DNA from: Planctomycetota bacterium
Lineage (GTDB): Bacteria > Planctomycetota > JAJSAM01 > JAJVHW01
Length of the DNA stretch: 64,000 bases
Direction of reading: 5' to 3'
Assembly: GCA_024280885.1 (NCBI GenBank)
Contig: JAJRPF010000039.1
Coordinates: forward strand, 1 to 64,000
Below are positions 1 to 64,000 of the stretch, in pieces. Made by a program: the position numbers and the translations under genes. The first letter of the stretch is position 1, and each line of letters starts with the position of its first letter. The notes beneath the pieces are model-generated. The model was given only the letters and a program-made list of their open reading frames with translations. It was not told the origin of the DNA and ran no database searches.

Positions 1-1501
1 AGAAGATCAGCGAGACGAGACCCATCAGCGGGAGGAGGATCGCCACGCTGTACTTCATGTAGCCGAAGAACGACGGCATCTTGACGCCGGACTGTTCGGC
101 GATCGCCTTGACGAGGAAGTTGGGTCCGTTGCCGATGTAGGTATTCGCACCCATGAAGACCGCGCCACACGAGATGGCCGCCAGGAATGCGCTGCAGATC
201 TGCCCGCCGTTGTTCTCAAGGTCGAGCAGTTCGCCGACCGGCGGTACGCCCTTCGCCGTCTCGAAGAAGACGACGTACGTGGGCGCGTTGTCGAGGAACG
301 ACGAGAGGATGCCCGTCGCCCAGAAGAACTTCAGGGGCGTGTCCACGCCCAGGTTCGCGACGACCTGCGGGTTGTTGAGGATCTCAAGCGGCACCTGCAT
401 TGTGATGAAGATGCCGACGAAGAGGCACGCCACCTCGGTGATCGCGAAGAAATCGAAGCTGACGCGCTTGCGCAACCCCTTCGGAGTGAACGCTGGCACG
501 AAGTACGAGAGTCCGGCAAGAACGAGTTGCATCCCCTCACGCATGAACATCGGGGGCTGGAAGTCGGTGCCGGGGACCTTCTTGTTCGGGTCGAGCAGAG
601 CGACGCAGAAGATCACGCCGAGCAGCAGCACGAAGTTGAACTTCCCGTTGATGCTGAGCGGCTCGCCCTCCGTCTCGTCGCGCACGAGATCCTTCACGTC
701 TTCCTTGGCGTACGCGATCCGATCCCAGACGTAGTAGATGAGCAGCAGCGAGCCGTTGACGACCAGGAACTCGGGCCAGAGCTGCATCGTCCACATGAAC
801 GGCACGCCGCGCAGATAGCCGAGGAAGAGCGGCGGATCGCCGATCGGCAGCAGCAGGCCACCGCAGTTGCAAACCGCGAAGATGAAGAAGATGACGGTGT
901 GGACGACGTTGCGCCGTTCCTGATTCGTGCGCAGGAGCGGGCGGATCAGCAGCATCGCGGCACCGGTCGTGCCGACGAAGCTGGCGAGGGCGGCGCCGAC
1001 GCCGATGAAGATCGTATTCGTCAGCGGCCGGGCCTTGAGGTCGCCGCGCAATTCGATGCCGCCAGCAATCGTGTAGAGCGCCAAGAGGAGCACGATGAAT
1101 GGGATGAACTCGAGGACGATGGAGTGGTTGATCACACCCCAGACGGACGCGAGTCCGCCATCCGCCCCGTGGTACATCCGGACCGTGCCGTAGTAGACAA
1201 GGGTGATCCCGCCGAGAACGCAGGAGACCAGGAGCTTGTTCTTGTTCTGGTGCCACCAGTGCTCGGTCTTATGGATGAGAGGGAGGCCGGCAATGCAGAG
1301 CAAGATCAGGACGAAAGGGAGCGCGGCGAAGTAGCTCGGCATCGAGTGGTGTTCGCCCTCGGCAGCACCCTCCGCTCCCTCGGCGAGCGCAGGCGCCGCG
1401 AGTGCGAGCAGCATGAAGGCAGGCAGCACGGCCCGTCGTAGCGAGTTCGCGCAGCCCGCAATGCGGTCCGTCAGTGAGCCCAGGAGGGCGGCGGCGTTCA
1501 T
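1..1501 (-). CDS. Sodium:proton antiporter, CitMHS/NhaD-like (3' end beyond window)
   Basis: This is a polytopic inner-membrane ion transporter of the ion-transporter superfamily, probably exchanging Na+ for H+. The ORF track missed it because it runs off the left edge without a stop. Translating the minus strand gives an uninterrupted frame of 500 codons from ATG at 1501, preceded by GGAGAG. The N-terminus (ending FMLLALAAPALAEG) looks like a signal peptide or first helix, followed by at least nine hydrophobic segments. Diagnostic family stretches are ILSSFLDNAPTYVVFF and GANTYIGNGPNFLVKAIAE, typical of proteins annotated as sodium:proton antiporter (CitMHS_2-like). The substrate is inferred from the family; citrate or another anion is the main alternative. 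It is divergent from queC with 141 bp between. The C-terminal helices lie outside the window. Confidence 0.88.
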   Translation of the reverse strand, partial: MNAAALLGSLTDRIAGCANSLRRAVLPAFMLLALAAPALAEGAEGAAEGEHHSMPSYFAALPFVLILLCIAGLPLIHKTEHWWHQNKNKLLVSCVLGGITLVYYGTVRMYHGADGGLASVWGVINHSIVLEFIPFIVLLLALYTIAGGIELRGDLKARPLTNTIFIGVGAALASFVGTTGAAMLLIRPLLRTNQERRNVVHTVIFFIFAVCNCGGLLLPIGDPPLFLGYLRGVPFMWTMQLWPEFLVVNGSLLLIYYVWDRIAYAKEDVKDLVRDETEGEPLSINGKFNFVLLLGVIFCVALLDPNKKVPGTDFQPPMFMREGMQLVLAGLSYFVPAFTPKGLRKRVSFDFFAITEVACLFVGIFITMQVPLEILNNPQVVANLGVDTPLKFFWATGILSSFLDNAPTYVVFFETAKGVPPVGELLDLENNGGQICSAFLAAISCGAVFMGANTYIGNGPNFLVKAIAEQSGVKMPSFFGYMKYSVAILLPLMGLVSLIF

Positions 1502-1642
1502 CTCGTCTCTCCGGTCTCGGGAGCGGCCCCCGTCGCGCACTTCGCGCCGGATCTGGGGGGGAAGAACCGCGGATTGTGGAGGCAAGACGCTCTCCCGCCA
1601 AGGAGACGTGGCGCGGGACCGGCACAGACGCACAATGCGTGC

Positions 1643-2395
1643 GTGAGTGCCCCACACCAGAACTCCGCCCCGTCACCTCGCCCGCACGCGGTCGCCCTTG
1701 TCTCGGGCGGCCTCGACTCGGCGGTCGCGGCAGCCTGCCTGGTCGCCGAAGGGGCCGTCCTGGACACCCTTGCGGTCAACTACGGGCAACGCTGTCAGGC
1801 CGAGCTCGACGCAGCGAGTGCAGTCGCGCGCCATCTCGGCGCCCGCTCGCACCGCGTCGTCGCTGTCGATCTCCGCGCGATCGGCGGGAGCTCACTCACG
1901 GCCGACGTCGACGTGCCGAAGGACCGCAGCGAGCACGAGATCGGCACCGGAGTCCCGAGCACATACGTTCCGGCCCGCAACACGATCCTGCTCTCACTCG
2001 CACTCGGACTGGCCGAGGTCCTCGGCGCTGACCAGCTCGTGATCGGCGCCAACGCACTCGACTACTCCGGATATCCGGATTGCCGCGGGCCCTTCCTCGA
2101 TGCGTTCGCGCGCCTCGCAAATGAGGCCACCGCGGCGGGCTCAGAAGGCCGCAGCCGTTTCCGCGTGCGGGCGCCGCTACTCACGATGTCGAAGGCCGAG
2201 ATTGTCAGGCGTGGGACGGAACTCGACGTGCCGTTCGGCCTGACGATGTCGTGCTACGACCCGTTCGAAGAGGCGCAGGGCTGGGCACATTGCGGTCGCT
2301 GCGACTCGTGCGCCTTGCGCCGGGCGGGATTCGCGACAGCCAGCATCCCCGATCCCACGCGCTACGCCGCGACATCCGGCGGGCCGCACTCATGA
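1643..2395 (+). CDS. queC: 7-cyano-7-deazaguanine synthase QueC
   Basis: QueC converts 7-carboxy-7-deazaguanine to preQ0 with ATP and ammonia, on the way to queuosine. The PP-loop ATPase motif VALVSGGLDSAVAA sits near residue 20. The C-terminal zinc-binding cysteines are visible in SCYDPFEEAQ and AHCGRCDSC. From the GTG at 1643 the protein is 250 aa, close to the family norm. The ORF track's ATG at 1574 would add 23 non-conserved residues, so GTG is preferred. Its TGA overlaps the ATG of queE (ATGA), so the two are translationally coupled. No queD or queF is in the window, so the pathway's first steps must be encoded elsewhere. Confidence 0.95.
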   Translation: MSAPHQNSAPSPRPHAVALVSGGLDSAVAAACLVAEGAVLDTLAVNYGQRCQAELDAASAVARHLGARSHRVVAVDLRAIGGSSLTADVDVPKDRSEHEIGTGVPSTYVPARNTILLSLALGLAEVLGADQLVIGANALDYSGYPDCRGPFLDAFARLANEATAAGSEGRSRFRVRAPLLTMSKAEIVRRGTELDVPFGLTMSCYDPFEEAQGWAHCGRCDSCALRRAGFATASIPDPTRYAATSGGPHS

Positions 2396-3081
2396 CCGAC
2401 GACGTCGCGGCGTTGCTCCCGAGCGCACGCACTGACTCGCTGCTCCTGACCGAGGTCTACGCGAGCGTGCAGGGCGAAAGCACGTTCACCGGCGTGCCGC
2501 TCGTACTCGTGCGGACGGCCCGCTGCAATCTCCGCTGCGCGTGGTGCGACTCCGCATTCACGTTCCGCGGCGGAGAGCGGCGCCCCGTCGCTGACGTCCT
2601 CGCCGAGGTCGCGGGCTTCGGTCTCACACATGTACTGGTGACCGGCGGAGAACCGTTGCTCCAGCCATCCGTCCTACCGTTCATGAGCGCACTCTGCGAC
2701 GCGGGGCAAACCGTGCTGCTTGAGACCGGTGGATCGCTCGATATCAGCGCCGTCGATGCCCGCGTCCATCGCATTGTCGATGTGAAGTGCCCTGGCAGCG
2801 GCGAACACGAACGCAACCACTGGGCAAACCTCGCCCGGTTGGGTGCCCGCGACGAGTTGAAACTCGTGGTGGCGGACCGCGCGGACTACGAGTGGGCGCG
2901 CGACGTCGTCCTCCGTGAGCGACCGACCGAGCGCGGCGTCACTGTGCTCTTCTCCCCCGTCTTTGGAGACGCGGCGCTTCCGGCCCAGATCGCCGAGTGG
3001 CTGGTGGAAGATCGCCTTCCGGCCCGGCTTCAAATCCAGATGCACAAGGTGCTCTGGCCGCCCGACGAGCGTCGCCGGTAG
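2392..3081 (+). CDS. queE: 7-carboxy-7-deazaguanine synthase QueE (radical SAM)
   Basis: This radical SAM enzyme contracts 6-carboxytetrahydropterin to 7-carboxy-7-deazaguanine, the substrate of QueC. The protein is 229 aa. It opens with the QueE signature EVYASVQGESTFTG, then the cluster-binding RCNLRCAWCDS (CX3CX2C) and the SAM-binding stretch LVTGGEPLLQ. The start at 2392 is fixed by the ATGA overlap with queC; the longer ORF (2251) is only a shadow in front of it. It forms a two-gene operon with queC and ends 47 bp from the convergent folA. Confidence 0.95.
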   Translation: MTDDVAALLPSARTDSLLLTEVYASVQGESTFTGVPLVLVRTARCNLRCAWCDSAFTFRGGERRPVADVLAEVAGFGLTHVLVTGGEPLLQPSVLPFMSALCDAGQTVLLETGGSLDISAVDARVHRIVDVKCPGSGEHERNHWANLARLGARDELKLVVADRADYEWARDVVLRERPTERGVTVLFSPVFGDAALPAQIAEWLVEDRLPARLQIQMHKVLWPPDERRR

Positions 3082-3128
3082 GGCGGTTCAAGCAGCGCCC
3101 AGGTGCGTTCGTACTCAGGTGCGGTCAC

Positions 3129-3656
3129 TCAAGTGCGTTGGTAGTGTACGAGTTCGACGCGGTCGATGGCCTCGCGCGCGCACTCCTGCCACGCGTTGGC
3201 GTCCCACTCCGGGAAGAACGTGTCGCCGCCGCCGTCCTCCGGGATGTACGTGACGAGCAGTTCTTCCGCACGCGCAAGAGCCAGCGCGTAGATCTCGCCG
3301 CCGCCGATCACCGACACGCGCGTCTCCCCGAGGCGCGCGGCGATCTGCAGCGCCTCGTCGAGTGACGCCGCGCCGTGGGCGCCCGGCCAGCGCGTCGCGA
3401 CGCCCGCCGGATCACGGCTGAGGACGATGCTCGCGCGCCCGGGGAGGAGCCGCCCGATCGACTCCATCGTCTTGCGCCCCATCACCAATGCGGAGCCCAG
3501 GGTGCGGCGCTTGAACGTGCGCAGGTCCTCGGTGTAATGCCACGGGATGCCGCCGTCCTTGCCGATCGTGCGATCCCGCGCCATCCCGACGACGAGCACG
3601 ATCCGCGGTATCGCGATCGGGCCGGTGTCGTCATTGGCACTCTTGTCAGCACTCAC
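3129..3656 (-). CDS. folA: Dihydrofolate reductase FolA
   Basis: FolA reduces dihydrofolate to tetrahydrofolate with NADPH, regenerating the cofactor oxidised by thymidylate synthase. Visible family features are IVLVVGMARDRTIGKDGGIPW (substrate pocket), the acidic residue in TEDLRTFK, LVMGRKTMESIG (NADPH loop), and VIGGGEIYALAL. The length of 175 aa is slightly above the usual 160. The start is GTG at 3656, giving about 17 residues before the first strand. It lies 4 nt after the thyA stop, so the two form an operon that couples dTMP synthesis with folate recycling. Confidence 0.95.
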   Translation of the reverse strand: MSADKSANDDTGPIAIPRIVLVVGMARDRTIGKDGGIPWHYTEDLRTFKRRTLGSALVMGRKTMESIGRLLPGRASIVLSRDPAGVATRWPGAHGAASLDEALQIAARLGETRVSVIGGGEIYALALARAEELLVTYIPEDGGGDTFFPEWDANAWQECAREAIDRVELVHYQRT

Positions 3657-3660
3657 GTCC

Positions 3661-4500
3661 TCAGACCGCCACCGCGAAACTCAGCTTCTCGGCCGGCGTG
3701 TAGCCGCGCAATTCGAAGTCCTCGAATTGCAGCTCCTCGAAGGGCTTGCGCGCGATATGCAGCGTCGGCAGTGGCTGCGGCTTGCGTTCGAGCTGAGCAA
3801 GGAGGCCTGGCACGTGATCGTACTCAGCCATCGAGCCATCGGCCTTCGCAGTGTAGATGTGCGCGTCGATGATGAAGTGGCTGAAGATGCCCGGCTCGAG
3901 TCCGACCTCCTGCGCGATCATTTGCGTGAGCGCCGCGTAGCACGCCACGTTGAAGGGTATCCCGAGCGCCACGTCGCCGGAGCGCTGGTTGAGGTGACAG
4001 CAGAGCCGGCCCTCCTGGACGTTGAACGTGAACGTGTAGTGGCAGGGCGGGAGCTTGCTGTCGAAGGCGTTGCCCGGCTCCCAGGCCGACACGACCATGC
4101 GACGGCTGTTCGGATTCGTCCGCAGCGTGTGGAGTACATTCGCGATCTGATCCACCTCGCGCACGCGCCACGCGCCGTCGGCATCGCGGCTCGCGCTCGG
4201 AAAGCGCCGCCAGTAGTAGCCATACGCGGTGTCGAGGTTGCCATCGTCGTCGGCCCACGCATCCCAGATCTTCGTCTGCGCGCGCAGATTGCGAATGTGG
4301 TCCTCGCCGGAGAGATACCACAGCAGTTCGCGTAGCATCGACTTGAAGTACATCCGCTTCGTCGTCAGTAACGGATAGCCGTCCGCAAGGTCCACCGTGT
4401 AGTGCGCGCCGAAGCACGAAATGGTGTCCACTCCGGTACGGTTCTCTTTCCGAGTGCCGTTCTCGAGGACGTGTCGAATGAGATCGTGGTATTGCTGCAT
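3661..4500 (-). CDS. thyA: Thymidylate synthase ThyA
   Basis: ThyA methylates dUMP to dTMP using methylene-tetrahydrofolate. The protein is 279 aa from the ATG at 4500, beginning MQQYHDLIRHVLENG, which aligns with the normal N-terminus. The catalytic cysteine is in LPPCHYTFTF, followed by LNQRSGDVALGIPFN (dUMP binding). The ORF extends upstream to 5196, but those residues overlap the divergent nucleotidyltransferase gene and are not ThyA-like. An 18-bp tandem duplication directly upstream supplies two further in-frame starts (MKRIST repeated), so 12 extra residues are possible. It is first gene of thyA-folA. Confidence 0.95.
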   Translation of the reverse strand: MQQYHDLIRHVLENGTRKENRTGVDTISCFGAHYTVDLADGYPLLTTKRMYFKSMLRELLWYLSGEDHIRNLRAQTKIWDAWADDDGNLDTAYGYYWRRFPSASRDADGAWRVREVDQIANVLHTLRTNPNSRRMVVSAWEPGNAFDSKLPPCHYTFTFNVQEGRLCCHLNQRSGDVALGIPFNVACYAALTQMIAQEVGLEPGIFSHFIIDAHIYTAKADGSMAEYDHVPGLLAQLERKPQPLPTLHIARKPFEELQFEDFELRGYTPAEKLSFAVAV

Positions 4501-4536
4501 GGTTGAGATCCGCTTCACAGTTGAGATCCGCTTCAT
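4501..4536. repeat. 18-bp tandem duplication at the thyA start
   Basis: Two adjacent 18-bp units, GGTTGAGATCCGCTTCAC and AGTTGAGATCCGCTTCAT, match at 16 of 18 bases. On the minus strand they read in frame with thyA as MKRIST-VKRIST, so the duplication multiplies possible start codons (ATG 4536, GTG 4518, ATG 4500). Confidence 0.85.
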
Positions 4537-4629
4537 CGCCGAGATCGAGGGAACCGGCGACTCTCTGAGACGCGGCTCCCTGAGACGCGGCCCCTTCGTG
4601 CCGGAGAATACCCCGCAGGGGCGACGCCC

Positions 4630-5211
4630 GTGATCGCCGGGCTGGTCCTCGCAGCAGGCGCGTCCGAGCGGATGGGCAGCCCGAAGGCGTTGCTCTCCGT
4701 GCGTGGTCGGCCTGCCGTCGAGGTCGTCGTCGGCAGTCTCGCTTCGGCGGGTTGCACGGATATCGTCCTGGTCGTCGGGCGGCATGCCGACGAGATCCGC
4801 GCCGGCGCGCACCTGGAGGCGTGCCGGATCATCGATCATCCGGGCTGGGCGGCGGGCCGGACATCGTCGATCCAGGCCGGGCTCGGCGCGTTCGGAGACG
4901 AGATCGAGGCTGTCGTCCTGGCACTCGTCGACATGCCGCTCGTCAACGCGCAGACGGTCGCGGCCACGATCGCGGCGTGGCAAACCGCTCGGCCGCGCCC
5001 CGAAATTGCCGTGCCGACCCTCGACGGGCACGGCGGACATCCCATCTTGCTCGGACGGCAGATCCTCCCCGCCGTCCGTGCGCTCGACCCCGACACCCCG
5101 CTCCGTGACCTCTTGCGGACGACAGTCCGGCTCGATGTGCCGGTGACCGACGCGGGCATCCGCATCGATCTCGACACGCCCGACGACTTGCGGCACCTAC
5201 GCGACGCCTGA
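4630..5211 (+). CDS. MobA-like nucleotidyltransferase family protein
   Basis: This is a GT-A-fold NTP transferase of the MobA/MocA type, which attaches CMP or GMP to molybdopterin. The N-terminal nucleotide-binding signature LVLAAGASERMGSPKALL is complete, and a metal-binding aspartate is likely in ALVDMPLV. The protein is 193 aa from a GTG start, normal for MocA-like enzymes. A role in molybdopterin cytosine dinucleotide synthesis would suit the molybdenum hydroxylase at 48-52 kb, but that link is an inference. Other NTP transferases of this fold are possible. It is divergent from thyA and lies 83 bp upstream of ispH on the same strand. Confidence 0.85.
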   Translation: MIAGLVLAAGASERMGSPKALLSVRGRPAVEVVVGSLASAGCTDIVLVVGRHADEIRAGAHLEACRIIDHPGWAAGRTSSIQAGLGAFGDEIEAVVLALVDMPLVNAQTVAATIAAWQTARPRPEIAVPTLDGHGGHPILLGRQILPAVRALDPDTPLRDLLRTTVRLDVPVTDAGIRIDLDTPDDLRHLRDA

Positions 5212-5294
5212 GAGTGCGAACGCGCAGCCGCACACCGAGCGCTCCGCTCGCGAAGTAGCGGATCGCGGGTACACAGGCCGGATACCCTCACGGC

Positions 5295-6239
5295 GTGAAG
5301 ATCTACCTCGCCTCCCCCCGCGGTTTCTGTGCCGGTGTGGAATACGCCATCGAGATCGTCGAGCGCGCGCTCGAGCGCTTCGACGGCAAGGTCTACGTGC
5401 GCCACGAGATCGTCCACAATCGCCACGTCGTCAGCCGCCTGGAGAAGATGGGCGCTGTGTTCGTCGAAGAACCGCGCGAGATCCCCGAGAACGAGGTCGT
5501 TGTGTACTCCGCGCACGGCGTCTCACCGCGAGTGCGCGCCGAGAGTCGCGAGAAGGGCCTGCGCGAAATCGACGCGACGTGCCCGCTCGTCCGCAAGGTG
5601 CATGACGAGGCCATTCGGCTGGCCGGCGAGGGCTACCAAATCCTGCTCATCGGCCACGAGGGCCACGTCGAGGTCGAGGGCACAAAGGGCGAGGCGCCGG
5701 ATCGGATTCGCGTGGTCGAGACCGTCGAGGCAGCCGCGGCGCTGGACGTCGCCGATGCCGAAAAAGTCGCCTACCTGACGCAGACAACACTGTCGGTGGA
5801 CGACACGGCGCAGATCGTTGCAAAGCTGCGGGAGCGCTTCCCCGCCATCGTCGGGCCCGCGAAGGACGACATTTGCTACGCGACGCAGAACAGGCAGAAC
5901 TCCGTCAAGGAGCTCTGCAAGCACGTCGAGGTGGTGCTGGTGGTCGGCGATCCGCACTCATCGAATAGCAACCGATTGGTGGACGTGGCGCAGGGACAGC
6001 AACGCGTCGCCTTCTTGCTCCAACACGCCGGACAGGTCGAAGAGCGGTTGGCGCTCGCCGAGAAGCGTCTCGGGCGCCCCATCGAAGCCATCGGTCTCAC
6101 CGCCGGCGCCTCCGCACCCACCGACCTCATCGATCGCGTCCTCGAGAAGTTGATCGCACTCGGCGGCGAACACGCGGACGAGATCGTCACCGCTCGTGAA
6201 CGCATCCACTTCGCATTGCCGCCCGCGCTTCGCGATTGA
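5295..6239 (+). CDS. ispH: 4-hydroxy-3-methylbut-2-enyl diphosphate reductase IspH
   Basis: IspH is the last enzyme of the MEP isoprenoid pathway and makes IPP and DMAPP using an iron-sulfur cluster. The three cluster cysteines are visible in SPRGFCAGVEYA (near residue 12), IDATCPLVRKVH, and DDICYATQNRQNSV. The catalytic-site stretch GLTAGASAPTDLI is present near the C-terminus. The 314 aa length is typical. The start is GTG at 5295. A hairpin repeat begins 28 bp after the stop and may end its transcript. Confidence 0.96.
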   Translation: MKIYLASPRGFCAGVEYAIEIVERALERFDGKVYVRHEIVHNRHVVSRLEKMGAVFVEEPREIPENEVVVYSAHGVSPRVRAESREKGLREIDATCPLVRKVHDEAIRLAGEGYQILLIGHEGHVEVEGTKGEAPDRIRVVETVEAAAALDVADAEKVAYLTQTTLSVDDTAQIVAKLRERFPAIVGPAKDDICYATQNRQNSVKELCKHVEVVLVVGDPHSSNSNRLVDVAQGQQRVAFLLQHAGQVEERLALAEKRLGRPIEAIGLTAGASAPTDLIDRVLEKLIALGGEHADEIVTARERIHFALPPALRD

Positions 6240-6267
6240 GTTGCACGTGACTGAATTGGGCGTGGAA

Positions 6268-6349
6268 TCAGGACACCTTCGGCAGAGTTCGGAGGTTGGC
6301 GTTGACTGTGCTGCCGCGTGCGCTCCGAACTCTGCCGAAGGTGTCCTGA
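6268..6349. repeat. Dispersed hairpin repeat, copy 1
   Basis: Perfect inverted repeat with 27-bp arms (6268-6294 and 6323-6349; left arm begins TCAGGACACCTTCGGCAG) around a 28-nt loop. A second copy with the same architecture lies at 54495-54582 and a half copy at 51922-51950. It sits in the gap between ispH and the SDR gene. It could be a REP/MITE-like element that also works as a transcription terminator. No flanking direct repeat or transposase is visible. Confidence 0.9.
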
Positions 6350-6396
6350 CTCCGTATCGATGGGCCTCCCATCAGCCGTGCGGGTAGCTTGTCGGC

Positions 6397-7254
6397 ATGG
6401 ACCTGCGACTCGCTGACAAGACGGTTCTCGTGACGGGCGCATCGGGGGGGATCGGCCGCGCCCTTGCGGAGGCATTCGCCGCCGAGGGCGCGCGCGTCGC
6501 CTGCCACGGACACGCGCGCTTCGACGACATGCGCCGCTGGCTCGACGAGCAGCCGTGGAACGCGCGGGCGATCGCCGTGAACGGAAACGTCTGCGATCCC
6601 ACCGCCATGGACGCCGCCGTCGCAGCCGTGACAGCGGAGTGGGGCCGACTGGACATCTGCATCGCCAATGCAGGTGTCTGGCCGCCGGGGGATGTGCCGC
6701 TCGGGGCGATGGACCCGGAGCGTTTCCGACGCACCATCGAGATCAACCTGCTGGGCGCCGCCTGGACGGCCCGGTCGTACCTCGCAGCGCTCGCCAAGTC
6801 GGGGCCGCGCGCTGATGGCGATGGCGGAGCGCTCCTCTTCATCGGGTCCACGGCGGCCCGTTTCGGCGAGCGCGACCACGCCGACTACGCGGCGGCGAAG
6901 GCCGGGCTCGTTGGGCTCATGCTCTCGCTCAAGAACGAGATCGTCCGGACGGACCCCTTCGGCCGCGTGAACCTGATCGAGCCGGGCTGGACCGTGACGC
7001 GCATGGCGCGCCCGGCGCTCGACACGCCCGGCAATGTGACCCGCGCCGTGCGCACGATGTCGCTACGCCAACTGGCACGCGGGAAGGACATCGCGCGGGC
7101 GGCGATCAGCCTCGCCTCGCCCGCTCTGTCACGACATGTCACGGGGCAGACGATCACGGTCGCGGGGGGCATGGAGGGGCGCAGCCTCTGGGACGACGCA
7201 GCGATCGACGAGGAGTCGATCAAGGACCGCGCCGGTTACCGCGCCGACGATTGA
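6397..7254 (+). CDS. SDR family oxidoreductase
   Basis: This is a classical short-chain dehydrogenase/reductase with an NAD(P)-binding Rossmann fold. The cofactor motif VLVTGASGGIGRAL lies near residue 10, the structural IANAGVW motif follows, and the catalytic Tyr and Lys are in DHADYAAAKAGL. The C-terminus (GQTITVAGGMEGR) is typical of FabG-like enzymes. At 285 aa it is slightly longer than the usual 250, with an acidic tail. The substrate cannot be read from the sequence. It converges with the alpha/beta hydrolase gene, with 13 bp between the stops. Confidence 0.92.
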   Translation: MDLRLADKTVLVTGASGGIGRALAEAFAAEGARVACHGHARFDDMRRWLDEQPWNARAIAVNGNVCDPTAMDAAVAAVTAEWGRLDICIANAGVWPPGDVPLGAMDPERFRRTIEINLLGAAWTARSYLAALAKSGPRADGDGGALLFIGSTAARFGERDHADYAAAKAGLVGLMLSLKNEIVRTDPFGRVNLIEPGWTVTRMARPALDTPGNVTRAVRTMSLRQLARGKDIARAAISLASPALSRHVTGQTITVAGGMEGRSLWDDAAIDEESIKDRAGYRADD

Positions 7255-7267
7255 GGCACGCGGCCTC

Positions 7268-8083
7268 TCACGCGCTGCCGAGAAGAAACGTCGCCAGGTG
7301 GGCCGCCGTCCAGTCGGCCTGCTCGATCGCAACGGTGTGCGCGCAATCCGCGATCTCTTCGAAGTGCGCATCCGGCAGCAACGCAACCAACTCGTCGTTG
7401 AGAAAACGCGGGACAACGATGTCATCGGCACCGCGCAGGATCAGCGTCGGGTGTGGGATGCGCCCGAGTTCCGCCGGCGTGAAGTCGCCCCCCTCAAGGA
7501 GCGTGTCGGCGAGTAGGCGGCGCATGCTCTCGGGGTGGTTCCGGCGCACGAACGCGGCGAGCATGTTGGCATGCATCCACTCGTGCTTGGCGAGCCACGT
7601 CTCCCCGACGATCGACGGCGTCACGATGCGGAAACAGTGTTCGAGCCCGCCGATGTTGAGCGCGTCCAGCCAGCCCTGCACGATCCAGCGGCGCAGCACC
7701 GTCTCGCGATGCGCAGCCCCGATCAGGACCATACGCCGTACGCGGTCGGGAGCCAGCAGCGCAAGCCGCAGCGCGATGCGCGATCCGAACGAGAAGCCGC
7801 AGAGATCGACGCATGGCAGTTCCAGCACGTCGAGGAGGCCGAGCAGGTCGTACGCGTGATCGATCGGGCGGGAACCGGGCGGTGGTGGTGACGAGCGCCC
7901 TTGGCCGGACGCGTCGTAGACCAGCGTGCCCCGCCGTCCCTTCAGCCGATGAACCTGCTGCCCCCACGCCACTGTGGTCTGCGAGAGCCCGTTCAGAAAG
8001 ACGACCGGCGGCATCGCTGGTGGACCCTGCGGCCGCAGCATGTAGCGGATCTGCCGACCGTCCGGGAGGGTGTGCGCCTCCAT
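7268..8083 (-). CDS. Alpha/beta fold hydrolase
   Basis: Serine hydrolase of the alpha/beta superfamily, 271 aa. The core opens VVFLNGLSQTTVAWGQQ (oxyanion strand and loop). The nucleophile elbow is CGFSFGSRIA (G-x-S-x-G), the acid is probably in LRGADDIVVP, and the catalytic histidine in DCAHTVAIEQ. The start at 8083 is chosen because GGGGAGG lies 6 bp upstream; the longer ORF from 8146 has no such signal. The substrate is unknown: esterase, lipase, haloperoxidase-like and C-C hydrolases share these features. There is no signal peptide, so it is probably cytoplasmic. Confidence 0.9.
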   Translation of the reverse strand: MEAHTLPDGRQIRYMLRPQGPPAMPPVVFLNGLSQTTVAWGQQVHRLKGRRGTLVYDASGQGRSSPPPPGSRPIDHAYDLLGLLDVLELPCVDLCGFSFGSRIALRLALLAPDRVRRMVLIGAAHRETVLRRWIVQGWLDALNIGGLEHCFRIVTPSIVGETWLAKHEWMHANMLAAFVRRNHPESMRRLLADTLLEGGDFTPAELGRIPHPTLILRGADDIVVPRFLNDELVALLPDAHFEEIADCAHTVAIEQADWTAAHLATFLLGSA

Positions 8084-8215
8084 CAACGGCCTCCCCGCCC
8101 GGCATCGCGCTCTCCACCGGTGGCTCGCATGCGCTGAGCCTCGCACACCACGCAGAGCATGCCAAGCTGACGAGAACCGGAGCGACGCTTCTGCGGTTGG
8201 ACGCTACTCTTCCTC

Positions 8216-8221
8216 AGGAGG
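8216..8221 (+). promoter_or_regulatory. Strong ribosome binding site of the 28-aa ORF
   Basis: A perfect AGGAGG lies 9 nt before the ATG at 8231. It is one of the strongest Shine-Dalgarno signals in the window and the main reason for calling the small ORF a gene. Confidence 0.75.
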
Positions 8222-8230
8222 CTTCTCGAC

Positions 8231-8317
8231 ATGCCCATCTCATTCATCGCCATCGCAGCCGTCGTCGGCGTGGCCGTTCTGGCCCTGGTCATTGTGCTCA
8301 CGCGCAGCGGCGGCTGA
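8231..8317 (+). CDS. 28-residue single-pass membrane microprotein
   Basis: A short ORF below the track's length limit. It encodes 28 aa, starting MPISFIAIAAVV and ending LTRSGG. Almost the whole chain is one hydrophobic helix (residues 3-23) followed by a short polar tail with one arginine, which suggests an Nin/Cout single-pass inner-membrane peptide. It has a perfect AGGAGG ribosome site at suitable spacing and a GC-rich hairpin 14 bp after its stop, so it looks like a complete small transcription unit. No function is recognised. It could be a leaderless secreted peptide or a regulator of a membrane partner. It is divergent from the hydrolase gene. Confidence 0.6.
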   Translation: MPISFIAIAAVVGVAVLALVIVLTRSGG

Positions 8318-8330
8318 AGCTAGCCGCAGC

Positions 8331-8349
8331 GGTCGCCCGTCGGGCGACC
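8331..8349. terminator. Hairpin terminator after the microprotein ORF
   Basis: GGTCGCCCG-T-CGGGCGACC forms a compact GC-rich hairpin with 9-bp arms 14 bp after the small ORF and 84 bp beyond the convergent topA stop. The following bases (ATCTCATTCC) are only weakly T-rich, so termination strength is uncertain. It may serve both genes. Confidence 0.55.
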
Positions 8350-8432
8350 ATCTCATTCCCCGCGCGCTCCGCCACGGTCCGCGCCGCTGAGCGCCGATCG
8401 GACACAGCGACGGACTCTCGGCGGCGGCGTCG

Positions 8433-11144
8433 TCAGGCCTTCTTGGCTGTCTTCTTCGCCGTCTTCTTGGCCGACTTCTTCGTGGTCTTCTTCGACGCCT
8501 TCTTGGTCGTCTTCTTCGCTGTCTTCTTGCGGCGCTTGCTCGGGCCACGCGCCTTCGCCTTGGCGATCAGGTCGATGGCCTCATCCAGCGTCAACGCCAT
8601 CGGATCCGCGTAGTCGCGCGGCAGAGAGCCGTTGTGCGTGCCATCGGTCACGTAGGGGCCGTAGCGCCCCTTCAGCAGTTTGATGTCGGCTCCACCGAGC
8701 AACTCGACGTTCTCGAAGACCTTGATCGGCTCCGCTGTCGCACGCGCGCCGCGACCGCGCTTCTCCTGAGCCAGTAGAGCCAGCGCACGCTCAAGTCCGA
8801 CCGTCATCACGTCGTCGGTGGCCTCGAGGCTGCGGAAGTCGCTGCCGCGCTTGATATACGGGCCGTAGCGACCGATCCCGGCCTCGATCAGCTTGCCCTC
8901 GGCGTCGTTGCCGAGTGGGCGCGGGAGTTCGAGGAGCTTCAGCGCCATCTCGAACGAGACGTCCGCCGGCTGCATGTCCTTCAGCAGAGAGACCATCTTG
9001 GGCTTCTCGGCGCCCTTCTCCTTGCTGCCCTTGCCCAGTTGCACGTACGGCCCGTAGCGGCCTGACTTCACGAAGACAGGCTTCCCCGACTCGGGATCCA
9101 TGCCGATCGGCTCGGCGGCCTTCTTGGCCGCATCGATCATCTCGCTCGCGCGAACCACCGAGAGCTCGTCCGGGCAGGTCTCGGAGGGCACGTTGCCGTT
9201 GTCCTCGCCACGCTGCAGGTAGGGACCAAAGCGGCCGACACGAACGACCACCTCGCGCCCATCGCCGTCCTCGCCGAGCGGGATCGTGCAGACCGTCCGA
9301 GGATCGATGTGCTCCATGCTCTTGTCGAGCATCGGGCGCAGCCCCGGGGTGGCGTCGCCGTAGTAGAACTCCTTGAGGTACGGCAGCGACTCGCGCTCGC
9401 CGCGGGCGATGGAGTCGAGGCGATCTTCCATCCGGGCCGTGAACGCATAGTCCACGAGTTCCGGCAGGTGGTCGCTCATGAGTCGGACGACCGCGAACGC
9501 CGTGAACGTGGGGACGAGCGCGTTGCCCTTCCGGAACGAATACGACTGGCTCAGGATCTTCTCGATGATCGACGCGTACGTCGAGGGGCGGCCGATGCCC
9601 GACTCCTCGAGCGTCTTGACCAGCGTGGCCTCGGTGAGCCGCGCCGGCGGCAGCGTGACGTGCGACTCGGCCTCGATGCTGCGGAGATCGAGCACGTCCC
9701 CCACCGCGACCGGCGGCAGGATGACGTCCTTGTCGGCGAGCGCCGCGCCCGGGTCGTCGCTGCCCTCGACGTACGCCCGCAGGAAGCCAGGGAAGTCGAT
9801 GACCTTGCCGCTCGCCCGGAAGACAACCTTGCGCCCCACCGGCGTCTCCGCCCCGGTCACCGTCCCGGCGATGTCGATGACCATCCGCCGACCGCGCGCA
9901 TCCGCCATCTGACAGGCGAGCGTGCGCTTCCAGATCAGCTCGTAGGCGCGAGCCTCGTCCGGGCCGAGCTTCTGCGCGACCTCCGCGACGGTCCGCACGC
10001 GATCGCCCGCAGGCCGGATCGCCTCGTGGGCCTCCTGGGCGTTCTTCACCTTGCTCTTGAACGTGCGCGGCTGCGGCGAGAGGTAACTCTCGCCGTAGGC
10101 ATCCACGACCGCCTTGCGCGCCAGGGCGATCGCCTCGGACGATAGATTGACGGAGTCGGTTCGCATGTACGTGATGAAGCCGCTCTCGTAGAGCCGCTGC
10201 GCTGCACGCATGGTGCGGCGCGCATCGAAGCGCAGCTTGCGGTTGCACTCCTGCTGCAGCGTCGAGGTGGTAAAGGGCGCGGCCGGTTTGCGTGCGTAGG
10301 GCTTCTCCTCGGCCTTCACGACCGAGAACGACGTGGCGCCGCACTGGCTGCGGAGCGACGCAGCGGCGGCGGCGTCGAGCAACTCGACGCCCTCGCGCTT
10401 CAGCTTGCCGCTGTCAGGGTCGAAGTCACGTCCCTGTGCGACGGGGCGACCGTCGATCGTCCGGAGTGCGGCCTTGAATTCGCGGTCCTTGGCAGCACCG
10501 GCCTCCTGCGCGCCGAAGAGACCGGTCAGATCCCAGTATTCGGCCTCGGTGAAGCGCATCCGGGCCCGTTCGCGCTCGACGAGCATCTTGATGGCGACGC
10601 TCTGCACGCGCCCCGCCGAGAGGCGCGGCGCGATCTTGCGCCAGAGCATCTGCGAGACCTCGAAGCCGTAGAGGCGATCGATGATGCGGCGCGCCTCCTG
10701 CGCCTCGACCATGTCCGCGTCAATGTCGCGGGTGTCCTCGAGCGCGGCGGCGATCGCCGTCCGCGTGATCTCGTGGAAGACCATCCGCTTGACGGGGATC
10801 TTGGGCTTCAGAAGCTCCAGCAGATGCCACGAGATGGCCTCGCCCTCGCGGTCTTCATCGGTCGCGAGATAGAGGATCTCACAACCCTTCATGAGCTTCT
10901 TGAGCTCGGTGATCTTCGCCTTCTTGTCTGCCTGCACGATGTAGATCGGCTGGAACTTATCCTCGACGTTCACGCCGAGATGCGCCCACTTCTCAGCCTT
11001 GTAGATGGCCGGAACATCGGACTTCTTGGTCGGGAGATCGCGCACGTGGCCGACGCTCGACTCGACGATGAAGTCATCTCCGAGAAAACGACGCAGGGTC
11101 TTCGCCTTGGTGGGCGACTCGACAATGACGAGGTACTTCGGCAT
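8433..11144 (-). CDS. topA: DNA topoisomerase I (type IA) TopA
   Basis: TopA relaxes negative supercoils. The Toprim domain opens at once with KYLVIVESPTKAKTLRRFLG and contains LATDEDREGEAISWHL, with the metal-binding acidic residues. The active-site tyrosine is in GFITYMRTDSVNLS near residue 325. After the catalytic core come four C-terminal repeats marked by GRFGPY, GRYGPYVQLG, GRYGPYIKRG and GRYGPYVTDG, in place of the zinc ribbons of E. coli TopA. The protein ends in a lysine-rich tail of KKTAKK/KKTTKK units. From ATG 11144 it is 903 aa; the 20 extra residues of the ORF are not conserved. Confidence 0.97.
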   Translation of the reverse strand: MPKYLVIVESPTKAKTLRRFLGDDFIVESSVGHVRDLPTKKSDVPAIYKAEKWAHLGVNVEDKFQPIYIVQADKKAKITELKKLMKGCEILYLATDEDREGEAISWHLLELLKPKIPVKRMVFHEITRTAIAAALEDTRDIDADMVEAQEARRIIDRLYGFEVSQMLWRKIAPRLSAGRVQSVAIKMLVERERARMRFTEAEYWDLTGLFGAQEAGAAKDREFKAALRTIDGRPVAQGRDFDPDSGKLKREGVELLDAAAAASLRSQCGATSFSVVKAEEKPYARKPAAPFTTSTLQQECNRKLRFDARRTMRAAQRLYESGFITYMRTDSVNLSSEAIALARKAVVDAYGESYLSPQPRTFKSKVKNAQEAHEAIRPAGDRVRTVAEVAQKLGPDEARAYELIWKRTLACQMADARGRRMVIDIAGTVTGAETPVGRKVVFRASGKVIDFPGFLRAYVEGSDDPGAALADKDVILPPVAVGDVLDLRSIEAESHVTLPPARLTEATLVKTLEESGIGRPSTYASIIEKILSQSYSFRKGNALVPTFTAFAVVRLMSDHLPELVDYAFTARMEDRLDSIARGERESLPYLKEFYYGDATPGLRPMLDKSMEHIDPRTVCTIPLGEDGDGREVVVRVGRFGPYLQRGEDNGNVPSETCPDELSVVRASEMIDAAKKAAEPIGMDPESGKPVFVKSGRYGPYVQLGKGSKEKGAEKPKMVSLLKDMQPADVSFEMALKLLELPRPLGNDAEGKLIEAGIGRYGPYIKRGSDFRSLEATDDVMTVGLERALALLAQEKRGRGARATAEPIKVFENVELLGGADIKLLKGRYGPYVTDGTHNGSLPRDYADPMALTLDEAIDLIAKAKARGPSKRRKKTAKKTTKKASKKTTKKSAKKTAKKTAKKA

Positions 11145-11214
11145 GGGCTCTTTTCGCTCTCGTTGGTGCGGTATTGGGCGGGGCGCCTGGAAACGCGCCT
11201 TCACTCCGCTCGCC

Positions 11215-11249
11215 CCGAGAATGGAAGCGGGACGTGCCCCTATTCTCGG
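11215..11249. other. Short inverted repeat between topA and the Trm112-like gene
   Basis: CCGAGAAT (11215-11222) and ATTCTCGG (11242-11249) form an 8-bp inverted repeat with a 19-nt spacer inside the 268-bp gap between the two divergent genes. It could be an operator or a weak hairpin. Nothing else was recognised in this gap. Confidence 0.3.
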
Positions 11250-11412
11250 TCCGTGCGGGCCAAAGGGTTAACCGACGGATCGACAGTGCCCGGTCGTTTT
11301 CTCCACCCGATTCCAGAAGGATCATCTTGCCCGCACCCTTCCACACGGGTCCTCGCGACGTGCTGGTAGCATGCGCACCGCCCCCAGAACCGACCTGGAT
11401 CGGAGACGTGAC

Positions 11413-11640
11413 ATGACCATCGAGAAGGACCTGCTGGAGATCCTCGCGTGCCCGGAGAGCCACGCGCGCTTGGTCTCGTTCGATGACACCGCGGGAAGCT
11501 GGCTCGTCTCCACCGATGCCGCCACGCGACGGCGCTACCGGATCAGCGACGACGGTATTCCGATCATGCTCGTGGACGAGAGCGAGGTCCTCGCCGAGGA
11601 CACGTGGCGCTCGATCATGAGTTCCTGCGGCGTCGAGTAG
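11413..11640 (+). CDS. Trm112 family protein
   Basis: A 75-residue Trm112/YcaR-like protein. In other organisms this family activates partner methyltransferases or acts as a small zinc-ribbon-like accessory factor. The N-terminal LLEILACPESHARL and C-terminal YRISDDGIPIMLVDE are the two family signatures. Only the first cysteine of the usual pairs is present (ACPES lacks the second), so zinc binding is probably lost. The start at ATG 11413 follows CGGAGACG, and the ORF's extra 14 residues are discounted. It lies 77 bp upstream of pyrE on the same strand and is probably co-transcribed with it. Confidence 0.85.
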   Translation: MTIEKDLLEILACPESHARLVSFDDTAGSWLVSTDAATRRRYRISDDGIPIMLVDESEVLAEDTWRSIMSSCGVE

Positions 11641-11650
11641 CAAGCCGGGC

Positions 11651-11712
11651 GGCAACCAAGAGGGCGCGGCAACGCGGGCTGGCAACGAAGAGGCCCGACA
11701 ACGAAGAGGACC
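11651..11712. repeat. Degenerate 16-bp tandem repeat upstream of pyrE
   Basis: GGCAACGAAGAGGCCC and GACAACGAAGAGGACC are adjacent near-copies (11681-11712), with a more degenerate unit GGCAACCAAGAGGGC at 11651. The last unit supplies the AAGAGGA in front of the pyrE ATG, so the duplication touches the ribosome binding region. Confidence 0.7.
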
Positions 11713-11717
11713 CCACG

Positions 11718-12395
11718 ATGCAGGCCTACAAGCGCGAGTTCATCGAGTTCATGCTAGAGAGCGGCGTGCTGCTCTTCGGCGATTTCACGACCAAGAGCGG
11801 CCGCAAGACGCCGTATTTCGTCAATACCGGCCTCTACCGCACAGGCGCTCAGCTCGCGCAACTCGGGCGCTTCTACGCAGCGGCGGCCACCGAGCACTTC
11901 GGTGACTCGTTCGATGTCATGTTCGGCCCCGCCTACAAGGGGATCCCGCTCGTGGCGACCACATCGATCGCGCTGGCCGCCGAGGGGCGCGACGTGGCGT
12001 GGTGCTTCGACCGGAAAGAGGCGAAGACCCACGGCGAAGGCGGCAGCCTCGTCGGGCACAAGCTGGCCGACGGAGATCGCGTTCTCATCGTCGAGGACGT
12101 GACGACCGCGGGCACGTCGATCCGCGAGACGGTCCCGAAGATGCGCGCGGCCGCCGATATCCGCCTGGCCGGCCTGCTCGTCTCGTGCGATCGGCGCGAA
12201 CGCGGCACGGGTGACCGCGCCGGTCTCGACCAGATCGCCGATGAGTTCGACATGCCGACGCATGCCATCGTCACGATCCACGAGGTCATCGAACACCTGC
12301 ACGGTCGCGAGATCAACGGCAGTGTCGTCCTCGACGACGAGATGAAGGCCTGCATGGAGGCCTATCTGGCCGAATACGGCCCGCGCGCCGCCTGA
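11718..12395 (+). CDS. pyrE: Orotate phosphoribosyltransferase PyrE
   Basis: PyrE joins orotate to PRPP, giving OMP in pyrimidine synthesis. The protein is 225 aa from ATG 11718. Family features are FTTKSGRKTPYFVNTG (orotate-binding region), FGPAYKGIPL, the lysine-containing loop FDRKEAKTHGEGG, and the PRPP-binding motif RVLIVEDVTTAGTS. The longer ORF start at 11604 overlaps the Trm112-like gene out of frame and is rejected. It ends 55 bp before the convergent CAP-domain gene. Confidence 0.96.
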   Translation: MQAYKREFIEFMLESGVLLFGDFTTKSGRKTPYFVNTGLYRTGAQLAQLGRFYAAAATEHFGDSFDVMFGPAYKGIPLVATTSIALAAEGRDVAWCFDRKEAKTHGEGGSLVGHKLADGDRVLIVEDVTTAGTSIRETVPKMRAAADIRLAGLLVSCDRRERGTGDRAGLDQIADEFDMPTHAIVTIHEVIEHLHGREINGSVVLDDEMKACMEAYLAEYGPRAA

Positions 12396-12450
12396 AGCGC
12401 TGCCCCAGAAACGCCGGTGCCGGAAGTGCGGTTTCCAGTACGTGCCGCGC

Positions 12451-14682
12451 TCAGTACGTGAATGAAGCGTCACTCGCAACGGCCGGCAGCACGCGCATTG
12501 CCTCGTAGTACTTGCCCACCCAGAGCGAGACGTCGAGGTTGCCCTCGGCGTCGATGCCCGTGTGGTCGCCGACGGCGCGGATGCTGAATTTCCCCGTCCG
12601 CACGTCGAGTGTGAACTTCTTGATCGCCCCCGCGGGGCCGTACGTCACGCGCGTCCCCTGCACGTCGATCGGACCGTCGCGCCAGAGCCCCGCCGCGTCG
12701 CCGACACGCACCTCGACGATGCTCGGAATACCGGGCAGGTTGGATTGCAGAAAGCGCCCACGGACGTCGGTGCGGCGGCCGCCTAGATGGGATCGGCTCT
12801 TGACGCGTTCGATGCGCAGCGCGCCACCACGCGGCGCGGTGCGACGCCCGGAAAAGCGTCCCTTCGAGAGTCGCACGTCCTCGGAGACGAGCAGATCGCC
12901 AAGGGCGAGTTCGAGTCGCACATCGCGCGGCAACTCGGGCAGATCCACGTCACGCAGATCCAGGGTGATCCGGGCGCGTGACGTTCCGCGCCGGGTCGGC
13001 ACGAAGGTCACGTTCGTGGACCCGGTGAGCGCCACCGACGTCGCTCCCACGGGGCCTGCAAACGCAACGCGCATGCGCTCCGTATACGGGGCCTCGGTCT
13101 CGCGCACGATGAGCGACAAACGCTCCGCATCGGCCTCGACCAGCCGCACGCCCACGTCGATGTCGGCCTTCAGCGTCAATCGATCCCCGAGCGGCTTGCG
13201 CGAGTCCTTGAGCTTCAGTTTGGACACGAAGAGGTGCGGAGCGCGCGCGTGTAGGGGCCCCTCGAAGCGCGGACGGAGGCGCAAGCGCCACGCCTCGACC
13301 GTCGCGGGCACGCCCGCCGCATCCTCGACGTGGAGTCGCCAGACGCCCTCGTAGGGCCGATCCACGAACCGCGCGAGCGGCTCTCGCGCCCGTAGAGTGC
13401 GATCGAACGAACCGACGAGATCCGCGCCGCCGGCGCCGCCCTCCCAGAGCGTCACGAGCGTGCCGTCCGGCGCCTCCAAGGCGACGCGGAGCCGACTGCG
13501 GTCGGCATGCCGCACCGTGAGATCCAGATCCAGATCGCCGATCGTCGGACGTGCGGGATCGATCGCCGGCACGGCGACGTCGAAGGTCGTCGCGGTCTGC
13601 GCCACGGCAACGCCGGTCGCACCGTCGAAGCCCACCTCGGGCGGTGGTGCGCTCCGGGGCGGCAGCACGAAGTCTGCTTTCACATTCTCTGGACGGCCGA
13701 AAGCGAGCGTGTCGCCGGTGGTCGTCCGGTTGCCGAAGATCGCGGACGCCTTCCCGGGCACGCCGCGCGCGGTGATCGTCACGGGCCCCGTGGAACCGCT
13801 CAACGGGATCGCGTAGCCGCCTGACGTGGACGTGATGGCGAAGAAATCGGAGCGATCCACGTCGACACGAACGCCAGCGAGGCCCTCGCCCGTGTCGTAT
13901 CGGCCGTTGCGGTCGCGATCCTCGTAGCAGACGCCCGTCACGAAGCGTGTGTTCGCAGCTGTCGAGGCCCCCAGACTGACCGTCACGATCTTCGGTCCGA
14001 GCCCGCCCGGCGGCGGGTTGTTGCGCACCACGATCCCCACGCCGATCTCCACCATCTGCAAGAACGGCAGATCGCTCGGATTGATGATCGCCTCGCGGTT
14101 GAGTAGCGTCGTCCGTCCCGTCGCGGGATCGCGCGTGAGGCTCCAATCGATCGTCCACGAGGCATGCGCGAAGAGGACGTCCGGGGCAAAACCCTGCAGT
14201 AGCTGGGCAATCCAGAACGGCTGATAGCCCTGCTGCCGGGCGCGCGAGAGCAAGCCGGGCGCCGTGGGGAAGCTCTGCGCGACAGCATCCTGTGTGCGCA
14301 TGATCACGCTCCACTGGCGTGAGGCAGCGGCCAGGTCGCGGTTGAAAGCGAGTGCCGGACGCGGGGCGTACGACTTCCAGAGGTCGCGGTTCTCCGCGCG
14401 CTTCCAATGCAGTGGATCGTTGGCCTCGAACGCGGACGTAGTGGTCGCGATCGCAGCCGCCCCGTAGTCAGCGAAGAGACGTTCGCCCTCGCCCGCGGGG
14501 TCGAGGCGCGCTCGATTGATCAACTCGACGAGGTATTGGATCTCCCCGCTCGGGTCGCCATGGACATACTCCGTCTTCTGCTCCTGCGCGATGGCAACCG
14601 CGAGCGGCCGCGGGCTCCCCACGCCGATGCCAAGGGCCAGCGTGGCGAGCGCCACGCGCGCGAACAAGTCTCGTCGTTGCAT
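12451..14682 (-). CDS. Secreted CAP / SdrD_B-like / P-domain protein
   Basis: A 743-aa exported protein. The N-terminus QRRDLFARVALATLALG has an RR pair followed by a hydrophobic stretch, so it may use the Tat route. Residues about 45-235 look like a CAP/SCP domain (VELINRARLDPAGEG). Next comes an SdrD B-like segment with a calcium-loop pattern, YEDRDRNGRYDTGEGLAGV. Residues about 375-480 match a proprotein convertase P domain (SRLRVALEAPDGTLVTLWEG; EGVWRLHVEDAAGVPA). The last 250 residues are beta-rich and unassigned. No protease catalytic triad is visible, so it is probably an adhesin or structural surface protein. Confidence 0.75.
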   Translation of the reverse strand: MQRRDLFARVALATLALGIGVGSPRPLAVAIAQEQKTEYVHGDPSGEIQYLVELINRARLDPAGEGERLFADYGAAAIATTTSAFEANDPLHWKRAENRDLWKSYAPRPALAFNRDLAAASRQWSVIMRTQDAVAQSFPTAPGLLSRARQQGYQPFWIAQLLQGFAPDVLFAHASWTIDWSLTRDPATGRTTLLNREAIINPSDLPFLQMVEIGVGIVVRNNPPPGGLGPKIVTVSLGASTAANTRFVTGVCYEDRDRNGRYDTGEGLAGVRVDVDRSDFFAITSTSGGYAIPLSGSTGPVTITARGVPGKASAIFGNRTTTGDTLAFGRPENVKADFVLPPRSAPPPEVGFDGATGVAVAQTATTFDVAVPAIDPARPTIGDLDLDLTVRHADRSRLRVALEAPDGTLVTLWEGGAGGADLVGSFDRTLRAREPLARFVDRPYEGVWRLHVEDAAGVPATVEAWRLRLRPRFEGPLHARAPHLFVSKLKLKDSRKPLGDRLTLKADIDVGVRLVEADAERLSLIVRETEAPYTERMRVAFAGPVGATSVALTGSTNVTFVPTRRGTSRARITLDLRDVDLPELPRDVRLELALGDLLVSEDVRLSKGRFSGRRTAPRGGALRIERVKSRSHLGGRRTDVRGRFLQSNLPGIPSIVEVRVGDAAGLWRDGPIDVQGTRVTYGPAGAIKKFTLDVRTGKFSIRAVGDHTGIDAEGNLDVSLWVGKYYEAMRVLPAVASDASFTY

Positions 14683-14824
14683 CGGTCGGTCGTCTCCAGG
14701 TCGGGCCCCGGGGCCAGTCTATCCCGGACTGCACGCGGCGGGAGCGCGGGCATGCGGTAGCCTCCCGACGTCGTCTGCCCGGGCCGCGACGCGGCGTCCT
14801 TGACCGACGGTAGGAGAACACGGA

Positions 14825-15796
<972 letters not shown>

Positions 15797-15814
15797 GTCG
15801 GGGTTCCGCCCGAC
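15797..15814. terminator. Hairpin directly after the UXS gene
   Basis: GTCGGG-GTTCCG-CCCGAC starts at the base after the stop codon. It has a 6-bp GC-rich stem and 6-nt loop, with no clear T run after it. It lies between convergent genes and could act on either transcript. Confidence 0.4.
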
Positions 15815-15869
15815 GGCCGTCTCAGATTACCCTCGCCGAAAGCCCTGGCGGCGCTGGGGTCGGTCGCCG

Positions 15870-17105
15870 CTACTTCGACAGCACGAAATCCTGCGGCCCC
15901 GCGCCCGCCTCGACTGTGAGGACTTCTGGTGCGGCCCCCGGGTGATCGCGGCGCATGACCCAGATCCCGAACGGTAGTTCGAAACGGGCCACTCCGCGCT
16001 CGACCACGCCAAGCCAGAAGACGGTCTTCCCGCCCTCTGCGCGGATGACAATGCCGTCAGCAGGTCCGGTCACCAGGACGGTCCGGCGGTCGGTGCCGGG
16101 ACGATCGGGAAGTGGCGCGTCCGGCTTGTCGGACACGAGATCCGCGACGCCCTCGCCCCCCTCAGGCACGGTCGCCTCCACCCACGGTTCACGGCCACGC
16201 GTCCGGACCAGCTTCACGCGCCAGCGCCCCGCCCGGAGCCCATCGATCCGGTAACGCCCGGCGGCGTCGCTCCACGTGAAGGCCGAGAAGCGGTCGCCGA
16301 GTTCGCCGCGCAGATCGACGATGAGCATCCCCGAGAGTGGTGCGTTCTCTTCGTCGTGAGCACGGCCACGCAGGGAGCCGCGACTGTTGCCGGTGCTACG
16401 CCGGAGACGCCACGTCGACGGAGCACCGGCGTACGCGCGACGCACCGATCGGTAGCCCGCCGCACGGACCGCGATCTGGGTCACTTCATCGCGCCGCTGT
16501 GTCACGCGCACGCGGTACGAGCCATCCTCGCCGACCACAACGCTCGTCCAGCGCCGCCCAAACCCGTCGGCGGGAACGAGCAGGCTGATGACCTCGGCGC
16601 CCGGAATCGACTCGCCGGTGATCGCATCGACGACACGCCCGACGTGGCTCGTCGCCCCGGTGCCGACCCGCCCCCCAGCACTCCCGCCAATCCCGAGAGT
16701 TCCGACCCTGCTCTTCAGTCCGGCGAGATCTGCGTCTGCGCGCATGCGCCGCAGAGTCTCGGCCTCGGCCCGATTGGTCGCACCCGCCTCCGGCGACGGC
16801 AAGAACTTGGCCCGACGGCCCACAAAGCGCGACGCCGAGATGAATGCGTCCGGCTGCGTCGGAACGTCCCCTCCGCCGGGCGCGGCGACACGGAGGTCAC
16901 GCTCCGTCGCTGGCTCGCGAGCGTCATCGCTCTCGCTGGCGGCTCCGGCAGCGATCCGATCCGAAGGTGCCGGGGGGCGATCGGGAGGACTCCGAGGCCG
17001 AGACTCGTGCAGCACGAAGACAGCGAGCAGCGCGCTGCCGAGGAGCCCGGTCAGACACGCTGGCAGCCACAACCAACGCCACTTGGATTGTCGCCCTCGC
17101 ACCAT
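15870..17105 (-). CDS. Membrane-anchored protein with carboxypeptidase-regulatory-like domains
   Basis: A 411-aa protein with one N-terminal transmembrane anchor (WLWLPACLTGLLGSALLAVF), a Pro/Ala-rich linker to about residue 130, and at least two Ig-like beta-sandwich units of the carboxypeptidase regulatory type. The first contains GRVVDAITGESIPGAEVISL, the second GRAHDEENAPLSGMLIVDLR with AGRYRIDGLRAGRWRVKLVR. These domains usually bind or present other domains outside the cytoplasmic membrane; no catalytic domain is visible. No convincing ribosome site precedes the ATG at 17105. It ends 73 bp from the convergent UXS gene and lies 40 bp downstream of the DUF2807 gene on the same strand, so the two may be co-transcribed. 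Confidence 0.72.
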   Translation of the reverse strand: MVRGRQSKWRWLWLPACLTGLLGSALLAVFVLHESRPRSPPDRPPAPSDRIAAGAASESDDAREPATERDLRVAAPGGGDVPTQPDAFISASRFVGRRAKFLPSPEAGATNRAEAETLRRMRADADLAGLKSRVGTLGIGGSAGGRVGTGATSHVGRVVDAITGESIPGAEVISLLVPADGFGRRWTSVVVGEDGSYRVRVTQRRDEVTQIAVRAAGYRSVRRAYAGAPSTWRLRRSTGNSRGSLRGRAHDEENAPLSGMLIVDLRGELGDRFSAFTWSDAAGRYRIDGLRAGRWRVKLVRTRGREPWVEATVPEGGEGVADLVSDKPDAPLPDRPGTDRRTVLVTGPADGIVIRAEGGKTVFWLGVVERGVARFELPFGIWVMRRDHPGAAPEVLTVEAGAGPQDFVLSK

Positions 17106-17145
17106 GTCGCCAGTCTACGCGATCCGCGATCGCCGTGCGACCGGT

Positions 17146-17919
17146 TCAACGGGCGGGTGTGACCTCGCCCATTCCGTCGATCACGCTCTCGACGGTCGGA
17201 TCGCCGGAGTAGATGATGTCGCCCATCCCCTCGACACGGGCGTCGAGGGTGTCCGTCACGTGCACGGTCGCATCGCCCATTCCCCGCACGTGCACGTTGC
17301 CCGTCTTCGCGATCAGGCCGGAAAGGCGTGCGTCGCCCATGCCTGTGATCGTGACGGTCAGTGCGTCGACGGTGCCGTCCGCGACGATGCTGCCAGTCCC
17401 GCCGACCTCGACGGTCAACACCGCTGCACGGACGCCGACAATCGTGATGTCGCCGAGCCCGGACGCTTGCACGTGGTCGATCGCAGGCATCACGACGGAT
17501 GCGTGGAGCGCAGTTTTTGCGTCGAACGAACCGCGCGTGGAGAAGACGAGCGTGCCGTCGCTCACGTCGGTGGAGATGAGCGGCAGGATGTTGTCGTCCG
17601 CCCGGAGCATCACAGACCAGTCGTCGCCGATCGTCACATCGACGTCGATCAGCCCGTCGGTCTCGATCCCCGTGAAGTCACGCAGCATGCGTTCTTGCAC
17701 CGTTGGGACGCCGGACCCCTCGACGCCGCCGCCAGCGAGTCGGATTTCGCTGATCGCGCGGTCGCCGAGGAAGGCCGCGCCGCCGCAGCAGACGAATGCC
17801 AGAGCCATGAGCGAAGCAGCCACGATGCCGGCGATCTTGAGCGCGCTCTTCCCGCTGTTCGACTGTCCCCCGCTCTCCGACTGTGACCCGCTCTCCGACT
17901 GTGAGTAGTCCCCGTCCAT
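17146..17919 (-). CDS. Membrane-anchored head-GIN (DUF2807-like) protein
   Basis: A 257-aa protein. A Ser/Gln/Gly-rich cytoplasmic N-terminus with short repeats (SESGSQSESGGQ) is followed by a transmembrane helix (LKIAGIVAASLMALAFVCCGG) and a right-handed beta-helix-like domain. The domain has the repeated glycine turns of the head-GIN fold: VTITGMGDARLSG, VHVRGMGDATVHV, ARVEGMGDIIYSG. The function of the family is not established; it is commonly found in surface or autotransporter-like proteins. GAGAGGAGCG precedes the ATG. It is followed closely by the gene at 15870-17105. Confidence 0.82.
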   Translation of the reverse strand: MDGDYSQSESGSQSESGGQSNSGKSALKIAGIVAASLMALAFVCCGGAAFLGDRAISEIRLAGGGVEGSGVPTVQERMLRDFTGIETDGLIDVDVTIGDDWSVMLRADDNILPLISTDVSDGTLVFSTRGSFDAKTALHASVVMPAIDHVQASGLGDITIVGVRAAVLTVEVGGTGSIVADGTVDALTVTITGMGDARLSGLIAKTGNVHVRGMGDATVHVTDTLDARVEGMGDIIYSGDPTVESVIDGMGEVTPAR

Positions 17920-17989
17920 CGCACGCTCCTCTCGCCGGTCGTTCGTCTGGATCGACCCGCAGGCACGAGACGATCACGTCGCTTCAGGA

Positions 17990-18013
17990 AACCGCCGGAG
18001 GGCGTCGGCGGTT
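17990..18013 (-). terminator. Hairpin terminator after the CYTH-CHAD gene
   Basis: AACCGCCG (17990-17997) and CGGCGGTT (18006-18013) form an 8-bp stem with an 8-nt loop, 25 bp downstream of the CYTH-CHAD stop. On the minus strand the stem ends in GGTTTCC, a weak T run. It also insulates the DUF2807 gene further along the strand. Confidence 0.55.
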
Positions 18014-18038
18014 CGGGCTCCGCTCCGCCGTGGTGCGC

Positions 18039-19676
18039 TCAGGACCAAAACGGCTTCGCGCGCAGGAACGAACGCACGCTCGCTGCTATCCGCGGCTCCT
18101 CGATCGCGAGGGCATGCTGGTGCCACCCGAGAACGACACCGCACACATAGCGGAGATCATGCCCGCCCTCGCGCTCGGAGCGCGCGATCAGGTGCGCGAT
18201 GTATTCCTCGGCGACGGCCACGTCATTCAGATAGCCGAGCACATCCTGCAACCCCGCGAGGCGCGTCCCGTACGCCTTCGCAGCCTTCGCCGGGTAGAGC
18301 GTGCGGAAGAACTCGCACGCGTAGCGCAGCCGCTTCACGTCCTTGCGCAGTTCGTGCTTCTCGGCGATCGGCAGATCCATGTAGCGGCGGGCCCGGCCGA
18401 CGACCTTCTTGTGGCGCTGCGCGAGAAGCCGGCACGCGAGCTCGGGGACCGGGCGAAAGAGGAGCGCCGAGTCCTGGCTGAGCGGCTGCTTGCGAACGTC
18501 CTTGTTCGCGAGCCACGCGGAGAGATCGAGCACGAGAGCGGTGAACCGACGCGAGGCGACAGCAGCGCGCGCGGCCGCGCGACCGATCTTGCGTTCATCC
18601 GCGATCAGCGCCATCAATTGTGCAAACTCCTCGGCAGTCCCCATTCCCGCCGCACCCATGTGCGCGGCCACTGGCCCGATGATCTCCTCGGCCTGCACAT
18701 CCGCGTCGCGCGCGCCCCCGAGTTCGCCGGTCAGCCAGCGCACCTCGTCGTTGAGAGCGCTGCGCTGCACGTCCGGGATGACGCGCTTGAAGAGAGTGAG
18801 CGCCGAACGGAGCCGCCGCAGCCCCACGCGCATCTGGTGCACCCCCTCCGGATCGTCGTTGACCAGCACCGGCCGTTCGTTGGAGAGGACCTGATCCAGG
18901 CAGCCCTGGACAACCTGTGCGAGCGAAGTCTCGACGGATGCGCTCGGCTTGAGCGCCAGCCCCTTCGCCTTCACCGGCTGTGGGAGAAGCCCGTCCAGCA
19001 GGCGAAATCCGCGTGCAGCCTTCGTGTCCGTCGAGACGCGCACGGCCACCGTCTCGGCGATCGCGCGCGCGACTTCGAAGAGCTTCGCGGGATTGCCGGT
19101 CTTCAACTCCAGTTCCAATTCGCAGACGTGATCGACGGGACGCGTGGCGTCCACCGAGGTTTCTGCGGTGTTCGCGGCATGCGGGTCCCCCGCGGCATCG
19201 GTGACACCACCCTGGTCGTGCAGCCCCTCGACCGTGCCCAGATCGACGTCCATCACCGCGGTGGCGCCATCTCCCAGATCGAGGTCGCGCGACACCCGTG
19301 TCATCGTCGTGACGAACACCGGGCGCAGATCGGAGCCGATCAGCTTCTCGACCATGGCGCGCAAGTCGGCAGCGCCGATATCCGCCGTGGTCGGAACGTC
19401 CGTCTGCACGGGCCCCTCCCACTCGCGCCGGACGAGCACGCCGCCGAGCGTGGTCTGGCCCGCCTTCACGCAGAGGAGGCGGGTGCGCCCGACCCGGCGG
19501 ATACGGACGGCGACACCCGCGCTCCGGAGACGCTGATCCGGCGTGTCGAAATACGTACTGACCAGCTTCCGGCGCCGGGCTCGGCCACGCACGCGCGAGC
19601 GGACCGCCTCGAGACGCCCCAAGCGGCGCGCGTCAGCCTCGGAGAGGGTCAGTTTCAGCTCGATCTCGTGCGACAC
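18039..19676 (-). CDS. CYTH and CHAD domain protein
   Basis: A 545-aa protein. Residues 1 to about 230 form a CYTH (triphosphate tunnel) domain: the signature ExExK is present as EIELKLTL at residue 4, followed by tunnel strands such as LVSTYFDTPDQRL and GVAVRIRRVG. From about residue 270 a CHAD domain follows, rich in His, Arg and Lys on helices (GVHQMRVGLRRLRSALTLF; KRLRYACEFFRTLYPAKAAK), a fold that binds polyphosphate. The fused protein probably handles inorganic polyphosphate or tripolyphosphate, in the cytoplasm. The start is GTG at 19676 with a G-rich upstream stretch. Confidence 0.92.
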   Translation of the reverse strand: MSHEIELKLTLSEADARRLGRLEAVRSRVRGRARRRKLVSTYFDTPDQRLRSAGVAVRIRRVGRTRLLCVKAGQTTLGGVLVRREWEGPVQTDVPTTADIGAADLRAMVEKLIGSDLRPVFVTTMTRVSRDLDLGDGATAVMDVDLGTVEGLHDQGGVTDAAGDPHAANTAETSVDATRPVDHVCELELELKTGNPAKLFEVARAIAETVAVRVSTDTKAARGFRLLDGLLPQPVKAKGLALKPSASVETSLAQVVQGCLDQVLSNERPVLVNDDPEGVHQMRVGLRRLRSALTLFKRVIPDVQRSALNDEVRWLTGELGGARDADVQAEEIIGPVAAHMGAAGMGTAEEFAQLMALIADERKIGRAAARAAVASRRFTALVLDLSAWLANKDVRKQPLSQDSALLFRPVPELACRLLAQRHKKVVGRARRYMDLPIAEKHELRKDVKRLRYACEFFRTLYPAKAAKAYGTRLAGLQDVLGYLNDVAVAEEYIAHLIARSEREGGHDLRYVCGVVLGWHQHALAIEEPRIAASVRSFLRAKPFWS

Positions 19677-19988
19677 GCGTCCCCCTGGTTGACGATTGGC
19701 GTCCCATGATACGAAGCGCGACGGCGCGCGTCACAAAGGCGCTGCCCCGGAGTCGCGAAACAATTCGAGACTCTGCCCGCGCTCGGCAGCGTTCGGCGCA
19801 CGAGGAGACTGGCAGCGGCCGTCCGGTGGCACAGGAGGCGACACCGATTCGGACGGCACTGATCCGGACGACGACGATCCGGGCGACGACGATCTGCGCG
19901 CGACCGAGTCCGTCACTTGCGTCCGCTGAGCGCCCGCTCGCGGCGCGTCCAAGGAGATTGTACGTCGGCGAGGCGCGGACGGACCGGC
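19677..19988. other. 312-bp gap with no convincing gene
   Basis: Lies upstream of the CYTH-CHAD gene and downstream of rsmH on the same strand. It contains a short GATCCGG(A/G)CGACGAC repeat near 19860-19890. The small ORFs across it are low-complexity (acidic on plus, Ser/Pro-rich on minus) with no ribosome site. The CYTH-CHAD promoter should be here but no clear -35/-10 pair is seen. Confidence 0.5.
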
Positions 19989-21062
19989 TCAGGCAGGTGC
20001 GCGGCGGGCGGTCCACAGACGGGCCGAGCGGGCCCGCGGGTTGCGGCGCGTCTCGTCGCGCGTCGGGCGTTGCGGCGTCTCGGACCATGTGCTCCAAAGC
20101 CCCTGCGCGGCGCCCGTGCGCAGCGCCTCGACGACCGGTCGTTCCTCGCCCTCGTGAAACGTCAGGAACGCGACGCGAGCGCCCGGTCGCACGATCCACG
20201 GCAGGTCCCTCAGCAGCGCGGCGAGGTGTTCGGTCTCGCGATTGATGACCATGCGCAGTGCCTGGAACGTGCGCGCCGCAGGATGCGGCGTGTAGGGATC
20301 GGGCCGTCGGAAGCGAGGTCCGGATAGCCCCTTCGCGGCAAGCACGAGCGCGACGAGGTCGGCGGTCGTCGCGAGTGCGGCGCCCGCTGCGCAGCGCGCG
20401 ATGATCGCGGCTGCAATCGCTGCGGCATCCGGCTCGTCGCCGTGAATGCGCAGTGTCTCTCTGAGTTTCTGCTCGTCAGCGGAAGCGAGCCACGCCTCCG
20501 CTGTCTCGCCACGCGACCGGTCCATGCGCAGGTCAAGTGGTCCGTCGCGCTTGAACGAGAAACCGCGCTCGGCGCGATCCAACTGCATCGACGAGCAACC
20601 CAGATCGGCGAGTACGCCATCGACGGCTTCGACGCCGAGTTCGCGCAGTGCTCCCGCGGCACCGGAGTAATTGGTGTGCCGCGTCACGATCGGTAGCCCG
20701 AGACTGGCAAGCCGTTCGGTGGTCCGCGCCAGTTCCTCCGCGTCGCGGTCGAGACCAATCACCCGCCCGTCGGGAAGGACGCTCCGCGCGAGGATCTCCG
20801 CATGGCCGCCGTGACCCAGAGTGCAGTCGAGCAGGACGGCTCCGGGGGCAGCGTCGAGCGCCGCCGCGATCTCGTCCGGCATGACCGGAATGTGGCTGCC
20901 GGCCGGTGTTCCACCACGCTCCACGGCCTTCTCGATCTCGTCCGGGAAGCGGCCCGGGTCGAGTTCCTTGTACTTCTCTTCGAAGCGCCGCGGGTGCGTC
21001 CCCCGATAGCGTGGCCGTCTTCGGTGTCGTGGAGGGTCAGCGGGACTCGGGTCGTCACTCAC
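19989..21062 (-). CDS. rsmH: 16S rRNA (cytosine(1402)-N4)-methyltransferase RsmH
   Basis: RsmH methylates N4 of C1402 in 16S rRNA with SAM. The family features are HIPVMPDEIAAAL, the SAM site LLDCTLGHGGHAEILA, GLDRDAEELA, GVLADLGCSSMQLDRAERGFSF and the C-terminal LAALLRDLPWIVRPGARVAF. The 357 aa include about 55 basic, proline-rich residues before the core, longer than usual. The start is GTG at 21062. In most bacteria this gene heads the division/cell-wall cluster; here neither mraZ, ftsL, ftsI nor mur genes are next to it. Confidence 0.95.
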   Translation of the reverse strand: MSDDPSPADPPRHRRRPRYRGTHPRRFEEKYKELDPGRFPDEIEKAVERGGTPAGSHIPVMPDEIAAALDAAPGAVLLDCTLGHGGHAEILARSVLPDGRVIGLDRDAEELARTTERLASLGLPIVTRHTNYSGAAGALRELGVEAVDGVLADLGCSSMQLDRAERGFSFKRDGPLDLRMDRSRGETAEAWLASADEQKLRETLRIHGDEPDAAAIAAAIIARCAAGAALATTADLVALVLAAKGLSGPRFRRPDPYTPHPAARTFQALRMVINRETEHLAALLRDLPWIVRPGARVAFLTFHEGEERPVVEALRTGAAQGLWSTWSETPQRPTRDETRRNPRARSARLWTARRAPA

Positions 21063-21440
21063 GCACCAAGTGTGCTGCTCACCACGTGTGAAGCAGAGAC
21101 TTCCCGAGGCGTTCGTCCGCTCCGGTGCGTGCCTCTCGTGAGTGGCCCCGGCCGGGCTCCTCCGATGCGAGGGGGACGATCCGGCGCGTACGTGATCGAC
21201 CGCGAGCTTGGGTCGCGCGGGATGGGAAACGTCGACGTGGCGTCGGAGGCGGAGGGGGGCGGCGGATCGTGCGCCGGGGCTCGACGTCCGCGATCGTTGC
21301 GTGGAAGGTCGTCTATCCGTGTAGAGATCACGAAGACGTGTTCTCCTTGACAGCGTGCAGAGGCGAGCCGCGTCGTGTCGTTGCGATCAGCCCATTTCTT
21401 CGAGCGACGCGCGGGCCGCGCGCGGTGGAGGGCCCGAGTC
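21063..21440. other. 378-bp intergenic region between divergent rsmH and a sulfotransferase gene
   Basis: No coding potential could be supported on either strand; the ORFs listed there extend in from rsmH shadows. A perfect TTGACA occurs at 21347-21352 but has no matching -10 box at normal spacing. GGAGGG at 21427-21432 is the ribosome site of the next gene. Confidence 0.5.
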
Positions 21441-22124
21441 ATGAGTGATGAATGCAATTCCTCCGGTGCCGCGGGGGCTTCTGGCCAGGCCCCTGATCCG
21501 CACATGCACGCCGGTGAGCGCCCCTATCTGACCGTTGTGAGTGGCGCGCCGCGTTCGGGTACATCGCTCATGATGCGCATGCTCGCCGCTGGCGGGATGC
21601 CAGCGTTGCAGGACCATGTGCGCGGCGCGGACACGGACAATCCGAACGGGTACTTCGAGTTCGAGCTGGTCAAGACGCTCGCCGAGGACTCGTCGTGGGT
21701 TGCCGGCGCGACGGGCAAGGCTGTCAAGATGGTCTACGTTCTGCTGCGGCACTTGCCTGCCGACGTCACGTATCGCGTGCTGGTCATGCGCCGCAACCTC
21801 GACGAGGTGGTCCGCTCGCAGAACAAGATGCTCGCGCGCCTCGGACGGCCGCCGCGCGGCATCCCCGACGCGCGGGTCGTGGAGATGTTCGAGAAGCACC
21901 TGGCCGACACCGAGACGTGGCTCGCCGCACAGCCGAATCTCGCGGCGCTCTCGGTGGACTACAACCAGCTCGTTGCGGATCCGCGCCCGGGCGCAGAGGC
22001 GGTCGCTCGTTTTCTGAGCGACGGAGGTGCCGAGGGTCGTTCGGAGGCCGTCGCACTCGGCGCGCTGGACATCGACGCCATGTGCGCCGTCGTTGACTCC
22101 TCACTTTATCGCAATCGCGTGTGA
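21441..22124 (+). CDS. Sulfotransferase family protein
   Basis: A 227-aa PAPS-dependent sulfotransferase-like enzyme. The phosphosulfate-binding loop is VVSGAPRSGTSLMMRML near residue 35. The 3'-phosphate-binding helix is recognisable as VLVMRRNLDEVVRSQNKML, with the expected Arg and Ser. It also carries DNPNGYFEFE, common in bacterial P-loop sulfotransferases. The start at 21441 is supported by GGAGGG 8 bp upstream; the ORF's 22 extra N-terminal residues are basic and unconserved. The acceptor is unknown. It stands apart from the three sulfotransferases at 32-36 kb. Confidence 0.85.
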   Translation: MSDECNSSGAAGASGQAPDPHMHAGERPYLTVVSGAPRSGTSLMMRMLAAGGMPALQDHVRGADTDNPNGYFEFELVKTLAEDSSWVAGATGKAVKMVYVLLRHLPADVTYRVLVMRRNLDEVVRSQNKMLARLGRPPRGIPDARVVEMFEKHLADTETWLAAQPNLAALSVDYNQLVADPRPGAEAVARFLSDGGAEGRSEAVALGALDIDAMCAVVDSSLYRNRV

Positions 22125-22328
22125 TTTGAGTCATTGACGGGGCGGCGTGAGACTTTCGTCACACCCTGATCGACCTATCGCGCCGAGCCTCGTTTCCGGC
22201 CTCGCAGCGACCCAGAGACGCGTGTAGAGCGGGACGTATGGAGGCGGAGAGGTCCGGCGTGCGCGCCGGCCATCGGACGTGTCGCGGGCGGGGGCCCCGA
22301 TGCTGCTCCCCTCGTAGGGAGGACACGC

Positions 22329-23381
22329 ATGAGGCCCAAACTCACTCGCTGGACACACGTCTCGATCACCATGGCGGTCATGTCGCTCGCGACCGCTGCG
22401 CTCGCCGCAGATTGTCGTCCGGGTCACGCGAAGCCGGGCGCGAAGACGACTACCGATACGGCCACCGATCTTGGCGCCGCGGCGGCGCCGCTCATCAAGG
22501 AGAGCGACATGGCGCCGCCGGAACGCGCGATGGAATTCGGACTCCGCAAGGCATTCGGCTTCGCCCCACGCAAGGCGGACCCCTTCGACAGCTTCGCGCG
22601 CCCCGTGACGAACGTGAGCTTCCATCATCCGTTCATCTGGAGTGAGTTGCGCCCACTCTTCATCTACAACTGGTTTCCGGAGACCGGCATCCTGCAGGGC
22701 GGGCGCGTGAAGGTCTACGCGATGCAGATTCACGTCGCGCTGACCGAGACGCTCCAGCTCACAGCGTACAAGGACGGCTACGCGGACTTCGAGTCGGGCG
22801 TCTTCGACAACGAAAGCGGCTTCGTCGATCTTGCCGTCGGCCTGAAGTACAACGTCTGGAAGGACATCGAGAAGCTCCGGACGCTCTCGTTCGGGCTCAC
22901 CTACGAGTTCACCGAACCGGGCGACAAGGACGTGCTCGAGGGCCAGGGCGATGGTTTCTTCGACCTCTTCGGCTCGTATGCGCAGACCTTCGGTGACGTG
23001 AACTTCATCGGGACGGCGGGGGTCTTCATTCCGCGCGACTCCGACCAGGACAACCGTGCGTTCCACTGGCACCTGCACGCCGACTTGCCGGTCTCCGACG
23101 ACTTCGCCCCCCTCGTCGAGGTCAACGGTTTCTCGTACCGAGGCAACGGCAAGCGCAACGCCGGTCTCGGAGAGAACGTGCCGCTCGGGATCGAGGCCGC
23201 CGACTACACGACGCTCGGCGCGGGGAACGTCGACGGGCATGACCTGGTCACGGGCGCGATCGGCTTCCGCTACAAGATCTCGGAGGACGTCAGCATCGGC
23301 GCCGCGTGGGAGATTCCGCTGACAAGCCGCAAGGACACGATGCAGAAGCGCCTGACGATGGACCTCGTCCTGCGGTTCTGA
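22329..23381 (+). CDS. Putative outer-membrane beta-barrel protein
   Basis: A 350-aa exported protein with a clear signal peptide (VSITMAVMSLATAALAAD). The mature part alternates polar and aromatic residues in many short strands, such as LSFGLTYEFTEPG, GAIGFRYKISEDVSIGAAW and RLTMDLVLRF. It ends in phenylalanine, as outer-membrane barrel proteins recognised by the BAM machinery do. No specific family is recognised; porin or MetA-pathway-like barrel are options. GGGAGGA precedes the ATG. A TGTGA-N6-TCA sequence lies about 200 bp upstream at the end of the sulfotransferase gene, but its relevance is doubtful. Confidence 0.72.
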   Translation: MRPKLTRWTHVSITMAVMSLATAALAADCRPGHAKPGAKTTTDTATDLGAAAAPLIKESDMAPPERAMEFGLRKAFGFAPRKADPFDSFARPVTNVSFHHPFIWSELRPLFIYNWFPETGILQGGRVKVYAMQIHVALTETLQLTAYKDGYADFESGVFDNESGFVDLAVGLKYNVWKDIEKLRTLSFGLTYEFTEPGDKDVLEGQGDGFFDLFGSYAQTFGDVNFIGTAGVFIPRDSDQDNRAFHWHLHADLPVSDDFAPLVEVNGFSYRGNGKRNAGLGENVPLGIEAADYTTLGAGNVDGHDLVTGAIGFRYKISEDVSIGAAWEIPLTSRKDTMQKRLTMDLVLRF

Positions 23382-23465
23382 TCTGGAGTCTCGCAGTTCG
23401 TCGCGATCCGGACTCTGGCGGTCTGGACTCGGGCCTGAGGGCTCGCGTCCGATAGCCTTCCGCAC

Positions 23466-24218
23466 ATGCCTGCACTCCCCCACGTTGCAACACCCGATGC
23501 CCGGCGCGTTCCGACGCAGCGGCTACTGGCTGTCTTTCCCCACCCGGACGATGAGTCGTATGGCTGCGCCGGGGTGCTCGCCCGACTCGGGGCGGACCCC
23601 GACGCAGCCACCGCGCTGCTCTGCCTGACGCGCGGTGAGGCATCGAAGATGGGGCGCGAGCGCGGGCTCTCGTCGGACGAGGTCGGCGCGTTGCGCACCG
23701 AGCGCCTCCAGCGCGTGCAGGCGATCGTCGGCCTCGACCTGCTTGACGTACGCGACCTGCCCGACGGAGGGCTTGCGCGGATGCGCCTCGCTGACGTGGC
23801 CCGTGTGGTCGGCGAGGTCATCGACGAATTCCGGCCGCAGGTCGTCATTGCCCACTGTCCGCGCGGGGTCAACGGCCACGTGGATCACGTGGCAACACAT
23901 TGGGCCGTGCGCCGCGCCCTGGAAGAGCGTCCGGGCATTCGACTCGCGATGGTCGCGTATCGCAAGGACGTCTGCGAGAGCCTCGCGCCGCGGCTGCTCT
24001 TCCCCACCAAGGACGAGCAAATCAACGTGACGGTGCACCTTGATGAGCGCGAGACCGCCGCGAAGGAGGCGTGTCTGCGGGTCCACAACGGGATCGTCAC
24101 GCTGATCCCGGAGCGAGCGCGCGATGGCGGTCCACTGCTCCGCCCCGCGATCGAGGACTTCGACGTGTTGCGAGGCGACTTCGCGACGCTGACAGAGGAT
24201 CTCTTCGCCGGGCTCTGA
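23466..24218 (+). CDS. PIG-L family deacetylase
   Basis: A zinc-dependent N-acetylglucosamine-type deacetylase (LmbE/PIG-L fold), 250 aa. The zinc motif is VFPHPDDESYGCAG near residue 25 and the second metal histidine is in GVNGHVDHVATHWAV. Typical substrates in bacteria are GlcNAc-linked small thiols or glycans; neither bshA nor mshA-like genes are adjacent, so the substrate is open. Residues of the core such as LCLTRGEAS and VRDLPDGGL also fit the family. The protein has no signal peptide. Confidence 0.92.
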   Translation: MPALPHVATPDARRVPTQRLLAVFPHPDDESYGCAGVLARLGADPDAATALLCLTRGEASKMGRERGLSSDEVGALRTERLQRVQAIVGLDLLDVRDLPDGGLARMRLADVARVVGEVIDEFRPQVVIAHCPRGVNGHVDHVATHWAVRRALEERPGIRLAMVAYRKDVCESLAPRLLFPTKDEQINVTVHLDERETAAKEACLRVHNGIVTLIPERARDGGPLLRPAIEDFDVLRGDFATLTEDLFAGL

Positions 24219-24249
24219 TCCGCACCGCCCACATGCAGGACGCAGCGTG

Positions 24250-24287
24250 GGCTCCGGACGCAGCCTCCGGACGCGGCTCCGGACGCA
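24250..24287. repeat. Triplicate 12-13 bp tandem repeat
   Basis: GGCTCCGGACGCA, GCCTCCGGACGC and GGCTCCGGACGCA lie head to tail in the 83-bp gap between the convergent PIG-L and membrane-protein genes. No hairpin is implied. Confidence 0.75.
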
Positions 24288-24301
24288 AGGGAGTCAGCCG
24301 C

Positions 24302-25978
24302 TCACTTCCGACCGACGAGATGCGCCCAGCGGCGACAACGCACCGCATTCACTCCATCGCCACGCGCCGCATACGCGTCGGACATCGCGCCGTAGAGTTC
24401 GGCGCTCCATGGCTGCAAGAGAATGGCACCTCGGAGACCCGCCAAGTCGTCGTTCTTCGCCGAGTCGGGCAGCGCCGCCAGCGCCGCCAGCGCCGCGCTA
24501 CGGGCGTCCGCGGCGGTAGGAAACCACGCGCGAGCCTGAGGCAGGTACACGGACTGCAACCACGCTCGCCATTGCCGATCCGCGGCCTCGGGACCCAGGT
24601 CGTAGCGAAAGAGCGTCGCGACGTCGTCCCACTTCGCTGGCGCGGCTCGGCCATCGATGAAGAGTCCGAGTACGAGCACGCGGGTCGGCGCAGACGATGT
24701 GCGCAGCAGCCAGCCGTCGGGCGCGAACTCCGCCTGCACCGACGCGACACTCTCGTCCCCCTCGAGCATGCGCCGGTAGCCGGCGAGAAACTCCGGTGGA
24801 TAACCCTCCGTGTTGCCGTCGATGAACGCCTCGCCGCGCCGGCGCACCAGCCATGAGCCGAGGGAGAAATCGTTGATGTAGTGCTCGCTCGTCCACGCGG
24901 TGGGGAGCGACTCCAGCAGCGTGACGGGGAAGCGCCCCGCGTGCTCGCCCATGCCGAAACTGCGGTCGCGAGCGACGGAAGGCGCGCCCATCGCGAGTCC
25001 GGCGAGGCCCGCAACCCAGACGACGTCGGCGTAGACGAGACCGCGAGCCAGGCGGCCGCCGGCGCCGACGGCCAACGGGAGTGTCAGACCGAGGAGCGCC
25101 AAGTTGCGGTCGAGTCGCCACGCCACGGCGATAAGGAGCAGCAACACGAGAGCGTCGCCGATCCGACGCGCGCGGAAGTGAACGACGGCGGCGAAGAGTG
25201 CGACGTACGAGAGCAAGACCGCGAGCGCGTGGAAGAACGTGAACGGCGCGCCGCCAGAGAAGGGGGTCCGCAGCTCCGTGACGGCTGTCGCGAGCGGGCC
25301 ACTCAATTGGCCCAGGACGCCAAATGGGTGCAGCACGTTGTCCACGCCGAAGGGCGAGATCGCCGCCGCGGCGACGCAGGCCAGGCCGGTCGCGGCGACG
25401 CGTACCGAACGATCTCCGACCGCCCACGCAAGAAGCACGAGCGGCCCGAGGACCCAGTAGCCGTGCATGGCGGCCCAGATCGGCATCAGCGCGATCTGTG
25501 CGATCGTGGCGCGGCGTTCACCGGCCGCGACCCGGGGCAGCAGCAGCAACGTAGTGGCGGTGAAGACGTACGAGAGCCACTCGGCGCGCAGGTGGAGACG
25601 ATACGAGAGCATCGTCACCGCGAGACACGCCGCCGTGGCCGCCGCCCGCCGATCGAGGCTGCGGCGCGCGAGGAGGTAGAGCAGCGATCCCATGAGGCCA
25701 CCGAGCGCCATCTTCAACGATGCGAGCGCCGCCGTACCACCGATGCGCTCGGCCGCCGCAACGAGAACCATGAAGCCCCATTTGTCGTTCAGGTAGGCGT
25801 AGTCGGCGTTCACCCACGAAAAGACGTTGGTCCGGGGAATGGCGCCGTCGGTGAGAATCCGCTCGCCGCTCGAGAGCATGAGTGGCAGATCGAGCGATCC
25901 CAGTCGCGTGCAGCCGAGAAGCAGCCCGAGAGCGATCGGGACTCCGACCGCGATCCATTTCCGCGCGCGCTCGCTCAT
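24302..25978 (-). CDS. Polytopic membrane protein with soluble C-terminal region
   Basis: A 558-aa protein with about ten hydrophobic segments up to residue 320 and a soluble C-terminal part of about 200 residues. The N-terminal region contains GAIPRTNVFSWVNADYAYLNDKWGF. This is the layout of a widespread group of GT-C-like membrane proteins that carry an acidic/aromatic loop after the first helix and a TPR-like tail. No catalytic motif could be assigned with confidence, so it is left as unknown. It may transfer a lipid-linked sugar or take part in envelope assembly. The start at 25978 lies 60 bp from the divergent mscS-like gene. Confidence 0.65.
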   Translation of the reverse strand: MSERARKWIAVGVPIALGLLLGCTRLGSLDLPLMLSSGERILTDGAIPRTNVFSWVNADYAYLNDKWGFMVLVAAAERIGGTAALASLKMALGGLMGSLLYLLARRSLDRRAAATAACLAVTMLSYRLHLRAEWLSYVFTATTLLLLPRVAAGERRATIAQIALMPIWAAMHGYWVLGPLVLLAWAVGDRSVRVAATGLACVAAAAISPFGVDNVLHPFGVLGQLSGPLATAVTELRTPFSGGAPFTFFHALAVLLSYVALFAAVVHFRARRIGDALVLLLLIAVAWRLDRNLALLGLTLPLAVGAGGRLARGLVYADVVWVAGLAGLAMGAPSVARDRSFGMGEHAGRFPVTLLESLPTAWTSEHYINDFSLGSWLVRRRGEAFIDGNTEGYPPEFLAGYRRMLEGDESVASVQAEFAPDGWLLRTSSAPTRVLVLGLFIDGRAAPAKWDDVATLFRYDLGPEAADRQWRAWLQSVYLPQARAWFPTAADARSAALAALAALPDSAKNDDLAGLRGAILLQPWSAELYGAMSDAYAARGDGVNAVRCRRWAHLVGRK

Positions 25979-26038
25979 GGACTACCCTGCGCGCGTCCCG
26001 GGAACGGGTGTTCGGGGACAGAGGGAGAACAACAGATC

Positions 26039-26905
26039 ATGAGCACATTCATTCTGGCCCAAGAGTCGGGCTCGACCACGAACACCGTCCAGGAGAAGGC
26101 CGACTGGGTGATGAGCCTTGCGGAGAAGCACGGACCCGGCGTGCTCGGCGCGCTCGCCTTCCTGATCGCCGCGTGGATCGTCTCCGCGTGGGTGGCGGGC
26201 CTCGTCCGGCGTGGTATGAATAAGGCCAGCATCGACGCGACGCTGACGAAGTTCGTCGCCAAACTCGCCGGATGGATGGTCAAGATCATCGCGCTCGTCT
26301 CTGCGCTCTCCATGTTCGGCGTGGGGACTGCGAGCTTCGCCGCGCTACTCGGTGGCGCCGGTCTCGCCGTCGGCCTGGCCTTCCAGGGCACGCTCGGGAG
26401 TTTCGCTGCGGGCGTGATGCTCTTGATCTTCCGTCCCTTCAAGGTCGGTGACGTCGTGACGACCGCTGGGATCACGGCGAAGGTCTTCGAGGTCGGCATC
26501 TTCTCGACGATCTTTGACACCCCCGACAACCGGCGCTTCATCGTGCCGAACGGGGCGATTTTCGGCTCCACGATCGAGAACATCTCGTTCCACGGGCAAC
26601 GGCGCGTCGATGTCGCGGTCGGGGTGGACTACTCCGCCGACATCGACCGCACGCGCGAAGTTCTGGCCGACGCGATCACGGGCATCGAGGGCGTCCTCGA
26701 CGACCCCGAGTCGGCCGTCATCCTGACCGGTCTCGGAGGTTCGTCGGTGGATTGGGTCGTGCGCGTGTGGGTGAACGCGGCGGACTTCTTCGCCGTGAAG
26801 GAGCGCGTCACGCGCTCGCTCAAGTACAAGCTCGACGCGGCCGGGATCGGCATTCCGTATCCGCAGATGGACATCCACCTGGACCACCGTCCGAACGACG
26901 GCTGA
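26039..26905 (+). CDS. Small-conductance mechanosensitive channel (MscS family)
   Basis: A 288-aa MscS channel that opens under membrane tension. Three transmembrane helices precede the pore signature FAALLGGAGLAVGLAFQGTL and GVMLLIFRPFKVGDVV. The beta domain follows with RRFIVPNGAIFGSTIEN, and the C-terminal alpha/beta domain ends in GIPYPQMDIHLD. This is the length of the E. coli MscS core. The start at 26039 has AGGGAGAAC upstream; the ORF's 386 preceding residues are the antisense shadow of the membrane-protein gene. A hairpin terminator follows the stop. Confidence 0.95.
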   Translation: MSTFILAQESGSTTNTVQEKADWVMSLAEKHGPGVLGALAFLIAAWIVSAWVAGLVRRGMNKASIDATLTKFVAKLAGWMVKIIALVSALSMFGVGTASFAALLGGAGLAVGLAFQGTLGSFAAGVMLLIFRPFKVGDVVTTAGITAKVFEVGIFSTIFDTPDNRRFIVPNGAIFGSTIENISFHGQRRVDVAVGVDYSADIDRTREVLADAITGIEGVLDDPESAVILTGLGGSSVDWVVRVWVNAADFFAVKERVTRSLKYKLDAAGIGIPYPQMDIHLDHRPNDG

Positions 26906-26938
26906 CACAGCGCACAGGCACTCCGAAGCGGAGACTTT

Positions 26939-26971
26939 GAAGCCCCGTGGGCCCCCGGCCAGCGGGGCTTC
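26939..26971 (+). terminator. Hairpin terminator after mscS-like gene
   Basis: GAAGCCCC (26939-26946) pairs with GGGGCTTC (26964-26971), an 8-bp stem followed by TCC and later CGTTG. It lies 34 bp after the MscS stop. The T run is weak. Confidence 0.6.
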
Positions 26972-27027
26972 TCCACGTTGAAACCCCCGCATCGCGGTGC
27001 CAGCGTGGAGCGGGCGCACACCGGCCC

Positions 27028-27116
27028 TGTGACGTAGGTCACGGGCGCTGATCTCTCTCAATACGAGTGCGGGCTCGCTGCTTCGCAGCCATCCGAGACG
27101 TGTGACACAGGTCATC
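27028..27116. promoter_or_regulatory. Two CRP/FNR-like sites upstream of the multiheme cytochrome gene
   Basis: TGTGACGTAGGTCACG (27028-27043) and TGTGACACAGGTCATC (27101-27116) share TGTGAC-N2-AGGTCA. The first is almost a perfect palindrome of the TGTGA-N6-TCACA type bound by CRP/FNR-superfamily regulators. They sit 73 bp apart centre to centre, in the 317-bp gap that otherwise holds only the mscS terminator. Redox or carbon control of the cytochrome is inferred. No clear sigma-70 promoter was recognised between the sites and the gene. Confidence 0.5.
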
Positions 27117-27210
27117 TGCCGAACACGCTCCGCGACTGACAATCCTGACTCAAAGCGGGCTCCCGATCCGCCGCGGGAGACTCCCGGAAGTCACCAGGAA
27201 CGGCGGCGTG

Positions 27211-27216
27211 AGGAGG
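27211..27216 (+). promoter_or_regulatory. Ribosome binding site fixing the cytochrome start
   Basis: A perfect AGGAGG lies 6 nt before ATG 27223. Because it would fall inside the coding region if the ORF track's GTG at 27208 were used, it argues for the ATG. Confidence 0.8.
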
Positions 27217-27222
27217 CAGTTG

Positions 27223-30200
27223 ATGTCCACGCGGTTGAAGGTCAGCAAACCCCCGTGGAGAGCCCGGCTCTTCCTGATGCCAGCGGCTCTGCTCGCGCTC
27301 GGAGCAGCCGTCGCGGTCGCCGGGGACTGGACAGGCCGATCCGAGATCGGTCTTGGCGACACCGCCACGAGTACGTTCCAAGATCGTGCGCTCGGTGGAC
27401 CCGGCGAGATGCACGCCTATCGATTCTTCGCACCGGCCGGCACCAAGATCGAGGCCACGCTCGCACCGAACAAGGGGAGCAGCGTCGAGGTCCTGCTCCA
27501 GATCACGCGCAACGGGAAAGTCGTGCCGATCGCCGACCGGATCAAGGTCAAGAAGCTCAAGGTAACGTTGAAGAAGCTCACTCTCGAAGAGAGCGGCTTC
27601 TACGAGTACCGCGTCACGGCGATCCGCGGCACCGGCGCGTACACGCTCAAGACCAAGGGCAAGCTTCCGAAGAAGGCGAAGGCGGTCGTCAAGGAACTGA
27701 CGTACGCATTCGATGTCGTCGGCCCCACACAACTGAAGCTCGCAACCGTCAAGGGTGCGAAGGGCACAAAGCCTGTCTTCACGCTGCTGACCGGGCCGTC
27801 CGGCGAGATCGCGATCGGTGAGCCCTCGAAGAAGCTCAAGAAGATCGATCTGCCGGAGACCGGCACGTACACGCTGACCTACGCCGACACCGCTGCAGCA
27901 CGCAAGAAGCTCCAGCCCGATGAGTGGGCCGTGCAGATCACGCTGAAGCCCCCGAAGAGCAAGAACCTCCTTGAGCAGCCGACCGGCCAGAACTTCCTGC
28001 CCCTAGCGGTGATGGACGTGGGGGACCCCGCTGCCGGCGCCGCTGCACCTGGCTACAAGGGGACCGAGGCCTGCCGCACGTGCCACGCGGAGTACGTGGA
28101 GAAGGTCCTCAACAGCTTCCACAACTCGAAGATGCGCACGTCGTTCCGTCAAGGCGCGGCCGAGTACAACGTCCCGCCGACGATCGACGCGAAGTTCCGC
28201 GCGGCCGGTGGCACGGATCTGCGTACCGACGCGGACACGGCCGACAAATTCGGCAGCCTCGACTATGCCGTCCGCCTGAGCTACGTCGCGAGTGACGACC
28301 TGCCCTACAAGGTCACGATCGGCAACAACACATACGACATCATGTACATGATGGGCGGTAACGGTCCCTGGAAGCAGCGCTACGTGATGAAGATCGGCGC
28401 CAGCCACTACATCTCGCCTGTGCAGTACAACGAAAAGACCGGGACCTGGGCGGTCTATCACGGCGGAGACTGGAACGCCGACGGCCCAACCGCGCTCAAG
28501 AACTCGTGGGAGCGCCGCTGCGGCGCCTGCCATGCGACTGGCGTTCTGACCACGTTCAACCAGGCGACCGGTGAATACCTGACCGGGTACGCGCAGATGA
28601 ACGTCGGCTGCGAAGGCTGCCACGGCGCGGGCGAAGCCCACATCGCCAGCCAGGACCCGGCCGACATCCTCAACCCCCGCGATCTGATCGATGGCAGCGC
28701 CGACGGCAACGAGCGGGCGGACATGACGTGTGGTCAATGCCACAACCGTGGTAGCGGCGGACTGCCGACCGGCGCCCCGAGCAACACGGGCTATCCCTGG
28801 AAGCTCGGAGTCGGGATCTTCATTCCTGGCGGTAACCAGGCCGACTACGACACGTTCTACACGGAGACGACGGGCCAGTACTGGGGCGAGAAGTCCCTGG
28901 ACTCGCACAACGCGTCCAAGAAACACCACCAGCAGATGCTGGATCTGGCCAATGGCCCCCACGCTCCTGACAAGCCCTGGGACGGCGTCTGCTTCGACTG
29001 CCACAACCCGCACGCCGATCAGGACGTCAAGCACATGATGGCGACCGAGTTGACTCACAGCGGCCTCACGTATGACGTCGACAACGACAACAACTCGCTC
29101 TGCTTCTCATGCCACAACGGACACGGCGACTACGAGAACGTGTCGCCGACTGACGTGGGCATGATCACGAACGACTTCGCCCCGGCCTCGGTCGTGGACG
29201 CGGTCCTCTTCCACATGAAAGACAAGGCGGCGATGCCGATCGACGCCGAGGACTACGATCCGGCCGGAGCCGGTACGGGGCGCTGCTCAAAGTGCCACAT
29301 GCCGAAGATGGCAAAGTCGGCTGACTACGTCTCCGACAAGGCTGGCAACCCGGTCGGCGATATCCACTCGCACACGATGGAACCGGTCTGGCCGAACCTG
29401 ACCGTGCTGGAGGACGGCGCGATCACGAACTCGTGCGCGACCTGTCACCCGATCGATCCGGACGACGAAGTCGGACCGATCATCGCTCAGTGGTCCAAGG
29501 GAACGGACGCCGAAGACACGACGTTCCACGCGGATACTCCGCGCAGTTTCCAGAATGGCGTCGCGAACGAGCACGGTGCCAGTGGTGGAATGGCCTGCGC
29601 TGGCTGCCACACGACTGAAGGCTTCCTCGAGGCCCAGGTCAACGGGACACAGGCAGATCTGATCGAAGACGAGGATCGTCGTAACGACATCGTCAGCCAC
29701 TCGATCGCCTTCGATGTCGGCATCACCTGCCGCGCCTGCCACGGTGCGCAGCCCGATGGGACGTTCGCTGAGGGCCACAACCCGCTGCGCTTCCCGGCCG
29801 AAGAACTCTGTGGCAAATGCCACATGAACGAGACGGTCATGTACGACGACTACGTCGCCGACGGCGAGATCGTACGTCACCCGCAGAACCAGATGCTCCT
29901 CGGCACCGAGGCAGGGCAAGTCGCAGGCGAGTCCTACGGGAACTCGTTCCACTCCAGCCTGAACTGCATCGACTGCCACATGGACGAAGAGACCGGCGGC
30001 GACCACACGTTCATGCCGCAGGTCACGACGTGCAACAAGTCCGGTTGCCACTCCGCTGACAACCTGACCGATTTCGATCGACTCGCGCTCGCCGACTACG
30101 ACGGCAACGGCACGGTCGAGGGAATGCAGACCGAGGTGACTGGTGCCCTCCAGGTCCTCCAGGACGCGATCCTGGCGACCGACACCAGCACAGGCGCCGA

Positions 30201-30423
30201 GGTCACGTACGCGGCGCCCTACTACCTGATCGATGGCGACCGTGCGAATACGGGCGCGCTCGATCCAGAGGCCGACGCGGCGCTGATGCGCGCCATGTTC
30301 AACGCCTACTGGGTGCCGTTCGACGGGTCGACGGGAATTCACAACTCCCGCTATGCCCTGCAACTCCTCCAGAAGTCCTACACCGAACTCACGGGCGCGG
30401 AGTGGCCCGGCGTTCTGAAGTAG
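27223..30423 (+). CDS. Secreted multiheme c-type cytochrome (13 predicted haems)
   Basis: A 1066-aa exported electron-transfer protein. The signal peptide ends LLALGAAVAVAGDW. Residues about 40-260 form two beta domains like pre-peptidase C-terminal (PPC) domains, for example FFAPAGTKIEATLAPNKGSS and LPETGTYTLTYADTA. The cytochrome part starts with TEACRTCHAEYVEK near residue 285. Twelve CXXCH motifs are visible (CRTCH, CGACH, CEGCH, CGQCH, CFDCH, CFSCH, CSKCH, CATCH, CAGCH, CRACH, CGKCH, CIDCH) plus one CX4CH (CNKSGCH). No haem-bearing catalytic motif such as that of NrfA was recognised. Haem attachment places it in the periplasm or on the surface. A lipoprotein gene follows after a strong terminator. 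Confidence 0.9.
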   Translation: MSTRLKVSKPPWRARLFLMPAALLALGAAVAVAGDWTGRSEIGLGDTATSTFQDRALGGPGEMHAYRFFAPAGTKIEATLAPNKGSSVEVLLQITRNGKVVPIADRIKVKKLKVTLKKLTLEESGFYEYRVTAIRGTGAYTLKTKGKLPKKAKAVVKELTYAFDVVGPTQLKLATVKGAKGTKPVFTLLTGPSGEIAIGEPSKKLKKIDLPETGTYTLTYADTAAARKKLQPDEWAVQITLKPPKSKNLLEQPTGQNFLPLAVMDVGDPAAGAAAPGYKGTEACRTCHAEYVEKVLNSFHNSKMRTSFRQGAAEYNVPPTIDAKFRAAGGTDLRTDADTADKFGSLDYAVRLSYVASDDLPYKVTIGNNTYDIMYMMGGNGPWKQRYVMKIGASHYISPVQYNEKTGTWAVYHGGDWNADGPTALKNSWERRCGACHATGVLTTFNQATGEYLTGYAQMNVGCEGCHGAGEAHIASQDPADILNPRDLIDGSADGNERADMTCGQCHNRGSGGLPTGAPSNTGYPWKLGVGIFIPGGNQADYDTFYTETTGQYWGEKSLDSHNASKKHHQQMLDLANGPHAPDKPWDGVCFDCHNPHADQDVKHMMATELTHSGLTYDVDNDNNSLCFSCHNGHGDYENVSPTDVGMITNDFAPASVVDAVLFHMKDKAAMPIDAEDYDPAGAGTGRCSKCHMPKMAKSADYVSDKAGNPVGDIHSHTMEPVWPNLTVLEDGAITNSCATCHPIDPDDEVGPIIAQWSKGTDAEDTTFHADTPRSFQNGVANEHGASGGMACAGCHTTEGFLEAQVNGTQADLIEDEDRRNDIVSHSIAFDVGITCRACHGAQPDGTFAEGHNPLRFPAEELCGKCHMNETVMYDDYVADGEIVRHPQNQMLLGTEAGQVAGESYGNSFHSSLNCIDCHMDEETGGDHTFMPQVTTCNKSGCHSADNLTDFDRLALADYDGNGTVEGMQTEVTGALQVLQDAILATDTSTGAEVTYAAPYYLIDGDRANTGALDPEADAALMRAMFNAYWVPFDGSTGIHNSRYALQLLQKSYTELTGAEWPGVLK

Positions 30424-30487
30424 CGATCACAACTTGTTGATCGGGTCGCCCTCGCCGCAGGGCGCCCCACTCCGTCCAAGACCGCGG

Positions 30488-30513
30488 GGGCGGTGGGCCT
30501 CGGCCCACCGCCC
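30488..30513 (+). terminator. Strong hairpin terminator after the cytochrome gene
   Basis: GGGCGGTGGGCC and GGCCCACCGCCC are 12-bp complementary arms with a 2-nt centre (effective loop slightly larger). TCTCGATTCCCTTTCCC follows, pyrimidine-rich. It lies 65 bp after the cytochrome stop and 73 bp before the lipoprotein ATG. Confidence 0.75.
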
Positions 30514-30585
30514 TCTCGATTCCCTTTCCCGCCTGTGCGGTGGGAACGCGATCATCCGAACCCATTCGCAAGCAGTGGAGCAGCC

Positions 30586-31869
30586 ATGCCCCAGTCACGA
30601 CTCCGACTCCTCGCCTTCGCTCTCGCCCTCGCAGGCATTGCGGCATCCTGTGGAGACGCAACGGACACCGTGCCCCCGCAGGACGGGCCGTGGACCGACG
30701 TCGCCGTCGCGACCGGTATGTCCGCGGTCGCGCACGGCCAACTGATCCAGATCGGCCTGGAATGGACGCAAGAGTCGTGGGAAGAAGACGTCCACAGCGA
30801 GGGCGACGAGCCACACGAGACCTCGGCGCCACGGCGCGAGGAGTACACGCTCGACCTCTCCGGCGGTCACGTCCGGCGCTGGACCGAGGACGGCATCCCC
30901 GCAGTGCGCGTGGTGCGCGGCGAAGCCGGCTGGCTGCGCGTGGGCGCGGCGGTCGTGGACCTCACCGACGCCGAGGTGCGTGCGGCGACTGCCGAGGTCG
31001 AGGATTGGGTCACGCTGCTCGGGGCCACGGACTCGTGGTCGGATCTCCAGCCCTCCACGGACCCAGGGCTCGATCAGGGCGTCTACATCGTCGGCGGCGA
31101 AGGTCGTCCGGACCGGCGCGTGCATGTGAACGCGGACAGCGGACTGGTTGCGCGCATCGAGTATCTTCCTCTCGGGGTGGTCGTCACCGCGCCCGCCGCA
31201 GCCGGAACGCTCGTCCCGGGCGATTGGCAGGAGTGGAGCACAGCCGCTGGCATGCGATTTCCGAAGACGCTCGTGCGCTCGCTCTCGCGGGGTGCACGGC
31301 AGATCATCGAACGCACGACGATCCACGCGCTCACGCTCGCGGACGACGACGCTGGCACGTTCCCAGCGCGTCCGGACGACGGGGGCCCGGGAGAACTCGG
31401 CAATCCCGAGCGTCGCACCGTCAAGAGCCAAACGGTGTTCCGGGCCCAGCGCGAAGCGCGCCTGACGGCGATCCCCGCGCTCCAATTGCGCGTGCGCAGC
31501 GCACTCGACGTGACGCTGGCCGATCGACGCGGGCCGGATGTCCTCGAGTTCGAGAGCTACCCGAAAGCAGCTGGAATTGCGGTGTTCTCGGTGTACTGCC
31601 CAGTCGCGCTCTCGCACGATGCGGGTGCGGGGAACCTGCCTTCCGACGTGGTGTCGGGCACACAACGCGGCAGCGAGGTTCTCGCATTTCCGTATCGCGG
31701 GGCGTATCCGAGCGATGAGTCGCTCCGGACCCGCGTCACGGAGGTCGCTCGCTCGCTCGGACTCGAGCCGGCCGGTCCCCTGCGGTTCGCTGTGCTGAGC
31801 GACCCCGTGGAGACTCCTCCGGGTGAGCTAGAGATGGAGATCCTGCTACCCGTGCGCAGCCAGGACTGA
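30586..31869 (+). CDS. Lipoprotein with GyrI-like C-terminal domain
   Basis: A 427-aa protein. The N-terminus RLLAFALALAGIAASCGDA ends in a lipobox-like AASC, so the mature protein is probably lipid-anchored. Residues about 30-330 are beta-rich and unassigned. The C-terminal 90 residues match the GyrI-like/effector-binding pattern: AFPYRGAYPSDESLRTRVTEV, GLEPAGPLRFAVLSDPVETP and ELEMEILLPV. In cytoplasmic proteins that fold binds small molecules; an exported copy is unusual. The start is ATG 30586 (lipoprotein signal follows at once); the ORF's preceding 31 residues cover the terminator. It may be a partner of the upstream cytochrome, although a terminator lies between. Confidence 0.72.
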   Translation: MPQSRLRLLAFALALAGIAASCGDATDTVPPQDGPWTDVAVATGMSAVAHGQLIQIGLEWTQESWEEDVHSEGDEPHETSAPRREEYTLDLSGGHVRRWTEDGIPAVRVVRGEAGWLRVGAAVVDLTDAEVRAATAEVEDWVTLLGATDSWSDLQPSTDPGLDQGVYIVGGEGRPDRRVHVNADSGLVARIEYLPLGVVVTAPAAAGTLVPGDWQEWSTAAGMRFPKTLVRSLSRGARQIIERTTIHALTLADDDAGTFPARPDDGGPGELGNPERRTVKSQTVFRAQREARLTAIPALQLRVRSALDVTLADRRGPDVLEFESYPKAAGIAVFSVYCPVALSHDAGAGNLPSDVVSGTQRGSEVLAFPYRGAYPSDESLRTRVTEVARSLGLEPAGPLRFAVLSDPVETPPGELEMEILLPVRSQD

Positions 31870-31965
31870 GCAACCGGCGGCCGCGAGCACTCCTCGGCGT
31901 ACGATGTCGCGTCATGCCTGGACAGGCCGATGGTCGGCTGCCGGCGGAACGCGGAGGAGCGCTGC

Positions 31966-32886
31966 ATGCCGGTAGTATTCGGTCAGGGGATGCGACGCAG
32001 CGGGACCACGATCCTCTTCGACCTCTTCTGGGGCGACGGGCGCTTCGACTGCTGGTACGAGCCTCTGAACCGCGCCAAGGCCAAGAAGGGCGGCGGGTCG
32101 CGGGCGCGCGATGAGGACTACTCCGCTGCCGTGCGCGCCCTGCGCGAACGGCTGGTCGTCACGCGCGACGACGTCACCGATGTGCAAGACTTCAACTGGG
32201 GTGCGCCGGACCACTCCGAGGAGGAATTGGTCCCCGGTTGGCCTCCGCATGTGATGCAGTACGTCGGCGAGATGGCGGACGCGAGCGGGGATGTCTTCGT
32301 CAAGTTCACGCGTGCGTCGCACAAGCTTGCGGAACTGGCCGCGATCCGTACGGATGCGTACCTGGTGCACCTCGTCCGGGATCCGCGCTCTGTCGCCACA
32401 TCACATCTCTTCCGCAGTCATCCGAAGTTCAAGGAACGGATTCTGGCCGAGGGTTGCTTCTTCACGATGACGTCGGACTTCAATCAGTGGAAGACCGAGG
32501 CAATGGCTCGACATCTTGTCGCGACGCGTGACGAGTACCGCCGCTTCGCCGATGAGCCCGCGTTCGTCCAGATCATGATGGTCTGGAAGGAGCTCTACAT
32601 CCGGACGCGGGACGACGCGGCGGAGCACTTCGCGGGTCGCCGTGTGCTCGCATGGCACGACGACCTGTGTGCGGACCCGTGGGGCACGTTGCGGGGGATC
32701 TACGCGACTTGGGACTGGAGACCGCGGCTGCGGCAGCGGTTCTGGGCCTCGAAGCACGTGCGTCCGGCGCGTCCCTGGCACGATGCGGACAACCCGGAGT
32801 GGGAACGCGCGATGGACCTGCTCGATTTGCATGCGCTCGTCGCGGAAGCGCGCGCCGCGTCGCCGCTGGCAGGGGCAGACCGGTGA
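31966..32886 (+). CDS. Sulfotransferase family protein
   Basis: A 306-aa PAPS-dependent sulfotransferase-like enzyme. The 5'-phosphosulfate loop is VFGQGMRRSGTTILFDLFW at the very N-terminus, and the 3'-phosphate motif is YLVHLVRDPRSVATSHLFR. GGAGGAG lies just before ATG 31966, which sets the start. Its TGA overlaps the GTG of the glycosyltransferase gene (GTGA), so the two are translationally coupled and probably act on the same glycan. Confidence 0.88.
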   Translation: MPVVFGQGMRRSGTTILFDLFWGDGRFDCWYEPLNRAKAKKGGGSRARDEDYSAAVRALRERLVVTRDDVTDVQDFNWGAPDHSEEELVPGWPPHVMQYVGEMADASGDVFVKFTRASHKLAELAAIRTDAYLVHLVRDPRSVATSHLFRSHPKFKERILAEGCFFTMTSDFNQWKTEAMARHLVATRDEYRRFADEPAFVQIMMVWKELYIRTRDDAAEHFAGRRVLAWHDDLCADPWGTLRGIYATWDWRPRLRQRFWASKHVRPARPWHDADNPEWERAMDLLDLHALVAEARAASPLAGADR

Positions 32887-33959
32887 GGATCGGATTCGTC
32901 TCGTTCTGGTTCACGCGCGGGCAGGCGTTCTGCACGCGCGCAATTCGGCAGATCTTCCGCAATGCCGGGCACGAGACGTTCGTTCTTGCACGTCCCGACA
33001 AGCTGAAGAAACGGTATCGGGACGACGGGATCTGGGCAGAAGACGGCGTCGAGGTAGCGAGCGACAACGCCATACCGCTCGCCGAGTATGTGTCGTGGGC
33101 TGAGCGCAATCGGATCGACGTCTGCTTCTTCGATCAGAACGATCAATTCGCGGAGATCACCGCGCTGCGCAAGGCGGGAGTGATCACGGTCGGTCGCTTC
33201 GTCTGGGAGAAGTTCCTCGCGTCGGACGTGGGGCGTGCGCGGGAAGCGTTCGACGTTCTCTATTCGCTGACGGCGGCCGAGCATGCTCGCTACGCATCAC
33301 TCGGGCTGCTGACGCCGAAGCTCCGCTGGGGCTGCTGGCCGGAACTGCTCGGCCGCGAGGTCGAGCCGCGGTCGGCAGATCAGCCGGTGCTCTTCCACTA
33401 CCCCGCCGGCTACCTCGAGATCCGACGCGCCATCGAGCCGACTGTGAAGGCGTTTGTGAAGGCGAAGGCCCCGAACGCGCGGCTCGTCGTGAAATCGACA
33501 AAGCCGGTCCCCGAGAGGGACCAGATCTCCCATCCTCACGTGACGTATGAACACGGCGACGTGGAGCGCGAGGCGTATCTCACGCACATGCGCTCGGTCG
33601 ATGTGGTGCTCTCGAACACGCGCTGGGAAGGGCTGGGTCTCCTCTTCTACGAGGCGATCGCCATGGGCCTGCCGCTCATCTGCCCGGACTTCCCGCCAAT
33701 GAACGAGTCCGTCCGCGATGGGCTCACGGGTCTGACGGTCGAGTGCTCGACGCGCAAGCTGGCGCCCTCGGGTATCCCGGCGGCGGACGCCAACGTGCGC
33801 GATCTGGCGCGGAAGATCCGGCTGCTCTCGGATCGAAAACTCGTCGAGAAGATGTCACGCAACACGCTCCTGATGCGCGACCAGGACTTCGACTGGGAGC
33901 GCACACGCACTGACTATTTGTGGTTGCTCGAGCATGCAGTCAGTCGCGCGCGACGCTGA
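32883..33959 (+). CDS. Glycosyltransferase (GT4-like, GT-B fold)
   Basis: A 358-aa GT-B glycosyltransferase. The N-terminal half opens IGFVSFWFTRGQAFCTRAI. The C-terminal donor-binding half contains VVLSNTRWEGLGLLFYEAIA and MGLPLICPDFPPMNE, the E-x7-E-like region of the GT4 family. The GTG at 32883 overlaps the preceding stop; the longer ORF start lies inside the sulfotransferase gene and is rejected. Sugar donor and acceptor are unknown. Coupling to a sulfotransferase suggests a sulfated surface glycan. Confidence 0.85.
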   Translation: MRIGFVSFWFTRGQAFCTRAIRQIFRNAGHETFVLARPDKLKKRYRDDGIWAEDGVEVASDNAIPLAEYVSWAERNRIDVCFFDQNDQFAEITALRKAGVITVGRFVWEKFLASDVGRAREAFDVLYSLTAAEHARYASLGLLTPKLRWGCWPELLGREVEPRSADQPVLFHYPAGYLEIRRAIEPTVKAFVKAKAPNARLVVKSTKPVPERDQISHPHVTYEHGDVEREAYLTHMRSVDVVLSNTRWEGLGLLFYEAIAMGLPLICPDFPPMNESVRDGLTGLTVECSTRKLAPSGIPAADANVRDLARKIRLLSDRKLVEKMSRNTLLMRDQDFDWERTRTDYLWLLEHAVSRARR

Positions 33960-33979
33960 TACTGCGGCGACGCGATGGA

Positions 33980-34834
33980 TCAATCGTCGAACGAGTAGTC
34001 GGCGAGGAAGGGCACGTCGGCGGCGCGCTCGGCGATACGCTGGATCAGACCGTCGGGCCATTGCGTTTCGTTGCGGCTCTTGCGTGGTGAGGGGTAGACG
34101 ATCTCCGCGGCAGCGCTCACGTACTCGTCCGGTGCAGCGAGTCCCAGGAACGTGCAGACCCGGCGAAGGGTCGTCGCTGCGTCGGTGATGAGATCCTCGT
34201 GGCGGACATCCAGCACCGACTCGGAACCGACGCGCTGTTTCAGTTTCACTACGCGACGGACGAGCGCGAAGTGGCGATCCGCGAGCGTCTCGATGTCGCG
34301 CTGCGGCTTGCGTCGCTTGCGCGTCGCGATGTTGTCCCACGGGTTGCGCACGACGTGCACGAATCGGAGCGGCACGCGTACGAGTTCACGCAGCTCGTCG
34401 ATGAGGCCTGGCTCGTCGTGGAGCCGCCGGATCGAGCGACCGCCCTTCTTGTCCCCCACCACGTGCACGCCCTCGTGGCGTCCCTGCCATTGCCCGGGCA
34501 CCGAGTAGTCGTAGCCCGTCCACTCGCGGCCGCGCTCGGAGAACCGCCGGGCATTCTCGAGGATGACGTGGAATAGCTGCGCGCGCGAGAACCCGTGGTC
34601 GAGGAAGTCGAGGGCGTCCAACTCGTGCGCCATGGCTGCGTGTGGGTGGGCGTCAATTAGCGAGCCGACCAGGCTGTGACCGCTACGCGGGTAGCCGATG
34701 AAGAGGCAGAACGCACGAACGTCACTCAGAGCGCTCGGCGCGGCGGTTGCGAGTGCGGTCGCCGCGTCACGCAGTGCGTCGAACTGCGCGGGGGTGCGCT
34801 CCTTCGCGCCGATCCAGAGACGATCGTCGGCCAT
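33980..34834 (-). CDS. Sulfotransferase family protein
   Basis: A 284-aa PAPS-dependent sulfotransferase-like enzyme. The phosphosulfate loop is LFIGYPRSGHSLVGSLIDAHP near residue 45 and the 3'-phosphate motif FVHVVRNPWDNIATRKRR. It lies in opposite orientation to its two neighbours and ends 20 bp from the glycosyltransferase stop. The loop has PRSGHS rather than the usual PRSGTS or KCGTT, so it belongs to a different subgroup from the other three copies in the window. Acceptor unknown. Confidence 0.88.
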   Translation of the reverse strand: MADDRLWIGAKERTPAQFDALRDAATALATAAPSALSDVRAFCLFIGYPRSGHSLVGSLIDAHPHAAMAHELDALDFLDHGFSRAQLFHVILENARRFSERGREWTGYDYSVPGQWQGRHEGVHVVGDKKGGRSIRRLHDEPGLIDELRELVRVPLRFVHVVRNPWDNIATRKRRKPQRDIETLADRHFALVRRVVKLKQRVGSESVLDVRHEDLITDAATTLRRVCTFLGLAAPDEYVSAAAEIVYPSPRKSRNETQWPDGLIQRIAERAADVPFLADYSFDD

Positions 34835-34924
34835 CCATGCAGACTATCGCCGGCGCGACCGCGCGCGTCGATCGTTGTCGGCCCTTTCGTTGTGGCGACT
34901 CGTCGGTCGAGATACCGTTGGCGC

Positions 34925-35797
34925 ATGCTCGGATTCGGGAAATCGAAGGAACGCCACGCATCGCTGCCGCCGGATGTACGGCTCGCAGCAGTCGACATCC
35001 CGCGCGTGGACTTCCAGATCGTCGGCGCGATGAAGTGTGGGACGACGACTCTCCGCCGCGCTCTCGGTGCGCATCCCGACATCCATATGCCTCCGGGCGA
35101 AGAGCACTTCTTCGGCAACCATCGCCGCTATCGGTCTGTGTGGAAGAACGGCGTCCTCGACGGAGCCGAATTCGAGAAGACCTACGCCGCGCAGTTCCGA
35201 TCCGACAAGCCGGTGATCGGCGGCAAGACGCCGAACTACGTAATCTCGACTCTCACGCTCGAGCGCATCCAGCGCTTCCATCCCGAGACAAGAATTGTCC
35301 TGATGGTCCGCTGCCCCATCGACCGCGCCCAATCGCATTGGAACCACATGCTCCGCCAGCGTAACAAGGGCCAGCGCCCTGCCTACCTCGTCGGCGAGAC
35401 GTTCGAGAAGCACGTCGAGCGCGATCAACTCGATCTCGCCCAGGCCCGCGAGCCGGCCGCGGAGATCCGCGGAGCCAATCTACTCTGGCGCGGCATGTAC
35501 GCGCCGCAGCTCGAGACCCTCCGCCACTTCTTCCCCCCGGAGCAGGTGTTCGTCGGGGCCGTCGAGGACCTCCGCGCCGATAGCACCGCATTCCTGACGC
35601 GCCTCTGCGACTTCCTCGGCGTCGACTTCACTCCCGCGATGGCAGAATCCGCAAGCACCGGCGAATCGCGCGCCCCCGGTCACACCGAAAAGCTCACGCC
35701 GGCGCAGCGCGCGTTGTTGCGCGACATCTACACGCGGAGCGTCGCGGACCTGGAATCGATGCTTGGCCGCAAGATGCCCAACTGGCTTCGCGCGTAG
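34925..35797 (+). CDS. Sulfotransferase (heparan/aryl type, Sulfotransfer_1-like)
   Basis: A 290-aa sulfotransferase resembling glycan N-/O-sulfotransferases. It contains FQIVGAMKCGTTTLRRALGAHPDIHMP (phosphosulfate loop, shown also in heparan sulfotransferases), EEHFFGNHRRY, GGKTPNYVIS, and the 3'-phosphate motif IVLMVRCPIDRAQSHWNHM. The C-terminal PPEQVFVGAVEDLRAD also fits. ATG 34925 is 91 bp from the divergent sulfotransferase; the ORF's longer N-terminus overlaps that gene. This copy is the best candidate for sulfating a polysaccharide. Confidence 0.92.
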   Translation: MLGFGKSKERHASLPPDVRLAAVDIPRVDFQIVGAMKCGTTTLRRALGAHPDIHMPPGEEHFFGNHRRYRSVWKNGVLDGAEFEKTYAAQFRSDKPVIGGKTPNYVISTLTLERIQRFHPETRIVLMVRCPIDRAQSHWNHMLRQRNKGQRPAYLVGETFEKHVERDQLDLAQAREPAAEIRGANLLWRGMYAPQLETLRHFFPPEQVFVGAVEDLRADSTAFLTRLCDFLGVDFTPAMAESASTGESRAPGHTEKLTPAQRALLRDIYTRSVADLESMLGRKMPNWLRA

Positions 35798-35836
35798 CGA
35801 CTCTCGACACCAACAACGGTACGGCTGCTCCACCCG

Positions 35837-37201
35837 TCATGTGAACACGGTCGTCGGAGGCGCCCGCCAGCGCGCGGCGACGAATTCACGCTCGTCAGAT
35901 GCGTTCCAGCGAGGTGGGGTCTCCGAGACCTGATCGCCACTCGCCGGCTCGCCAGCCCCCTCCGGCGCATCGGTCGCCGCGCCATCGTCCGCGTCGTCGT
36001 CCGCGTCGTCCAGCGCCTGCCGCCCTTCAGGAGCCGGAGCGACAGAAAGTGACGACGCCGTTGCGCCATCCGATTCATGCGGCAAGACGTCGGCAGCATT
36101 CCGGGAAGCGCACGGCTCGAAGATCTCGCCCGTCTCGACGTTCTCAAACGTCACACCGCCATCGGTACGGATCACAAAGCGCAGGCAGCCACGATCGAAT
36201 TGCACATGATGATGCCAGCAGAGCACAACCAGGTTCGCAGCCTCGCGATCACCCCGCTGCGCATGTGGGCGGATGTGGCAGAGTTGCACGAACGTCCCGT
36301 TCGGACATCCGGGAAACTCGCAGTGTCCGTGAGCGCGCTGCATGACCTGGCGGTGGACCTCGGCCGGAACGGTCTGGTCATCAGGTCGCTCGGAGGTCGG
36401 TCCCATGCGACGAGATCCCGTCTTGCGCTGCCCGGAGAGCCCGTCCTTGTCGTGGCGCTTCAGGAAGTCGTCGATGACGAACGAGAACGCCTCCCCGTCA
36501 GAGAGAGAACGCCGCGCGTGCCGACGGGCGATCTTGCGCGCCAGGGCCCAATTGTCTTTCGTGCTCTGTTTGACGTGGAACGTCAGGGGCACAACCCGCT
36601 CGCCCTGTTTGATGCGTTCGCGCTCTTCGTGGACCAGGCGCTCAAGGCGATGCTTCGAGAGCGTCTTGGCATACCCGGAGAAGCGCCGAGCGCGCTCGAG
36701 TTCGGAGGCGTCGCGCGCAGCAGTCTCGGCTGGGTCCGGCTCCTCCTTCGGCGCAAGTGTCGGGGTCGGTTCAATCAGGCGCCCGACCACCGCGGCGCTC
36801 TGCGGAGTCGTCTCTCCGTCGAGGACGCTCTGTTCCATCTCCGGCAACACGTGCACCAAGCGTCCGAGGTTGAGGAGTTCATTCGCGCGTCCCCGCTCGA
36901 GCCCCACATGGACCGCCCAGTGCGCCGCCGACGCATGCCCGAACGGAACGAACGCGCGCTCGCGCTCCACTTTCGCCAGTGCTTTCCCGAGGACCACGTC
37001 GTGCTCGTTCGCAACGCGGATCTCGCGCCGGGCAACCTCGATCGTCTCAGTCTCGATCGTCTCAGCCTCGATCGCGGCAGTCGCCGTCCCGGTGGGCAAC
37101 CTGCGGATGTCACCCCCGGGACCGCGTCCGCCCGGTTCACGCGCGCCCGCACGGCCGCTCCAGTCGGTTGGGTTGCTGTCGAAAGTCGGCTGTTCACTCA
37201 T
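35837..37201 (-). CDS. HNH endonuclease-domain protein (DUF222/13E12-like)
   Basis: A 454-aa protein with a helical N-terminal region containing ATAAIEAETIETETIEVARR (a short repeat) and a C-terminal HNH nuclease module near residue 285-345: AHGHCEFPGCPNGTFVQLCHI, then NLVVLCWHHHVQFD. The CX4C and H-N-H residues are in place, so it should be catalytically active. The tail is acidic and repetitive (DDADDDADDGAATDAPEGAG). Families of this type (13E12-like) are found as dispersed multi-copy genes; role unclear. No methyltransferase or phage gene is adjacent. The start is ATG 37201 in an AT-rich patch. Confidence 0.85.
   Translation of the reverse strand: MSEQPTFDSNPTDWSGRAGAREPGGRGPGGDIRRLPTGTATAAIEAETIETETIEVARREIRVANEHDVVLGKALAKVERERAFVPFGHASAAHWAVHVGLERGRANELLNLGRLVHVLPEMEQSVLDGETTPQSAAVVGRLIEPTPTLAPKEEPDPAETAARDASELERARRFSGYAKTLSKHRLERLVHEERERIKQGERVVPLTFHVKQSTKDNWALARKIARRHARRSLSDGEAFSFVIDDFLKRHDKDGLSGQRKTGSRRMGPTSERPDDQTVPAEVHRQVMQRAHGHCEFPGCPNGTFVQLCHIRPHAQRGDREAANLVVLCWHHHVQFDRGCLRFVIRTDGGVTFENVETGEIFEPCASRNAADVLPHESDGATASSLSVAPAPEGRQALDDADDDADDGAATDAPEGAGEPASGDQVSETPPRWNASDEREFVAARWRAPPTTVFT
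37037..37081. repeat. 15-bp coding repeat in the HNH gene
   Basis: Three adjacent 15-bp units (CTCGATCGTCTCAGT, CTCGATCGTCTCAGC, CTCGATCGCGGCAGT) encode the five-residue repeats ETIET/ETIEV/AAIEA. Units one and two differ at one base. Confidence 0.85.
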
Positions 37202-37269
37202 AACAACAAAACAATAACACGAGGCCCGGACAGCGATCCGATGCGCGAACCGTTCGGGATCCCTCGTCC

Positions 37270-37299
37270 GTCCCAGCCCGCCGAAACGGGCTCAGGGAC
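37270..37299 (-). terminator. Hairpin terminator after the 433-aa secreted-protein gene
   Basis: On the minus strand GTCCCTGAGCCCG-TTTCGG-CGGGCTGGGAC folds into a long stem with one mismatch, beginning 5 bp after the stop of the gene at 37304-38605. It also separates that gene from the HNH gene. Confidence 0.7.
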
Positions 37300-37303
37300 C
37301 GCC

Positions 37304-38605
37304 CTACCGAATACGGACCGTGCCGCCACGCGTGACGGTCAGCGTCTCGCCGTCGGCGAGGTAGTACCACGCCGCGTCGATGAGTTCCGGCTCGGTCTGA
37401 CCGGGCAGACCGAGCCGCCCGCTCGGATCGATCCCGATCAGTGCGACCTGGTGGCGGTCGGCGCTCACCATGAGTGGCTTGAGCATCGTGGGAACGGGCC
37501 AGTTGGGCCTCGGGATAGACACGCGCTGCTTCGGAGAGGTTGCGGCCATCACGTTGGTCTGCGCTGGCTTCTGCTTGAACGTGACGATCGTCGATGACGA
37601 GCGCAAGCGATCCCACCACTTCTCGCCATCTGACGGGCCCGCGCCGGCGACCTGGCCGACGCCCGCGACGCCGCCGCCGCCGGTCTTGATGGACCCGCGG
37701 CCTGGCCGTTCCCGCGGTGGCGCGTCCGACGTTCGGGTGCCGGAACCCTCCCCCGGCGTTGTCGGGCGATCGAGGCGTTCCAGAAGCTTCGAAGCACCCG
37801 GCACGTCACGAAAACGCCGGGCTCGCGCGACCGCCCACTTGGTGTGCAGACGCCGCTCCATAGCCCGAGGGTCCGCGCAATGGCACGCCTGGTGCCTCGC
37901 CGTCGTGGCGTCGAACGCGTCCGTCAACGCTCCGAGGGTTCTCTTCGGATCTCCCCGGTCCAACCACATCGCCGCGATCTCGATCCGGATGACGACCTCG
38001 AGATCGCAGAACCCCGCTTCGCCCGCCAACTGCAGCGCCTCCGAATAGAGTTTCTCGACCGCGCGCCAGTCATCGTTCGTCGAGGCATCTTGATGCAGGC
38101 TCACGGCGCCGGAGAAACGGAGCAGGATCTCGCCTCCGCGCCCAACGCGTCCTCCCGAACTCGCAATCCGGAAGATCCCGTGCACAAGATCGATATGACG
38201 GTGATCCCCATCGTCGGTGCCGTCGATGAGGAGTTTCGTCGCGAGGTGGTGCGCCGACACGAACACTCCCAGACGCTTCGCGTCGAGATGCCCCGCAAGG
38301 CGGGCAATCGCGTCCGCCACGCGCGAGCCCGGGCCCGTGGCGGACGCGCCCGCGACCAGAGAGAACTTATGGAGGTCTCGCACGCCACGCGCGACCTTCT
38401 GCTCGGCAAGCAGGTCATCCCGCACGTGCGCACCCGCCGCCGCACGTCCCAACGCATCCGCGGCGGCATCGAAACGCCGCGCGGCGATATGTACGCGCGC
38501 CGCTGCAATCGCCGCATCCGGTGCCGCCTCCTCAGCTCTCGCACCAACTGAGCCGACCGCAACTGCCAACCCAGCGACCAGCCCGAGCACGCGTCCAATC
38601 CTCAC
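37304..38605 (-). CDS. Secreted protein of unknown function, TPR-like N-terminal region
   Basis: A 433-aa protein with a signal peptide (RVLGLVAGLAVAVGSVGARAE). Residues 30-270 are alpha-helical and resemble degenerate tetratricopeptide units (DAAIAAARVHIAARRFDAAADAL; KRTLGALTDAFDATTARHQ). A Gly/Pro-rich linker follows (DAPPRERPGRGSIKTGGG). The last 80 residues contain short beta strands (LIGIDPSGRLGLPG). No enzyme motif is seen. The start is GTG 38605 with GGGGGAGG upstream. Function unknown; the context gives no clue beyond a neighbouring ceramidase-like gene on the other strand. Confidence 0.65.
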   Translation of the reverse strand: MRIGRVLGLVAGLAVAVGSVGARAEEAAPDAAIAAARVHIAARRFDAAADALGRAAAGAHVRDDLLAEQKVARGVRDLHKFSLVAGASATGPGSRVADAIARLAGHLDAKRLGVFVSAHHLATKLLIDGTDDGDHRHIDLVHGIFRIASSGGRVGRGGEILLRFSGAVSLHQDASTNDDWRAVEKLYSEALQLAGEAGFCDLEVVIRIEIAAMWLDRGDPKRTLGALTDAFDATTARHQACHCADPRAMERRLHTKWAVARARRFRDVPGASKLLERLDRPTTPGEGSGTRTSDAPPRERPGRGSIKTGGGGVAGVGQVAGAGPSDGEKWWDRLRSSSTIVTFKQKPAQTNVMAATSPKQRVSIPRPNWPVPTMLKPLMVSADRHQVALIGIDPSGRLGLPGQTEPELIDAAWYYLADGETLTVTRGGTVRIR

Positions 38606-38832
38606 GCCAATACCTCCCCCGCGATCCTCTCCGACTCAGCCGTCGCGACCATCATGCGCTCCCCACTCTATCGCGTCACGGCATCTGCGAACGATGCGCA
38701 GCGCGGGAGATCCTCCGGAGTCACAGCGTGATCCCGCGCGTCGGCACGGTGATCGCGACGATCCACACATCCTGTCGGAGTCTCTCCTCGACGGGCACCG
38801 ATCATTCACCGTGACACGTGTAGGGTGGCGCG

Positions 38833-39630
38833 GTGCCCGAGACGACTCCGTCCCCCGCCGCGTTCGTGATCCGCAAGCGACTCATCGCCATCGCGGCCCT
38901 CACGGTCGCCGCGCTGATCGGACTCGCCGCCGCCGGGCCGATCCCGCAGGACCAGGCGTACCACCTCTTCGCAGACCGGCGGCGAGCCCTCGGCATCCCC
39001 AACGCCGGAGACGTCCTCTCGAATCTCGCGTTCCTCTTCACGGGGGCGTTCGGCCTGTGGAGTATCGGATCCCGACGCGCCGTCATCACGCAGCCGTGGG
39101 AGACGGGCGCCTGGTCGATCGTGTTCTTCGGCGTCGTCGCGACATCGGTCGGCTCCGCCTGGTACCACGCTGCCCCCACCGACGCATCGCTCGCGTGGGA
39201 TCGCCTGCCGATGACGATCGTCTTCGCGGGGATCACCGCGATCATGCTTGGCGAACGAGTGTCGAACCGCCTGGGTCGCGCCGCCCTCGCACCGGCTCTC
39301 TTCCTGGGTCTGACGAGCATCGCCGTCTGGCGCTGGACCGGCGACTTGCGGCTCTACGCCGCCGTGCAATTCGCCCCGATGCTCGCCATCACGCTGCTCC
39401 TGATCTTCGTCCCGAGCCGCTACGACCGATCGCGCGAACTGTGGATCGCGTTCGCCTGGTACGGGGCCGCCAAGGCCCTCGAAGCCGCGGATCACGGGGT
39501 CTGCAACGTCACCGGAGTGGTCAGCGGACACACGCTGAAGCACCTGGCGGCGGCCGCGGCGCCAATCTGGCTCGGGCTCTACCTGATCCGGCGGCAACCC
39601 GCCCCCGGCAGGCCCAAGTCCGGCCGCTGA
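38833..39630 (+). CDS. Ceramidase-like (CREST superfamily) membrane protein
   Basis: A 265-aa integral membrane protein with seven predicted helices. Conserved polar residues of the alkaline ceramidase/CREST group are visible: LSNLAFLFTGAFG, SVGSAWYHAAPTDASLAWDRLPM (Ser, His, Asp) and SGHTLKHLAAAAAPIW (the H-x3-H that binds zinc). The group contains amide hydrolases and receptors. The natural lipid substrate in bacteria is unclear; ceramide hydrolysis is inferred from the family. The start is GTG at 38833, the end is basic. Confidence 0.75.
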   Translation: MPETTPSPAAFVIRKRLIAIAALTVAALIGLAAAGPIPQDQAYHLFADRRRALGIPNAGDVLSNLAFLFTGAFGLWSIGSRRAVITQPWETGAWSIVFFGVVATSVGSAWYHAAPTDASLAWDRLPMTIVFAGITAIMLGERVSNRLGRAALAPALFLGLTSIAVWRWTGDLRLYAAVQFAPMLAITLLLIFVPSRYDRSRELWIAFAWYGAAKALEAADHGVCNVTGVVSGHTLKHLAAAAAPIWLGLYLIRRQPAPGRPKSGR

Positions 39631-39743
39631 CCGCTGTCGGGAAGACCAACCCCGGTCAACGTGCCGAGAAAATGACTTTTCCCGAACTGAACCTCCGCCT
39701 CATGCGTCCATTTCATGTGGAGGGTGCGCGCGCCATCCGGCGC

Positions 39744-39808
39744 GGTACAGGTCAGCGGTACAGGTCAGCGGTACAGGTCAGCGGTGCGGGTCAGCAGTGC
39801 AGATCAGT
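39744..39808. repeat. 13-bp tandem repeat (about 5 units)
   Basis: Three perfect GGTACAGGTCAGC units (39744-39782) are followed by GGTGCGGGTCAGC and a degenerate AGTGCAGATCAGT. It lies 50 bp upstream of the secreted-protein operon at 39859 and could influence its expression or be a slippage product. Confidence 0.9.
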
Positions 39809-39858
39809 GCAATGGTCGTTCTGCGATCACCGGCGTCGAGCGGCAGAGGAGTGCGGAC

Positions 39859-41499
39859 ATGTGGGGAAGAGGGACCTCGAGGATGGCTGCGCACGTCGCA
39901 TCCGTCGCGGTATTCGCTGTTGCGCTCTCGATCAGCGCGACCCCGGCCGACGCCGGGACGCACAAGGACGAGAAGCTCGGCTACTCGGTGATCTACCCCA
40001 AGAAGTGGGAGATCATGCCGGTCGCCAAGGGTAAGAACCACCTCGTCGCGCGCTTTCAGTGCAACCGTGAGTTCCAGAACACCGACGTGAACACGAGCTT
40101 CTGGACAACACACCGCCCACGACTCGACGTCGTCGTGATCCCGCTGACCGACAAGGACACGCGCGGCGCGAAGGTGAAGAAGACCGACAAGGGTGTCGAG
40201 GTCGTCAACGACAAGCTCTATCGCGATCTCAAGGAGTACCTCGACGCCACGTGGCGCCGCGAGGGCGGCTTCCACTTCTCCGAGGAAAAGGACCTCACGA
40301 TTAACGGCGTCGAGGTCGTTGCCTACGAACTCACGATCGACAAGAACATCACCATCCCAAAGCGGGTCTGGGCCTATGCGTACTACGCCGACGACGCGAT
40401 TTACGGGTTCATCGGCGACGCCCTCATCCCTCACGAGGACAAGGTCAAGAAGAGTATTCTGTCGGCGCTCAAGTCCGTGAAGCTCTTCCCACGCACCGGC
40501 ACACTCGAGGGTGTTGAGCGCACCGGCGCCGACGTCATGATCGACGACGAGAACGAGACGAAGGACATGACGTCCGAGGAGATCGCCGAGCGCCGCGACG
40601 AGTAGTTCGACCGGCAACGCCGACGGATCGTTGACGCACTCGCGAAGGATTGGACCGTCAAGGACACGCCCCAGTTCACGATCGTCTCGCACGCCGACTC
40701 GCGCTACACGAAGGACGTGCTCCGCCACTGTCAGGTGTTCCGAAAGTGGCTCGACGCCCGGCTCGGCTACATCGGCACCGGCCACATCGGCAAGGTGCTG
40801 ATCAGGATCTGCGCCAGTCGCGATGAGTACAGCGCCTATCAGGACTCCCGCGGTTGGTTCGGGCGGGGGTTCGAGATCGTCACATACAAGGACAACGAGG
40901 GCTGGCTTGACTCGAATTGGTCGACACTGAACCGCGGCATCTACGACCAGTGGATGGACGACAAGAACAAGAGTCTGCGACAGGCCGCGCCGCGCTGGAT
41001 CAGCAGCGGTCTTCCGAACTTCCTCGCGAACGCCCGCAGCAAGGGCAAGAAGATCGAGTTCAAGGCAGACCTCTGGGACAAGTCCCAGGTCAGCACACTG
41101 CGTCGTGAAGACAAGCTGCTGCCGGCCGACGCGTTCTTCGGCCTGACGTCCGACGAGATCTTCGCCGACTGGAACAACATGACGCAGGCGCAGTTCTTCA
41201 TCCACTATCTGCTCGTCGGTCCCGGTTCGAAGTCGGGGAAGTACAAGAACGTGTTCGGCAACTACCTCAAGAACATGATCTTCCTGCTCGACGAAGCCGA
41301 AGACGACGACGAGTACGCGAAGCTTCTCGAGGAGACGCCGAAGACCGAGGAGGAGGAGAGTGCACTCTTCCGCAAACGCCAGGAGTTCTGGAAGAACCGT
41401 GAGCAGCAGTTTCTCGAATCGCTGCAAGAGCGCACGTTCGAGGGCTGGTCGGACAAGGATTGGAGACGCTTCAACGCATCGTACTGGAAGGAACTGTAG
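39859..41499 (+). pseudogene. Secreted PsbP-like / degenerate peptidase-MA-like protein split by in-frame TAG
   Basis: ATG 39859 (AGAGGAG upstream) opens a signal peptide (VASVAVFAVALSISATPADA) and a domain resembling PsbP/DUF1795-type proteins (EKLGYSVIYPKKWEIMPVA). The frame hits TAG at 40603-40605 (codon 249) and then stays open for 297 codons to 41499. The downstream part has no ribosome site; its first available start (GTG 40717) lies inside the domain. It looks like a peptidase-MA domain without zinc ligands: LNRGIYDQWM stands where LHEANHYLTD stands in the next gene, and APRWISSGLPNFLANA matches FQYPHWINEAMAEYWASA. The intact product would be 546 aa. A nonsense mutation, sequencing error or read-through are all possible. 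The next gene starts 4 bp after the final stop. Confidence 0.8.
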
Positions 41500-41503
41500 C
41501 GCC

Positions 41504-43063
41504 GTGCGCGGGACGACCTCCCTCGCCCTGGCGGCGACGCTTCTCCTGACCGCGACCGCGACGGCGCGGGCGGGCGACATCCTGCAGCTCAGGGACGGAC
41601 GCTTCGTCGAAGGCGTTCCGCTCGAGATCGATGGCGATCACATCGTGCTGAAGTACGAGAGCGTACCCGTGCGCATTCCGCTCGATCGCGTCGAGGACTA
41701 CTCCATCGAGGGCGCGGAACCACCCGAGGCGAAGACGGACGAGGAGCGCGAGAAGCGCGCGTCGGGTCTGGTCCGGTTCAACCGTCGCTGGGTCACGGCG
41801 AAGCAGCGCCTGGCCCTGATCAAGAAGAAGCGCGACGCGCATCGCGCCGAGATGGAAGACCTACGCGCGCATCAAGAGTGGCGCAATCGCTATCGGTTCT
41901 CGACCAAGCACTTCGAATTCGAGTCCACTCTCCCGCCGTCATTGAACGAGAAGTACTCGAAGCTCCTCGAGGCGTACTTCGCGAAGTTCAAGAAGGTGTG
42001 GAAGACGAAGGTCCCGAAGGAATGGGGCAAGCTGAAGGTCTGCTTTTATCACGACCGCGACACGTTCGAGCGGACGGCGGGTGTCTCCGGCGGCGTCCAG
42101 GCGTACTACCGGTTCGTCGAGCCGCGCGAGTTGAACTTCTTCTACGACGTGCTTGCGCCCGACGACACGATCGGAGCGATGCTGCACGAGGCGAACCACT
42201 ACCTCACCGACCTCCTCAGCGACGACTTCCAGTACCCGCACTGGATCAACGAGGCGATGGCCGAGTATTGGGCATCAGCGCGCTGGGACCCCGACACGAA
42301 GAAGTGGCAGATCGGCGGCGTTCAGGAAGGCCGCCTGGTCGAGCTGAAATCGGATCTCGACAAGCAGGAGTGGTACGGGCTCCGGTACCTACTCAGCAAC
42401 GAATCGAATAACTACAAGCACTACTACTGGGGCTGGTCGTTCGTGCATTTCATGCTCGAGACGAAGAAGTACGAGAAGCGTTTCCGGGACTTCTTCACGG
42501 CTCTCTCGCGCGCGAAGGGCGTGGAGCGCAAGCGCGGTAGTAACAACTTCAAGCGCGTGTCCGGCGAAGAGAGCCTGCGCCTCTTTCTCCAGCGGATGAA
42601 GCTGAAGGAGTCCGATCTTCCGGCGCTGGAAGACGAGTGGCGCGCGTACATCGACGGCCAGAAATCCACGGGCCCGCGCGGGCTCGGCAAGGCCGGGATC
42701 TCGGCATTTCGGAGCAATCGCCGACTGCGCGCGAAGCGGCTGCTCGGCGAGGCAATCGCCGCGGGCAGTGACGACGTGGTCGTACATCTTCGCTATGCAC
42801 AGCTCCTGCGCGCTGATCCGGGCGGACTCGCCGAGTCCGAGAAGCTACTTCGACGAGCGTCCGAGTTGGCACCGCTCACCGCACGCGTCTGGGCCGAACT
42901 CGGCTACACGATCTATCTGCAGAAGCGCGTGGAGGAGGGGAAGAAGTACGTGGCGCTCGCGCGCGAGATGGACCCGGACGATCCGTACCTGCTCATCGAG
43001 ATCCACGATGCACTCGTGGAGCACGCGGAAGAGCGAGCGAAGAAGAAGGCCGGTGGCGAGTGA
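41504..43063 (+). CDS. Secreted DUF1570/peptidase-MA-like metallopeptidase with TPR tail
   Basis: A 519-aa exported protein starting at GTG 41504 (signal peptide GTTSLALAATLLLTATATARA). An early beta domain (GDILQLRDGRFVEGVPLEID) is followed by a gluzincin-like peptidase domain. The zinc motif is MLHEANHYLTD near residue 228 (HExxH), and the downstream WINEAMAEYWASA supplies the third ligand glutamate, the pattern of the DUF1570/peptidase MA group. The last 130 residues form TPR-like helices (HLRYAQLLRADPGGLAESEKLL; ARVWAELGYTIYLQKRVEEG). It is translationally coupled to the HEAT gene (GTGA overlap). Its substrate is unknown. Confidence 0.8.
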   Translation: MRGTTSLALAATLLLTATATARAGDILQLRDGRFVEGVPLEIDGDHIVLKYESVPVRIPLDRVEDYSIEGAEPPEAKTDEEREKRASGLVRFNRRWVTAKQRLALIKKKRDAHRAEMEDLRAHQEWRNRYRFSTKHFEFESTLPPSLNEKYSKLLEAYFAKFKKVWKTKVPKEWGKLKVCFYHDRDTFERTAGVSGGVQAYYRFVEPRELNFFYDVLAPDDTIGAMLHEANHYLTDLLSDDFQYPHWINEAMAEYWASARWDPDTKKWQIGGVQEGRLVELKSDLDKQEWYGLRYLLSNESNNYKHYYWGWSFVHFMLETKKYEKRFRDFFTALSRAKGVERKRGSNNFKRVSGEESLRLFLQRMKLKESDLPALEDEWRAYIDGQKSTGPRGLGKAGISAFRSNRRLRAKRLLGEAIAAGSDDVVVHLRYAQLLRADPGGLAESEKLLRRASELAPLTARVWAELGYTIYLQKRVEEGKKYVALAREMDPDDPYLLIEIHDALVEHAEERAKKKAGGE

Positions 43064-44595
43064 GAGCCGCGGCGCTCAGCCTGGTCGCCCTCGCGGCTCT
43101 CTTCGTCACACCGACGCCGCGCATCCTCACAACGACGGCTCTCGCCGCTGACGACGCGCTCGCGGAGATCGAACGTCTTGCCGACGAGGGCGAGAAGTGG
43201 TTCCGCGAGGCCGGCGACACCGACGCACCCAATGCCGATCGCAAGAAGGCCCGCAAGGAGGCGTACGCCCGACTCAAGAAGGCGCGCACGCTGCTCGACG
43301 ATCTTCTCGACGCGGATCAGAGCCGCGTCGAGGAACTCGACTCGCTCTACTCGCGCATCACGATGATGCTCTTCTGGGTGAAGAAGGAAGCGGCGATCGG
43401 GGAGCTCGAGGGCGGCGGCCCCGTCATCCGTTCGGGACCGTCCGGCAAATCACCATCCGGGAAGTCCACCGGCGGAGAGAAGAAGAGCGGCATCGGCGGC
43501 GCCACGCGCGCTTCTGGTGACTCAGGAGCGAAGCCCGCGGAGAACGGCGGTGGCACAGGTGCGGGAGAGAGCGCGGCGCCTCCCGAGAACGCAGCGCCCG
43601 CGGCTCCGGCTGGCCCGACGCCCGCGGAAGAACTCGCGGAGATCACGTCCTACGAGTCCGCTCATCCCGGCGACGTCCCCGGGTTGCACGATCTGTACAC
43701 GGCCTTCCTCGCAGCGCATCCGGACCCTGCCTTGGCGGAGTACGGCACCGCGCTCACGAAACGCGAGGCGCTCGACCGCAAGCTGAAGGACGTCTACCGC
43801 ACGCTGCGCGACGACGATCCCGCAGAGCTCGCGGAGCAGGGCGACGCCGCGATCGGCCCCCTCGTCGCGCAACTCGTCGAGGACTTGCAGCCGGGTCACG
43901 ATCAGGCGGTGCGCATCCGCGCCGCGGACTACCTGGGTTCGCTCGGATCGACGATCGCGGTCAAGCCGTTGCTCGCGATCCTCCGCGAAGAGAAGGGCGG
44001 CGTGATCGCCGACAGCTGTGCCGAGGCGCTGGCAGCCATCGGCGGCCGCGTCACGTGCAATCGCTTGATCCGCATGCGGGCGGACGAGTTCATGCAGGGC
44101 TACGTCGTCGAGATCCTCGGGACCGTGGTGCGGCGGGGCGGCCCGGAAGGGCGCATCGCGGGCGAGAACCTCGCCGAGTATGTATTGACGCGCGACGCAT
44201 CACTGCAGGCGGGCGCCGTCGAGTCGCTGCACGAAGCCGGCAGTGCCGGTGCGCTCGGCCTGGCGATGCTCGTGCACACGGCACCGGCAGCAACACGCGC
44301 AGACCTGATCCTGCATCTCGGCAAGCAGGGCGATCCACGTACCGCCGGCTATCTCGCACACTTCATGAAAGCCGGCGTGAGCGGCGTCGAGAAGAAGCAC
44401 GCGCGCGCCGCCCGCCGCGCCATCGAGTCATTCGGCAAGCCCTGCGTGAAGTACCTGATCCCGGCGCTCGACGAAGAGGACTCGGCCGTGTGGACCGCCG
44501 AGATGCTGCGTCGCCTTACGGGCGCGAAGCCGAAGAACGACAAGCGCAAGACCTGGGCGCGCTGGTACGGCAAGCATCGCCGCGAGTTCAAGTAG
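43060..44595 (+). CDS. Secreted HEAT-repeat protein
   Basis: A 511-aa protein with a signal peptide (MRAAALSLVALAALF). A helical segment with a coiled-coil-like stretch is followed by a Gly/Ser/Pro-rich linker (residues 125-190) and a C-terminal run of HEAT-like repeats, for example AVRIRAADYLGSLGSTIAVKPLLAILREE, CAEALAAIGGRV and PCVKYLIPALDEEDSAVWTAEMLRRLTG. HEAT arrays generally bind proteins, so this is probably a scaffold. The GTG at 43060 overlaps the stop of the metallopeptidase, which makes joint expression likely. No enzyme motif is present. Confidence 0.78.
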   Translation: MRAAALSLVALAALFVTPTPRILTTTALAADDALAEIERLADEGEKWFREAGDTDAPNADRKKARKEAYARLKKARTLLDDLLDADQSRVEELDSLYSRITMMLFWVKKEAAIGELEGGGPVIRSGPSGKSPSGKSTGGEKKSGIGGATRASGDSGAKPAENGGGTGAGESAAPPENAAPAAPAGPTPAEELAEITSYESAHPGDVPGLHDLYTAFLAAHPDPALAEYGTALTKREALDRKLKDVYRTLRDDDPAELAEQGDAAIGPLVAQLVEDLQPGHDQAVRIRAADYLGSLGSTIAVKPLLAILREEKGGVIADSCAEALAAIGGRVTCNRLIRMRADEFMQGYVVEILGTVVRRGGPEGRIAGENLAEYVLTRDASLQAGAVESLHEAGSAGALGLAMLVHTAPAATRADLILHLGKQGDPRTAGYLAHFMKAGVSGVEKKHARAARRAIESFGKPCVKYLIPALDEEDSAVWTAEMLRRLTGAKPKNDKRKTWARWYGKHRREFK

Positions 44596-44700
44596 GGGAC
44601 GCACGGGCGATCGCTGGCGCGGAATGCGGAGACCGTCCCGCACAGCGTGCGATCGCGACCCGGCACACCGTAGCCTCGCGCCACGAACGGAGACGCCACG

Positions 44701-45555
44701 ATGCCGAACGCGTTGATCGACGTGCTGGAGAACCCCTGGGTCGCGAGCGTATTGATCGTCGTACTCGCATTCTCGCTGGTCGCCGTTGTGCGCGGCGTGG
44801 TGCTCGCGCGACTGGAACGGCTGGCGGACAAGACGGACAACGACCTCGATGATCGTCTCGTCCACCTCGCGAAGTCGCTCCTCGGCGTGGTCGTCTTCTT
44901 CTCGGCGTCGCTGCTGATCCTGGATCTCCATCAGGTCAAATTGACGCCCTTCCTCGCGGGCGCGGGGATCATCGGGATTGCGATCGGCTTCGCAGCCAAG
45001 GAGACGCTCGCCGACATCCTGGCCGGCATCTTCCTGATCACCGACCGCCCGATGCGGGTCGGGGATCGCGTGAAGCTCGAGTTCATCGGACGTGATTGGG
45101 GCGGCTGGGGCGACGTCCTGGATGTGGGGCTACGCCGGACGAAGGTGCGCAACACAGACGGCGTCGTCGTGAACTACCCGAACTCCATCCTCGCGACGTC
45201 GGTCATCACGAACTTCACGGAAGAGCGCGGGCCGATACGCGTACGCGTCCGATTTCAAGTGGACTACGACGCCGACGTGACGCACGCCATGTCCGTTTCG
45301 GCGGCGGCAATCGCGGGCGTCGAGGGCGTGCTCCCCGATACGACACAAGTTGTGGCGCGCTCGATCTGGGACCCGTCGCGCGGACATACGACAGCCGGTG
45401 TCCTGCTCGAAGGCCGATATCGCATCACCGACGTCCGCAAGCGCACAGGCATTCGCTCCAACGTTCTCGTGGCAGTTCTTGCCGCGCTGAAGGCAGAGGG
45501 CGTGCCGTTCCCGGCTCCGCGTATCCAGATCGCCGGGGCGCCGTCGCCGGAGTAG
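44701..45555 (+). CDS. Mechanosensitive channel, MscS family
   Basis: A 284-aa MscS-type channel. Three transmembrane helices are followed by the pore motif PFLAGAGIIGIAIGFAAKETLADILAGIFL, RPMRVGDRVKLEF, and the beta domain VNYPNSILATSVITN. It is only distantly similar to the copy at 26 kb: the pore helix reads GFAAKETLAD in place of AFQGTLGSFAAG. GGAGACG precedes the ATG. It lies 105 bp after the HEAT gene and may or may not share its transcript. Confidence 0.94.
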   Translation: MPNALIDVLENPWVASVLIVVLAFSLVAVVRGVVLARLERLADKTDNDLDDRLVHLAKSLLGVVVFFSASLLILDLHQVKLTPFLAGAGIIGIAIGFAAKETLADILAGIFLITDRPMRVGDRVKLEFIGRDWGGWGDVLDVGLRRTKVRNTDGVVVNYPNSILATSVITNFTEERGPIRVRVRFQVDYDADVTHAMSVSAAAIAGVEGVLPDTTQVVARSIWDPSRGHTTAGVLLEGRYRITDVRKRTGIRSNVLVAVLAALKAEGVPFPAPRIQIAGAPSPE

Positions 45556-45571
45556 CGCGTCAGACGCGGGC

Positions 45572-46078
45572 TCAGGCCGAGAGAGCCAGGAGTTGCGTCA
45601 CGACTGCCTGCGCCGATTCCGGGTTCAACGGCTTGCTGAAGTTCGTGAGGATCTGGCGGCCAATCACGTTCGCGCCGAGGAACGCGAGTTGGGCGCGCAT
45701 GGCCGAAAGTACGGACGCGCCGCCCCCACCGCTGAACGTCGCGATCGCCACGACCTTCGCGTTGAACGCCGCGCGCCAGTCGTCGTCCCCCGAGCGGCTG
45801 ACCCACGCGATCAGGTTGATGAGCGCGGGCGGCGCGGCACCGTTGTACTCGGGGGCCACGAAGATCAATGCCCGGCTCGTGGCCATCTTGTGCGCAATCT
45901 CGGGCGCGGAAGCCGGGATGCCGTCCTCCTCGGCCCGCGTCGAGTAGATCGGGAGATCGAGATCGACCACATTCGTGATCTCGACTTCGCCGCCCGCGGC
46001 CTCGACGACCGCGGCGAGTTCCTGCGCGAGCTCGACGTTCTTACCGAGGCTGGACACGAGAATGAGCACCTTGGACAT
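45572..46078 (-). CDS. NADPH-dependent FMN reductase-like protein
   Basis: A 168-aa flavodoxin-fold reductase. The FMN phosphate loop is LILVSSLGKNVELAQELA; the family signature FVAPEYNGAAPPALINLIAWVSR (PEYNG) and the motif IATFSGGGGASVLSAM are also present. Likely reactions are FMN, azo dye, quinone or chromate reduction; the natural substrate is not visible. GTG at 46081 is an alternative start one codon upstream of ATG 46078. It is convergent with the MscS gene, with 16 bp between. Confidence 0.9.
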   Translation of the reverse strand: MSKVLILVSSLGKNVELAQELAAVVEAAGGEVEITNVVDLDLPIYSTRAEEDGIPASAPEIAHKMATSRALIFVAPEYNGAAPPALINLIAWVSRSGDDDWRAAFNAKVVAIATFSGGGGASVLSAMRAQLAFLGANVIGRQILTNFSKPLNPESAQAVVTQLLALSA

Positions 46079-46328
46079 CACAGGCTCCCCAAATTGGCGA
46101 TCTCGCGACCTCTGCTTGCGTACCGAACGGGATCACACGCACCCGAGTGAGCGCACCAGTATGGACGCACGGCGCGAAGCCGACGAGATCGCGCTCTGCC
46201 GCCCCGAGCCTCGCTTCGAGGTAGCCCAGCACCCCCGAGTCGTTTCACATGGCGTTCACGTCCGCGATTCCGGCGCAGATCGGCCCCCCTCGGACAGAAT
46301 CCCCGCCGGATAGCATTCAGGAGACACG

Positions 46329-46937
46329 ATGACCGCCGAGCCAGCCGAGACGACACCTTCCCACGCACGCCCCACCGGTCCGCGCAACGCCCTGCTCGGA
46401 TGGCTCCGCGTCGGATTCGTGTGGGTTTTCGCCGCCGCGCTTGTCTGGTTCGCAGGGCCGACGCCGCTCGAATGGGGCATCGGCCTCGGGCTGGCGGCGA
46501 TCGGCGAGTGGATCCGCTGCTGGTCCGCGGGCTATCTCATCAAGTCGAAGAAGCTGATCACCGGCGGCCCGTACCAGTTCGTGCGCAACCCGCTCTATCT
46601 CGGGCGCTTCTTCATCCTGTCCGGAGTCTGCATCGCCGCCGCGTTCCCGCCGTACTACGTCAACCTCTACGTTCTGGCGGCGGCGCTACTCGTCTTCTTC
46701 TTCTACTACATCCCGCGCAAGGAGAAGGTCGAGCCGGCACGCCTGGAGCGCCTGCACGGCGAGCCCTACCGCGCCTATCGCGACGCGGTCCCGTCGCTCT
46801 TCCCGCGGCTCACCCCTTACGGCAACCCGCAAGGCAAGTGGCTCTGGTCCAACTTCACCGAGAACGAGGAGTACAACATGGTCGTTGCGCTCACCGTCTT
46901 CTTCGGTGTGGTGGCATTCCACGCGGGCGTGATCTGA
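46329..46937 (+). CDS. Isoprenylcysteine carboxyl methyltransferase-like membrane protein
   Basis: A 202-aa membrane methyltransferase of the ICMT/PEMT group. Four to five hydrophobic helices are present. The SAM-binding region follows the group's pattern: YQFVRNPLYLGRFFILSGV and EPARLERLHGEPYRAYRDAVPSLFP. CAGGAGAC lies before the ATG. In bacteria such proteins probably methylate lipids or small molecules rather than prenylated proteins. The kinase-like gene starts 17 bp after its stop. Confidence 0.87.
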   Translation: MTAEPAETTPSHARPTGPRNALLGWLRVGFVWVFAAALVWFAGPTPLEWGIGLGLAAIGEWIRCWSAGYLIKSKKLITGGPYQFVRNPLYLGRFFILSGVCIAAAFPPYYVNLYVLAAALLVFFFYYIPRKEKVEPARLERLHGEPYRAYRDAVPSLFPRLTPYGNPQGKWLWSNFTENEEYNMVVALTVFFGVVAFHAGVI

Positions 46938-46953
46938 AACGAAGCCGCGTCTC

Positions 46954-47541
46954 TTGACTTCCGCGACGTCTCCTCGCCGCCCCGTTCCGCCAGTCGCCCG
47001 CTGTCTCGGCATTGCCCGTAACGCGACCAAGGCGACGGTCTTCGTCATCGAACGCGATTGCGGCACGGTCGTGCGCAAGCAACTGGTCGATCAAGGGCGC
47101 GGTCCGATGCCAGCCCTAGGCCGCTACCTGCTGCGGCGTGAAGTCGCCATCCTGCGCATGCTCGCGCCGACCGGACTCGTCCCACGCGTGCTAGCGAGCG
47201 GAGACGACTGGCTCGAGATGGAGTTCGTGCCGGGCGAGACGGTCTCATCGCGACGCAAGGACGGGATCTCGGGGGCCGAGGCCGATCGCCTGCGTGCCGC
47301 GGTCGAGAGCTTCCACGCGAGCGGCTACGCCCACGGGGATCTCGGGCGGCGCGACCTGCTGCTGACGCCGAGCGGAGGCGTTGTGATCCTGGACGTCGCC
47401 ACCACCGTCGGCCCCGGCTGGCCCGCATGTCTCGGCCCGCTTCTGCTGGCGTGGGCGCGCCGCCGCGATCGTTACCGTTTGGAGGAGACCATCCGCAAGG
47501 CGCAAGAACGTCGCCACGCGGGAAGAACGCACTTCGCCTGA
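46954..47541 (+). CDS. Minimal protein-kinase-like (WaaP/RIO-type) protein
   Basis: A 195-aa protein with a reduced kinase fold. A likely ATP-anchoring lysine is in TVVRKQLVDQG, and LLRREVAILRMLAP could supply the helix-C glutamate. The catalytic loop reads GYAHGDLGRRDLLLTPSGG, with Asp in place of the usual Asn, and the metal motif is LDVATTVG where DFG or DFE is expected. RIO and lipopolysaccharide kinases have similarly short folds. Activity is uncertain. The start is TTG 46954, the only initiation codon fitting the frame; no strong ribosome site is seen. It sits 17 bp after the ICMT-like gene, so an operon is likely. Confidence 0.68.
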   Translation: MTSATSPRRPVPPVARCLGIARNATKATVFVIERDCGTVVRKQLVDQGRGPMPALGRYLLRREVAILRMLAPTGLVPRVLASGDDWLEMEFVPGETVSSRRKDGISGAEADRLRAAVESFHASGYAHGDLGRRDLLLTPSGGVVILDVATTVGPGWPACLGPLLLAWARRRDRYRLEETIRKAQERRHAGRTHFA

Positions 47542-47577
47542 CGCGCGCCGTGCGCTTTCGCGTTGCGGCCGCCGCGA

Positions 47578-47994
47578 TCAAGAGCCATCGACCGCGCCGC
47601 GCACCATCAGCCGCATTCCGCTCACGTCGTCGGTGAACTCGAAGAGCTCATAGAACGGCACGTGCTCCGGCTTGCACCAGAGGGCGATTGACTCGACGCG
47701 GCAGAGTGTCGGGTCGGCCAAGAGCGCGTCCATGACCGCGCGGCCGAGTCCGTCGCGACGCTGGTCGGGCACCACGACGACGTCGAGGACGACGGCCCGG
47801 TGGGAGCCATCCGAGAGCGCGCGTGCGAACGCGACGAGCGTGCCGTCGTCGTCAACGATCCCCGCCGTCGCAGTGGAGTGCACAAGGTTCGACGCGACGT
47901 CAGCGTGCGTGCGCGCCTGCGCCCACCAAGCCGCCTGGAACAACGCACGGACGCCATCGATCCACTCGGGGCCGACGGCATGAAGAACGCGCAT
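47578..47994 (-). CDS. GNAT family N-acetyltransferase
   Basis: A 138-aa acetyl-CoA-dependent acetyltransferase. The acetyl-CoA loop is VVVVPDQRRDGLGRAVMDALL (R/Q-x-x-G-x-G/A pattern), followed by the C-terminal strand IALWCKPEHVPFYELFEF. The acceptor is unknown. It starts 11 bp after the stop of the FAD subunit gene of the molybdenum hydroxylase, so it is probably the last gene of that operon. It is convergent with the kinase-like gene. Confidence 0.9.
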   Translation of the reverse strand: MRVLHAVGPEWIDGVRALFQAAWWAQARTHADVASNLVHSTATAGIVDDDGTLVAFARALSDGSHRAVVLDVVVVPDQRRDGLGRAVMDALLADPTLCRVESIALWCKPEHVPFYELFEFTDDVSGMRLMVRGAVDGS

Positions 47995-48005
47995 CGAAGA
48001 CGGAG

Positions 48006-49013
48006 CTATGCGGCCTCGCCGGACTGCTTCTCGGTGACGACATCACCGCGGATCTCGCGCAGTGCGCGGGCCGTCATCACGCCGACCATCGCCTTGCGAT
48101 AGCCGGGCGGCAACAACGTCGCCTTGACCGGCTTCGCGGCCTTGCGCATGTCCTCGGCGATGGCGTCGATCGTCGCGTCGGAGAGCGTCTCACCGCGATA
48201 CTTCGCCGCGATCTCGTCCATCCAGAGTGGGATCGACGCAACCGCATTGGCGACGAGCGAGAGTTCCTCGATGCGGTCGCCATCCATGCGGGCCGACGCG
48301 GCGACGGCCAGCTCCGGGAAGTCCCACGCCTCGCGCACGCGGAACTTCTGGTACGAGGCGCGCAGTGTCTTCGCGTCGGAGGGGAGATCCAGCGACACGA
48401 TGATCTCCTCCTTCTGCTTGACGTTGCGACGGATGCCGTCGAGTGCGAAGAAGTCGCGCAGGAGCAGCGTACGCTCGCCATCGGGGCCGGCGAGTCGCAT
48501 GGTCCCACCGAGCACCATGAACACCGGTGCCATATCGCCCGAGTAGTTCGCGTAGCAACGGTCGATGGAGCCCTTGACGACGCGGCACTCCGGGCCGTCG
48601 GCCTTGAGGCACTTGCCGAGCGCCTTGCGCGCGAAGAGCGACTGGTTGAGCCAGATGCAGCGCGTGTCCACGAGGATGTTACCCGCCAACGTTCCGGTCT
48701 GTCGGATGAGGGGCGACGCGAGGCGATCCAGCGTGCGGCGGAAGACCGGGAAGTCGTGGAGGAAGTCCGCATCCTTCTCGATCGCGGCCAACGTGACGCC
48801 GCCTCCGACCGAGCCGTCGGCCATGCGCTGCAGCTCGCCGATGTGGCGCAGACTGATCACCGTCGGGTTGGTGTTCAGGCCCCATTTGTAGTTGCAGAGC
48901 AGATCGGTCCCGCCCCCCAGATAGTCGAAGCCATCGGTAGCCGCGCGGGCCACACCGATCGCCTCGTCCACACTCCGGGGGCGCGCCAACTCGAATTCGG
49001 GCAGGATCATCAT
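48006..49013 (-). CDS. hcrB: Molybdenum hydroxylase FAD subunit, 4-hydroxybenzoyl-CoA reductase beta-like
   Basis: A 335-aa FAD-binding subunit of the xanthine oxidase family. The flavin motifs are DYLGGGTDLLCNYKWG (FAD pyrophosphate loop) and TGTLAGNILVDTRC. Between the two flavin-domain halves lies an insertion with four cysteines: DTRCIWLNQSLFARKALGKC then PECRVVKGSIDRCYANY. The spacing (16, 8 and 10 residues) is close to that of the beta subunit of 4-hydroxybenzoyl-CoA reductase, where the loop binds an extra [4Fe-4S] cluster and reverses the usual electron flow. The ATG at 49013 overlaps the stop of the large subunit (ATGA). The symbol rests on that loop and the C-A-B gene order; a different aryl-CoA or purine substrate is possible. 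Confidence 0.78.
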   Translation of the reverse strand: MMILPEFELARPRSVDEAIGVARAATDGFDYLGGGTDLLCNYKWGLNTNPTVISLRHIGELQRMADGSVGGGVTLAAIEKDADFLHDFPVFRRTLDRLASPLIRQTGTLAGNILVDTRCIWLNQSLFARKALGKCLKADGPECRVVKGSIDRCYANYSGDMAPVFMVLGGTMRLAGPDGERTLLLRDFFALDGIRRNVKQKEEIIVSLDLPSDAKTLRASYQKFRVREAWDFPELAVAASARMDGDRIEELSLVANAVASIPLWMDEIAAKYRGETLSDATIDAIAEDMRKAAKPVKATLLPPGYRKAMVGVMTARALREIRGDVVTEKQSGEAA

Positions 49014-51337
49014 CGGACGTTCTGCTCCCACGTCTTGGTCAGTCCGGCGTCGGTCTTGCGCAATCGCCGGATGTGGTCGAAGACCTTCTCGGGGCGGATC
49101 GGCAGTTCCATCGAGCGATAGCCCACCGCGTTGTAGACCGCGTTGCCGAGTGCCGGCAGCACCGGGATGAGCGGACCCTCGCCCGCTTCCTTGGCGCCGA
49201 AGGGCCCTTCCTTGTCCTCCGACTCGACGATGATCACCTTCATCGCCGGCGTCTCGAAGGGCGAGAGGACCTTGTAGTCGAGCAGGTTCGGGTTGGTGAT
49301 CCGACCGCGGTCGTAGCGCATCTCCTCGAGCAACGCCTGCCCGAGTCCCATGTGCATGCAGCCCTCGATTTGACCCTCGACCGCGAGACGATTGAGCGCG
49401 CGCCCGCAGTCGTGGGCAAGCGCCATCGCCGTGCACTTGATGAGTCCGGTCTCGAGATCCACATCGACCTCGGCCACGCACGCGTTGAACGAATACGCCG
49501 GTGCCAGACCCGCGCCCGCACCCTTGAACGTGCCACCCATGCGCGGCGACTGATACCAGCCCTTCGCGATGAGTGCACCGTTGTCGGCGAGCGCCTCGGT
49601 CAGCGCCTCGAAGTACGAGACGTGCGTCGAGGGATCGCTCGCGCAGTTGAGCGTCGCGTCGGCGAACGTGAAGTCGTTCGGGTCCGCGCCTGTCAGCCGT
49701 CCCGCCGCGCGACTGAGCTTCTCGCGGATCACGAGCGCCGCCTCGCGCGCCGCGTTGCCGATCATGAAACAACCACGCGAGGAGTACGCGCCGAGATCGA
49801 GCGGCGCCGTGTCGGAGTCGGCGCTACGCACGCGGACGAAGTCCATCGGGACGCCGAGCACCTCGGCCACGGCGATCGCGATGACCGTGTCGGAGCCCTG
49901 CCCGATCTCGGCCCCCTGCGAGTGCGCCGTGATGCCGCCGTCCACGTCGATCTGCAGGTGCACCGTGCTCTGCGGCGTCCGCGTCTTGTGGATCGGAAGC
50001 GCCGATCCCGAGATGAAGAAACCACACGAGACGCCGATGCCCTTGCCGAAGGGAAGGTGGCCCTTCTTGCTGATCCAGTCCGTCTCGTCGCGCACGCGCT
50101 CCAGGCACTCGACGATGCCGTTCGACGTGATGCGGAACTCGTTCGTCGTCTTGCTGTACGGCTCGAGGACGTTCTTCAAGCGCAGCTCGATCGGGTCGAT
50201 GGCGAGTTCTTCGCACGCCATGTCGATGACGCTCTCGATGCCGTAGCGGGAGTTCACCGCGCCGTGTCCGCGCATCGCACCGCAGGGCGCCTTATTCGTG
50301 TAGACGCGGCGCCCCGAGTAGCGGAAGTTCGGGATCTTGTACGGCCCCTGACTGAGCACACCGTTGTAGTACGTGGTGACCACACCGAACGACGCGAACG
50401 CGCCGCCGTCGATGATCGCCGTCGTGTCGAGCCCGAGGATCTTGCCGTCCTTGTCGAACGCGATCTGCACGTCGACCGTCCCGGGATGCCGACCGCGGTT
50501 CGTGAGGAAGATCTCCTCGCGATCGAAGGTCAACCGCACCGGACGCTGCACCTTGCGCGCGAGCAGACACGTCGCCATTTCATGCGGGAAGGGGTCGCTC
50601 TTGCCGCCGAAACCGCCGCCGACTGCCGTGCGGAAGATTCGCACCCGGTGCATGGGCATGTCCATCACGCGGGCCAGCGCGCGATGGACGTAATGCGGGA
50701 CCTGCGTGGGTGTGTAGAGCGAGAGCCGTCCGTCGGACTCCGGCACCGCCGTCACCGCATGCGGCTCCGTGAATGCGTGCCCGACACCGATGAATTTGAA
50801 GAAGCCGCTCGGCGCGACCGCCGCGTCAGCGATCGCCTTGTCCATGTCGCCGAAATGCTGATCCACGCGCTTCTGCGTGTTCGAGCCATCGACCGTCCAC
50901 TCGTGGATCGGTTCTTCGACCGGGACCAGTCCCTCGTCCGTCGTGAAGTACTCGGGCAGCTTCTCGTAGACGACCTCGATCATCTCGATCGCCTTCGCCG
51001 CCGTCGCCTCGTCGTCGGCCGCGACCGCCGCGACGCAATCGCCGACGTAGCGCACCTTGTCGGTCGCCAGCGCCTCTTCGTCCTGGCTGATCGGCAGGAC
51101 GCCGAACTTCGCCGGCGCGTCGGCGCCCGTCACGACAGCGCGCACGCCCGGCAACGCCTCGGCGCGCGACGCGTCGATCCGGAGGATCTTCGCGTGCGGC
51201 AGCGTCGAACGCAGCAGGCGGGCGTAGAGCGTGTTCGGGAACCGAACGTCGTCGCCGTAGACAGCCTGGCCGGTGACCTTCTTCCAGCTATCGACCAGCG
51301 GTTGCCGGCTGCCGACGACCGTGAATTCCTGCGTCAT
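49010..51337 (-). CDS. hcrA: Molybdenum hydroxylase large subunit (Mo-molybdopterin), hcrA-like
   Basis: A 775-aa catalytic subunit of the xanthine oxidase/aldehyde oxidoreductase family. It opens VVGSRQPLVDSWKKVTGQAVY (typical of this family) and has VRIFRTAVGGGFGGKSDPF, the cofactor-binding APCGAMRGHGAVNSRYGIES and SQGAEIGQGSDTV, and the active-site glutamate in PFGAKEAGEGPLIPVL. The start at 51337 is preferred to the ORF's 51439, since the first 34 residues are antisense-type and basic. It overlaps the end of the small-subunit gene by 50 bp and the start of the FAD gene, so all three are one transcript. Molybdopterin cytosine dinucleotide is the expected cofactor. Confidence 0.9.
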   Translation of the reverse strand: MTQEFTVVGSRQPLVDSWKKVTGQAVYGDDVRFPNTLYARLLRSTLPHAKILRIDASRAEALPGVRAVVTGADAPAKFGVLPISQDEEALATDKVRYVGDCVAAVAADDEATAAKAIEMIEVVYEKLPEYFTTDEGLVPVEEPIHEWTVDGSNTQKRVDQHFGDMDKAIADAAVAPSGFFKFIGVGHAFTEPHAVTAVPESDGRLSLYTPTQVPHYVHRALARVMDMPMHRVRIFRTAVGGGFGGKSDPFPHEMATCLLARKVQRPVRLTFDREEIFLTNRGRHPGTVDVQIAFDKDGKILGLDTTAIIDGGAFASFGVVTTYYNGVLSQGPYKIPNFRYSGRRVYTNKAPCGAMRGHGAVNSRYGIESVIDMACEELAIDPIELRLKNVLEPYSKTTNEFRITSNGIVECLERVRDETDWISKKGHLPFGKGIGVSCGFFISGSALPIHKTRTPQSTVHLQIDVDGGITAHSQGAEIGQGSDTVIAIAVAEVLGVPMDFVRVRSADSDTAPLDLGAYSSRGCFMIGNAAREAALVIREKLSRAAGRLTGADPNDFTFADATLNCASDPSTHVSYFEALTEALADNGALIAKGWYQSPRMGGTFKGAGAGLAPAYSFNACVAEVDVDLETGLIKCTAMALAHDCGRALNRLAVEGQIEGCMHMGLGQALLEEMRYDRGRITNPNLLDYKVLSPFETPAMKVIIVESEDKEGPFGAKEAGEGPLIPVLPALGNAVYNAVGYRSMELPIRPEKVFDHIRRLRKTDAGLTKTWEQNVR

Positions 51338-51875
51338 CCTTGTCTCCAGCCTGCGTCTCGGGCTTCTCGGACATCTCGTTCGGCGTCGGAACACTGTCAT
51401 CCTCATCGCGGATCTGCTCGGCGGCATGCTCGACCGCATCGACGATCTTCGCGTAGCCGGTGCAGCGGCAGAGATTGCCCGCGATGGCCGCCTTGATCTC
51501 GTCGCGACTCGGGGCCTTGTTGGTGCGCAGCAGCGCGACGGACGTCATCACAAAGCCGGGAGTGCAGAAACCGCACTGCGAGCCGCCGCACTCTGCGAAC
51601 GCCCGCTGCAGAGGGTGCAAGCGCTCGGCACCAGCGAGGCCCTCGATGGTCTGGATGCGCCGTCCCTCGACCTCTAGCGCGAGCGTGAGGCAGCCCAGCG
51701 CGGGCTCCCCGTCCACGAGCACCGTGCAACACCCGCACGTGCCCATGTCGCAGCCGATCTTGGTCCCCGTCAGTCCACACCCGTCCCTGAGAGCCAGGGC
51801 AAGCGTGTCCTGGGGCTTGATCGCCACCTCGTAGGTGGCATCGTTGACGTTGAGAGTGACCAGAGTCTTGGACAT
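51288..51875 (-). CDS. hcrC: Molybdenum hydroxylase 2Fe-2S subunit, hcrC-like
   Basis: A 195-aa iron-sulfur subunit carrying two [2Fe-2S] clusters. The plant-type cluster ligands are GCDMGTCGCCTVLVDGEPALGC (CX4CX2C...C), and the second helical cluster is bound by CGFCTPGF and NLCRCTGY. The C-terminal 30 residues are acidic (RDEDDSVPTPNEMSEKPETQ) and longer than usual. The start is ATG 51875; the ORF from 52457 is a shadow of the kinase gene. It is the promoter-proximal gene of the three. The order 2Fe-2S, Mo, FAD is the hcrCAB order of Thauera aromatica 4-hydroxybenzoyl-CoA reductase. Confidence 0.9.
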   Translation of the reverse strand: MSKTLVTLNVNDATYEVAIKPQDTLALALRDGCGLTGTKIGCDMGTCGCCTVLVDGEPALGCLTLALEVEGRRIQTIEGLAGAERLHPLQRAFAECGGSQCGFCTPGFVMTSVALLRTNKAPSRDEIKAAIAGNLCRCTGYAKIVDAVEHAAEQIRDEDDSVPTPNEMSEKPETQAGDKDDAGIHGRRQPATAGR

Positions 51876-51921
51876 TGTGCGCCTCCGCTGCGTAGCGTCC
51901 GGCGAGGGTAGCGTCGGAAAC

Positions 51922-51950
51922 GGAGCCAGGACAGTTTCGGCAGAGTTCGG
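51922..51950. repeat. Dispersed hairpin repeat, half copy
   Basis: GGAGCCAGGACAGTTTCGGC and the following AGAGTTCGG match the left arm of the repeat at 54495 with one change (T for G). The complementary right arm is missing, so it cannot fold like the full copies. It lies between the kinase stop and the hcrC-like start. Confidence 0.85.
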
Positions 51951-52003
51951 GGCGATCCGCTGGGAAGCGTGGAGACGGGGACGGAGGCCAGAGGGGAAGA
52001 GAT

Positions 52004-54421
52004 TCAGAGGTCGCCCCTGGCGCAACGGAAGCCATTGGGGGGGAACCGAGCACGAGGGTCGAACCCGTGGCGGAGCGCGCATCGCAGATTCGGTAGGACA
52101 CTGCCCCACGACCCGCCGCGCGACACGCGCTGCGAGCGACGCGCGTCGTACCAGGAGTCCGTCCAATCCCAGACGTTCCCGGCCGCATCGCCCATGCCAT
52201 AGACCGACGCTGCGGTCTCGAACGTTCCCACCGGCTCGGGCTGGGAGTCCTCGTCGCGCGAGTCGCGACACTTGCCCAGCGAAGCGTCGGCGATGTACCC
52301 CCAGGGGAACCGGCGCCCGTCCACGCCCCGTGCCGCCTTCTCCCGCTCCTCTTCGGTCGGCAGACGCCACTCCCGGCCTGTCGCACGGGCCTTCCACGCG
52401 CAGTAGGCCGCCGCGTCGTGCCATGTCACTGCCACGACCGGCAACCGCGCGAGGCACTCTGGGCCGTACTCGCGGTCGTAACGCTCACGGACTGGGCCGT
52501 CCACGAGCGCGTCGAGGACGCGGTAGCTGCCGTCGTTCAGTCGCCCCATCATCGGGCCTTCGGTCTGCGTACGCGGCAAGCGCTCGGCGGCGGCCTTCTC
52601 GCCCTCTTCGGCGTCGAGTGCCGCCAAGAACTCGGCGTACTCGCCGAACGTCACCGGGTAGCGCGCGATCGCGAAGTCCGGGAGTGTCCTCTCCGTCCGC
52701 TCCTTGCCGTCGCCGTACGTGAACGGGCCCGCCGGGACGAAGACGAAGTCGTCGCCGATCGCGTCGTCCGTGAGAAGCCGCACGCGGCCCTTCCAGGCCC
52801 GGTTGCGCGCGATGTGGATCGGATAGCGCACGTCGCGACAGCCCTCCTTGCGCAGGATGCAGAGGTACGAGCCCATCGCCAGGTCCACAGGGCCCACGGG
52901 GGTTACTCCGAGGCTGCGTTTGTCCACCGGTGTCAGCACGCCGTCTTGCTCCTCGAAGCGTGAGAGCAGAACGTCGGCGCCGGGCGGATCACTCGTCAAG
53001 GTGAGCGTTTCGGTGCCCTCCAAGAAGCGGGCCAACCGTCCGTCGTCGTGGCGGCGGAGGTTGCGCTCGGCGAAGACGGCGACACTGCGGTCGTTCTCCC
53101 GCTCGGCGGCTTCGAGACGCGCCCGCCATAGGCCGCAGAGCGCCTGACACGCTCTCTGGTGGCCCGCCTCGGCGGCAAGCGCCGCGTTCAAGAGGTTCGT
53201 CGCGTCGGCGAACGCCTCCACCACGTCGTCCTTCAACGCGGTGACACGTTTCTGCGTGTCGAGGGCGCTGCGCTTCTCGGAGATAGGCTGCCACGACTTG
53301 TACTTCGCCGCCTCCGTCTCCGCGTCGGCTTCGGCGACGCTCACCTCGGCGGTAAGCGTCTTCCAGCGATGCGCTTCCGCGATCCCCTCGTCGGCGAGTT
53401 GCTCGGCCTCGCGATGCTTGCGTGCGGCCTCCGCCCGACCGTCGAGCCAGGCGCGCAGCGCGTCGCCCAGACGCTGGACGGTCGCCGGCCGGTCCGCTGC
53501 ATCGCGCGCCATGGCCGACTCGCACAATTCCGCCAGCGCATCGGGCACGGCGCGCTTGGGGTTACGCGTTCGGACGGAGGGGTGCTCCGCCATCATCAGC
53601 CGCATGAGAAACGTCTGCCCCTCGCCCTCGTAGGCGCGCCGTAGCGTCAGAATCTCGTAGAGGATGCAGCCGAGCGCGTACACGTCACTGCGTCGGTCCA
53701 ACTCCTCGCCCGATGCCTGCTCCGGACTCATGTAGGGGAGCGTTCCCTGGATCGTTCCCGCGCGCGTCTGGAGGACGCCGTCGGTCGCGACGACTTCCTC
53801 CGCTCCGTCAAGCTCGTGGGCGCCGTCGGTCGCCACCTTGACCAGCCCCCAGTCCACCACATGCACCTCGCCGTACTCGCCGAGCATGATGTTATCGGGC
53901 TTGAGATCGCGGTGCAGAACGCCCTTCTCGTGAGCAAAGTGCATCGCCTCGCAGACGCGCTCCAGGGTTGAGACCAAGCGGTGCAGGTTGAAACTCGTCC
54001 GCACTTCTCGGGAGCCAATGACGAGCGCCTTCAGCACGTCGCCAAGACTGCGTCCGCGCACGAGCTTCATCGTGAAGTACATTTCGCCGGACGGCCTCAC
54101 ACCCATATCGTGGACCGGCGGGATCCCCGGGTGCTCGAGTTGGCTGGTCGCCTGTGCCTCGGCCACGACACGCTCACGGTGCTGGGGCGTCTGCGCGAGT
54201 TCGCGTCGCATGACCTTCATCGCGACCTCGCGCTTGAGGTCACGGTCCTCGACCAGCAGCACCTCTCCCATCCCGCCGCGGCCGATCGTCATCGTGACCA
54301 CGTACTTCTCGCGCGCGGGTTGGAAGAGCGTCTCCCCGGCGCCCGTAGCGTCGGCGATCTCCCGATGAGCCGCGACGCGCGTGACCACACTCTCTCGCCC
54401 GAATCCTCTGTCTTGGGACAT
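52004..54421 (-). CDS. Serine/threonine protein kinase with PEGA-like and FGE-like C-terminal domains
   Basis: An 805-aa protein. The kinase domain spans residues 40-330: TIGRGGMGEVLLVEDRDLK (Gly loop), catalytic lysine in REVAMKVM, GVLHRDLKPDNIMLG, and VVDWGLVK with DWG in place of DFG, as in many Planctomycetes kinases. A coiled-coil-rich segment follows (KHREAEQLADEGIAEAHRWK). Near residue 485 a PEGA-like domain appears (LTLTSDPPGADVLLSRF; DLAMGSYLCILRKEGCRDV). From residue 570 a formylglycine-generating-enzyme-like domain ends the protein (FVPAGPFTYGDGKERTE; WRLPTEEEREKAARGVDG; SRGGSWGSVLPNLRCALR). No membrane helix is evident. ATG 54421 is preferred, as the ORF's upstream part includes the hairpin repeat. 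Confidence 0.93.
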   Translation of the reverse strand: MSQDRGFGRESVVTRVAAHREIADATGAGETLFQPAREKYVVTMTIGRGGMGEVLLVEDRDLKREVAMKVMRRELAQTPQHRERVVAEAQATSQLEHPGIPPVHDMGVRPSGEMYFTMKLVRGRSLGDVLKALVIGSREVRTSFNLHRLVSTLERVCEAMHFAHEKGVLHRDLKPDNIMLGEYGEVHVVDWGLVKVATDGAHELDGAEEVVATDGVLQTRAGTIQGTLPYMSPEQASGEELDRRSDVYALGCILYEILTLRRAYEGEGQTFLMRLMMAEHPSVRTRNPKRAVPDALAELCESAMARDAADRPATVQRLGDALRAWLDGRAEAARKHREAEQLADEGIAEAHRWKTLTAEVSVAEADAETEAAKYKSWQPISEKRSALDTQKRVTALKDDVVEAFADATNLLNAALAAEAGHQRACQALCGLWRARLEAAERENDRSVAVFAERNLRRHDDGRLARFLEGTETLTLTSDPPGADVLLSRFEEQDGVLTPVDKRSLGVTPVGPVDLAMGSYLCILRKEGCRDVRYPIHIARNRAWKGRVRLLTDDAIGDDFVFVPAGPFTYGDGKERTERTLPDFAIARYPVTFGEYAEFLAALDAEEGEKAAAERLPRTQTEGPMMGRLNDGSYRVLDALVDGPVRERYDREYGPECLARLPVVAVTWHDAAAYCAWKARATGREWRLPTEEEREKAARGVDGRRFPWGYIADASLGKCRDSRDEDSQPEPVGTFETAASVYGMGDAAGNVWDWTDSWYDARRSQRVSRGGSWGSVLPNLRCALRHGFDPRARFPPNGFRCARGDL

Positions 54422-54494
54422 GGCTGCCTCCGCCACCGTGACCGTGAGAGGGTACAGAGTCGAGCGCGGTTTTTCGAGATGGAGGTGCGATAGC

Positions 54495-54582
54495 GAGCCA
54501 GGACAGTTGCGGCAGAGTTCGGAGGTTGGCATTCGCTGAGCCGATGCCGCTGCTCCGAACTCTGCCGCAACTGTCCTGGCTC
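54495..54582. repeat. Dispersed hairpin repeat, copy 2
   Basis: Perfect inverted repeat with 30-bp arms (54495-54524 and 54553-54582; left arm GAGCCAGGACAGTTGCGGCA...). The 28-nt loop has the same length as in copy 1 and begins with the same GTTGGC. It starts 73 bp upstream of the kinase ATG and ends 10 bp from the M56 peptidase stop, where it can terminate transcription. Confidence 0.92.
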
Positions 54583-54592
54583 CGTATTGCCG

Positions 54593-56095
54593 CTATTTCG
54601 TGGCCGGTCGGACGCGCAGCAGAACCCGGCGGCCGTCGACCAACTCGATGGATTGGTCGAGGCTCTGCACCAGCTTCCCGTCCGCAACGCGAACGAAGTG
54701 GACCTCGACCGCGCGCACTCCGTTCACGGCCGGGTCCGCGACGATACGCAGCTTGAGACCGCTCTCCACCGGATCGCCTCCCACGAAGACGATCTCCACA
54801 GGGCGCACCGGAGCCGCGGTTCCCTTCGGGGGCGGAAGCAGGACGCGCGTCTCACCGACGAAGATCGTGGCCTCGTCTTCCTCGCGCGTGACGAGGCTGG
54901 GGCAGGTGATGATCCGGACGCGATTGTCCTCCTGGATGAGTTGCATCACGGCCTCGCCGCCGTCCTGGGCGACCGCCGGGACCAGCCAGTCCGCGGTCTC
55001 GTCGGTCGTCGCGATCACCTGTGTCTCGACGAGCACTTGCCCGGGCTCGGTGCCGTCGGCCCCCTCCGCTGCGACTCCTTGCGTGCGCAGGGAAAGCAGA
55101 ACGACATCGCCACCGGCGAGTTCGTAGGGCCCCTGCTCCGCTCCGAGGCCGGAGCACGCCGTCATGGCCGCCGCAGCCAGAAGCACGATCGCGCCCTGGA
55201 GGAAGCCCGGCAACGAGGTGGTTCGGCGCGCGTCGCGCACGCGCTCGACGAGCGAACCGCCACCGAAGCTGGGGGCGACATGGCGGAAGATGCGCGGAAC
55301 AACGCGGCGGGTGTTGGCGGATGCGAGCATGAGCAGGGTCTCCTGATACGAGCGTCGTTCGGACGGGAACGAGCCTTCGAGAGTGGTGCGGTCGCAGGCG
55401 AGTTCGATGAGGGCACGGACACGGCTTGCCGCGAACCAGACGGGCAGCAGCGGCCAGAGCACGAGTGTCGCCATCTGCACGACGGTCAGAACGACGTGGT
55501 CGTGGCGTCGAACATGAGCGCGCTCGTGACGGACCACCCACGCCAGCGCTTCCGGTGGCAAACTCTCCGCGAGCGCCCGCGGGATGGCGATCCGCGGACC
55601 GACGAGCCCCACGACCGCGGGGCCATAGCCATCGGTCGTCAGGATCGGCGGATCCTCGACGCCGGATCGGAGTGGCTCGCCGAGCGTCCGCTCGATCCGG
55701 GCGCGCGTGCGGAGCCAAAGTGCACAGAGAACGAATGCGACGAGTACGTAGAGAGGCACGATCAGCACCGGCCATGCGGACGCGAGCGTCGCCGCCGCAG
55801 GCGTGGCGGCGATCGACGCGGATGGCAGCGTCGCGGAGAGGAACGCAAGTGTCGGTGCAGACGCGTCGCCAGTGCCGACGATGGACGCCACGCCGAATGG
55901 GGCCGCCCACCTCACGGGGAGAAGCACGCGGACGAGCAGGACGCCGTAGAGAAGAGCGCGCCACCCTGGTGAGACGCGCTTCTGCGTCAGCGCATCGACC
56001 GCGCGTGCCGCGACGAAGAGAAGCGCCGTCCACACGCTCATCCAGAGCACCCAGTCGGCAACCACGCGGCCAAGCGCGGCAAGTTCCGCCGTCAT
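54593..56095 (-). CDS. M56-family (BlaR1-like) membrane metallopeptidase with secretin-like C-terminal domain
   Basis: A 500-aa protein. Transmembrane helices and a cytoplasmic peptidase loop fill residues 1-290: the zinc motif is WVVRHERAHVRRHDHVVL (HERAH) and IELACDRTTLEGSF supplies the third-ligand region. This is the BlaR1/MecR1 protease, which cleaves a BlaI repressor. After the last helix (LLAAAAMTACSG), where BlaR1 has a penicillin-binding domain, residues about 350-500 instead read VLVETQVIATTDETADWLV and VRIITCPSLVTREEDEATIFVGE, which resembles the beta domain of type II/III secretins. The sensed signal is therefore probably not a beta-lactam. The start at 56095 overlaps the BlaI stop (ATGA). 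Confidence 0.8.
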   Translation of the reverse strand: MTAELAALGRVVADWVLWMSVWTALLFVAARAVDALTQKRVSPGWRALLYGVLLVRVLLPVRWAAPFGVASIVGTGDASAPTLAFLSATLPSASIAATPAAATLASAWPVLIVPLYVLVAFVLCALWLRTRARIERTLGEPLRSGVEDPPILTTDGYGPAVVGLVGPRIAIPRALAESLPPEALAWVVRHERAHVRRHDHVVLTVVQMATLVLWPLLPVWFAASRVRALIELACDRTTLEGSFPSERRSYQETLLMLASANTRRVVPRIFRHVAPSFGGGSLVERVRDARRTTSLPGFLQGAIVLLAAAAMTACSGLGAEQGPYELAGGDVVLLSLRTQGVAAEGADGTEPGQVLVETQVIATTDETADWLVPAVAQDGGEAVMQLIQEDNRVRIITCPSLVTREEDEATIFVGETRVLLPPPKGTAAPVRPVEIVFVGGDPVESGLKLRIVADPAVNGVRAVEVHFVRVADGKLVQSLDQSIELVDGRRVLLRVRPATK

Positions 56096-56469
56096 GACGG
56101 GTCCTCGAGCAGCGCGCGCAGTTTGGCCCGCTGCCGCTTCGTGAGCCGCGCGTCCTCGGCGATGAAGCGCAGCGCGGGTTCGAGGGAGTCGCTGAAGGCT
56201 GCGCGTACGAAACGCTTCCACGCCGAACGCTGCGCGTCGACCGCATCGACCGCCGGCTCGTATTCCCACACGTTGCCGACCCGACGCGCGCTGACCAGAC
56301 CCTTCCCCACCATGCGATCGAGGAGCGTCTTCACCGTCGAGTACGCCCAGCCACGGGAGTCAGTGAGCGCGCCCGCTACCTCACGAGCCGTCGCGCGCTT
56401 GCGCTCCCACAGAACCTCGAGGAGGTCCCATTCGGTCTCGTTGATAACGCGCGCGTCCGTCTCGCTCAT
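56092..56469 (-). CDS. blaI: BlaI/MecI/CopY family transcriptional repressor
   Basis: A 125-aa winged-helix repressor. NETEWDLLEVLWERKRATAREVA, WAYSTVKTLLDRMVGKGLVSAR and VWEYEP are the DNA-binding domain; the C-terminal helices (residues 80-125) dimerise. Partner M56 peptidase is encoded immediately downstream with a 4-bp ATGA overlap. The protein probably binds the palindrome at 56529-56548, 60 bp upstream, and represses its own operon until cleaved. No beta-lactamase gene is near, so the regulon is unknown. Confidence 0.93.
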   Translation of the reverse strand: MSETDARVINETEWDLLEVLWERKRATAREVAGALTDSRGWAYSTVKTLLDRMVGKGLVSARRVGNVWEYEPAVDAVDAQRSAWKRFVRAAFSDSLEPALRFIAEDARLTKRQRAKLRALLEDPS

Positions 56470-56528
56470 CGTGTCTCCGCTCTCGATTGCCGTGACAAGC
56501 GCAGACGTTACACGACACCCGTAGCGCC

Positions 56529-56548
56529 GTCACTACAATTGTAGTGAC
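56529..56548. promoter_or_regulatory. 20-bp palindromic operator of the blaI-M56 operon
   Basis: GTCACTACAATTGTAGTGAC is a perfect 20-bp palindrome with the TACA...TGTA core used by BlaI/MecI/CopY repressors. On the minus strand it contains TACAAT, a plausible -10 box, so a bound repressor would block the promoter. A TTGTCC lies 19 bp further upstream as a possible -35. It lies 59 bp upstream of the blaI ATG and 25 bp from the PFOR stop. Confidence 0.85.
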
Positions 56549-56573
56549 ATGCCGAGAACGCAGGACAATCCAG

Positions 56574-59500
56574 CTACTTCGGCGCTTTCGGGGCGCTCGG
56601 AACTCCGGGGGCGCCTGGGGCTCTCGGGGCGCCGCCGTTGGTCGGGGCCGACGTTGTCGCCTTCGGTGCCTTGAGCGTTTGCAGGGCCTCCGCGACGAGT
56701 TGCGCGCCGCGGGACTTCAGGTCGGCGTCGCTGATCTCGCCCTTCGCGTGCTGTGCGAGGACGGCGCGCTGGGCTTCGTACTCCATGTTGCGCTGACCGG
56801 CCTTGCTCTGCAGCATGCGCCACGCGCGGCGGCGCTCGACGCAGAAGAGAGCCATCTGGCGCGAAATCGCGTAGGTCGTGACCTTGCCGGAACCGCCCTC
56901 GGCTTCGATGAAGACACCGAAGTCGGTGACGTGGGCGCGATGCGTGGGATCGGCGAAGCGGCGGTGGATGACGTCCTGTTGCGTGACGCGGGCGAGGACG
57001 TTTTCGAGCGGCTCGAGGCCATCGGCGCTCTTGACCTTCTTCAGGTGCTTGCGGAAACGCGCCTCGGTCGTCGCCCAATGGGCCACGGTGTAGAGCGCGC
57101 CCTTGCCACGGGCCTTGCTGTTGACACGCGCCCAGTCGAGGTCGGCATTCGGGTTGCCCTTCAGGTCCATCACCTCTTGGTACGTCTCGCCGTTCTGCGG
57201 GTTGAAGACGAACTGCGGGACGCCGCGCGAGTCGCGCACGCGGCGCGCCTGCGTGGACGACATATCGTCGGCCACGCCGTGCTCGGGCTGGCAGGTGGTG
57301 AAGGTCTGGATGAAGCTCGTGCCGCGGTACGAGAGGCCGTCGAGGATCGCCTTGTAGAACGACGCGACGTCGGCCATCGAGACCTGCGCGACGAAGGGCG
57401 AACCGTGGCCCGACGTGAAGATCTCGGAGAGGCTTTTCTTCTCCGTGAACTTGCCCTGTGTGACCGAACCGAATTGGTTCATGTCGAAGCCGCCGAGCAT
57501 AAGCGACGAGTCGGAGTTCTGCCCACCGGTGTTGCTGTAGACCTGCGTGTCGAGCATCAGCATCTTGACGTTCGGGCGGTTCTGGAGAACGACCTTCGAG
57601 ACGTTCTGAAAACCGATGTCGCCCATGCCGCCGTCGCCGCCGACCGCCCACGCCTTCGGGAGTTCACGGATCTCTTGATCCGTCATTAACGCGTCCGACA
57701 TGTGTGTGAACTCGAAGTAGCCGGCGTCATCGATGACGTCTTCGTCGCGCTCGAGCAGCGCCGTCGCCAACCGCTCGGGGATCACCGAGCGGCGCGCGTG
57801 ATCCATCATCATGCTCTCGCCGAAGATCCACGTGATGGTCGAGCCATCCTGGAAGAGCGAGTTCATCCACGGATACGGGTGCGGGTTATTTGGCGGCGTC
57901 GATCCGTAGACCGTGTTGCAGCCCGTGTGGGCCCCCATCACCATGACGGCCATGCCGTCGGCGCGGCGCCCATCCACCGACTGCAAATCGACGTGGTTGA
58001 ACGCATCCTGGCGCATGACCTGCACGAGCGCATCGACGATGTCGGCGTCGCTCACGTCGGCTGCGGCAATGCGCTCTGCCGTGTCGGCATCGCTCTCGCC
58101 GCCATAGCCCATGATCACGTGCAGAACCGACTTGCGGAAGAGGGCGTGCTCCTCGGGGCTACGCTCGCGCATCTCGGACATGCGCTGCGCGCCGCCCGCC
58201 ACAAGGCGCGTGGCCTTCTCGCGCAGACGCTCGGCCTTCGCCCGGTAGATCGGGCGCATGTACGCTTCGGTCAGCGTCGTGATCGCGCGCAGGGCGCTCT
58301 TCTCGCCGCAACCGGCACACGCGCCATCGCCTGAGACAAGCGCCTCGTAGAGACTGCGCACCATCAGGTGGTTTTTCAGCGTAACGGCATGCGAGTCCTG
58401 CGGGTTCTCGGAGTCGAAACGCCCGAGGAACTCCGGCGTCGTATCCGGGAGCAGGTCCATGAAGTTGATGCCGGACATGTGGTCGGCGCCGATCTCTTCA
58501 GTCTCTGGACGCATGACCAGAGCGTCCTTGTCGCCGCATTCAGCGACGCATTCGCCACACCCCTTGCAGAGGTCGGAGACGAAGATCCCGAAGATGCCGC
58601 CGGTGCCGGGTGCGCGGCCTTCCTTCGCCCCGAAGACAAGCGGCGTCTTCTCGTACGCAAAGGGAATGCGATTGAAGACCTCAAGGAACTCGTCGCGCGC
58701 GGTGGCAGTCACGTGTTCCATCGAATGCGCCTCTTCGCGCACGATCGCGTTGAACGTCTCGGGACTCTTCTCGGCAAGCCCACCGTTCATCCGGGCGCGC
58801 ACGCGTTCTTCGAGCGACGGCAGCTCCTTCAGCAGGAGTCCACGCTGTACAAGATCGCCGACGTAACCCGCCGCGGCGGTCTGCAGCACCCGCCCGATCT
58901 CCTGTGCCGTATTCGGCAGCGCGGTATCCGGACAGGCCGTGATGCACTCCATGCACTGCGTGCAATTCTCAGGGATCCAGACCGGCTTCTCGCGACGCGC
59001 AACGTACTTGCTGGAGGACGACCCGGCTGCCGCGGCGACCACGCCGACGGCGGCGAGCGGCGAAGCGGGCTGGTGGTACCCGAGACCGGCGCGGTACTCC
59101 GACTCGAACATCGTGCGCGTGACCATCGGGGTGCGCGCGGGCTGCGCGGGCGGCGGATCACAGCTGACCGTGGACTCGACGCCACACGACGAACACGGTG
59201 TGAGCGCGGCCGCGCGCATGCTGGAGAGATCCGGTGCATCGAGCGGGCCGTAGGGGACTTCGGTGACGCGCTGGAACCCAGCAGTCATCACGGTCATATT
59301 GGACTCGACGACGCCCGCGCCGAAACGGCCGAACTTCTTCTCGTATTGCTTGCGCACGACCTCGCGGAAGCGTTCCTCGGAGATCGAGTAGTCATCGAGG
59401 AACCCGGAGACGCGGAAGAAGGCACCGAGGAATGAGTTGCCCTGCATGCGCAGTTGCAACTCGGCACGATCGGTGGCGTTGCGCGCGATCTCGAACCCGG

Positions 59501-61358
59501 GCAGAGTGCGGAGTTTGATCTTCTTCTCGATGATCTCGCGCCGCAGCGGCGGCGGAATGCGCTGCCAGGCGACATCCGGCGTGTCGTCCGACTCCCAGAC
59601 GAACGTGCCGCCCGCGGCCATGCCGTCGAGAGGGTTCATGTGGGTGAATGCCTTGGGATCACAGCAGAGCACCACGTTGACGTGGCGCAGATCGCAGTTC
59701 ACGCGAATACGCTCGGGGGCCGCAACCAGGAAGTACGACGTCGGCGAACCCTTCTTCTCTGACCCGTACTTCGGGTTGGAGCTGATGTGAATCTTCTCCT
59801 CGATGCGTCCGTAGGGGTCGTACGTCGGATCCGCGTGCGCGATGTCGTCAGCGAATGCGCCGATGATGCTGCCGAGGTTCTTGCCGGTCGTGATCATGCC
59901 CCAGCCGCCGATCGAGTGCAGTCGCACCGCGATCGCGCCATCGGGGAGGAGCGACGGCTTATGGTCGCTGATGACCGCGTACGGATGGTCGACGCCGAGC
60001 ACGAAGAAGCTCTCGCCGTCTGCCGCTGTCCTGCCGTCAGTGCGCGCCAAGCCGCCCGTCACGAATTCGTAGGCGCCGAAGACCGCCTCCGGGCGGAAGT
60101 CACGCGAACCGAGACCAAAGACGCCGCTGAACACGCGCGGCGACTGATCACGACGCATCGCGGGGATGCCCGCGTGGCTCATCTCGATCTCGTTCTCGCG
60201 CGCCTTCGCGATGGACGAGCGGATCTCGCGTGTGAGTGGGTTGTCAGGCGAGAGCGCTTCGTCCGTGCGCTCGAGAACGATGACGTTCTTCTTCCCCAAG
60301 AGCGCCTTCACAACGGCGGCCTCCGGGAACGGACGAAGGACATTGACGTGTACGCAACCGACCTTCGCGTCGCCCTCGGCGCGCAACGTGTCGATCGCCG
60401 CTTCGATGTTCTCGGCTGCGGAACCGAGGCAGACGAACACGGTGTCGGCGTCGTCGCATGCGTACTCGGTAACGAACCGGTAGCGCCGGCCCGTCAGACG
60501 ACCGAATTCCGCGTACGCCTCTTCGAGCATGTCGTGGATCGGCTCGGCGAAGTTGTTCCGGCGCGCCACGATCCCGTTCATGTAGTGGTCCTGGTTCTGC
60601 ACCGGACCGAGGAGCACGGGGTTCTTGATGTCGATGAGTTCCGGGATGCGCCGACGCTTCGGGCCGAAGAGCGTGCGCTGCGCCTCCGTCGGCGTGTCGA
60701 TGATGTCCTCTGGTGCACCGAGGAACTCGCGGATCAGGTCGGCTTCGGGCTTGAAGAACGTGCGCTCGAGGTGAGTTGTCAGGAACCCGTCCTGGCCGTT
60801 GATACCGGGCGTGAGTGCCCGCTCAGTGACACGGCGCAGGATGAGCGCCTGGTCGGCCGCCTGCTGCGCGTCCCTTGCGAAGAGCATGATCCAACCCGTG
60901 TCGAGCGCCGCGTAGAGGTCGTCGTGTGCGCAGTGGACGTTCAACGCGTGCTTCGTCAGCGCGCGCGCGCCGAGTTGCACGACCATCGACGAGAGCTTTC
61001 CAGGCGCGTGGTAGTACTGCTCGAGGCCGTAGACGAGGCCCTGCCCGGACGTGAAGTTGACGACTCGCTTGCCCGTCACGGAGAGCGCGATCGAACCACC
61101 TTGCGCGGCGTGTTCGCCCTCGGTCTCGATAGCGAGCTTCGGGCGCCCGAAGACGTTGAGCTTGCCCTCGGCATAGGCCGCCTGGAAGAGCTCGCCCATC
61201 TCGGTCGAGGGCGTGATCGGGTAGAAGACCCCGCCGTCGCAAACACGGGCTTCGACATGCGTCGCCACGAGGTGGTTGCCGGTGGACGTCACGCGGACAC
61301 CGGGGTACTTCGGCGTATCGTTCACCGAGTTGTTCACTGGCTTGTTGGTGGTGCTCAT
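56574..61358 (-). CDS. nifJ: Pyruvate:ferredoxin (2-oxoacid:acceptor) oxidoreductase, unusually long
   Basis: A 1594-aa single-chain PFOR, compared with about 1170-1200 for typical NifJ. Order of domains: pyruvate-binding alpha domain (GGVFYPITPSTEMGELFQAA, residues 1-430); gamma domain (HSIGGWGMITTGKNLGSIIG, about 490-690); an insertion with CSSCGVESTVSC and an Ala/Ser-rich part (about 700-790); two 4Fe-4S motifs (CTQCMECITACP near 796, CKGCGECVAECG near 929); the cluster/TPP domain (GACAGCGEKSAL near 1014; GGDGGMGDIGFQN near 1241; YSNTGGQNS); and an extra C-terminal region ending in a Pro/Ala-rich tail. It would oxidise pyruvate or another 2-oxoacid to acyl-CoA while reducing ferredoxin. 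The start is ATG 61358; the longer ORF is not conserved. Confidence 0.92.
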   Translation of the reverse strand: MSTTNKPVNNSVNDTPKYPGVRVTSTGNHLVATHVEARVCDGGVFYPITPSTEMGELFQAAYAEGKLNVFGRPKLAIETEGEHAAQGGSIALSVTGKRVVNFTSGQGLVYGLEQYYHAPGKLSSMVVQLGARALTKHALNVHCAHDDLYAALDTGWIMLFARDAQQAADQALILRRVTERALTPGINGQDGFLTTHLERTFFKPEADLIREFLGAPEDIIDTPTEAQRTLFGPKRRRIPELIDIKNPVLLGPVQNQDHYMNGIVARRNNFAEPIHDMLEEAYAEFGRLTGRRYRFVTEYACDDADTVFVCLGSAAENIEAAIDTLRAEGDAKVGCVHVNVLRPFPEAAVVKALLGKKNVIVLERTDEALSPDNPLTREIRSSIAKARENEIEMSHAGIPAMRRDQSPRVFSGVFGLGSRDFRPEAVFGAYEFVTGGLARTDGRTAADGESFFVLGVDHPYAVISDHKPSLLPDGAIAVRLHSIGGWGMITTGKNLGSIIGAFADDIAHADPTYDPYGRIEEKIHISSNPKYGSEKKGSPTSYFLVAAPERIRVNCDLRHVNVVLCCDPKAFTHMNPLDGMAAGGTFVWESDDTPDVAWQRIPPPLRREIIEKKIKLRTLPGFEIARNATDRAELQLRMQGNSFLGAFFRVSGFLDDYSISEERFREVVRKQYEKKFGRFGAGVVESNMTVMTAGFQRVTEVPYGPLDAPDLSSMRAAALTPCSSCGVESTVSCDPPPAQPARTPMVTRTMFESEYRAGLGYHQPASPLAAVGVVAAAAGSSSSKYVARREKPVWIPENCTQCMECITACPDTALPNTAQEIGRVLQTAAAGYVGDLVQRGLLLKELPSLEERVRARMNGGLAEKSPETFNAIVREEAHSMEHVTATARDEFLEVFNRIPFAYEKTPLVFGAKEGRAPGTGGIFGIFVSDLCKGCGECVAECGDKDALVMRPETEEIGADHMSGINFMDLLPDTTPEFLGRFDSENPQDSHAVTLKNHLMVRSLYEALVSGDGACAGCGEKSALRAITTLTEAYMRPIYRAKAERLREKATRLVAGGAQRMSEMRERSPEEHALFRKSVLHVIMGYGGESDADTAERIAAADVSDADIVDALVQVMRQDAFNHVDLQSVDGRRADGMAVMVMGAHTGCNTVYGSTPPNNPHPYPWMNSLFQDGSTITWIFGESMMMDHARRSVIPERLATALLERDEDVIDDAGYFEFTHMSDALMTDQEIRELPKAWAVGGDGGMGDIGFQNVSKVVLQNRPNVKMLMLDTQVYSNTGGQNSDSSLMLGGFDMNQFGSVTQGKFTEKKSLSEIFTSGHGSPFVAQVSMADVASFYKAILDGLSYRGTSFIQTFTTCQPEHGVADDMSSTQARRVRDSRGVPQFVFNPQNGETYQEVMDLKGNPNADLDWARVNSKARGKGALYTVAHWATTEARFRKHLKKVKSADGLEPLENVLARVTQQDVIHRRFADPTHRAHVTDFGVFIEAEGGSGKVTTYAISRQMALFCVERRRAWRMLQSKAGQRNMEYEAQRAVLAQHAKGEISDADLKSRGAQLVAEALQTLKAPKATTSAPTNGGAPRAPGAPGVPSAPKAPK

Positions 61359-61686
61359 CGTGGTACTCGTTGGTGCTCGTGTGTGTGGGGGGGGCAGGGC
61401 GTTTCCTCGCCGGACGTCCGCCGTCGAGCGGGCGACCGAGCGCGGGCAGTTCCGCCACCCGCTCGGCAATCCATCCGGTCATTCCGGCTCCGCGACCTCG
61501 GTGGGACGTTTGCACGTTCTCCGAAGGCGCATCCCGGCCACGATATTCGGTGCGCCGACGGTGGTACAGAGAACGCCGATCGGGCCCGTCCGGCCCGAGC
61601 CCGGATGGAGACTCCGGTGGCAGCGCGCGTTTCTTGGCCGCGAAGCCATCGATCCCGGGCTCAGGGGTGTGTGGAGGGCAGCGAGG
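61359..61686. other. 328-bp intergenic region upstream of PFOR
   Basis: Lies between the PFOR start and the stop of the metallopeptidase-like gene, both on the minus strand. It contains a 7-bp hairpin (TCGGGCC at 61580-61586, GGCCCGA at 61592-61598) that could end the upstream transcript, and a run of eight G at 61385-61392. A PFOR promoter should be here but no clear -35/-10 pair was recognised. Confidence 0.4.
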
Positions 61687-64000
61687 TCACCGGAGCGAGA
61701 GCCCCTGTGCCCATGCCTCGACCTTCGCGCCAAGTTCCGCCGGCGTCATCCCGAAGTGCGCTTTCACGTCCGGCGGTCGGCCCGTGTACCGCAACCGGAC
61801 GAAGTCGAGGAGTTTGGGACGCAATGCGCCGCCCTCGGCCTCGAATAGATAGTGACAGAGCGCCGCGGACTGTGCGTAGAAGACGTTGGTCTCGCTCAGC
61901 CGCCCCCCACTGGCGAGTTCGCTCCCACCAGGGACCGAGTACTTGAACTCGTGGTCCAACTTCGCAAACACGTCGTACCCGATCGACATGTGCTGCTCCC
62001 ACGGGATCAAGAGCTTCTGCGGTCCGAGGGTCGCGACCGCCGTCAGGCTCTTCCCGCGCGGGTCGAACGTCCACGACCGCGCTCGCACATCGAGCGTGCG
62101 CTCCTCGACCATCTCGGCGAAGCCCTCGATGATCCAGTTCCCGGGAACATCACCTTCGCCCCTGTCCTCGGCGCCCGAGAAGAGCGGACAGCGCTCCGCG
62201 ATCCACTGGTGGGTCAATTCGTGCGCGAACGTCGGCATCATCGCCCGGAACGCATCCGGATCGTCGGGGAGGTACATGTGCGAGAGTTCCTCGCTGGGGG
62301 CGTAGTGCCCGACGCTGTATTCACTGACGTGCGCGCGGGCACCCTTCTCTCGCGTGCGCTCGCGGTACGAGTCCTCCGTCGGGTACACCAGGATCGTCAA
62401 CGGAAAGCGCGATGAGCGATCGCGTTCGCCGGCGGAGAATACCCCCTCCAGCAGATCGCAGACGACCTCTCCGACCGAAAGACAGCGCCCCAGAGAGCCG
62501 GGACTCTCAAGCGGCGCCACCACCATCAACTGCTTGCTCCGGACCGCGATCAGATCCTTGCGCCAGGTGTGGGTGAGTGCGCCCAGAACACGTTCTCCGG
62601 GCGTGAGCTCAGGCGTGTCCGCAGTCGGTGCCGGAACGATCTCGAACTGGGTCGTGCGCGCGGCCTCGGCAACTTCGAGCCATGCGCGCACGTCGAATTC
62701 ACCGGAGGGCCGGAGGGACTCGGGGATGAGCGCCCGGACGTCGTCGCGATACGCCTCGATCGCACCTCCCGACGCGAGAGCGAGTCGGAGAAGATCGATC
62801 CGCAGTTCGGAGTCTGCGCCCTCCGGCAACCGATCGTACGCGTCGGCAAGCGTCGCTTGGTCGCCCTGCAGTAGCGGCTCGGCCTGCGCACGGATCTGCG
62901 CGGCGATCTTCGGTACGAGCCGTGGGCTCTTCATGCGGCCGAGGCCCTTCAATTTGGTGCTCGCGCGCTTCAGATCCGCGGACGGCGCTTGGAGTGCGCG
63001 GGCATACGTGACGAGCAGAGCGAGCAGTCCGAGATCGCGCGAGCGTGCGGCGTCGATCGCCAGCTTCGCGAGCGCGGCGCCGCGCCGCCGTTGCGAGATC
63101 GTCAGCAGTGCATCCTCGACTTCAATCGCCGGACCGAGTGCGACCACTCCACCCGCTGCGTCCAGGACGAGCGACGTGGCGTCGAGCGCGAGCGTCGCCC
63201 CCCCCGAGACGGTCAAGCTCCAGGCCGCCGTATCGATGAGAAAACTCCCCTCGACGACGACTCCCTGGTCGGTGACGAGCGTCCCGCCGAACTCTCCGTC
63301 AGGTGGAGCGAGAAGGCGGGTGCGACGGCCCTCCCGAGCCTTCGTCCGCACGGCGACCACACGCTCCGGATACGCGTAGAGCACGCGTCCTCGGGCGGGC
63401 ACCACACGTGCGCCCCCACGTACCGGCGCCGTCCACCGGATCCCGAGTTCGTCACCGGCCGCGGCGAAGCGACCGAGCAACGTCGTCCCGACGGCGAGCG
63501 TCGGGTGAAGCGCGTCACTCAACATGCCGTCGCGCGCGGAGCGTGACAGGATGGAGAAGCGACCGTCGGCGCCGGCGCGACACAACCGTAGCCCACTCTT
63601 CTCCCTCTCGTCCAGCACGGCCAGCCACGTCTCACCGTTCGCCGCGAACGTTCCGGCGCCGTGCACGAGGCCGACCTCACCGAGTATCCCGCTCGCGAAG
63701 TCCCCACCGAGGATGTCGATGAGGTAGACGAGACGTTCTCCGGGATAGTGACGCTTCTCCGTGCGGACGTTCGAGACGACGACAGCCGTCGGGAACAGGC
63801 TCACGCGCGCTTCGCGGAAGTCGCTCTCGCCGCGCGTGGGGTCGTATCCGAGGTCCTGACGCGAGACGAAGTGTCCGGTCCACGCGTCGAGGACGCGAAC
63901 TCCCGTCGGCTCGTCGGCCTCGATGAAGCACACACGACGATCGCGGATCGCTATTCGTCCCTGCACGCGACCGCCCTTGCGACGCCAGAGAGACTTGCCG
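61687..64000 (-). CDS. Large propeller-like protein with HELTH metallopeptidase domain (5' end beyond window)
   Basis: The minus-strand frame stays open through the right edge, reading GKSLWRRKGGR in front of the ORF track's GTG at 63966, so the true start is outside the window. At least 771 residues are visible. The first 280 are beta-rich with repeated short strands, like a propeller (RVLDAWTGHFVSRQDLGY; RLVYLIDILGGDF). After a helical linker, the C-terminal part is a peptidase-MA/DUF1570-like domain: TFAHELTHQWIAERCP with the third-ligand glutamate in WIIEGFAEMVEERT, then LLDFVRLRYTGRPPDV. A signal peptide cannot be judged. It resembles the metallopeptidase at 41504 in fold but not in overall architecture. 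Confidence 0.75.
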   Translation of the reverse strand, partial: GKSLWRRKGGRVQGRIAIRDRRVCFIEADEPTGVRVLDAWTGHFVSRQDLGYDPTRGESDFREARVSLFPTAVVVSNVRTEKRHYPGERLVYLIDILGGDFASGILGEVGLVHGAGTFAANGETWLAVLDEREKSGLRLCRAGADGRFSILSRSARDGMLSDALHPTLAVGTTLLGRFAAAGDELGIRWTAPVRGGARVVPARGRVLYAYPERVVAVRTKAREGRRTRLLAPPDGEFGGTLVTDQGVVVEGSFLIDTAAWSLTVSGGATLALDATSLVLDAAGGVVALGPAIEVEDALLTISQRRRGAALAKLAIDAARSRDLGLLALLVTYARALQAPSADLKRASTKLKGLGRMKSPRLVPKIAAQIRAQAEPLLQGDQATLADAYDRLPEGADSELRIDLLRLALASGGAIEAYRDDVRALIPESLRPSGEFDVRAWLEVAEAARTTQFEIVPAPTADTPELTPGERVLGALTHTWRKDLIAVRSKQLMVVAPLESPGSLGRCLSVGEVVCDLLEGVFSAGERDRSSRFPLTILVYPTEDSYRERTREKGARAHVSEYSVGHYAPSEELSHMYLPDDPDAFRAMMPTFAHELTHQWIAERCPLFSGAEDRGEGDVPGNWIIEGFAEMVEERTLDVRARSWTFDPRGKSLTAVATLGPQKLLIPWEQHMSIGYDVFAKLDHEFKYSVPGGSELASGGRLSETNVFYAQSAALCHYLFEAEGGALRPKLLDFVRLRYTGRPPDVKAHFGMTPAELGAKVEAWAQGLSLR

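Follow-up and report, generated by a model that had tools for sequence, protein, structure and literature searches.

In the 64,000 nt stretch of Planctomycetota DNA analyzed here (the window), a reading frame that opens at ATG 39859 on the forward strand meets a TAG at 40603–40605 and then continues with 297 sense codons up to a second TAG at 41497–41499 (Table 1). The preliminary description regarded this as a single gene that an in-frame TAG divides in two, and it gave the 297 sense codons and a first GTG 37 codons past the stop. Both of these are seen in the sequence, and the split gene is borne out by coding signal before and after the stop and by continuous homologues. ATG 39883 is a likelier start than ATG 39859, judging from the alignment of relatives and from the signal peptide. 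GAGG is present upstream of ATG 39883, and a signal-peptide-like stretch, MAAHVASVAVFAVALSISATPADA, starts there. Beyond the TAG at 41497–41499 the in-frame sequence is not protein-like. Just upstream of the split gene, at positions 39740–39810, imperfect short direct repeats of the GGTCAGCGGTACA type are seen by eye.

Table 1. Features of the split gene and its downstream partner, with positions in the window
Feature	Position	Strand	Basis
N-terminal half with signal peptide and PsbP-fold domain; 240 aa, likely translated	39883..40602	+	Translation, homologues, AlphaFold/Foldseek
Premature in-frame TAG, in the helix opening the C-terminal domain	40603..40605	+	Sequence; sense codon in 11 alignable homologous frames, gap in the twelfth
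C-terminal half with gluzincin/DUF1570-like domain lacking HExxH; open frame, probably untranslated	40606..41496	+	Homology, profile match, weak structural matches
First in-frame GTG past the stop, not credible as a start	40717..40719	+	AAGGA 1 nt upstream
Natural terminator, also TAG	41497..41499	+	Aligns with the TGA of the nearest homologue
Partner gene downstream: HExxH-containing DUF1570 peptidase	41504..43063	+	Pfam PF07607; gene order in five other genomes

The third-position GC content is 0.879 on the N-terminal side of TAG 40603 and 0.862 on the C-terminal side. The in-frame codon score is 0.45 ahead of the stop and 0.40 past it, and the other two forward frames score negative. Since the coding signal past the stop is as strong as that ahead of it, the open frame after the stop represents more than chance. 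One contig of 139 kb was scanned for stops flanked on either side by strong coding signal, which gives three sites including TAG 40603. The other two, identified by eye, are ordinary gene pairs (gmk-like/rpoZ-like and SpoIIE-like phosphatase/MazG-like), and the split gene is the sole interrupted gene found on this contig. An antisense open frame of 600 aa (positions 39778–41580, minus strand) covers the whole split gene. It is rejected as a true gene in that its codon score is near zero, compared with 0.40–0.45 for the plus frame, and the homology is on the plus strand; codon statistics show it to be a by-product of high third-position GC.

The N-terminal and C-terminal halves were searched separately in 59 genomes. 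Twelve homologous frames from 10 other genomes span the TAG site and all twelve are uninterrupted. None of the 11 frames that can be aligned at the site has a stop there, and the twelfth has a gap. The nearest relative, G004, belongs to the same family and shows 58% identity over the whole length. Alignment of both halves to homologues, as proposed earlier, always gives one continuous gene, which confirms that the two halves are one ancestral gene interrupted by the TAG. The halves might otherwise be read as separate genes, the second expressed from GTG 40717 or by re-initiation past the stop; the stop is near a domain boundary and an in-frame GTG is found downstream. However, each homologue found is one gene, and as all 12 frames are unbroken across the site, the halves are not separate genes. 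The residues of the 11 relatives at the TAG position are G, A, A, L, R, E, L, R, Q, A and Q, and with this variation the ancestral codon is not readable from them. There is no second copy of the split gene in its own genome when this is searched with both halves. The one same-genus genome examined has no homologue of the split gene and only a weak match to the neighbor gene, so that the locus looks dispensable. A search of genome contigs with a single sequence gave no match; with an alignment, three Planctomycetota contigs were obtained, with nothing beyond genomes G002, G004 and G005.

An AlphaFold model of the full frame, with the TAG read as Q for folding only, displays two domains and has a mean pLDDT of 79.9. 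The N-terminal domain resembles PsbP structures (Foldseek E value 4.8e-8, TM 0.72 by target length). The likeness to PsbP/CyanoP (PF01789; PDB 2xb3 and 2vu4) is in the predicted fold: the best structural matches have 13–17% identity, and the Pfam PsbP family matches one homologue, the best, weakly and below the cut-off (17.1 bits compared with 23.5). In contrast to PsbP/CyanoP, the domain is joined here to a second domain, and a tie to photosystem II would be hypothetical.

The C-terminal domain has a pLDDT of 88.6 when folded alone. Its structural matches are all weak and are to three gluzincins: a Vibrio collagenase unit (E value 0.027), an M61 aminopeptidase and leukotriene A4 hydrolase. 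A profile of the C-terminal half aligns to the DUF1570 domain encoded by the following gene with an E value of 4.6e-5 and a probability of 68%. The resemblance to DUF1570 (PF07607) and gluzincin (MA clan) peptidases is thus found in this alignment and, weakly, in the collagenase, M1-type and M61 structures. In the alignment, neither the C-terminal half nor its homologues contain the HExxH zinc motif, i.e., the family examined here differs from these peptidases in being without HExxH throughout, whereas the neighboring DUF1570 gene has kept the motif. These sequence and model properties suggest that the C-terminal domain is a pseudo-peptidase.

The DUF1570 gene starts 4 nt past the split gene and matches PF07607 with 25.5 bits (cut-off 22). 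A homologue of the split gene is adjacent to a DUF1570 gene in genomes G004, G002, G005, G006 and G007. The presence of the DUF1570 gene next to an intact PsbP-fold/pseudo-peptidase gene in these five relatives suggests an exported pair, a peptidase and a putative pseudo-peptidase. An apparent internal TGA in the DUF1570 neighbor gene of G002 turned out to be its natural terminator. The DUF1570 protein in the window has C-terminal TPR-like repeats. It is followed by a HEAT-repeat protein (positions 43060–44595, plus strand), which has three paralogues elsewhere in the genome, and this order is kept in G004.

When counted from ATG 39883, the TAG is residue 241. In the structure model it is inside a helix (residues 231–252) that opens the C-terminal domain, in agreement with the earlier proposal that one continuous charged helix crosses the TAG. 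Based on the model, termination here should leave the PsbP-fold domain whole, and the second domain would be lost because there is no usable start between the two domains. GTG 40717 is the first in-frame start past the TAG, but its AAGGA is too close to provide a properly spaced ribosome site. A product from this GTG would have no signal peptide and, in the structure model, would be without the first helix and two strands of the C-terminal domain. With poor spacing, no signal peptide and a cut domain fold, separate expression is not credible, and the reading of the halves as two genes can be virtually dismissed.

TAG is used as an ordinary stop in this genome. The 87 coding-like frames on the contig end in TGA (52), TAG (33) and TAA (2); TAG also separates gmk from rpoZ, and it ends the split gene itself, where G004 has TGA. 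Release factor 1 (prfA) is present above its family cut-off. All anticodons were read in the 45 Rfam tRNA matches in the genome and none is CUA, although at 91.5% completeness, in 74 contigs, a suppressor tRNA could be in the missing part. The best match to PylS is 20.7 bits, compared with a cut-off of 178.15. The preliminary description had judged genome-wide recoding unlikely from the use of TAG elsewhere, and the search for suppressor tRNA genes that it suggested agrees with this. Within the limit set by 91.5% completeness, neither UAG reassignment nor pyrrolysine decoding is supported, genome-wide amber recoding is rejected, and TAG 40603 gives no support to amber recoding in this Planctomycetota lineage. 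A weak tRNA-like match of 34.7 bits (L085 98–180; G000:C56:226118–226197), read by ARAGORN as tRNA-Ala with anticodon AGC, is probably spurious or degenerate. An RNA element past the stop was also considered and rejected: no unusual RNA structure is found after TAG 40603 (z = 0.44) and the window has no Rfam match.

The C-terminal half shows no decay. Branch lengths, estimated with the topology fixed, are 0.295 for the C-terminal half compared with 0.386 in G004, and 0.433 for the N-terminal half compared with 0.314 in G004. The C-terminal half retains all 19 residues that are invariant in six other homologues, and it contains no second stop or frameshift; under neutral drift, each 1% of divergence would be expected to add about 0.4 stops. 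Relaxed constraint past the stop, a sign of a nonsense-mutation pseudogene, is not seen as an acceleration of the C-terminal branch; a very recent mutation, or a TAG that is not real, would be expected to leave none. With the C-terminal half unaccelerated and free of other lesions, the TAG is either very young or absent from the organism, unless read-through maintains selection. The TAG is either a nonsense mutation of very recent date, which may be a strain polymorphism, or an assembly consensus error, and these two leave an identical trace in the assembled sequence. Both recent nonsense mutations and spurious stops have been reported in surveys of bacterial genomes (PMC7918605; PMC11017572).

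The most likely explanation is an ordinary event rather than a new decoding mechanism. We consider it probable that a single recent point mutation put an amber stop in an otherwise intact gene and is either fixed or segregating as a strain polymorphism. The 12 of 12 continuous homologues, the lack of a second copy in the genome and the C-terminal half without decay support this. Bacterial nonsense-mutation pseudogenes and in-frame stop polymorphisms (Belinky et al. 2021, PMC7918605) likewise have one in-frame TAG in an intact, constrained gene; in the main cases of that study, however, the stop is common to two or more species, whereas TAG 40603 is in a single genome only.

A consensus error, i.e., a base-calling error or a minority-strain base picked by the assembler, with the organism's own gene intact, is a possible alternative of lower probability. 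The gene looks constrained apart from the in-frame stop, its sole lesion; the assembly is an incomplete draft, and some of the relatives are metagenome-assembled genomes. Public genomes that are almost identical disagree, on average, in 8.2% of their internal-stop pseudogenes, and such pseudogenes are inflated by low coverage (Cooley and Wright 2024, PMC11017572). The spurious stops in that study are likewise isolated, in frame and in draft assemblies, but TAG 40603 is known here from one assembled consensus alone. On the other hand, errors are not widespread in the assembly, since the scan of 139 kb detected no further interrupted gene.

Read-through of the amber stop at a useful rate, with some full-length protein beside the short form, is unlikely. 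The downstream frame is intact and constrained, and many in-frame stops of bacteria have been argued to remain under purifying selection (Belinky et al., PMC7918605). However, the stop is present in none of the relatives, the decoding components described above are those of ordinary termination, and the sequence past the stop has no unusual structure. Because the residue varies, the site does not call for a special amino acid. A recent mutation explains the intact frame equally well. Of the three options offered in the preliminary description, mutation and sequencing error both stand and read-through is now the least likely. A related proposal is that the young stop near the domain boundary acts as a dosage switch, giving mostly the secreted PsbP-fold domain and a small full-length fraction by near-cognate read-through; this is speculative and its probability is slighter still.

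If, as the favored recent mutation implies, the base is real in the organism, release factor 1 would end translation at TAG 40603. Only the PsbP-fold domain, some 240 aa long, would then be made and exported, without the putative pseudo-peptidase domain, and translation of the coupled downstream DUF1570 gene may drop by polarity. The stop also calls for caution in annotation, as a gene caller would give a short secreted protein and a second fragment with a wrong start. In the relatives, the locus that a gene caller would split here encodes a single protein of two domains beside a DUF1570 peptidase.
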